Below are positions 1 to 26,701 of a stretch of DNA of 26,701 nt, piece by piece. The stretch spans positions 1 through 26,701 of IMG/VR virus record IMGVR_UViG_3300037087_000770; one strand, 5' to 3'. Origin of the DNA: a virus. The position numbers and the translations under genes were made by a program. Below the pieces are notes generated by a model. That model was given only the letters and a program-made list of their open reading frames with translations. It made no database searches and was not told the origin of the DNA. Each line of letters opens with the position of its first letter. Positions within the stretch are counted from its first letter, which is position 1.

Positions 1-310
1 CGGACCGGGAACGGTGCTGTCCTGGCCGTCCGCCGGTTTCGCGATCAGGAGCAGCCATCCCGTGCCCGGAGGTTCGGCGGCGGTCGAGGCGGTCGCCAGA
101 TAGGTCGCGCCCCCATGCGTCACGCCGGCACCCGCAGCGTAAGTCCCCGCCGTCCACTCCATGATGCTCGTCGGAACGCCAGCCGGACCGGGAACGGTGC
201 TGTCCTGGCCGTCCGCCGGTTTCGCGATCAGGAGCAGCCATCCCGTGCCCGGAGGTTCGGCGGCGGTCGAGGCGGTCGCCAGATAGGTCGCGCCCCCATG
301 CGTCACGCCG
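1..310 (-). repeat. Exact 127-nt direct repeat, 183-nt period, in tail gene
   Basis: Bases 1-127 and 184-310 appear identical over 127 nt. The offset is 183 nt (61 codons), so the repeat preserves the reading frame of the tail-fibre-like gene and duplicates one CBM-like module. The sequence between the copies (128-183) has diverged from that following 310. Exact identity at all codon positions points to recent duplication or gene conversion. More copies may lie left of the window. Confidence 0.9.
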
Positions 311-690
311 CAGCCCGCCGCATACGTCCCGGCCGACCACGCCGTAATCCCCGTCGGCACGCCGTCGGCGCCATCATCTCCCGGGGTACTGGCCGCGCGG
401 GTCTCGAAGTCCGCGTCGGCCCCGCCGGCATGGGCGGAGAGGACGAGGACGGAGCCGCCGGCAAACAGGATGGAATCGCCCGCGGTGCCGCGGACCTCGA
501 CCTCGGCCAGATCCAGACCGACCAGGTGGGCGACGGCGCCCGGCGCGAGGTCCGCGTCGTAGCCGGGCACGCGCAGGTAGAGCGTCCCTTCATTGTCGGC
601 CGCGGCCGTCACGAGCACCGTCAGGACGGTGCGTTCGGTCTCGACGGGAACCCACTCCTCTGTCACCGTCACGGTTTTCTCATAGGCCAT
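1..690 (-). CDS. Tail-fibre-like protein with CBM-like repeats (partial)
   Basis: The frame opens at ATG 690 and stays open to the left edge, so only the first 230 residues are visible. It starts 3 bases after the stop of the preceding gene, whose last codons supply a GAGGTGA ribosome site. Residues 1-100 form a beta-rich head. Then come short collagen-like linkers (GDDGADG, GPAG) and repeats of the pattern W-x-x-GTYAAG-x-GVTHGGATYLATAS...PPGTGW-x-LL. This pattern resembles the small aromatic-rich CBM5/12-like modules found in many phage tail fibres. Two repeats are visible, and the second runs off the edge. The likely role is host-surface (glycan) binding at the tail tip; this is inferred from the pattern and from its place downstream of the head-tail genes. 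The full length is unknown. Confidence 0.7.
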   Translation of the reverse strand, partial: MAYEKTVTVTEEWVPVETERTVLTVLVTAAADNEGTLYLRVPGYDADLAPGAVAHLVGLDLAEVEVRGTAGDSILFAGGSVLVLSAHAGGADADFETRAASTPGDDGADGVPTGITAWSAGTYAAGCGVTHGGATYLATASTAAEPPGTGWLLLIAKPADGQDSTVPGPAGVPTSIMEWTAGTYAAGAGVTHGGATYLATASTAAEPPGTGWLLLIAKPADGQDSTVPGP

Positions 691-693
691 GAA

Positions 694-1122
694 TCACCTC
701 ACGACGCGATAGGTCAGCGTCAGGACGCTCGTGAACTGCCGGAACTCTTCCAGGTGCCCGGGGGAGAAGACCGGCGCGTTCTCGGTCCTGACCCAGCAGG
801 CGATCGGATAGGTCACCAGGCGCCGGAACCGGAAGAAGCCCGCGACCTCCTCCACCAGCGACATCAACGCATCGAGTTCCGCATTGTCGCCCGCATGAAA
901 CTTCTTCTGCACCGCCACGTCGACGGCATATTCCTCCTGGTTGGTGGTGCGGTCAGCCCGCTCGATGATCACGCCCTTAGGCACGACCGAGACGTGCAGG
1001 TCGGACATCTCGCCCAGGTCGAAGACCGGCCGGTAGAACCGGACGGCCGTCAGTTCCTCGGAGAAGGCGTGGCCGTTCAGCTCCGCCACGATGGCATCCG
1101 CGATGTCGGTAATGGTCGCCAT
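694..1122 (-). CDS. Putative tail completion / terminator-like protein
   Basis: This is a 142-residue mixed alpha/beta protein with no recognised catalytic motif. It opens with an amphipathic helix (ITDIADAIVAELN), followed by strands (LHVSVVPKGVIIERA) and a helix near residues 80-95 (LDALMSLVEEVAGFF). It ends in a beta strand (TSVLTLTYRVVR). Size, layout and position between the head-tail connector genes and the first tail gene fit the tail-terminator or completion proteins of siphophages. The start ATG shares one base with the stop of the upstream gene (TGATG), so translation is probably coupled. The assignment rests mainly on gene order. Confidence 0.5.
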   Translation of the reverse strand: MATITDIADAIVAELNGHAFSEELTAVRFYRPVFDLGEMSDLHVSVVPKGVIIERADRTTNQEEYAVDVAVQKKFHAGDNAELDALMSLVEEVAGFFRFRRLVTYPIACWVRTENAPVFSPGHLEEFRQFTSVLTLTYRVVR

Positions 1123-1346
1123 CAGGGAGCCCCCAGCGCGCGAGCCAACATCGCGCCGGCGGCGCCGCCAAGGACGCCCGACCCCGCCATGAACCCCACC
1201 AGGATCCCGAGGCGGATGCGAATGCGGACGACATGGGCGCCGATGCCGTGTTCCCAGCAGTGGCTCTCGTGCTTGAGGAGCGCGCGGTCGATGATCCGCT
1301 CCAGCCAGGGCTCCAACGGCTCCGTGATTTCGGTTGCGGCGGCCAT
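1122..1346 (-). CDS. Small single-TM protein, function unknown
   Basis: This 74-residue protein has a charged, helical N-terminal half (EPWLERIIDRALLKHESHCWEHG) and a C-terminal glycine/alanine-rich hydrophobic stretch at about residues 46-71 that could cross the membrane once. It starts directly after the upstream stop codon (TAGATG) and overlaps the next gene by one base, so it belongs to the head-tail cluster. Small membrane proteins of this shape (XhlA- or holin-like) occur in phage late operons, but nothing diagnostic is visible. A structural role is equally possible. Confidence 0.6.
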   Translation of the reverse strand: MAAATEITEPLEPWLERIIDRALLKHESHCWEHGIGAHVVRIRIRLGILVGFMAGSGVLGGAAGAMLARALGAP

Positions 1347-1694
1347 CTATGCCTCGATGCGCTTCGTGTGAATGCGGAGGAGCTGGTCCCCCGCGAAGCA
1401 GCCCATGCCGGGGATGCGGAGGACCTCGTAGGTCCGCCCGTCCGCGGCCTCAATCCAGTCGCCCGGCTCCGGGGCCGTCAACTCGCCCAGGGAGATGGCC
1501 TCCAGGTGCCACTCCCACGACTCGTACTCGACGAGCGCCCCGCCGCCCGAATCGACGGCCAGGGACGCCGGCTCGGGGCTTCGCCAGGCGATGACGCCCA
1601 CCACCTGGTCTCCGCGGCCGTAGCGGATGTGCTCGCCGGCCACGCCGGCGAAGACGCCGGCGAGGGCCCGTCGACTGTTTTCGAAGATGCCCAT
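1347..1694 (-). CDS. Head-tail joining (stopper-like) protein
   Basis: The protein has 115 residues from the ATG at 1694 (MGIFENSRRAL). The frame extends further upstream, but those codons overlap the preceding gene and read as low-complexity Arg/Ser, so 1694 is preferred. The core is a small beta barrel in which the strand pattern GDWIEAADGRTYEVLRI is followed by GDQLLRIHTKRIEA. That 'PGD-I-x-DG-x-x-YEVL' layout and the basic C-terminal strand resemble head-tail stoppers or adaptors that plug the portal after packaging. It lies between the cement gene (13 bases upstream) and the small membrane protein (directly adjacent). Family assignment is by pattern and position only. Confidence 0.6.
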   Translation of the reverse strand: MGIFENSRRALAGVFAGVAGEHIRYGRGDQVVGVIAWRSPEPASLAVDSGGGALVEYESWEWHLEAISLGELTAPEPGDWIEAADGRTYEVLRIPGMGCFAGDQLLRIHTKRIEA

Positions 1695-1707
1695 GCAGCC
1701 CGCCCGA

Positions 1708-2109
1708 CTAGAGCAGCAGCTCGAGCGTCGCCTCGGCGGCCGAGCAGTCGCCGACATCGGTGCCGCCGACGACCTTGAGGCGGATGTACCGCTCGCAGGC
1801 CGTCTTCACGCGACACGCGAAGGCTACTGCGACGGCCCCCGCGCTGTTGGCGCCCGTCTGGACAACGACCCCGTTCTCGATGGCCGTCGGCGAATTGAAC
1901 GCCGCGTTGTCGTCCTGCTCGATGGAGTACGTCTGGGTCTTCGCGTTGGGCAGTTGCGTCACCGTGAGCGCCGGAGCGGAAAGCATCACCTCGAAGGGGG
2001 CCAGCTTGTCCCCCGCGCCGAGGTCGATGCCGGCGGAGTACACGGTGCCGGCGGAGGCGGGCAGCGCCCGCGTCACCCGGAGATCTGCGTCTTTCAGGCC
2101 ATAGCCCAT
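1708..2109 (-). CDS. Bbp16-like capsid cement / decoration protein
   Basis: This 133-residue beta-rich protein has YSAGIDLGAGDKLAPFEVML near residues 24-43, the strand TQTYSIEQDDNAAFNSPTAIENG, and ERYIRLKVVGGTDVGDCSAAEATLELLL at the C-terminus. The order 'TG..YSA-IDLG', then 'tVQLQ-s-D-aaF-SPT', then 'RYIRL' matches, from memory, the Bbp16 family of cement proteins of Bordetella phage BPP-1. Those trimerise on the capsid surface and stabilise it. It follows the major capsid gene, as expected. The start has a good ribosome site (GAAAGGAG, six bases before the ATG). Confidence 0.65.
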   Translation of the reverse strand: MGYGLKDADLRVTRALPASAGTVYSAGIDLGAGDKLAPFEVMLSAPALTVTQLPNAKTQTYSIEQDDNAAFNSPTAIENGVVVQTGANSAGAVAVAFACRVKTACERYIRLKVVGGTDVGDCSAAEATLELLL

Positions 2110-2183
2110 GATGGGCTCCTTTCAGTTGCGGGCCGCCGCGCGGGGCGTCCCCGATTCTTGTCAAACATCAGCCGAGACGACGC

Positions 2184-3107
2184 TCAGAGCGTCAGTGCCT
2201 CGGTGTCCAGGATGGCGTCGGTCGGCGCGATCGGCACGCCGAACGCTTCCATCGGGATCGGCGCCGGGGCGCCCGTCGCGTTCACCGCCTCCCGGCTCCC
2301 CTGGAGCTGGTAGAGCGACCGGCGCGACATGAAGAGCACGTCGGGCCGCGTGCCAACCGGGAACTTCGCCAGCAACTGGGCGATGAGGGCGTCGGTCAGG
2401 GTCTTGCCGCTGTCGGCCGTCAGCTTCTTGATGCGGGCGATGCTGTAGGTCGAGCCGACCTGCAGGCCCGGCCTCGCCAGGAGCTCCTGGATGTAGGCCG
2501 TGAACTTGTTGTCCTCGGCGTCCAAGGCGGATTCCTCGCGGACGTCGGAGAGGGCCATCTGGCCGTTCAGGCCCCAGACCCAGGTGACGTGCTTCGGGCC
2601 GAACCGCACGGCCCAGACGCTCGAGCCGGTCGTCGCGGTCGTGCCGGCGGCGTCCACGACCATGTTGGTCGCGTCGTAGGCCGCCAGGAGGCCGGGGAAG
2701 CCCTTCGCCTGGCCGCCCACGCCCGTCCCGTAATAGAACTGGCTGGCCAGGTCCTGCATGCCGCCTTCCATCTGGGCGGCGCCCTCGAGGGCGATGTACA
2801 CCGCCGCGCCGTCCTCGTAGGAATCGGCGACCGCCTTGTCGCATTCCCACCGACGGTTGAAGATGTAGGCCTCCACCAACCGATTGATGAAGGTCGACTT
2901 CGAGGCGGCGACGCCCTCGTTGGCGTCGCGGAACGAGCCGCCCGTCGGGACGGCCGTGCGGACGAGGGTCTTGTAGTTCAGACCCTTGATGGTCCGCGCG
3001 GGGGCAAGCAGCAGTTCCGGGTGCGCCCGGGCGCCCTCTTCGACGAGGCCGACCACGGCGTCCGAGCCGTTGGCCTTGGCGATGTCCAGCAGCGTAGGCA
3101 TTGTCAT
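2184..3107 (-). CDS. Major capsid protein
   Basis: This 307-residue protein is the main shell protein, expected to have the HK97 fold. Recognisable stretches are TLLDIAKANGSDAVVGLVEE (residues 4-23), the 'RTIKGLNYKTLVRTAVPTGGSFRDANEGVAASKST' block, YYGTGVGGQAKGFPGLL, the strand block VWAVRFGPKHVTWVWG, and DVLFMSRRSLYQLQGSRE near the C-terminus. These match a capsid family (Gp7/Bbp17-like) that I recall from many prophages. The gene follows the protease/scaffold gene and precedes the cement gene, the classic order. A stem-loop and an A-rich leader with AAAGGAAA lie just before the ATG, which may favour high expression. Confidence 0.85.
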   Translation of the reverse strand: MTMPTLLDIAKANGSDAVVGLVEEGARAHPELLLAPARTIKGLNYKTLVRTAVPTGGSFRDANEGVAASKSTFINRLVEAYIFNRRWECDKAVADSYEDGAAVYIALEGAAQMEGGMQDLASQFYYGTGVGGQAKGFPGLLAAYDATNMVVDAAGTTATTGSSVWAVRFGPKHVTWVWGLNGQMALSDVREESALDAEDNKFTAYIQELLARPGLQVGSTYSIARIKKLTADSGKTLTDALIAQLLAKFPVGTRPDVLFMSRRSLYQLQGSREAVNATGAPAPIPMEAFGVPIAPTDAILDTEALTL

Positions 3108-3126
3108 GTGTGTTTCCTTTTTTTTG

Positions 3127-3145
3127 CGGTCCGCTTGTCGGACCG
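3127..3145 (-). promoter_or_regulatory. Perfect stem-loop plus poly-A leader before capsid gene
   Basis: CGGTCCG (3127-3133) and CGGACCG (3139-3145) form a 7-bp stem with a 5-nt loop, starting 1 base after the protease stop codon. On the minus-strand mRNA it is followed by an eight-A run and GGAAA, then the capsid ATG at 3107. The following run is A rather than U, so this is not an intrinsic terminator for the operon. It could mark an mRNA processing or stabilising site that raises capsid expression. Confidence 0.5.
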
Positions 3146-3146
3146 G

Positions 3147-3683
3147 CTATTCCGATTTCTTGGCGAACTTGAGGCCCGCGGCCACGCGGGCGATGTTCGG
3201 ACCGACCTTTTCGGTCAGTGTCTGCGTGGAGACAAAGCCGGGCTCGCCGCCGGCCGGGGTGCCGCTGACCGGGGTCGGCGAGCCGCGGGCCGCGGCCGTC
3301 CGGCTGCGGAGCTCCGCGTTCTCGGCGACCAGGCGGTCCCGCTCGGCCTTGATCGCGTCCGCATGGAGGGCCTGGGCCTGCTCAAAGGTCTTGCCCTCGG
3401 ACCACCACGCGGCGCCCTGCGGGCCGAAGGCCGTGATGAACTTTTTGCACTCGGCCTGAACGTCGGCCTTTGTGGTCGCAACGAGGTCGATCACAACCAC
3501 GGCGGCCTCGGAAGGCGTCGGCGGAGTTACTTGGGCCTCCGGGGCGGGAGGCCGGGCAGTCTCCGTCGGCGGGGCCGGCGGAGTGGCCTGGGTGGTGGCG
3601 GACGCCTCGGGCGCCGGAGCGGATTCGCCGGCGGTCAGCGGGGGCTGGACGGCGCCGGGGGAGGCTTCATGTTGGACGCTCAT
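3147..3683 (-). CDS. Nested in-frame scaffold protein (internal start)
   Basis: Met299 of the protease gene (ATG at 3683) has a near-ideal ribosome site, AAAAGGAG at 3697-3690, six bases upstream. Translation from it would give a 178-residue protein (MSVQHEASPGAVQPP...) containing only the disordered and helical scaffold region. This mirrors lambda C/Nu3, in which the scaffold is made from an internal start within the protease gene. The Shine-Dalgarno sequence is seen directly; separate expression is inferred. Confidence 0.6.
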   Translation of the reverse strand: MSVQHEASPGAVQPPLTAGESAPAPEASATTQATPPAPPTETARPPAPEAQVTPPTPSEAAVVVIDLVATTKADVQAECKKFITAFGPQGAAWWSEGKTFEQAQALHADAIKAERDRLVAENAELRSRTAAARGSPTPVSGTPAGGEPGFVSTQTLTEKVGPNIARVAAGLKFAKKSE

Positions 3684-4577
3684 CGTCGACTCCTTTTGCT
3701 TGCAGGCCGCTCGAAGGGCGACCATCGCGGCATCCTGGCCTTCCACCGCGTCGATGAGGCCCATCTGCCGGGCCCGCTCCGCGATGTGGCTGCGGCCATC
3801 GGCGATCGCGCGGACTTTTTCCAGCGGCATCTTGCGGCCGGCGGCGACGGCCGCCAGGAAGTGCTCGTTCTGGTCGGTTACATAGCCTCTCAGGTACTCG
3901 AGTTGCTGGTCCGTGACCTCGGACCCCGGCGCGAAGGCGCCTTTGTAGGGTCCGGTGGAGATGACATGGACCTTCACGCCATCCTTCGCCAGCTGTCCGG
4001 ACGTATCCCGGACGACCGCCACCGTCCCGATGCTCCCGACCAGGCTGAGCGGCGACGCCGACAGCCGCCTCACCTGAACGCCGGGCCACAGGCTGCCCGA
4101 CGCCCCGACCCCCGAAATATGTCCATCGAGCGGTTTGACGGCGGCGAACGCCGCGACCTCGCTGGCCAGCTCCTCGGTGCCGCTTACGGACCCGCCCGGG
4201 GAATCAATCAGCAGCATCCCGCCACGGACGGCGGGGTCCTGCCTGGCCTGCCGCAGCGCCTGCCTCACGCGCACGGTGGAGGTTCCGAATTTCGACCTGC
4301 CCTTTTCGAGCGGCCCGACGAGGGAAAACTGCGCGATGCCATCATTCGTGAGGTGGTAGGCGACGTCCCCGTTTTCGTCGAGGGCTTGCGTGGCGGCACG
4401 CGGCAGCACCCAGACACCGGAGGCCAATTCTTCCAGGGCCTGCCGAAGGTAATCCGGTTCGATGAACCACGGCCCGAGATGCGAGGCGGCACAGGCCGGA
4501 AAATGCAGTTCGTCGGGGCCGGCCATCGCGACCGTGCGGGCGGCAATCTGGGCCAGCAGCGATTCGGGCTGAGGCAT
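3147..4577 (-). CDS. S49-family prohead protease with C-terminal scaffold
   Basis: This 476-residue protein is a fusion of a signal-peptide-peptidase-like (S49, lambda gpC type) prohead protease (about 80-290) and a scaffold-like tail (about 299-476). Catalytic candidates are Ser160 in GVGASGSLW and Lys212 in STGPYKGAF, with the expected LLIDSPGGSVSG strand-loop at 122-133 and LVGSIGTVAVV after the serine. Residues 300-365 are Pro/Ala-rich and disordered, followed by a charged helical region (WWSEGKTFEQAQALHADAIKAERDRLVAENAELRSR) typical of scaffolds. It overlaps the portal stop by one base (TGATG). It is expected to organise shell assembly, then cleave itself and the scaffold. Confidence 0.85.
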   Translation of the reverse strand: MPQPESLLAQIAARTVAMAGPDELHFPACAASHLGPWFIEPDYLRQALEELASGVWVLPRAATQALDENGDVAYHLTNDGIAQFSLVGPLEKGRSKFGTSTVRVRQALRQARQDPAVRGGMLLIDSPGGSVSGTEELASEVAAFAAVKPLDGHISGVGASGSLWPGVQVRRLSASPLSLVGSIGTVAVVRDTSGQLAKDGVKVHVISTGPYKGAFAPGSEVTDQQLEYLRGYVTDQNEHFLAAVAAGRKMPLEKVRAIADGRSHIAERARQMGLIDAVEGQDAAMVALRAACKQKESTMSVQHEASPGAVQPPLTAGESAPAPEASATTQATPPAPPTETARPPAPEAQVTPPTPSEAAVVVIDLVATTKADVQAECKKFITAFGPQGAAWWSEGKTFEQAQALHADAIKAERDRLVAENAELRSRTAAARGSPTPVSGTPAGGEPGFVSTQTLTEKVGPNIARVAAGLKFAKKSE

Positions 4578-6079
4578 CAGTTCTTCCCTCCCTGCGGGTC
4601 GCCCGTCCGGTCCTCGGAGATTGAGACGTTCGGAGGTTTGACGTCGGTCGGGAGACCCTTGCTTTTCAGGCGGGCCTTCTCATAGGCGAGTTCGTCGGTA
4701 ATCTCGTCGAAGTCGTCCCCCCGCTCCATGCACACCCGCTGCCGGCTGTTGATGGCGGCGGCGATCTCGATGGTGGCCGACGTGGCCTCCTGCACCGGGT
4801 TCCACCACGGCAGCCCCTGGGGCACCCAGGCCCAGCGGAGATCTCGGAGCTTCATGCCGTTCGGCAGCGTGAGCATCCCGTCGTCCATCGCCATCGGAAG
4901 CCGCCAGGAGACGAGGTTGTCGAGGAGGGCAACGAGGTTCTGGCGTTTGATCTTGGCGCCAAACAGATAATGGTTGAGCTCGCCGCGGCTGCCGAAGAAG
5001 TTGGTGCGTCTCCCGTCATAGAAACTCATGGGCATGTCGACGGACTTCAAGGCCGCCTCGATCATGAACGCCATGAACTCCTGGCTCTCCGTCGCCGGCG
5101 TGCCGGTCTCCAGCCATTTCGCGTCGTCGCCGGGATCGAGCTCGAGCTTGAACGGCCCCTTGCCCGGGTCCACCTGATACCGGGGCGACGCGGATGCCTC
5201 GTCGTCCGCGTCGGCCGTCTCTGGCGACACCTCGGAGACCATGCCCATCTCCTCCGCCGACTTTCGGAAGAAGATCAGGCCGAACAACTGGGAGATCTTG
5301 AGCTTCGCCAGCGCATAGTCCTTGGCCTCGTACAGGTCGCGGAGGTCATTGAGGGCGGTCGAGAGCGGCGTGACGCCGCGGACCTGGTCAAGCCGCTCGA
5401 AGTAGCCGTGGTGCTCGCACCAGGCCGCCGGCAGGAGCCGCTCGAACACGAAGCCCGACAGGCCGAAACGCTTGCAGACGCAGTACCGGATAGCCCGGCC
5501 GGCGTCGTCCACCTGGACGCCGTGCACCAGGCGAACGGACCCCGGCCACGGTTCGCCGTCCATAAACTCCGGCGGGAGGTTGGCGAGTTCCGGCGGGAGG
5601 CCGCCGAGGGGCGTGCGGATCCGGTCGCCCTCGATGCCCTGGACGCGGCCGTCGGCGATCTTGTGCACCAGGATATCCCCGTCCACGAGGGCGTGGCCCT
5701 CGACCAGGCGCACGAAGCGGTCCCTGCCGTGGCGGCGGGCCACGTCGAAGTTCTCGGGCCGCGACCACCACTTGATGAACTCCTCGACGGCGCCGTCGGC
5801 GATGGGGTTGCCGGTGCGGGCATGAAACTTGAAAGTGCTCACGAAATCGAGATGCTTACGCAGCGCCCAGGCGGCGACGGAGTAGTTGCGGCGAATGTCT
5901 CGTGCGGTCGCGACCATCGCCCGGCGGCGCTCCGGAAGGAGCGTCCGGTCCTCGCTCTGAAGGAGGATTTCAGGCGCCCGGCGGCGGTTGGTGTGGTCGA
6001 CCGCGTCGTAGCCAGCGCGGACGACGGGGGTGCCGTCCGCATCCAGCAATATCCGCCGTCGATCGGTTAGGGCCACCAC
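4577..6079 (-). CDS. Portal protein
   Basis: This is a lambda-type (gpB-like) portal of about 500 residues, the dodecameric ring through which DNA is packaged and to which the head-tail proteins bind. Typical stretches are YDAVDHTNRRRAPEILLQSED near the N-terminus, RDIRRNYSVAAWALRKHLDFVSTFKFHARTGN, LRDLYEAKDYALAKLKISQLFGLIFFRK, and the 'YDGRRTNFFGSRGELNHYLFGAKIKRQNLV' block with WRLPMA and QGLPWWNPVQEA. The start is probably GTG at 6079, sharing one base with the gpW-like stop (TAGTGG), or the next GTG at 6076. The frame extends upstream only through the preceding gene. An ATG at 5920 would delete conserved N-terminal sequence. Confidence 0.85.
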   Translation of the reverse strand: MVALTDRRRILLDADGTPVVRAGYDAVDHTNRRRAPEILLQSEDRTLLPERRRAMVATARDIRRNYSVAAWALRKHLDFVSTFKFHARTGNPIADGAVEEFIKWWSRPENFDVARRHGRDRFVRLVEGHALVDGDILVHKIADGRVQGIEGDRIRTPLGGLPPELANLPPEFMDGEPWPGSVRLVHGVQVDDAGRAIRYCVCKRFGLSGFVFERLLPAAWCEHHGYFERLDQVRGVTPLSTALNDLRDLYEAKDYALAKLKISQLFGLIFFRKSAEEMGMVSEVSPETADADDEASASPRYQVDPGKGPFKLELDPGDDAKWLETGTPATESQEFMAFMIEAALKSVDMPMSFYDGRRTNFFGSRGELNHYLFGAKIKRQNLVALLDNLVSWRLPMAMDDGMLTLPNGMKLRDLRWAWVPQGLPWWNPVQEATSATIEIAAAINSRQRVCMERGDDFDEITDELAYEKARLKSKGLPTDVKPPNVSISEDRTGDPQGGKN

Positions 6080-6282
6080 TAGAACGCCCTCTGAAGGTTG
6101 AAGCCCGCGATGATGGGCTTGCCGCCCTGCTCTCGTTTGACTCGGTTCCGCCAGTACTCCAGTTTCGCCAGCGCGTCGGGCATGGAGACCGAGTGGCCGT
6201 CGAGCGAAATCTGCTCGGCCAGGGGGCACTCGAGGATGGCCTGCTCAATCTTGGCCACCACCAGTTCCGCCGTCGTGGTCAC
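6079..6282 (-). CDS. gpW-like head-tail joining protein
   Basis: The start GTG at 6282 has AAGGAG (6294-6289) six bases upstream, which decides it over the in-frame ATG at 6333 that lies inside the terminator stem. The 67-residue product (VTTTAELVVAKIEQAILE...GHSVSMPDALAKLEYWRNRVKREQGGK...) has the helix-beta hairpin-helix layout of lambda gpW, a small protein that binds the portal and completes the head-tail joint. Location directly before the portal gene is typical in this type of cluster. Its stop overlaps the portal start. Confidence 0.65.
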   Translation of the reverse strand: MTTTAELVVAKIEQAILECPLAEQISLDGHSVSMPDALAKLEYWRNRVKREQGGKPIIAGFNLQRAF

Positions 6283-6300
6283 TCGCTGCTCCTTGTCGAG

Positions 6301-6340
6301 AAAAAGAGGCCGTGCGGGGGTGTGGCCCCACACGGCCTCT
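6301..6340 (-). terminator. Hairpin A: terminator/attenuator before gpW-like gene
   Basis: AGAGGCCGTG (6305-6314) pairs with CACGGCCTCT (6331-6340) in a 10-bp stem, with an inner GGGG/CCCC helix. On the minus-strand RNA the stem is followed by UUUUU, the form of an intrinsic terminator. It sits only 19 bases before the GTG start of the gpW-like gene, with that gene's ribosome site just after the U-run. It therefore separates the terminase section from the portal section of the late operon. It is related to the hairpins at 9128-9166 and 13765-13798. Confidence 0.7.
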
Positions 6341-6430
6341 CTTCTCGTTCCCGATCAGGCTGCGGCCCGCCGGCCGCCAGAGACATCCTTGCACGCCGAC
6401 CGGCAGATGTCCATCCCGCTTCTCAGATCT

Positions 6431-6448
6431 AATTCGGCTAGCCGAATT
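6431..6448. other. 18-bp perfect palindrome after zinc-ribbon gene
   Basis: AATTCGGCTAGCCGAATT is a perfect 18-bp palindrome touching the TAA stop of the zinc-ribbon gene to its right. The A/T-rich ends stand out in this GC-rich region. It could be a protein-binding operator or an mRNA 3'-end hairpin (AATTCGG stem). The rest of 6341-6447 shows no gene. A very weak TTAGAT-like -10 lies next to it on the minus strand. Confidence 0.6.
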
Positions 6449-6702
6449 TAATCTTCGTAGGTTTTATCGATGCGGACCTGCCCGCAATCGAGGCACCTGG
6501 CCCGGCGGCGGACGATGACGCGGTACGGACGGCCGTCGGGTCGAAGCCCGGCGTAGTCCTGGATGTGCTTACCCCAGTATTCGCTCCGGCGAGTGCCGCC
6601 GCAGCTCGGGCACGCGCTGGGCGGCTGCGCCTCGACGACGGGAGGATCCATTTCGGGCCGGCTGCCGTGCGGGCGCCCGGCGGTGCTTCGTGTTTTTGCC
6701 AT
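6448..6702 (-). CDS. Zinc-ribbon protein
   Basis: From ATG 6702 (MAKTRSTAGRP) the product has 84 residues. The longer frame overlaps the terminase C-terminus and lacks a convincing site, whereas 6702 lies 14 bases past the terminase stop with GGAG upstream. The C-terminal half holds two CxxC knuckles, CPSCGG and CLDCGQ, about 42 residues apart and separated by RVIVRRRARC, forming a single zinc ribbon. It probably binds nucleic acid or protein. Position after the terminase suggests a role in packaging or late regulation, but none is established. Confidence 0.65.
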   Translation of the reverse strand: MAKTRSTAGRPHGSRPEMDPPVVEAQPPSACPSCGGTRRSEYWGKHIQDYAGLRPDGRPYRVIVRRRARCLDCGQVRIDKTYED

Positions 6703-6715
6703 GACGACTCGTCTC

Positions 6716-8866
6716 CTAGAGGTAGGTGGCCGCTCTGTTCTTGCGCGTCTTCCGCGATGCGGCGGGCGCGGCCCCTTGGCCCGCCGCACGTATCCCCGTC
6801 ATGCTGGCCGCCGCGGCACAGCCGACGAGGCAGTCCAGCCAGTGGTTGTCCGGCCTGGCCGGCAAGGATGACCACTCCCGCACGGTCCCCCACGGGCCGG
6901 TCAGTTCCGTGGAAAACTCCGAGCGGGCGATGTGCTCCGCAAAGAGTTCGTGGGCGCGGGGATCGCGGCCGAAGAGGGTCATCGCCCCCGCGTCGCCGGC
7001 GGGCGTAGCCAGCGCGGCCATTGCGAACGTCTTCCAGTAGTTCACATCCACGATGACATGGGGATGCTCTCCGGTCCGCCGCACCGTCGGGATGTACCAG
7101 TAATGGCCGTGGACCTCGCCGGGCTTGCGGACCCAGGCGGACATCGGCTTACGGTTCGCGCGGAGGCCCGCGCCACGCGAGAGCCACATGACGGAGGAGC
7201 CGACCTTCCGCTTGACCGCCGCAACGATGGATGGTTTGTAGCCCATATCCACCAGGAGCCGGTCCACCTTCAGCAGGGCATCCCCTCGTTTCCATTCGCG
7301 GGCCAGGCTCGATGCCACGAGCGCTTCCAGGCCGGCCTGGATGGCGCCGCCGATGCCCGCGCCGGGATAGGCGCTGCCCAGGGTGTGCGGGGCGGCGGAC
7401 GCCGTGAACTGACCCCGGCGCTGGTCCGGCCACGTCCCATAATCCAGGACGTGGCCGGTGAAGTTCTCCTCCCAGGCACAAACGACATAGAAGAGCAGCC
7501 GATCGTGCACGTCAATGAACATCGTCAGATGCGTCGCGGACGGCGGGACCTCGCCGCGCGCCAGGCCGCTCAGTTTCGTCATCACGCGGTCCGGCGTCAG
7601 TGTCTCGGCCCTGGCCTGGGCCGGCAGCGGATCGTTTTGGTACTCGGCTTGGAACGTCTCCTCGTCTCGAAGCTTGAGGTTCATTGCGGCCTGGATGGCC
7701 GACCGTTCGCCGGCCTCGGCGTCGTGGCGGCTGGACCATGCGGCCTCCAGGCCGGCGTCCATCTCCGGGCGGTGGGTCTGGTAAAATTCCCCGGACGTGT
7801 CCGTCCCCGCCGCCAGATCCGACAGGCGGAGGCTGCGGTATTCGTCCCACAGTTTCGGGTTCGCCGGCGTGCCGTGGAGCATCTGCATCCGCTCGCCGCG
7901 CCAATCGGGGGATTTCTCATGGTCCAGGAGACGGCTGGCAACGTCGTCGGGTTGGATGACCGTGACGGCGGCCAGCGCGGCGATGCGGCGGGTGGGGCCG
8001 GCCATGCCGAGGACCGCCCCGTTCAGCAGGCGCACCCGGGTCCGCGTCTGCGTGGCCGACGCCGCGATATCATCGTCCTGGGGGTCGTCCACGAGCGCCA
8101 GGTCGGGCCTGATAACCTTCCGGGAGTCGGCCAGGCGGTAACGCTGGCCGCGGACGCCTCCGCCCGTCAGGCCCGAGGCCGAGATGACCGCGCCCGACGC
8201 GAGGCTGCCGGGGACAAGGCCGAAGATGAGACGGCGCTGTTGCCACCGCACGAAGGTCGGCTTGCCGCCGCACCGCTGGCCAATGCACCGGCGCGGTTCC
8301 CCCTCGAGGGCGAGGAACGGGGCGAGTTCGGGGCCGAAGTCCAGCGTGAGCGGCCCCTCCGGATCGGTGCGGAACCCGAGCAGCCCCTTCATGTGCTCGA
8401 TGAGTTCCTGGCTCCGCTCGGCGCTGACGGTCAGAATGCACACATACCGACGCCAGCCGTATAGGACGGCCCAGAGGGCTGCCGCCTCGGCCAGACACGT
8501 CTTGCCGCTCCCTCGCGGCATGGCGAAGGCAAACAGGCCGCTCTTCAGCACGACCTCCTCGAGCCGGGCGATGACCTTCAAATGGTCGGCTGACCAGGCG
8601 AGGAAGAACGCCTCGGCGAAATAGGTCTCGCAGAATAGGCGAAGGCTCGATCGGCAGCGGTCGTGGCGGGCTGCGTCGGCCCGGCCGGGGACCGGGGCGA
8701 TGTCTTGCGCCGCGCGGACCCGCGCGGCCTGTGTCTCTCCGACGGAGCGGCGATGCTCCAGGTAGCGGGCCGCGCCACGGGCGGCGGCCTCGCGCTCCCG
8801 CGCAAGGCCCTGGAGAACCTCCCCAAGGAAACGCCTACTTGCCGGCGGCAAGGGCGGCGAGGGCAT
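6716..8866 (-). CDS. terL: Terminase large subunit
   Basis: This 716-residue DNA-packaging motor has an N-terminal ATPase and a C-terminal nuclease. The Walker A-like loop is PRGSGKT (117-123), preceded by AFAM, and the Walker B strand is LALVDDPQDD (256-265). The nuclease half contains HLTMFIDVHDRLLFYVVCAW, KVDRLLVDMGYKPS and a late NHWLDCLVG, supplying the acidic residues expected of a gpA/RNase H-like nuclease. The ATG at 8866 (MPSPPLPPASRR) is chosen because the upstream extension overlaps the preceding small gene and is low-complexity. The overlap with that gene is 32 bases. It cuts and translocates phage DNA at the portal. Confidence 0.85.
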   Translation of the reverse strand: MPSPPLPPASRRFLGEVLQGLAREREAAARGAARYLEHRRSVGETQAARVRAAQDIAPVPGRADAARHDRCRSSLRLFCETYFAEAFFLAWSADHLKVIARLEEVVLKSGLFAFAMPRGSGKTCLAEAAALWAVLYGWRRYVCILTVSAERSQELIEHMKGLLGFRTDPEGPLTLDFGPELAPFLALEGEPRRCIGQRCGGKPTFVRWQQRRLIFGLVPGSLASGAVISASGLTGGGVRGQRYRLADSRKVIRPDLALVDDPQDDDIAASATQTRTRVRLLNGAVLGMAGPTRRIAALAAVTVIQPDDVASRLLDHEKSPDWRGERMQMLHGTPANPKLWDEYRSLRLSDLAAGTDTSGEFYQTHRPEMDAGLEAAWSSRHDAEAGERSAIQAAMNLKLRDEETFQAEYQNDPLPAQARAETLTPDRVMTKLSGLARGEVPPSATHLTMFIDVHDRLLFYVVCAWEENFTGHVLDYGTWPDQRRGQFTASAAPHTLGSAYPGAGIGGAIQAGLEALVASSLAREWKRGDALLKVDRLLVDMGYKPSIVAAVKRKVGSSVMWLSRGAGLRANRKPMSAWVRKPGEVHGHYWYIPTVRRTGEHPHVIVDVNYWKTFAMAALATPAGDAGAMTLFGRDPRAHELFAEHIARSEFSTELTGPWGTVREWSSLPARPDNHWLDCLVGCAAAASMTGIRAAGQGAAPAASRKTRKNRAATYL

Positions 8867-9065
8867 CGATGGCGCGATGTAGGCAGTCCTTGCAGCAGGG
8901 GGTCTCGGCGGTCGTCTCGGCGTCGACAAGCGCCTCGACAATCGCCTTGCAGGTCCGGCGGGCATCCTCGCGGGTCAGGGCGTCGGCGGCGGGCACGTAG
9001 CCCGCCTTCCGGATGGCCTTGTGCAACCATCCGAGATCGGACCTTCCACCGGCGGCGGCCTGCAC
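8835..9065 (-). CDS. Small protein before terminase, function unknown
   Basis: This 76-residue helical protein (DLGWLHKAIRKAGYVPAADALTREDARRTCKAIVEALVDAE) ends with a CCKDC pair and a short helix, and overlaps terL by 32 bases. The GTG at 9065 has no clear ribosome site. A CTG at 9116, in the same frame and 17 codons upstream, has GGGAG six bases before it. Starting there would add PPRRSQPDVRKTLTALVQ, which continues an amphipathic helix, so the true start may be the rare CTG. Its place suggests the small terminase subunit, but it is short for one and no HTH is obvious. Confidence 0.6.
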   Translation of the reverse strand: MQAAAGGRSDLGWLHKAIRKAGYVPAADALTREDARRTCKAIVEALVDAETTAETPCCKDCLHRAIDALAALAAGK

Positions 9066-9127
9066 CAGCGCGGTGAGGGTCTTCCGGACGTCGGGCTGAC
9101 TTCGGCGAGGCGGCAGATGCGTCTCCC

Positions 9128-9166
9128 AAAATAGAGGCCGTCCGGGGGTTCGGCCCCGAACGGCCC
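9128..9166 (-). terminator. Hairpin B: leader terminator/attenuator of late operon
   Basis: GGCCGT (9136-9141) pairs with ACGGCC (9160-9165), enclosing CGGGG (9143-9147) and CCCCG (9154-9158). On the minus-strand RNA it is followed by CTCTATTTTG. It lies between a -10-like TAGAAT (9218-9213) and the first gene of the terminase section, so it is placed as an attenuator early in the late transcript. It shares the layout and much of the sequence of hairpins A and C. Confidence 0.6.
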
Positions 9167-9212
9167 ATTAGCGGCAGGCGCTCCGGCACGGCGCCCGCTC
9201 GCGTTCTGGCAC

Positions 9213-9247
9213 ATTCTATCGTCTTGTCGGCTCCATGCGCCCGACAA
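9213..9247 (-). promoter_or_regulatory. Candidate late promoter with inverted repeat
   Basis: Reading leftwards, TTGTCGG-N10-CCGACAA (arms 9224-9230 and 9241-9247) is a perfect 7-bp inverted repeat. It lies 5 bases upstream of TAGAAT (9218-9213), a good -10 hexamer. No proper -35 is visible at 16-18 bases, as is common for activator-dependent promoters, so the repeat may be the activator site. The stretch between the zinc-ribbon stop at 9271 and hairpin B has no gene. Confidence 0.45.
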
Positions 9248-9270
9248 AACCACCAAAATGCAAATGTGCA

Positions 9271-9477
9271 CTACCGGTAGCGACAGCAGGGCCCGCGAGG
9301 TCCGGCCAGCAGGTGCTCGGCGGTCGTGATGCGAGTGCCGCAACGGCGGCACCGTCGCCGGCGGAGGATGCGCATGTCATGGGTGTGCCGCGTCTGGAGC
9401 ACCTCCAGGCGGGCGCAGCCGCACTCCGGGCACTGGACCCCGCGATGTTCGGCTCCCGTCAGGCTGCTCGCGCCCAC
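9271..9477 (-). CDS. NrdR-like zinc-ribbon protein
   Basis: The GTG start at 9477 has GGAGGG (9489-9484) six bases upstream. The in-frame extension to 9579 lacks such a site and runs into the intergenic region. The 68-residue product has CPECGCARLEVLQTRHTHDMRILRRRRCRRCGTRITTAEHLL. This closely resembles the N-terminal ribbon of NrdR (CPxC...RRRRxCxxCGxRFTTxE), which binds DNA, but no ATP-cone follows. It is probably a DNA-binding regulator of the late region. It lies just upstream of the candidate late promoter and diverges from the plus-strand gene at 9591. Confidence 0.7.
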   Translation of the reverse strand: MGASSLTGAEHRGVQCPECGCARLEVLQTRHTHDMRILRRRRCRRCGTRITTAEHLLAGPRGPCCRYR

Positions 9478-9590
9478 GGCCGTCCCTCCGGAATTATTGA
9501 TGCGGGTCCATTCTTTAGCCTTGCTTCCTCGCCCAAAGCATGCCCTGATCCACCTGGTGGGGGCGAACACGAACCCCAAAGGAGGCCACG

Positions 9591-10097
9591 ATGAAGATCA
9601 CGCACCTGACGAAGAAGCGAACGAAACCGAAGACCTACGAGGTAGATGTGGGCAGTAAGAAGGTTCGGGTCACCGTGCCCGAATCGGACGGGCACATCGA
9701 CCGCTCTGCCGCCCGGGCGGCACCCGCCAAGGACGGGCAGACGGCCGCCGAGATGTACGCCGAGCGACGGCGCGACATCGATCGCCTTCTGGGGTTCCTG
9801 GGCCAGGAACTCCGGAAGCATGAGACGCAGGCCAAGGCTGACGCGCGCAACTTCGGTTATGCCGGCGACCTCTACCGGCTTCGCAGTTGCCTGGTCGAGG
9901 CGGTCGCCGGCTTTCGGGGCGTCGACATCGAGGACGTCGAGCTGCACCTGGATGGCCAGGCCGACGACCTGGTGCTCGAGGCCGACGCCTGCCCGAAGTG
10001 CGGCGAGCGAAGCACGGACAGCCTGGTCTGGCAGGAGGAAGGCGAGACGGTCCACTGCACCAACTGCGGCACGCGGTACACGCCGCCAAGCAAGTAG
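9591..10097 (+). CDS. Unknown protein with C-terminal zinc ribbon
   Basis: This 168-residue protein starts with AAAGGAGG five bases before the ATG. The basic N-terminus (MKITHLTKKRTKPKTYEVDVGSKKVRVTVPES) is beta-like. Residues 45-110 are helical (AAEMYAERRRDIDRLLGFLGQELRKHE), followed by the strand VDIEDVELHLDGQADDLVL. A zinc ribbon closes the protein, with Cys134/137 (CPKCGE) and Cys156/159 (CTNCGT). I do not recognise a family. It pairs with the HARE-HTH gene 9 bases downstream as a two-gene plus-strand unit set between leftward operons, so it may be expressed at a different time or in the lysogen. Confidence 0.7.
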   Translation: MKITHLTKKRTKPKTYEVDVGSKKVRVTVPESDGHIDRSAARAAPAKDGQTAAEMYAERRRDIDRLLGFLGQELRKHETQAKADARNFGYAGDLYRLRSCLVEAVAGFRGVDIEDVELHLDGQADDLVLEADACPKCGERSTDSLVWQEEGETVHCTNCGTRYTPPSK

Positions 10098-10104
10098 GAG
10101 CCGA

Positions 10105-10188
10105 GCATGTTGACCCTGAAGCAGAGACAGGAGCGGGCCGCACGTCGCGCCGCGAGGATCACGGCGAAGCACGAAGCCATCCGGCAAG
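10105..10188 (+). repeat. Direct repeat copy 1 (basic N-terminal module)
   Basis: About 84 bases starting at GCATGTTGACCCTGAA match 15499-15582 with about 6 mismatches. In both copies it begins with a start codon preceded by a GAG-type site at the same spacing, and encodes MLTLKQRQERAARRAARI-x-AKH-x-AIR. Two mismatches are silent and two are conservative changes, suggesting that the peptide frame matters. In this copy the frame continues into the HARE-HTH protein. Confidence 0.85.
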
Positions 10189-10796
10189 CGGCCGCTGGTA
10201 ACGCACTGCAGCACCAGAAAAGGAGTGCCGTCATGAAGAAGCACGAGGTGAAGAAGGTTGTCCGAAAGGCCGCTGGGGCGGCCCACGTCGCCACGGGGGC
10301 CAAGGCGGCCGCCGGAGTGGCCAAGGAGGCCAGGACCGCGCCCGCGGCCGCCGGGGGCCAAGCCACCAACTCCCTGGAGGCCCACTACCAGTCGCAGAAG
10401 GATGCCGCCAAGAGGGAGAAGGCCGCCAAGGTCGCCGCGATGCGGAAGGAGGTGGCCGAGAAGCTCGCCAAGCCAGACCCGGAACTCGACGCCGCCATGA
10501 AGACCGCCGAGGAAAACCGCAAGGCGAAGAAGGCCAAGGCCGCCAAGCCGAAGGGCGAGCGGAAGCCGGGCCTCCTCGCACTGGCCGCGGACGTCCTGAA
10601 GGACGCCAGTGCCCCGATGAACTGCCGGACCATCGTCGAGAAGGTCCTGGCCCAGGGCGTGTGGCAGACGAAGGGCAAGACGCCGTCCGCCACCTTGTAC
10701 GCAGCCATCATCCGCGAGATCGCCGCGAAGGGCAAGGACGCCCGGTTCCGTAAGACCGGAAAGAACCTGTTCGAGGCGGTCGCCGCGGCGAAATAG
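10107..10796 (+). CDS. Lys/Ala-rich protein with C-terminal HARE-HTH domain
   Basis: This 229-residue protein consists mostly of a basic Ala/Lys-rich, histone H1-like region (about 1-153). It ends in a winged-helix HARE-HTH domain (155-226: LLALAADVLKDASAPMNCRTIVEKVLAQGVWQTKGKTPSATLYAAIIREI...FRKTGKNLFEAV). HARE-HTH domains occur in chromatin and restriction proteins and are thought to sense modified DNA or recruit effectors to it. Two starts are plausible: ATG 10107 (TAGGAG, six bases) and internal ATG 10233 (AAAAGGAG, seven bases; MKKHEVKKVVRK). The first 42 residues are the module repeated at 15501. The stop lies 2 bases from the end of the convergent Mom-like gene. Confidence 0.75.
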   Translation: MLTLKQRQERAARRAARITAKHEAIRQAAAGNALQHQKRSAVMKKHEVKKVVRKAAGAAHVATGAKAAAGVAKEARTAPAAAGGQATNSLEAHYQSQKDAAKREKAAKVAAMRKEVAEKLAKPDPELDAAMKTAEENRKAKKAKAAKPKGERKPGLLALAADVLKDASAPMNCRTIVEKVLAQGVWQTKGKTPSATLYAAIIREIAAKGKDARFRKTGKNLFEAVAAAK

Positions 10797-10798
10797 CA

Positions 10799-11596
10799 TC
10801 AGTCTGTATCCCCGATGCGCCCGGGCGGAGCACGCTCGGGCGTGTCTTCGGCCTGAGACTGGACGAAAGGTGGAGCGGCGTGTCGGAACTGACCCGACCC
10901 CTGGAACCTGGGAGGTTCCCGGCTCTCCCTTGAGCCCTCCGCCGCATCCTCGACCGTCCAGACGCAGTCGTCCTTCTTCGGGTAGTCCTGGCCCCAGCGA
11001 AATGGCGACTCACACAAGAGACGCTTCCGTAGGCCATGCCCGCACAGAAAACGGCAGTACCGGAACTGGCGGCCACGCACCCGGCGCAGACCCATGCTCC
11101 GGGTGAGCACCCGATCACGCCGGCCGCAGCGTGTGGTCACCTGCCTGGGATGCACGACCTCGTTGGCGGCCGTCACGTAGAATTCGGTTCGGATGAACCC
11201 GCCATAGAGCCAGTTGTCGGCCTGGTAGACAAAGCCGGGCTTGCCGCGCATGCCGTCGGCCCAGGAGAAGAGCACCATCCTGCCCGGCTCGCGCTCGCGG
11301 ATATATTCCCGGCAGAGCCTGAGGAAGTGGCTCTCGCCGTTACGCGGTTCCGAATCGAGCATGCACAGCCGGTTCAACTCATAGTAGTCGCTGGTCGTCA
11401 GACTCGGGAACAGGCGCTGGATGGTGTGCCGCGGGCGGACGCCGTAGCCCCACGACGCCACGCCCACCAGGTCGCCGCCGATGAAGCAGCCGAGCGAGAG
11501 CAGGCAATGCGGCGGCATGCGCACCGCGTAATGGTGCGCCGCCACGAACGCGGCCATCAGGCTTCGCGGAATGGGTCGGACATGGTACATGGTCAT
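10799..11596 (-). CDS. Mom-like DNA-modification / acetyltransferase-fold protein
   Basis: This 265-residue protein starts at ATG 11596, overlapping the methyltransferase stop (ATGA). A long upstream frame extension overlaps that gene and is discarded. Features of the Mom/GNAT-like family are HHYAVRMPPHCLLSLGCFIGGDLVGVASWGYG (21-52), the ELNRLCMLDSEPRNGESHFL block (73-92), and SWADGMRGKPGFVYQADNWLYGG (111-133). In phage Mu, Mom converts adenines to an N6-carbamoylmethyl form that blocks many restriction enzymes. The C-terminal third (150-265) is Arg- and Cys-rich and is not explained by the core fold. Coupling to a methyltransferase fits anti-restriction. It may act on DNA, but this is unproven. 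Confidence 0.65.
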   Translation of the reverse strand: MTMYHVRPIPRSLMAAFVAAHHYAVRMPPHCLLSLGCFIGGDLVGVASWGYGVRPRHTIQRLFPSLTTSDYYELNRLCMLDSEPRNGESHFLRLCREYIREREPGRMVLFSWADGMRGKPGFVYQADNWLYGGFIRTEFYVTAANEVVHPRQVTTRCGRRDRVLTRSMGLRRVRGRQFRYCRFLCGHGLRKRLLCESPFRWGQDYPKKDDCVWTVEDAAEGSRESREPPRFQGSGQFRHAAPPFVQSQAEDTPERAPPGRIGDTD

Positions 11597-12120
11597 GCCC
11601 CCTCCCGCTTGGCCTTGTTCCCCGTGAACTGCTCCCACCGCTGGACGATGACGTCCGCGTAAAGAGTGTCGAGTTCCATCAGGTAGGCACGGCGCCCCGT
11701 CTTCTCGGCCGCGATGAGGGTGCTCCCTGACCCGCCGAACAGGTCCAGAACGTTGTCGCCTGGGCGCGAAGAGTACTCGATAGCCCGCGTGGCCAGTTCC
11801 ACGGGCTTTTCCGTAAGGTGAATCATGCTGGCGGGGTTGACCTTCTTCACGCTCCACACGTCGGTGGCGTTGTTCGGCCCGAAGAAGTGGTGGCCGGCCC
11901 CCTCGCGCCAACCGTAGAAGCACCATTCGTGGTTGCCCATGAAATCTTTGCGCGTCAGGACGGGGTGCTCTTTGACCCAGATGACGGCCTGAGAGAAGTA
12001 GAGGCCGCAGCCCTTGAGGACCGGCGGGTAGTTGCCGCAGTTCGCATACCCGCCCCAGATGTAAAAACACCGGCCGGGCGCCAGCACACGCGCGATGTTG
12101 CCGAACCATGCCCGCAGCAT
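11593..12120 (-). CDS. C-terminal fragment of ParB-type DNA methyltransferase
   Basis: This is the part of the methyltransferase downstream of the amber codon. It is in the same frame as the N-terminal part and restarts at ATG 12120 (MLRAWFGNIARVLAPGR). It carries YIWGGYANCGNYPPVLK, the WVKEHPVLTRKDFMGNHEW...FYGW block, EKPVELATRAIEYSS, and motif I, NVLDLFGGSGSTLIAAE (residues 123-139). These are the C-terminal motifs of permuted (beta-type) N6-adenine or N4-cytosine methylases. SAM-binding motif I is here while motif IV is in the other fragment, so neither half can work alone. It overlaps the Mom-like start by 4 bases. Confidence 0.75.
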   Translation of the reverse strand: MLRAWFGNIARVLAPGRCFYIWGGYANCGNYPPVLKGCGLYFSQAVIWVKEHPVLTRKDFMGNHEWCFYGWREGAGHHFFGPNNATDVWSVKKVNPASMIHLTEKPVELATRAIEYSSRPGDNVLDLFGGSGSTLIAAEKTGRRAYLMELDTLYADVIVQRWEQFTGNKAKREGA

Positions 12121-12138
12121 CTTCTCGAACGCCTCGTC

Positions 12139-12141
12139 CTA
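12139..12141 (-). other. In-frame amber (TAG) splitting the methyltransferase
   Basis: The sequence reads ...AAC GAC TTC GTC TAG GAC GAG GCG TTC GAG AAG ATG: frame and family similarity continue across the stop (NDFV-stop-DEAFEKMLRAWFGN). I recall Ser at this place in relatives (FVSDEAF), and TCG to TAG is one base change. TAG is used as the ordinary stop by several genes here (terminase, capsid protease, cement, HARE-HTH), so the phage does not recode it. Confidence 0.85.
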
Positions 12142-12972
12142 GACGAAGTCGTTGACCAGGGGCCGGTCCTTGGGCCGCAACTTCTCGGTCGTGGCGTGCT
12201 TCACGCCCTGCCGCGCCACGTCAAACGACTGGTGGTGCGTGAGGCCGCCGCGGGCGCCCTCCGCGCGGCAGGTCTTGTTCAAGAGTTTCTTCTGCTGGAG
12301 GTCGTCGCCCGGGAACGACGACAGGCCGGCGGCGATGGCGTTGTTCGAGCGCGGCTCGACCTTCACGTTGTACGGCGGGTCGGTGTTGACGAGGTGGATG
12401 GCGGCGCCCGCCAAGAGCCGGTCCACATCGTCAGCGCTACTGCTGTCGCCGCAAAGCAGCCGGTGGTTGCCGAGGATCCACAGGTCGCCGAGCTTGGTGG
12501 TCGCCTCGTCCGGCGGCGCCGGCACGGCGTCAGGATCGGTCAGGCCCTCGTTACCGGGCGGCCCCAGCAGGCGGGCCAGGTCATCAGGACTGAACCCGAT
12601 GTCGGCCAGGTCCATTTCCTTCTCCAGGTCGCGGAGTTGCCGCGCCAGCGCCTCGTTGTCCCACTCCGCGAGTTCCGCGGTGCGGTTGTCGGCGATGGCA
12701 TAGCCGGTCCGATCGACGCCGGCAAGCCTCGTGCGGATGGCCGCGATGCGGGTCCATCCGAGTTGACGCGCCGCCAGGTAGAGGCCGTTTCCCGCCACGA
12801 TGACCCCTTTGGCATCAGCGATGATGGGCTTCTGCTGGCCGAACGCCAGGAGGCTGCCGCGAATGGCGTCCAGGTTTTCCTCTGGATGCAGCCGCGCGTT
12901 GGCCGGGTCCGGCGCGAGGCTCCCCATCGGCACGACGAATTTCTTCAACGACGCCGCAATCTGCTCCTTCAC
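12139..12972 (-). CDS. ParB-domain DNA methyltransferase, N-terminal part (interrupted)
   Basis: This is 277 residues of what would be a 459-residue enzyme. The ParB/Srx-like domain spans about 14-100 (LAPDPANARLHPEENLDAIRGSLLAFGQQKPII...GNGLYLAARQLGW). It is followed by LGDLWILGNHRLLCGDS (161-177) and catalytic motif IV, DPPYNV (198-203). The family methylates adenine N6 or cytosine N4 and is common in phages as self-protection DNA methylase. It ends at a TAG codon after FV, with the rest continuing in frame to 11593. The GTG at 12972 lacks a clear ribosome site and is the least certain boundary. Activity would need suppression or fragment complementation. Confidence 0.75.
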   Translation of the reverse strand: MKEQIAASLKKFVVPMGSLAPDPANARLHPEENLDAIRGSLLAFGQQKPIIADAKGVIVAGNGLYLAARQLGWTRIAAIRTRLAGVDRTGYAIADNRTAELAEWDNEALARQLRDLEKEMDLADIGFSPDDLARLLGPPGNEGLTDPDAVPAPPDEATTKLGDLWILGNHRLLCGDSSSADDVDRLLAGAAIHLVNTDPPYNVKVEPRSNNAIAAGLSSFPGDDLQQKKLLNKTCRAEGARGGLTHHQSFDVARQGVKHATTEKLRPKDRPLVNDFV

Positions 12973-13241
12973 TTTTTTGCTGCCGTTTCCGTCGCCGCCT
13001 GTATAGTTCGGGTGTCTCGACTGGGCGTCGAGCGTGCAAAATACCGCGGTGCTTGTAACACCACGGCGCTGCCGGACAGCGTCGCTGCCGCCGGCCGCGC
13101 TCGGCGCCTACTCCATCACCAAGTATCCATGCGTATATCCCCTTTGCCGGCTGCATCGCGGGCCGCTTCCGCTCAATAAACTCTACCGCCTTCGCCGCCT
13201 ATTCTGCGTAACCTCCGCCGAGGCCTCCGGCCAGGTAGTAC
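12973..13241 (-). promoter_or_regulatory. Non-coding leader upstream of methyltransferase
   Basis: No gene is convincing in these 269 bases on either strand. The region holds two stem-loops: CTCGAC-N5-GTCGAG (13016-13032), and an 8-bp stem with one mismatch, CCGCGGTG-N7-CACCACGG (13044-13066). It is less GC-rich than its surroundings, with several TATA-like words on the minus strand but no well-spaced promoter. It probably is the methyltransferase leader or the trailer of the nuclease gene. Confidence 0.4.
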
Positions 13242-13742
13242 CTAAGACCGGTGCCCGTACCGCAGGCCAATCCGCGTGTCGCCCACGCGCAGCACGCCGC
13301 CCTCGAGGACCGTCAGCACCCGCTGCTCCCCGCAGTACAGGTCCAGTTCGCCCGCCGCCAGGTGCGCCGTGCCTATGCGGTTCTGGGCACAGACGCTCGC
13401 GAGCGGGCCATGCATGCGATCGGCAGGATAGACGAATGCCCAGGACGCCATGATGGGCACGCCGTTGGGCAGCAGCCAGGAACACCGCAGGTAGTCCATC
13501 ATCTGCGAGAGGGCAGGGCCGATCGGCTCGCCGGGTCGCTTGACCTCGATCAGGATGGGGCCATGCGTCCACCCTGCGCCCAGACCGCGTTGCGAGGAGA
13601 GGAGCAGCAGGTCACAGCGTACCCGTCCTGCGTTGGGGCATGCCGTCCAGAGTGGACGGCCGATGACCTGGCGAAAGACGCGGAAGAGCGCGGTCGCGTC
13701 GAGGAACCCGGCCAGGCTGTCCTCCAGGTCCGCCTCCAACAT
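13242..13742 (-). CDS. PD-(D/E)XK nuclease-like protein
   Basis: This 166-residue protein begins with a helix (LEADLEDSLAGFLDATALFRVFRQVIGRPL). The nuclease core is GRVRCDLLLLSS with Asp44, then PILIEVKRPGEP with Glu66 and Lys68, then the helix ALSQMMDYLRCSWLL. D...ExK followed by a Gln/Tyr helix is the signature of PD-(D/E)XK nucleases. The start at 13742 has GGAGG seven to eight bases upstream. Possible roles are recombination, replication or restriction. Being upstream of a methyltransferase on the same strand raises a restriction-modification pairing, but a 269-bp gap separates them and the methylase is broken. Candidate promoter and attenuator lie directly upstream. Confidence 0.7.
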   Translation of the reverse strand: MLEADLEDSLAGFLDATALFRVFRQVIGRPLWTACPNAGRVRCDLLLLSSQRGLGAGWTHGPILIEVKRPGEPIGPALSQMMDYLRCSWLLPNGVPIMASWAFVYPADRMHGPLASVCAQNRIGTAHLAAGELDLYCGEQRVLTVLEGGVLRVGDTRIGLRYGHRS

Positions 13743-13764
13743 GTGGTGTCGCCTCCGCGCAAGG

Positions 13765-13798
13765 AAAAGGCCGCCGGGGTTCAGGCCCCGAACGGCCT
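13765..13798 (-). terminator. Hairpin C: leader attenuator before nuclease gene
   Basis: AGGCCG (13768-13773) pairs with CGGCCT (13793-13798), with inner CGGGG (13775-13779)/CCCCG (13786-13790). On the minus strand it is followed by CUUUUCC. It lies between a promoter-like pair (13832-13859) and the nuclease start at 13742. Sequence and layout match hairpins A and B. Confidence 0.6.
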
Positions 13799-13831
13799 CA
13801 CGTGCGCGGCCAGCCTCGACCGCTCACTGAT

Positions 13832-13859
13832 ATTCTAATGTCACGTGCATCCAATTCAA
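13832..13859 (-). promoter_or_regulatory. Sigma70-like promoter, leftward
   Basis: Reading leftwards, TTGAAT (13859-13854) is spaced 16 bases from TAGAAT (13837-13832). This is a good match to -35/-10 consensus in an otherwise GC-rich stretch. Transcription would start near 13825 and meet hairpin C before the nuclease gene. The gene to the right ends at 13887, so this 88-bp gap is otherwise unexplained. Confidence 0.5.
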
Positions 13860-13886
13860 GGGCTTTTATATGCCCCGCCGCCTCGC

Positions 13887-14186
13887 CTATTCCTCGCGGC
13901 GGCGGCGCTGTCGCTCGCGAAGGACTTCATTGCCCCAGGCCAGCAGGCCCCAGAAGACGGCCATTCCCAGGCCCTTCATCAGGGCAGGCGGATCGGCCCC
14001 CGCCAGGCCGCTCAGCGCATAGATGGCTCCCAGGGCCGCCAGGCCGATGCAGATATAGGAGACGACGCCGATGCCCGCCCTGTCGTTCAGGCGGCCTTCC
14101 GTCGCCTTGGTGATGGGGGCGATGGGTGCAGGCCCCCGGTCCATCTCGGCCTGGGTTGCCTTGAGTCTGTCGCTTCGCGTGCCCAC
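13887..14186 (-). CDS. Small two-TM membrane protein
   Basis: The GTG start at 14186 has GGGGAGG six bases upstream, so the longer frame to 14468, which overlaps the repressor, is rejected. The 99-residue product has a charged N-terminus (VGTRSDRLKATQAEMDRGPAPIAP). Two hydrophobic segments follow (about 44-66, GIGVVSYICIGLAALGAIYALSG; and about 71-88, PALMKGLGMAVFWGLLAWG). The tail is strongly basic (LRERQRRRREE). The shape fits a holin or a lysogeny-expressed membrane protein such as a superinfection-exclusion factor. Its position just downstream of the repressor favours the latter, but this is only inference. Confidence 0.65.
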   Translation of the reverse strand: MGTRSDRLKATQAEMDRGPAPIAPITKATEGRLNDRAGIGVVSYICIGLAALGAIYALSGLAGADPPALMKGLGMAVFWGLLAWGNEVLRERQRRRREE

Positions 14187-14219
14187 GTTCGTCCTCCCCG
14201 AAAGTGCCCACGATCCTGT

Positions 14220-14240
14220 CGCGAGGGCCGCGCCCTCGCG
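14220..14240 (-). terminator. GC-rich hairpin after repressor gene
   Basis: CGCGAGGGC-N3-GCCCTCGCG is a perfect 9-bp stem with a 3-nt loop between the repressor stop (14296) and the next minus-strand start (14186). No U-run follows on the minus strand, so it may be a pause, a processing site or a weak terminator rather than a classic intrinsic terminator. Confidence 0.4.
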
Positions 14241-14295
14241 CACCCCAAACCTACCGAAAGCCCCGCCGTTTCGCAAGTGCCTGTTCGCGCCGGTC

Positions 14296-14655
14296 CTATT
14301 CGGGCGGTCTCGCCACACCGGTCCGATGCCGGATGATGACCTCCACGTCGCCGATGCGGGTGCGGGACACTTCGTGCCAGGTCTCGCCAGATATGGCAGA
14401 ATGTCCATCCCTGCCATTCGCTTCGCGCAGCCCCTCGCCCGTCGCCAGCCACGATTCCGAGATGCCACAAATATCCGCTAGTCGCTTGAGGAGTAATCGG
14501 CTCGGCGGCGTCCGGCCGCTGAGCAGATTTGACAATTGCGTCCGTGAAATTCCGATTTTTTCAGCGAACTCCCCCTTGGACCCGACGACAAGCGACTCTA
14601 ACCGCTTGCCGAAGGCCGACTTATGCGCGATGTCTTCCGGTGAAGGTTTTTTCAC
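14296..14655 (-). CDS. cI/Cro-type HTH repressor
   Basis: This 119-residue protein has an XRE helix-turn-helix at about 15-73: FGKRLESLVV, then GEFAEKIGISRTQLSNLLSGRTPPSRLLLKRLADICGISESWLATGEG. The recognition helix is near SRTQLSNLL (37-45). After the HTH only about 45 residues remain (ISGETWHEVSRTRIGDVEVIIRHRTG), with no S24 self-cleavage domain. Induction may therefore not use RecA-stimulated autoproteolysis. It faces away from the early genes across a dyad operator at 14681-14718, so it is the likely lysogeny regulator of this phage. Confidence 0.8.
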   Translation of the reverse strand: MKKPSPEDIAHKSAFGKRLESLVVGSKGEFAEKIGISRTQLSNLLSGRTPPSRLLLKRLADICGISESWLATGEGLREANGRDGHSAISGETWHEVSRTRIGDVEVIIRHRTGVARPPE

Positions 14656-14673
14656 GGCTGGCCCGCTTTTCTC

Positions 14674-14702
14674 TTGCGTTATTTCACCGACGTGACGATA
14701 CT
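14674..14702 (+). promoter_or_regulatory. Early rightward promoter
   Basis: TTGCGT (14674-14679) and GATACT (14697-14702) are 17 bases apart, a good sigma70-type match reading towards the early genes. The -10 hexamer lies exactly in the centre of the operator dyad, so bound repressor would block polymerase. Confidence 0.6.
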
Positions 14703-14718
14703 GTCACGCAGGTGAAAT
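14681..14718. promoter_or_regulatory. 38-bp dyad operator between repressor and early genes
   Basis: The arms are ATTTCACC-N3-GTGAC and GTCAC-N3-GGTGAAAT, separated by the 6 bases GATACT. The symmetry is perfect over 13 positions per arm. The double-block arms suggest binding by a repressor tetramer or by two adjacent dimers. It lies 25 bases from the repressor start codon and covers the rightward -10. Confidence 0.75.
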
Positions 14719-15026
14719 GCATCAGGCGGGCGAGCCGATGACCCAAGCACGACAGACCGGCGGCGGATGGTCGCTTTTGCGATCCCTGCACGCCGACGCC
14801 CAGAAGCCCCTGGCCGACCGTCTCGGTTCGGCTCGCCCAGTCCTACCTGAGAACGGACCCGGCCAGGGGCGCGCACTTTCCACGGACGGAGGCCAACGGC
14901 CTGCGTCTCGTGTTTTTACGCGGGGATCGGACCTTGCATCCTCCCGGTCCCGGCTCGCCCAAGGTCATAAGTATAGCCCACAAAACCCGTCCTTGCAAAC
15001 GCCTTCTGGTTCGGCAGGAGGTCTCA
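14719..15026 (+). other. Early-transcript leader without convincing gene
   Basis: Frames are open on both strands, but none has a good start with a ribosome site and a protein-like composition. The longest plus frame (from 14717) is Arg/Ser/Pro-rich and overlaps the next gene. A short hairpin, AGGCC-N3-GGCCT near 14887-14900, is followed after 8 bases by TTTTT and could be an early transcript terminator of the kind that phages anti-terminate. A Cro-like gene was looked for and not found. Confidence 0.35.
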
Positions 15027-15275
15027 ATGTCCCCTTCAAAGTCGCCACTCCCCCCCCAGGCCGGTCCAGCCCAGCCGCCGCTCGCCGGCGCGATGGTGCC
15101 GCTCTGTCTCTCGTCGACGCAGGACGTCCTGGACCTCATCGCGGACCTGAAGACCGCCCTGCGGCGTAGCCGCCGCACGGGCGGCTCGCAGCTCGTCTAT
15201 CGCCGCGACGGCCAGGGGCGGAGCCTGCTGCTGGTCGAAATCCACCTGCCCTTCGGTGAAAGGACCGCCCCATGA
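15027..15275 (+). CDS. Small early protein, function unknown
   Basis: The protein has 82 residues from ATG 15027, chosen for AGGAGG five bases upstream. The frame extends further 5' without a site. It starts with a Pro/Ser-rich segment and then has LSSTQDVLDLIADLKTALRRSRRTGGSQLVYRRDGQGRSLLLVEIHLPFGE, an amphipathic helix followed by two strands. I do not recognise a family. It is the first gene after the early promoter and overlaps the next start by 4 bases (ATGA). Confidence 0.6.
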   Translation: MSPSKSPLPPQAGPAQPPLAGAMVPLCLSSTQDVLDLIADLKTALRRSRRTGGSQLVYRRDGQGRSLLLVEIHLPFGERTAP

Positions 15276-15622
15276 AGACATCGTTCTGGAAGCGTCTGCG
15301 CCTCTGGTGGCACATGAAGCTCCGCGGCCTGTCGAAGGAGGCCGCGGGAGACCTGGGCGACGGCATCGACCTGGGCGACGCCGACATCGAGCCGCCGCCG
15401 CTGCAATTCCGCAATCCCGCCCCGCGCCCGCCGGCACATCCGGGCTTGCCGACGCTCACCGACATCGACCGGATAGACCGCGCCGGCCGCGAGGCCGGGC
15501 ATGTTGACCCTGAAACAGAGACAAGAGCGGGCCGCACGTCGCGCCGCGAGGATCGCGGCGAAGCACGATGCCATCCGGGCAGCGGGCCGCCAAGCCAAAG
15601 GAGCGTGTCATGGAAGAAGTAA
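15272..15622 (+). CDS. Small early protein, function unknown
   Basis: This is a 116-residue frame coupled to the previous gene by an ATGA overlap. The N-terminus is basic and aromatic (MKTSFWKRLRLWWHMKLRGLSKEAAGDLGDG), followed by Pro/Asp-rich sequence to about residue 75. The last 40 residues overlap the conserved repeat module at 15501 in a different frame and look like noise (RAGRTSRREDRGEARCHPGSG). The C-terminal part may therefore be unconstrained. It overlaps the DUF2303-like start by 13 bases. Confidence 0.5.
   Translation: MKTSFWKRLRLWWHMKLRGLSKEAAGDLGDGIDLGDADIEPPPLQFRNPAPRPPAHPGLPTLTDIDRIDRAGREAGHVDPETETRAGRTSRREDRGEARCHPGSGPPSQRSVSWKK
15499..15582 (+). repeat. Direct repeat copy 2 (basic N-terminal module)
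   Basis: This is the second copy of the module at 10105-10188, again starting at an ATG (15501) with GAGG six bases upstream. The encoded peptide differs only at T/A and E/D in its first 26 residues. Here the frame is not fused to the downstream gene: it runs 70 codons to 15713, overlapping the DUF2303-like gene out of frame. Confidence 0.85.
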
Positions 15623-15713
15623 AATGGCAGAACCTGAAGGAACTCCTGCGCACGGTCGTGCCAGGGCAGGAGACGGCGGTGGATGTCACCCGCGAACTCC
15701 TGGGCGAGGGTGA
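15501..15713 (+). CDS. Possible short basic leader ORF
   Basis: This 70-codon frame begins with the repeated module MLTLKQRQERAARRAARIAAKH, a positively charged amphipathic helix. After about residue 30 the sequence becomes Gly/Arg-rich read-through within the next gene's start. The conserved part ends just before the AAAGGAG of the DUF2303-like gene, so it may be a translated leader that couples expression. Existence as a real product is uncertain. Confidence 0.3.
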   Translation: MLTLKQRQERAARRAARIAAKHDAIRAAGRQAKGACHGRSKMAEPEGTPAHGRARAGDGGGCHPRTPGRG

Positions 15714-16533
15714 GGAGGAGCACAAGCGGGTCGTCCTGGCCATCCAGCAGCGCCGGCTCAATCCCGAGCCGGCGGCGGACCCCGTGCGCGAGCCCAGCCC
15801 GCGTCGGACGCACGAATTCTACGACGTGGGCGGCTTCTGCCGCTACCTGAAGAAGTTCGGCAGCGACAACACCGTCATCCTGGCCGACCCGGCCCGGCAA
15901 CAGGTGGCGGCGATCCTGGATGAGACGGCCGAGCGCGGTTTCGAAGTACTTCTCTTCGAGCCGCTCATCCACCCGCTCTTCGCCCCCTGGGCGAACGCCC
16001 TTGCCCCCGTCAGCCGGGCGGGCGACGACGAGCCGGCCGCAGTCGGACCGGCGTCGGTGCAGCTGCCCCTGAAGGCGTTCCTCCGGTTCGTTGGTGAGAA
16101 CCGCCGGCAGATCATCGAGCCGGAAGGTCGCGACCTGGCCATGATGCTGAACCAGGTGAGGCTGAGCCGCAAGGTCGAACTCGCGCAGGGCTTCGGCGCG
16201 AAGTGCGTCAACGGCCTCATGGTCGAGACGGCCATCCAGGGCGGCGGTGCCGGACGCATGGAGCCGGTGGACCTGCCCGAGGTGCTCACCATCAAATGTC
16301 CGCTCTACGTCGCCACCAGCGAGCGCAAGATGGAGATCGACATCGCGCTCGACGGCGACGAGACCCGGGGCGTGCTCGTCACCCTCTCCTCCGGCGACCT
16401 GCCGGTCGTCCGCGTGGCGGTCTTCGAGGAGCTTCTGGAGGTGATACGCCGCGAGGCCGGCGACACGATGACCGTGGCGATGGGTTTCCCGCGCCACGCC
16501 GAGTGGAAGATTCTTCCCGCGAACAGGACCTGA
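15610..16533 (+). CDS. DUF2303 (YfdQ)-family phage protein
   Basis: The protein has 307 residues from ATG 15610, selected for AAAGGAG six bases upstream. Family-like stretches are THEFYDVGGFCRYLKKFGSDNTVILADPARQQVAAILDETAERGFE (about 68-112), LPLKAFLRFVGENRRQIIEPEGRDLAMMLNQVRLSRKVEL (about 150-190), and a late 'KCPLYVATSERKMEIDIALDGDETRGVLVTL' block. DUF2303 proteins are found in early regions of many prophages, including E. coli yfdQ, and have no settled function. It is followed by a 142-base gap with a strong hairpin. Confidence 0.7.
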   Translation: MEEVKWQNLKELLRTVVPGQETAVDVTRELLGEGEEEHKRVVLAIQQRRLNPEPAADPVREPSPRRTHEFYDVGGFCRYLKKFGSDNTVILADPARQQVAAILDETAERGFEVLLFEPLIHPLFAPWANALAPVSRAGDDEPAAVGPASVQLPLKAFLRFVGENRRQIIEPEGRDLAMMLNQVRLSRKVELAQGFGAKCVNGLMVETAIQGGGAGRMEPVDLPEVLTIKCPLYVATSERKMEIDIALDGDETRGVLVTLSSGDLPVVRVAVFEELLEVIRREAGDTMTVAMGFPRHAEWKILPANRT

Positions 16534-16580
16534 CCGAGATGACCGCGCGCGGCAGAAGCCGAATCGCGCGGCGACAAGGG

Positions 16581-16602
16581 CCGCCCCTGGCAGCCGGGGC
16601 GG
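16581..16602 (+). other. Intergenic hairpin after DUF2303-like gene
   Basis: CCGCCCC (16581-16587) and GGGGCGG (16596-16602) form a 7-bp GC stem with an 8-nt loop. The 142-base gap (16534-16675) has no gene with a start and ribosome site, although a protein-like frame (RPWQPGRYRVVGSTNQSRDV) is open and could be a gene remnant. There is no U-run, so termination is unlikely. Confidence 0.35.
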
Positions 16603-16675
16603 TACCGGGTCGTCGGGTCCACGAACCAGTCCCGCGACGTGACTGCCTTGGCGGGCGGAACAAAGGAGAAGCGAT

Positions 16676-17128
16676 ATGTCACACCCCAAGTTTTCACCGC
16701 TCGAGCTCGCCCTCATCGACGAGGGCCGGTTCGTCGCGAAGGTGGACGAGGACCTCCGCAAGGCCCAGGCCTACCTGGTCCGCTACCTGGAGGAACACCG
16801 TGGTCTCGCCAAGAAGAGCAAGGCCAAGGTGACCTTCGATGTCATCCTCACGTGCGAGGACGTCGGCCGCGACCCGGAGGTCCGGCCCGAGAACGCCACG
16901 TTCAGTGTCACCGCACGCTCGAAGATCGCCCTGCCGAGCCGGCCGGATTCCATCACGCTGGCCATGCCCGGCGAGGACGAGGACGGCACGCCGCTCCTGG
17001 AGGTCCGCCGGAGCGGCTCGACCCGCGACACGCCCCGCCAGGAGGTCCTCACGACCGAGGACGGCCGGACGGTGAACACGGAGACGGGCGAGGTTCTGGA
17101 GAAGCCGAAGACCGGAAAGGGCAAGTGA
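16676..17128 (+). CDS. Early phage protein, function unknown
   Basis: This 150-residue protein has AAAGGAG seven bases before its ATG. It starts SPLELALIDEGRFVAKVDEDLRKAQAYLVRYLEEHRG (helical). It continues with KAKVTFDVILTCEDVGRDPEVRPENATFSVTARSKIALPSRPDSITLAM, a likely beta sandwich, and ends in a charged tail (TVNTETGEVLEKPKTGKGK). I do not recognise a domain. It often appears, as here, near DUF2303-type genes in my recollection. The next gene starts 3 bases after its stop, so the two are co-translated. Confidence 0.65.
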   Translation: MSHPKFSPLELALIDEGRFVAKVDEDLRKAQAYLVRYLEEHRGLAKKSKAKVTFDVILTCEDVGRDPEVRPENATFSVTARSKIALPSRPDSITLAMPGEDEDGTPLLEVRRSGSTRDTPRQEVLTTEDGRTVNTETGEVLEKPKTGKGK

Positions 17129-17131
17129 CCC

Positions 17132-17656
17132 ATGCGGATCTACGTCGCATCCTCCTGGCGGTGCCCTCGGCTGACGGCCGTCATCGAGACGCTGCGGGCC
17201 GCGGGACATCTCTGCTACGATTTCCGGCACCCCGAGAAGATCCAGAGGGTCGGCCAGCCGCCGATGGAGCCATTCACGTGGTCCGGCATCGGGTTGGCCG
17301 AGGACGCCGGCCCGGAGGTGTTCCTGGCGGCCCTGCGGTCGCCAAGGGCCGATCGCCAATGGAAACTCGACATGACGGCCCTGGGGGCCGCGGACGCCCT
17401 GGTCCTCGTCCTGCCGTGCGGGGCGTCCGCCCACACCGAGTTTGGCCTGGCCGTCGGCATGGGCAAGAGGACGCTCGTGCTGCTCGACCCGGCGCCCAGG
17501 GCGGAGCTGGCGTACATCGAGGCCGACTTCGTCACGGCCGACCTGGGCGCCCTCATGCGGGTGCTGGGTCGGCCGGGTCACAGGCCGGACCTTGCGGAAG
17601 AGACAACGGAGCGTGAGCCGAAACCTTGCGCTCCGATCCAGGCCGCCGTCCTGTGA
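17132..17656 (+). CDS. Nucleoside 2-deoxyribosyltransferase-like protein
   Basis: This 174-residue protein opens with MRIYVASSWR and LRAAGHLCYDFRHPE, the Rossmann-like start of the nucleoside 2-deoxyribosyltransferase / DUF4406 group. Candidate active-site residues are Asp80 (WKLDMTALGAADALVLVLP), Asp88, and Glu103 in SAHTEFGLAVGMGKRT, which aligns with the nucleophilic Glu of the family. These enzymes exchange the base on deoxyribonucleosides. In a phage this could salvage nucleotides or prepare modified nucleotides. The C-terminal 30 residues are an unrelated charged tail. The start follows the previous stop by 3 bases. Confidence 0.7.
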   Translation: MRIYVASSWRCPRLTAVIETLRAAGHLCYDFRHPEKIQRVGQPPMEPFTWSGIGLAEDAGPEVFLAALRSPRADRQWKLDMTALGAADALVLVLPCGASAHTEFGLAVGMGKRTLVLLDPAPRAELAYIEADFVTADLGALMRVLGRPGHRPDLAEETTEREPKPCAPIQAAVL

Positions 17657-17677
17657 GGGCGGTGGCCGTCTTGAAAC

Positions 17678-17764
17678 GCGGCGGGCGGTCCGCCGCGAGG
17701 TCGGCAACCCTCGGAGGTAGCCGGCCGAGTCGGACAGGGCGGCCTCGGTGTCCCCCCGCCGGGG
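17678..17764 (+). other. Cluster of four GC-rich hairpins in intergenic gap
   Basis: Within the 153-base gap 17657-17809 four stems follow each other: GCGGCGG/CCGCCGC (17678-17696), CTCGG/CCGAG (17710-17729), GGACA/TGTCC (17732-17753) and CCCC/GGGG (17754-17764). No ORF with a ribosome site covers it. It may be a structured leader or small RNA for the winged-helix gene, but the high GC content makes chance stems likely, so confidence is low. Confidence 0.3.
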
Positions 17765-17809
17765 CCCCCTACCGGCGAAGAGCGAAGTCGTGTGGAGTGG
17801 TGTGCACTT

Positions 17810-18295
17810 ATGCAACGCGACCCGACAAGGCCTGAGTTGGCGGACGCCGAGAGGATCCTGCTCGGCTACCTCCATCGGCATTGTCGGGGCGTCGCCGGGG
17901 CGCGCACTTACGCGCGGCTGCGGCAGGATCTGGAGCGGGAGACGGGCCTGGTGGTTGGGGACCGCGAGATGTACGAGCTGGTGCAGTCCCTGGTCCTCGC
18001 CGGCCGGCCCGTGGGCACCATCTCCTCGAACGGCGGCGGTGCGTTCGTCATCGAGACCGCGCGTGATGCGAGACTCGCCTACCGCAACCTGTATGGCCGC
18101 GTCTGCCGGCAACTCAGGCGTTGCCGGGCCTTGAAGCGGACCATCCGCGAGACGATTTCGGGCCAGCGATACCTGGACCTGGCCGACGCCGGACGGGCCT
18201 ACGAGTCGGCCGTGGCCGAGAACCGGGGCATCAAGGATAGCGCCGGCGCCCAGGGCCTCCTCTTCGGGGGTCTTGCGCCCGGCAGTCGAACCTAA
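17810..18295 (+). CDS. Winged-helix-like early protein
   Basis: The protein has 161 residues from ATG 17810. An in-frame GTG at 17792 would add six residues (MEWCAL), and the only site, GGAG, is poorly spaced for either. The fold looks like a winged helix: helix ADAERILLGYLHRHCRG, then ARTYARLRQDLERETGLVVGDREMYELVQSLVLAGRPVGTISSNGGGAFVIET. It is followed by a long basic helix (RNLYGRVCRQLRRCRALKRTIRETISGQRYLDL). This wing-plus-helix layout is common in small phage DNA-binding proteins near replication genes. A role in replication or early regulation is inferred. Confidence 0.6.
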   Translation: MQRDPTRPELADAERILLGYLHRHCRGVAGARTYARLRQDLERETGLVVGDREMYELVQSLVLAGRPVGTISSNGGGAFVIETARDARLAYRNLYGRVCRQLRRCRALKRTIRETISGQRYLDLADAGRAYESAVAENRGIKDSAGAQGLLFGGLAPGSRT

Positions 18296-18304
18296 AGAAG
18301 ACGT

Positions 18305-18970
18305 ATGGACATCATTGTCACCACGCCCAAGAGCCAGATGGCCGCGGCCGCCCAGGAGGCGGCGGACGCCCGGTGCGCCGGCGCAGGGACCGAGTATTTC
18401 CGGTCCTTCCCGCGCGCCTACGCCCCCGGGCAGTTGCGCCCGGGCGACCGCATCTACTACGTCGAAGACGGCTTTGTTCGCGGGTTCGCGGTCGTCAGTC
18501 ACATCGAACAGTCGCAATTTCCGATGCAGTGTCAGACCACCGGCCGCGAGTGGCCCGCCGGATACTACGCCTTCATGCAGGCGGACTCCTGGCGCTGGAT
18601 ACGTCCGATTCCCATGCGGGGATTCCAGGGGTTCCGCTACGCCAACGGCGGCCTCACGAGGTCGGAGTACGACGGGACCCGCGAGTCCGACGACTCGCCG
18701 GCCCACATCGTGGTGGACGGCGTCTGGCATCCGGTCCTCGAGGAGGGCGACTGGCTCTTCCAGCGGCCCCGGTCCTGCCGCGTCTGCGGATGCACCGACA
18801 ATTACGGCTGCCCGCCGCCGGCGGGTCCATGCTGGTGGGTCGAACACGACCTGTGCAGCGTGTGCCAGGAGTGGGGTCTCGGATCACGCCGGCCGGCCGC
18901 GCCAAGCGAAGTGAAGAACGGTAGCGCCAAGAGGAGGAAGGCCGATGGCAGCGAAATGCCTGACCCGTGA
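18305..18970 (+). CDS. PUA/ASCH-like domain protein with C-terminal Cys cluster
   Basis: This 221-residue protein has two parts. Residues 1-155 look like a PUA/ASCH-type barrel (PGQLRPGDRIYYVEDGFVRGFAVVSHIEQSQ, WPAGYYAFMQADSWRWIRPIPMRGFQGFRYA). Then comes a compact Cys motif, SCRVCGCTDNYGCPPPAGPCWWVEHDLCSVC (Cys158, 161, 163, 169, 176, 184, 187). The motif recurs in many phage proteins, from memory, and probably binds zinc. PUA-like barrels often read modified bases in RNA or DNA, an interesting thought in a phage with several modification genes. The C-terminal 30 residues overlap the next gene by 26 bases. Confidence 0.6.
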   Translation: MDIIVTTPKSQMAAAAQEAADARCAGAGTEYFRSFPRAYAPGQLRPGDRIYYVEDGFVRGFAVVSHIEQSQFPMQCQTTGREWPAGYYAFMQADSWRWIRPIPMRGFQGFRYANGGLTRSEYDGTRESDDSPAHIVVDGVWHPVLEEGDWLFQRPRSCRVCGCTDNYGCPPPAGPCWWVEHDLCSVCQEWGLGSRRPAAPSEVKNGSAKRRKADGSEMPDP

Positions 18971-19166
18971 CGAAGGCCGTGCGGTGGTGCAGTTGCTTCT
19001 GACGTACTTTCGGACGAGCCGGGCCTACCACGTCCACGAGTTCGCGCGGGCGACACTCCGGCCCAAGAAGGACGCGGCAGTGCGTGCCAAGCACGCGCAG
19101 CGCATGCTCGCGCTGGGTGAAGAGATGGCCAGGTTGGCGGACAAGATCGAACAGGCGCTGGAGTAG
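18945..19166 (+). CDS. Small helical protein, function unknown
   Basis: This 73-residue protein has GGAGG seven bases before the ATG, inside the end of the upstream gene. The sequence MAAKCLTRDEGRAVVQLLLTYFRTSRAYHVHEFARATLRPKKDAAVRAKHAQRMLALGEEMARLADKIEQALE is all-helical and basic in its centre. It might be a small nucleic-acid-binding or accessory protein for the ParB-like gene, which follows 27 bases downstream. No family is recognised. Confidence 0.6.
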   Translation: MAAKCLTRDEGRAVVQLLLTYFRTSRAYHVHEFARATLRPKKDAAVRAKHAQRMLALGEEMARLADKIEQALE

Positions 19167-19193
19167 GCGGCGCACAACCCAAAGGAGACACAC

Positions 19194-20939
19194 ATGGGCA
19201 AGCAGAAGCAGACGCAGGACGCAGTGCCGGCGGCGACGACCGCCACAGAAGACGACCTGTCCTTGAGGTTTGGGACGACCATCGCCGACGTGCCCGTTGC
19301 CGACATCACCTCGGAGGGCGGCAACCACCGGCAGGGCGACGCCGACATCGAGACCCTGGCCAGGAGCATGAAGGCGGTGGGCCTCCTCCAGCCCGTGGGC
19401 GTCGTGCAGACGACCCCCACGGCCAAGATCGGCCCGGCGGGACCGTCCTACCGCATCCTCTACGGCCGGTGTCGCCTGGCGGCGGCCAGGAGCCTGGGCT
19501 GGGCAGTCATACGCGCCGTCGTCTATCCTCCGTGGGTGGCGATGGAGGCCCAGACGGTCCGGCGTATTGAGGCCACGGAGAACATCGAGCGGGCCGACCT
19601 CAACCCGGTCGAGGAGGTGCTCGTGGTCTCGCGGCTGCTGGAGTCGGTCTCCGGCCGCAAGGCCGACGTCTGGACCGATGCCTCGCCCGAACATCTCCAG
19701 CGCGTGGCGGACCTCCTGGTCCGCTCCGTCCCCTGGGTCCGCGACCGGGCATACCTGACGCGCCTCTGCCCGGCCGTCCAGGAGATGGTGGCCGGGCGCC
19801 GGCTGCCCCTGGGCCAGGCCCGCGAGATCGCGAAGCTCGCCTCCGCCTCGGAGCAGACGCAGGTCGCGAAGTGGACCGTCCACGACAGTGACTACCACAA
19901 CCCCGACTCAAAGGACGACATCCGCGTCGACTCGGTCCGCCACGTCCGCAAGGTCGTCGCCGAGCGGCTGTCCACGCTACGCGGGGTGCCGTGGGAGCCC
20001 GGCATGGCCTTCGCCGGCAGGCCGGCCTGCGATGGTTGCCCGGACAACTCGGCGCACGCGGTCCTCTTCGGGATTGACGCGACGGACCAGGCGCCCGAGG
20101 CCAGGTGCCTGAACCTGGTCTGCTACAACGCGAAGATGCGGGCGGCCGAGGCGGCCATCCGCAAGACCATCGCCCGCCTGAAGGGCAAGAAGGACGTGGC
20201 GCCGACGGCGTCGGCCGTCCGTGGCGCCAACGCACCCACTTACGTCAAGCCCGCGACCGTCGCGCGGCAACTCGCGCAGGCCCGGGGCATCAAGCCGGGG
20301 CCGTCCGCGGGCGCCAAGTCCGGCCCGAAGGCCATCCCCTATGATGAGCGGCCGGATACCAAGTTCCGCAACGCCCACGGCGATTGGAAGACCGGGGTCC
20401 GGGGCTTGGTGGCGGCGGCCATCGTCGCCAGCCACGAACGGCTTGCGTGTTTTCTTATGGCCCAGGCCGGACATACCCTGAGACGCCGCGTGATGTCGTG
20501 GGTCGCCACGCCCGACGAGAAGACCCGCAAGACAGTGGACGCGGTCCTGAAGCGCATGGCAAGGGCCCGGCCGGAGGACCAGGTCGCCCTGGCCGCCGAC
20601 ATAACGGCCGAGTCGCTCTTCGAGAAAGACCTTGGCGATACGCCCCTCTGGATCATCCGCCGCCTGGCGGGCCTCCTGGACGTAAATCTCCCGCGGGAGC
20701 CGGTCCTGGACGACTTCTTGCCGAAGGCCGCGCCCGAGACCACGGCGCCGGTCGCCGAGAAGGCGAAGAAGCCGAAGGCGAAGAAGACTGGCCGCGAGAC
20801 TTCCAGCGTGAAGATGGGGGGCGGCGCGCCCTGTGCCGGCGGTGGCGAGTGTGGCGTCTGCAACGAGTGCGAAGATGACGGAGAAAAAGCCCTTGACGGT
20901 CGGCGCGACGGTTGCCCTGATGGTGAACGATATGGATGA
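19194..20939 (+). CDS. ParB/RepB/Spo0J-family protein
   Basis: This 581-residue protein has AAAGGAG six bases before the ATG. The ParB N-terminal domain spans about 30-145: VPVADITSEGGNHRQGDADIETLARSMKAVGLLQPVGVV, the GRCRLAAARSLGW box (91-103) and TENIERADLNPVEE (128-141). A helical, HTH-like region follows (PWVRDRAYLTRLCPAVQEMVAGRRLPLGQAREIAKLA). A possible metal knot, CDGCPDNS...CLNLVCYN, lies near residues 281-315. The C-terminus is Lys/Ala-rich with CAGGGECGVCNEC. ParB proteins bind CTP and load on DNA. In phages they act in partition, replication or regulation. No ParA is present, so partition is unlikely. It overlaps the Dam-like gene. Confidence 0.75.
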   Translation: MGKQKQTQDAVPAATTATEDDLSLRFGTTIADVPVADITSEGGNHRQGDADIETLARSMKAVGLLQPVGVVQTTPTAKIGPAGPSYRILYGRCRLAAARSLGWAVIRAVVYPPWVAMEAQTVRRIEATENIERADLNPVEEVLVVSRLLESVSGRKADVWTDASPEHLQRVADLLVRSVPWVRDRAYLTRLCPAVQEMVAGRRLPLGQAREIAKLASASEQTQVAKWTVHDSDYHNPDSKDDIRVDSVRHVRKVVAERLSTLRGVPWEPGMAFAGRPACDGCPDNSAHAVLFGIDATDQAPEARCLNLVCYNAKMRAAEAAIRKTIARLKGKKDVAPTASAVRGANAPTYVKPATVARQLAQARGIKPGPSAGAKSGPKAIPYDERPDTKFRNAHGDWKTGVRGLVAAAIVASHERLACFLMAQAGHTLRRRVMSWVATPDEKTRKTVDAVLKRMARARPEDQVALAADITAESLFEKDLGDTPLWIIRRLAGLLDVNLPREPVLDDFLPKAAPETTAPVAEKAKKPKAKKTGRETSSVKMGGGAPCAGGGECGVCNECEDDGEKALDGRRDGCPDGERYG

Positions 20940-21849
20940 AATGACAACCATTGAGAAACCCCGCATCTCCGCCCTTGCGCCCTGGTTTGGCGGCAAGCGG
21001 ACACTCGCGCCGGCCATCGTCGAGGAACTCGGGCCCCACACGGCCTATTGGGAGCCGTTCTGCGGGTCCTGCGCGGTCCTGTTCGCAAAGCCGCCGCTCG
21101 CCTTCGAACAGATCAATGATCTCCACGGTGACCTCATCAACCTGGCGATGGTCTTGGCGTCCGACCGATGGCAGGACCTTTGCTCGCTGGCCCTGCGCAC
21201 ACTACCCGCCGAGTCGCTCTACTTGACGTGCCGGGACCGCCTTCGCAGCGAAAAGGACCGGCTCCCGCCCGCGTCGCCTGAACATGTCGGCCAAGCCGAC
21301 GTTGACCGCGCATGGGCCTACCTGGTGGTCTCGTGGCAGGGACTCAACGGCACGGCCGGCACCAACACCTACAACCAGCACTGGTCGGTGCGCTGGTCCT
21401 CGGCGGGCGGTAGGTGGGGCTGGTCTCGCGTGCCAGAGACTATTCCATGGTGGCACCAGCGGCTGCGGCACGTGACGATCCTTCATCGTGACGCCTTCGG
21501 GGTTCTCGACAAGATCCGTGATGCCGCCGGCGTCGCCATCTACATTGACCCGCCTTATGTCGCAAAGTCGGACCGGTATCTGCACGACTTTGAGCCCGCG
21601 GACCACGAACGCCTGGCCCGATCGCTGTCCCGCTTCCGCGAGGCCCGCATTGTGGTCTCCTATTACGACCATCCCGAGATCCGGAGGTTTTACGAAGGCT
21701 GGACCATCCGGCCGGTGGTCGGTGCCAAGAAGGCCCTGTGCCACTCCGCAAACAACGGCCACAAGGGCCAGCATCCGGCCCCGGAACTTCTTATCTGCAA
21801 TGGCCCGTCACTGTTACGTAACACCGAGACGCCGCTCCTGGAGGCATGA
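20932..21849 (+). CDS. dam: Dam-type (D12 class) adenine-N6 methyltransferase
   Basis: This SAM-dependent DNA methylase has the order of alpha-class Dam enzymes: motif X PWFGGKR (17-23), motif I EPFCGSCAV (41-49), a target-recognition region, and catalytic motif IV DPPY (206-209) in VAIYIDPPYVAKSDRYLHDF. The product has 305 residues from ATG 20932, which has GGTGA five bases upstream. ATGs at 20875, 20920 and 20941 are also in frame, so the start is uncertain by up to 19 residues. The product probably methylates adenines to protect phage DNA or time replication. Its stop overlaps the initiator start (ATGATG). Confidence 0.8.
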   Translation: MDEMTTIEKPRISALAPWFGGKRTLAPAIVEELGPHTAYWEPFCGSCAVLFAKPPLAFEQINDLHGDLINLAMVLASDRWQDLCSLALRTLPAESLYLTCRDRLRSEKDRLPPASPEHVGQADVDRAWAYLVVSWQGLNGTAGTNTYNQHWSVRWSSAGGRWGWSRVPETIPWWHQRLRHVTILHRDAFGVLDKIRDAAGVAIYIDPPYVAKSDRYLHDFEPADHERLARSLSRFREARIVVSYYDHPEIRRFYEGWTIRPVVGAKKALCHSANNGHKGQHPAPELLICNGPSLLRNTETPLLEA

Positions 21850-23105
21850 TGCCGGCACGAATGCCTGACAACGAGGTGTGGGGACAATGGTCGGCCCGGT
21901 TAAACGCGGAATGCGGCCCGCTGGCGGCGGCGGCCTGGGCGGCCATCCGCCGCCGTATGGGGCCGCGTGATGAGCCGGCGGCGATCGGCGTGGCCGACCT
22001 GGCCGCCGGCCTCGCGAGAAGTGAGCGGACCGTCCGCGAGGTCCTCCGCCGCCTGGCCGCTACTGGATGGCTGGTGGTCCAGCGGACCGGCCGACAGGGC
22101 CTCCTGGCGGCCGTGGTATCCACCGCCGAACATATTGAGACCGGCGAGAAGTTGCCGCTCAGACCGGCAGAAACCTGCCGCTCAGACCGGCAGAAACCTG
22201 CCGCTCAGACCGGCAGAAACCTGCCGGTCGCGCCGCCCCCCCCTATACACCCCCCTGTATGTGGAGGAGAAACAGGGAGAGAGGGGGAGAGAGAGGCGAC
22301 TGCCCCGCCCCCCCCTGCCGCGCGCGTCGTCGAAACGACCACGGCGGCGGGGCGGGCGGGCGGCATCGAGGACTTGGCGGCGGAGTTTCGGCAGCGCCAG
22401 GTGACGCCGGAGCCGCTGGAGGCAATCATGGCGGTCCTGGCCGAGGACCTGGCGCTCAAACGATACCGACTCGACGACCTGCGGCTGGTCATCGAGTCCC
22501 TGCCGGCGATAGACGCGAGGGCCTGGCGACTACGCGAACGGGTGCCGGCCCTCGCGGCGGCCGTCCGTGGGGAACGCATGAGGGACCGGCTGAGGACCAT
22601 CCACGCCGAGGTGCTCACCTCAGCCTGGCGCCGATCGGCGCCGTCGAGAAGAGCCACGGTGGAGCGGGTGGACGTTGCCGGCGGGCGACTGGTCCTCGTG
22701 GAATGGCAGGACGGCTGCCGCGGCGATCGGCTGGTCATCGAGCGTCTAGAAGACCTCGACTGCTGGGCCTTCGGCCTGGCGGAGCCGACGCTCTTTCCCT
22801 TGGGCGACGGACCTCCGCCAGCGGGAAATGGCCCCACGCCCCAGAGTCACCCCGTCGTCCGCCTTCCAGAGCAGCTAGAAGCCCGGGTCGCCGCGGAGCG
22901 GCTGTTGGCAGCGGTCGGCCACGCCACCTACGCCACCTGGTTTCAGGGGGTGGGGTGGCAGGTTGACGGAAGTGTGGTCGCTATCCATCCACCCAACCAG
23001 TTCTTGGCTGACTACCTGCGGTCGCACTTTCTACCAGCCCTGACCGCGGCTGGAATACAACTACACGCACGCGTGGGCACCCCAACAGAAGGAGGAAGGA
23101 AATGA
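21846..23105 (+). CDS. Replication initiator-like protein (wHTH plus DnaA-N-like domain)
   Basis: This 419-residue protein has an N-terminal winged helix (about 20-95: AAAAWAAIRRRMG...IGVADLAAGLARSERTVREVLRRLAATGWLVVQRTGRQG). A Pro-rich linker follows. The middle helical region is about 170-260. The C-terminal stretch of about 345-405 (LEARVAAERLLAAVGHATYATWFQGVGWQVDGSVVAIHPPNQFLADYLRSHFLPALTAA) resembles the helicase-contacting domain I of DnaA. An initiator that binds DNA through the wHTH and recruits the host helicase through the C-terminus fits. The gene itself carries three 23-bp direct repeats in the linker. It overlaps both neighbours by 4 bases. Confidence 0.7.
   Translation: MMPARMPDNEVWGQWSARLNAECGPLAAAAWAAIRRRMGPRDEPAAIGVADLAAGLARSERTVREVLRRLAATGWLVVQRTGRQGLLAAVVSTAEHIETGEKLPLRPAETCRSDRQKPAAQTGRNLPVAPPPPIHPPVCGGETGREGEREATAPPPPAARVVETTTAAGRAGGIEDLAAEFRQRQVTPEPLEAIMAVLAEDLALKRYRLDDLRLVIESLPAIDARAWRLRERVPALAAAVRGERMRDRLRTIHAEVLTSAWRRSAPSRRATVERVDVAGGRLVLVEWQDGCRGDRLVIERLEDLDCWAFGLAEPTLFPLGDGPPPAGNGPTPQSHPVVRLPEQLEARVAAERLLAAVGHATYATWFQGVGWQVDGSVVAIHPPNQFLADYLRSHFLPALTAAGIQLHARVGTPTEGGRK
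22155..22223 (+). repeat. Three 23-bp iterons: candidate replication origin
   Basis: Three identical 23-bp units begin at 22155, 22178 and 22201 (CCGCTCAGACCGGCAG followed by AAACCTG). A degenerate fourth unit lies at 22132-22154. Each unit junction makes the inverted repeat CGGCAG-AAAC-CTGCCG. Because 23 is not a multiple of three, the protein reads the repeat in all three frames, so it is not a protein repeat. Beyond it lie C-runs, ATACA-C6-TGTAT and a strand-asymmetric GA-rich stretch (22262-22300). Iterons in an initiator gene recall lambda ori in gene O. Confidence 0.75.
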
Positions 23106-24076
23106 AGCAGATTGAAGTCTTCACCCAGGAGGATCTGGACCGTGTCCTCCGCGACGGTCACAGGGCCGTCTGCATCGGTGGCGAATTACGTCTGAAGACG
23201 ATGGGTACAGAGGCCCCCCACATCATCGTGTGTCCGGGCGCCATGGTGCACGTGGAGGCCAGGGATTCGAGCCAGCCGCACGTGGAGGCCTGGGATTCGA
23301 GCCAGCCGCGCGTGGAGGCCTGGGAGTCGAGCCAGCCGCACGTGGTGGCCTGGGAGTCGAGCCAGCCGCACGTGGTGGCCAGGGATTCGAGCCAGCCGCA
23401 CGTGGTGGCCTGGGAGTCGAGCCAGCCGCACGTGGTGGCCAGGGATTCGAGCCAGCCGCGCGTGGAGGCCTGGGAGTCGAGCCAGCCGCACGTGGAGGCC
23501 TGGGATTCGAGCCAGCCGCACGTGGAGGCCTGGGATTCGAGCCAGCCGCACGTGGAGGCCGACGGACTTTCCTTACTTCACGTTCGCGGCCCGGTCGAAG
23601 TTCGAGCTTCCGATCAGGTGGTTCTCAATGTCGAGGGTAGCCAAGCGCGAGTGGTTGGCGGCATTGTCCGCGCCGTCCCGGCTGTTCTCTCGGCCGAGGC
23701 ATGGTGCAAACATTATGGTCTGGAGGTTTCGGGCGGAGTGGTAATCTTATTAAAGGCGGTCGATTACTCGTTTACGAGCCCGAACGGCGTTCTGTATCTG
23801 CCCGGGTCAACGCCGGAGGCCAAGGATTGGGATGGGGGCCGCAAGGAGTGCGGAGGTGGTCTCCATTTCGGCCCATCCGTGTCGGCCGCGCGCGGCTTCA
23901 ACCCCGATGCCCAGAGGTATCTGGCGTGTCCGGTGCAACTTTCGGATTGCCGGCCTCCCGGCGAGAACGACAGGTATCCGCAGAAGATTAAGGCTCGCGG
24001 CTGCTGCGCGCCAGTGTACGAGGTCGACATCTTCGGACGCCCTGTCGCCGCGAAGACGGAGGGCCAGTCCACATGA
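23102..24076 (+). CDS. Decapeptide-repeat protein with C-terminal phage domain
   Basis: This 324-residue protein starts with an N-terminal cap (MKQIEVFTQEDLDRVLRDGHRAVCIGGELRLKTMG...IIVCPGAMVHVEA). Ten perfect-length decapeptides of the form HVEAWDSSQP cover residues 50-149. A degenerate unit and 'VRGPVEVRASDQVVLNVEGSQARVVGG' continue the beta rhythm, so a right-handed beta-helix is likely. The C-terminal domain (about 205-310: KAVDYSFTSPNGVLYLPGS...DWDGGRKECGGGLHFGPS...RGCCAPVYEVDIFGR) is one I associate with phage proteins (DUF7666-like). The role is unknown; a DNA mimic or a scaffold is possible. It is coupled by ATGA overlap to both neighbours. Confidence 0.7.
   Translation: MKQIEVFTQEDLDRVLRDGHRAVCIGGELRLKTMGTEAPHIIVCPGAMVHVEARDSSQPHVEAWDSSQPRVEAWESSQPHVVAWESSQPHVVARDSSQPHVVAWESSQPHVVARDSSQPRVEAWESSQPHVEAWDSSQPHVEAWDSSQPHVEADGLSLLHVRGPVEVRASDQVVLNVEGSQARVVGGIVRAVPAVLSAEAWCKHYGLEVSGGVVILLKAVDYSFTSPNGVLYLPGSTPEAKDWDGGRKECGGGLHFGPSVSAARGFNPDAQRYLACPVQLSDCRPPGENDRYPQKIKARGCCAPVYEVDIFGRPVAAKTEGQST
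23249..23548 (+). repeat. Ten 30-bp tandem repeats in the beta-helix protein gene
   Basis: Ten contiguous units of exactly 30 bp follow CACGTGGAGGCC-TGGGATTC-GAGCCAGCCG with few variants (H/R at position 1, E/V at 3, W/R at 5, D/E at 6). The unit length keeps the frame, and because no unit has a stop in other frames, both strands stay open here. There are no spacers, so this is not a CRISPR array. Copy number is expected to vary between relatives. Confidence 0.9.
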
Positions 24077-24870
24077 TTCGAGCCACGGGAACCCGGGAGT
24101 GGTCCGACCACTCCGTTAATTGCTGCCTCGGATGCCGGCATGGCTGCCTCTACTGCTACGCCCGACAGGCGGCCCTGCGGTGGGGAAAGATCGAGGCGGC
24201 GGCGGACTGGACGAACGAGCGGGCCGACGCCGATGCCGCGACCTCGCGACGGAAAAAGTATCAAGGCACGGTGATGTTTCCGACCACGCACGACATCACC
24301 GCCGGCAATGGCGGAGCCTGTCTCTCGGCGCTGGTCGGCTTGCTCCAGGCCGACAACCGGGTCCTCGTTGTGTCGAAGGCGGCGGGGCATGTCCCGCCGC
24401 TCCTGATGGCGGCACACCACTTCGCCCGCGGCCGAGGGCAAATTGAGCTGCGAGTGAGCCTCACCTGTCTGAGCTATGAAATGGCGGTGTTCTGGGAGCC
24501 CGGAGCGCCGCCGCCGGCGGAACGTATCGAGGCCATCAAGAGTGCCAGGCGGATGGGGATGGAGGTGAGCATCTCGGCCGAACCGCTCCTGGAGCCGGAC
24601 CTCGCCGACAATCTCGTCTTGAAGGTAATGGCTGCCGGCGCCGAGGGTGAAATCTGGATTGGAGCCGCCAACCAATTCCGCGCCCGCACCGCCTGGTGTC
24701 GAGGGATGCATGGCCTGGACGCGGCCATCTCGGACATAGAGGCCGGCCAGACGCCGGCGAAGATGCGCGCCGTCTACGAGATCCTCAATGGGAACCCGCA
24801 GGTCCGCTGGAAGGACTCCTATCAGCGGGTATTGGGCATCGACGCAACGGGGAGGCCAACCCATGCCTGA
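24073..24870 (+). CDS. Radical SAM protein
   Basis: This 265-residue protein carries the radical-SAM cluster motif Cys21-x3-Cys25-x2-Cys28 in CCLGCRHGCLYCYA, with two more cysteines (17, 18) just before it. Further family-like features are the strand VMFPTTHDITA (which resembles the SAM-binding strand), a central RVLVVSKAAGH and SISAEPLLEPD, and the late AGQTPAKMRAVYE. The motif and barrel order recall spore-photoproduct-lyase-like and related phage radical SAM proteins. These use an Fe-S cluster and SAM to generate radicals on nucleic acid or protein substrates. The substrate here is unknown. It overlaps the repeat protein by 4 bases and the Cys-rich protein by 8, so it belongs to one translational unit. 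Confidence 0.75.
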   Translation: MIRATGTREWSDHSVNCCLGCRHGCLYCYARQAALRWGKIEAAADWTNERADADAATSRRKKYQGTVMFPTTHDITAGNGGACLSALVGLLQADNRVLVVSKAAGHVPPLLMAAHHFARGRGQIELRVSLTCLSYEMAVFWEPGAPPPAERIEAIKSARRMGMEVSISAEPLLEPDLADNLVLKVMAAGAEGEIWIGAANQFRARTAWCRGMHGLDAAISDIEAGQTPAKMRAVYEILNGNPQVRWKDSYQRVLGIDATGRPTHA

Positions 24871-25297
24871 GTGGCCCCGACTCTCTGAAACCTTGTCCCA
24901 TCCGCGCACGCTGGTGGCCTGTCAGGCCTGCGGTCGTGGCGAGTTGCCGAGTATCAACCTGGCCGTCTGGCAGGAACACGACGAGGCCGATCGGCCCGAG
25001 CCGATCTTCCTGGTGCTTTGCGATGCCTGCGCCAGGCTCATTGAGCCGCACCCTCGACTGTATCGCCGCGTGGATCGCTGGGCGCCCGCACCAGGCATCA
25101 TGCCGACCTGTTCCGGCTGCCGGCACCAGGATGCCCTGCGCTGCCGCAGTCCGCTCCTCAAGGCCAATGGCGGTCCAGGCCTGCCCATCCGTAGCGGCGT
25201 TGCCGCCCACGGCTTCGCGTGCTCTCGAAAGCAGGGTTGCTGCGAGCTCATCCAGTACAGTCGTCCCGCCGAATGTGACGGAAGGGAGGGTGCATGA
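24863..25297 (+). CDS. Cys-rich (zinc-binding) protein, function unknown
   Basis: The protein has 144 residues from ATG 24863, chosen for GGGGAGG seven bases upstream. The frame extends 75 bases further into the radical SAM gene without a site. Cysteine pairs are CQACG (about 22-25), CDACARLIEP (near 55), CSGC (near 85) and CRSP, with ACSRKQGCC near the end. They suggest two metal-binding modules. Its overlap with the radical SAM gene hints at a functional partner, for instance a substrate carrier or regulator, but no family is recognised. The stop overlaps the excisionase-like start (ATGA). Confidence 0.65.
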   Translation: MPEWPRLSETLSHPRTLVACQACGRGELPSINLAVWQEHDEADRPEPIFLVLCDACARLIEPHPRLYRRVDRWAPAPGIMPTCSGCRHQDALRCRSPLLKANGGPGLPIRSGVAAHGFACSRKQGCCELIQYSRPAECDGREGA

Positions 25298-25527
25298 TCA
25301 TGACCGCCCTGGACGACCTTCGAACGCTGACCGTCGAAGAGGTCGCCGAGCTGCTCGGCGTCCACGCGGAGACGGTACGCAGGTGGGTCCGCGAGGGCCT
25401 CCTGCCGGCAGCCAGGTGGGGCGGGCGGCTGAGGATCTCGGTCGGCGCCGTCCGAGAATTCCAGGCCGGGGCCGGGGTCCGGCCGACCGATCCGATGTCC
25501 TCTGTCCGCCGCGCGAGGACCCAGTGA
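25294..25527 (+). CDS. Excisionase-like MerR/HTH_17 protein
   Basis: This 77-residue protein is a single winged HTH: RTLTVEEVAELLGVHAETVRRWVREGLLPAARWGGRLRISVGAVREFQAG (about 10-60), the classic Xis/HTH_17 pattern with a wing after the recognition helix. The start is ATG 25294, coupled to the preceding stop. ATG 25300 has the better-spaced GGAGGG and may be the true start. The gene sits 4 bases before the integrase, so a directionality factor that bends att-site DNA during excision is the natural reading. Confidence 0.75.
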   Translation: MIMTALDDLRTLTVEEVAELLGVHAETVRRWVREGLLPAARWGGRLRISVGAVREFQAGAGVRPTDPMSSVRRARTQ

Positions 25528-25531
25528 ACCC

Positions 25532-26701
25532 ATGCCCGCCCTTGACACGCCGCCCGTCCCCGCGCACAATGGCCCGCCTGTACTGGGCGAGCTACCAACC
25601 ATGCCTCTCTATCACGTTCGGATGACCCGCCGTCGGAGCCGAGACGGCAAACCGTGGGTGCTGCGCTGGGAGGATCCGCCCAAGAGCGGCCGGACCCACC
25701 AGGACACGATCGGGCCAATGTCCGCCGCCTTGGCCGAGCAGCACCGCGAACTCTGGCAGGCGGAGCTCAACGGCCTCCTCGGCGACATCGACGCCGACGG
25801 GGCACTGCCCTGGGCGGATTTCGTCGAGCGGTACCTTGCGTCGGCGGCGACGGGCCTGCAACCGTCCACGCTCTCGATGTACCGGCTGGTGTTGGCCCGC
25901 TTCACGCGGGTCTGCGGCCCGCGGACGCTCGCCCAGGTCGACCGCGCCCTCGTCGAACGCTACCGAATTTCCCGTGCGGCCGACGTTGGCCCATGGACCG
26001 TCCGCAAGGACCTGCGGACGCTGCATGCGATCTTCGCATGGGCCGTCGACATGGAGCTTCTCGTATCCAATCCAGTAATCAAGGTCCGGTCGCACGGAAG
26101 GATCTCGAGGCCGGACCCCGACGCCCTGACGCCGGAACAGACGACGCGGTTCCTCAAAGTGATCGAGCAGCAGCCAACATGGATTCACGCCTCACTGAGG
26201 CTCGCGTGCCTATGGGGGCCCCGTGTCGGTGAACTGGCGGCCATCGAGCGGGCCGATATCGACTTCTCGTCGGGGACACTTCGGATCCCCGTCACGGGGC
26301 GGCGGCGGACGAAAGAGGGCCGAGGAAAAACGGTTCCCCTGGACGCCGACACGGCAGGGCTGCTCCAGGAACTTTCACACCGCGATGGCCCGCTTCTCTG
26401 GGTTCCGCTGAAATCCGGCGAGGCGGCCGGTGGAGGGCGCCGGTATCGTGAGCGCCTGTGGAAATCCGCCTCGGCGGTCCTTCTCGGTCTTGGCATTCGC
26501 CCGAGCGACGGCAAGCCCATGCAGTTCCTCCGGCGGACGGCCGAGACAAACATGCGACGGCGGGGCGTTCCGGACTGGATGGTCGGGGCGGTCCTTGGGC
26601 ACGGGACCCGCGTTGGTCTGGAATTCTACTCGGGCGTTTCCGGGCCGGAGATTGCCGGGCAGGTACTGAAACTGATGGGCGATTCCGTGACCAGGGCGTG
26701 A
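25532..26701 (+). CDS. int: Tyrosine integrase
   Basis: This 389-residue protein inserts and excises the phage genome. The N-terminal arm region (25-90) is followed by the core-binding SAM-like domain (LPWADFVERYLASAATGLQPSTLSMYRLVLARFTRVCGP...). Catalytic residues are Arg231 (LACLWGPRVGEL), Lys266 (GKTVPL), Arg334 (QFLRRTAET), His357 (LGHGT) and the nucleophile Tyr366 (EFYSG). The first His of the HxxR box is Gln331, a tolerated change in this family. ATG 25532 is the annotated start. ATG 25601 (MPLYHVRMTRRR) lacks a site but matches a more usual beginning. The stop is at the window's last base. The att site is not visible. Confidence 0.85.
   Translation: MPALDTPPVPAHNGPPVLGELPTMPLYHVRMTRRRSRDGKPWVLRWEDPPKSGRTHQDTIGPMSAALAEQHRELWQAELNGLLGDIDADGALPWADFVERYLASAATGLQPSTLSMYRLVLARFTRVCGPRTLAQVDRALVERYRISRAADVGPWTVRKDLRTLHAIFAWAVDMELLVSNPVIKVRSHGRISRPDPDALTPEQTTRFLKVIEQQPTWIHASLRLACLWGPRVGELAAIERADIDFSSGTLRIPVTGRRRTKEGRGKTVPLDADTAGLLQELSHRDGPLLWVPLKSGEAAGGGRRYRERLWKSASAVLLGLGIRPSDGKPMQFLRRTAETNMRRRGVPDWMVGAVLGHGTRVGLEFYSGVSGPEIAGQVLKLMGDSVTRA

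Follow-up and report, generated by a model that had tools for sequence, protein, structure and literature searches.

Why would a phage gene carry, within its own coding sequence, a tandem array of short repeats whose length is not a multiple of three? The question arises from one gene of the window, as we term the whole 26,701-nucleotide stretch of DNA analysed here, which is a virus record of IMG/VR with 68% GC. The first-pass annotation had described three exact 23-bp repeats and a degenerate fourth in a Pro-rich linker, and had read them as a likely replication origin inside an initiator gene. The repeats are confirmed both by the sequence itself and by Tandem Repeats Finder, which gives a period of 23, 3.9 copies and a 94% match at 22138-22226. 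We consider it probable that the array supplies the iterons of a theta-type phage replication origin that lies within the gene for the cognate initiator. The gene and the repeat copies are arranged as follows.

21846-23105, + strand: putative replication initiator gene, 419 aa (open reading frame; Pfam; PHROG).
22138-22160, + strand: iteron 1, degenerate, AGACCGGCGAGAAGTTGCCGCTC, 5/6 dyad pairs (from the sequence).
22161-22183, + strand: iteron 2, dyad CGGCAG-AAAC-CTGCCG at 22165-22180.
22184-22206, + strand: iteron 3, dyad at 22188-22203.
22207-22229, + strand: iteron 4, dyad at 22211-22226, 9-bp arms GACCGGCAG-AAAC-CTGCCGGTC.

Cut in the GCCGCTCAGACCGGCAGAAACCT phase, 22155-22223 consists of three exact 23-bp units. 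Cut in the phase that runs from AGACC to CTC, the copies start at 22138, 22161, 22184 and 22207, the first being degenerate with five substitutions relative to the unit and the last having a single base changed (...CCGGTC). Each exact unit holds the 6+4+6 dyad CGGCAG-AAAC-CTGCCG (starts at 22165, 22188 and 22211), as had been claimed for every junction; that description fails for the degenerate first copy, in which the dyad is imperfect, with five of six pairs kept, pair 5 broken and pair 6 changed from G-C to A-T on both sides. Across the whole 26.7-kb window, dyads with 6-bp arms and a loop of 3-5 nt that recur with the same arms within 200 bp are confined to the array. Furthermore, the single strand of 22136-22265 folds at -31.9 kcal/mol (z = -6.2, with none of 200 dinucleotide shuffles as good), and the folded array strand forms three to four adjacent hairpins. 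An origin nested in this way would be expected to comprise, within the initiator coding sequence, at least three to four iterons of about 18-23 bp, each with dyad symmetry, and this is the arrangement that we find.

The copies lie in codons 98-121 of the gene. With a period of 23, indeed no multiple of three, their starts fall in codon phases 1, 0, 2 and 1 and they encode three different peptides; the array is therefore not a peptide repeat. It could nevertheless be a neutral minisatellite, in which slippage duplicated a 23-bp piece within a disordered, frame-tolerant Pro-rich linker and three units preserved the frame. The copies are so nearly identical that a recent duplication is suggested, three 23-bp units amount to 23 codons exactly, sequence constraint on the linker is probably low, and the adjacent gene holds another tandem array (30-bp units, 23248-23560). 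Such a history does not account for the dyad present in every unit, kept at five of six pairs even in the diverged copy 1, where one pair has changed on both sides, nor for the matching dyad arrays that we describe below at the corresponding position of unrelated initiators. The neighbouring array, moreover, differs in kind from the iterons because its unit is a codon multiple and it has no repeated dyads. We regard neutral slippage as quite unlikely.

If the array is an origin, the protein encoded around it should look like an initiator. Its domain order is a winged-helix-turn-helix (wHTH)-like N-terminus, the repeat-encoded Pro-rich linker, a middle domain and a C-terminus resembling domain I of DnaA; the two end domains are located as follows.

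21930-22136, + strand: winged-helix-like DNA-binding domain, about aa 29-96 (weak Pfam wHTH, PHROG and Foldseek matches).
22896-23045, + strand: DnaA-domain-I-like domain, aa 351-400 (Pfam DnaA_N over the cut-off; Foldseek).

The N-terminal wHTH had been asserted without qualification, and what we recover is a set of weak matches of aa 29-96 to the winged helices of PaaX, GntR and SelB, all of them under the Pfam cut-off. In PHROG this stretch matches 'replication initiation' families with E near 0.03, among them PHROG 391, 'replication initiation O-like', at aa 50-89 (E = 0.028); the structural model is of low confidence (pLDDT 52) and its winged-helix Foldseek matches are weak (E about 0.5 or worse). 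The C-terminus stands more firmly and agrees with the DnaA-N-like end proposed earlier: it matches PF11638 (DnaA_N) with E = 2.6e-7 and 30.7 bits, over a curated cut-off of 24.6 bits. For a single-sequence model of moderate confidence (pLDDT 67), the five top PDB matches in Foldseek are all structures of DnaA domain I, including 2e0g, 4tps and 2wp0, with DciA, a DnaB-binding loader, further down the list. Since these Foldseek E-values are modest, 3e-3 at best, the Pfam sequence match carries more weight than the fold match. No DnaA-like PHROG family matches the C-terminal domain. The initiator protein contains no AAA+, primase or Rep_3 domain, and has no Pfam match to Rep3_N/Rep3_C or to Phage_rep_O; the last of these, with the faint O-like PHROG match, upholds the earlier remark that the protein does not look like O by sequence.

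These domains also bear on whether the array is an autoregulatory operator, through which the wHTH protein or another regulator controls transcription of the operon with no origin function. The best Pfam wHTH matches are indeed to transcription regulators (PaaX and GntR), and dyad sites are typical of operators. However, some 290 bp of coding sequence precede the array, a search of its surroundings gave no sigma-70-like promoter, and a DnaA-domain-I-like end is not expected in a plain repressor. A purely regulatory array is in our judgement unlikely. Iteron-bound initiators often repress themselves, so an operator role can coexist with an origin.

Beyond the last iteron lie three further features, two of which, the GA-rich skewed tract and the ATACA/TGTAT stem, had already been remarked upon and are present at the positions given here.

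22245-22260, + strand: small inverted repeat, ATACA (22245-22249)-CCCCCC-TGTAT (22256-22260) (sequence; 5-bp stem in the fold).
22263-22299, + strand: purine (GA) tract with a 17-nt mirror repeat, GAGAGAGGGGGAGAGAG, at 22277 (longest purine/pyrimidine run of the window).
22243-22283, no strand assigned: least stable 40-mers near the array, candidate unwinding element, not AT-rich (nearest-neighbour energies).

The GA tract begins within 35 bp past the iterons and is 37 nt long with two interruptions, 95% purine and 38% AT. No purine or pyrimidine run in the window is longer, and none of 200 dinucleotide shuffles reaches such a length. In duplex instability the first 40-mer past the C-run (22243-22282) ranks at the 99.3rd percentile for the window, whose GC content is 68%. 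Chance alone would place an equally unstable stretch this close on the 3' side at about 4-5% of positions; a lambda-like unwinding element at 22243-22283 is therefore only suggested. There is no classical AT-rich unwinding region beside the iterons, the purine tract included, no DnaA box near consensus in the array region and no clear turn of the GC skew at the array. No RNA element or tRNA was found.

The genomic surroundings raise another possibility. The start of the initiator gene overlaps the stop of a D12-type adenine methyltransferase gene (20833-21849), and two genes upstream of the initiator lies a ParB-like gene (19194-20936) with ParB_N and HTH_ParB matches in Pfam and a ParB-like PHROG match at E about 1e-17. 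As parS sites are dyads that lie near parB, the array might be a partition or centromere site for this protein. Against this, ParA was not recognised in the window, and a related phage, G001 (records L015 and L018-L020), separates the two genes. It shares the terminase (43%), the methyltransferase (64%) and the ParB-like protein (40% over 507 aa) in a different gene order, and has no relative of the initiator and no repeated CGGCAG dyads in the stretches read of its 44.7-kb record. Within those stretches the array therefore follows the initiator and not ParB, and we hold a partition site to be highly improbable. The same related phage has 8-bp tandem repeats of the GTGACGAA type at several places. 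A ParB/methyltransferase-like gene on the minus strand of the window (10802-13107) is split over two frames, 12142-13107 and 11596-12138; its counterpart in L015 is one 508-aa open reading frame (3724-5250), which suggests a frameshift or a real interruption in the window.

Downstream, the stop of the initiator gene overlaps the next ATG at 23102, which opens the gene of a repeat protein (23102-24076) with no Pfam match. Here the ten copies of the 30-bp repeat encode the 10-residue QPHVEAWDSS. The window ends with a tyrosine integrase. At the start of the record (1-363) a 183-bp unit occurs twice with a 92% match, which may reflect a terminal duplication or an error of assembly. The same phage is present in PMZT01000088.1 (L023), a 22-kb contig of the Planctomycetia MAG fen_1346, in which residues 1-110 of the gene copy are 100% identical to the initiator. 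This contig breaks off inside the iteron array, so the number of repeat copies is that of the IMG/VR assembly only. The hosts are soil bacteria, probably planctomycetes, with MAG binning giving a lead rather than proof.

Apart from this near-copy the initiator stands alone in the collections that we searched. No relative was detected in IMG/VR with the whole protein, its C-terminal part or its N-terminal part, in INPHARED at E up to 5, or in PLSDB, and 392 planctomycete-phylum genomes yielded nothing beyond DnaA or short weak matches. In a DnaA_N search of 119 planctomycete-phylum genomes, the seven short-frame cases inspected have the domain in their N-terminal half and resemble host DnaA or DnaA-like proteins, and BLASTN of the linker against phages returned chance matches, the best in a Rhizobium phage protein that lacks such a layout. 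Likewise, the literature searched, with partial coverage, held no phage initiator of this architecture.

Because homologues were missing, we scanned IMG/VR for the tandem dyad core itself, strictly as tandem GCAGAAAYCTGC and more loosely as tandem CAGAAAYCTG; a variant scan on the DNA strand largely repeated the first in reverse complement. The strict scan returned six contigs, four after removal of near-duplicates, and half of these four carry phage initiators with the repeats directly after the helix-turn-helix (HTH). One, L009, has an HTH_36 domain and a replication initiation PHROG match at E = 3e-16, and its repeats are spaced by 27 bp, a codon multiple, so that they may be a peptide repeat; in the other, L012/L014, the spacing is 22 bp (L012). 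The looser scan returned 68 contigs, mostly with codon-multiple repeats in genes other than initiators. Among its matches, L087/L094 encodes an HTH protein that matches replication PHROGs, with repeats in the post-HTH linker whose dyad, CGCCAG-AAAC-CTGGCG, is one symmetric base pair off that of the window, and in L083 five copies precede a Rep_3 initiator. DnaA_N was absent from the records of these comparison phages.

How much can be drawn from these matches is bounded by the way in which they were obtained. Both scans took their query from the core of the window itself, so finding that core elsewhere is not evidence. What counts is where the matches fall, and that the three base pairs lying outside the queried core are fully symmetric in each case with differing bases (CGG/CCG in the window, GGG/CCC in L009 and CGC/GCG in L087). 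A wHTH common to the N-termini of the window and L087 was sought and BLAST found no similarity, so their likeness reflects convergence or very deep kinship. In L083 the copies are five 21-22-bp iterons at 4738-4880 with the core ACAGAAATCTGT, and this record is a plasmid-like phage or a misfiled plasmid. Paired CAGAAATCTG dyads 23 bp apart occur in L054, L077 and L091, the last with G/C-run spacers that resemble those of L087. The 17-bp dyad also occurs singly in seven IMG/VR contigs, where its copies are scattered and unrelated.

Taken together, the tandem dyads in mixed codon phases within the linker and the purine tract on their 3' side constitute a lambda-like anatomy, and the scan matches in phage initiators place comparable arrays in comparable genes. 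Both support the proposal of a replication origin within the initiator gene, and from them we infer its activity and its binding by the encoded protein. The wHTH, probably dimeric, would bind each CGGCAG-AAAC-CTGCCG dyad, and an O-some-like complex of three to four dimers may assemble on the array. The bound array would then strain the adjacent weak, purine-skewed stretch, with the DNA opening at 22243-22299. The DnaA-domain-I-like end probably recruits the host helicase: domain I of E. coli DnaA binds DnaB (PMC5448010), and C-terminal modules arrayed on the iterons might bring in host DnaB directly or via a host loader, from which theta replication would start. Binding to the array may also repress the initiator gene.

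It is tempting to go further and envisage a single-protein initiator that combines a wHTH acting on dyad iterons in its own gene with a relocated C-terminal DnaA domain I, that recruits host DnaB with no phage loader and that opens a GC-rich, purine-skewed stretch in place of an AT-rich one. This fuller scheme we put forward tentatively, as possible though doubtful. Were the nested origin to prove true, it would add to the known origins and initiators a defined pair from a phage whose GC-rich host lineage is little studied, combine the lambda layout with a DnaA-derived helicase-recruiting end, and offer a compact and testable one-protein replicon. Comparison with L009, L012 and L087 also suggests a recipe for finding phage origins, namely tandem dyads in the linker that follows a wHTH, best at a spacing that is not a codon multiple.

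Several known systems share parts of this design. The initiators of Rep_3 iteron plasmids are winged-helix proteins acting with tandem iterons, and the Rep_3 locus of L083 has the same dyad core, here imposed by the query; the window's protein, however, has no Rep_3 match and its iterons lie inside the gene rather than upstream. Bacterial DnaA shares domain I with the C-terminus by both DnaA_N match and fold match, but carries it at the N-terminus, and DnaA_N is the sole part of DnaA matched by Pfam, the AAA+ ATPase and the domain IV helix-turn-helix being absent. In SPP1, oriL lies within gene 38 and the initiator gp38 binds direct repeats inside its own gene (PMC6316719), as we infer for the window; SPP1 has in addition an AT-rich element and a separate loader, gp39, whereas the window shows no gp38-like family match.

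The closest parallel, and the one drawn at the outset, is the lambda origin, which lies in the middle of O and whose iterons are bound by a dimeric initiator (PMC7466680). Our lambda control (J02459) shows four annotated 18-bp iterons with dyad arms around AAAA, in O codons 117-139 and phases 0, 2, 2 and 1, and directly past them a 40-bp tract with 75% purines and 78% AT. Lambda, its Stx phage relatives and the window have in common dyad iterons of about 20 bp in several codon phases, placed in the linker after the DNA-binding domain, and then a strand-asymmetric purine-rich tract on the sense strand, so that the parallel holds. They differ in the AT content beside the iterons (78% in lambda vs 38% in the window), in the proteins, O and the window's initiator having no Pfam sequence similarity and the latter ending in a DnaA-domain-I-like module, and in the neighbouring gene, which in lambda encodes a P-type helicase loader and in the window is not P-like by Pfam. 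Origins whose iterons lie within an initiator gene are accordingly of a classical, already known kind; what differs here is the initiator, which is unrelated and has a relocated DnaA domain I, and the GC-rich setting.
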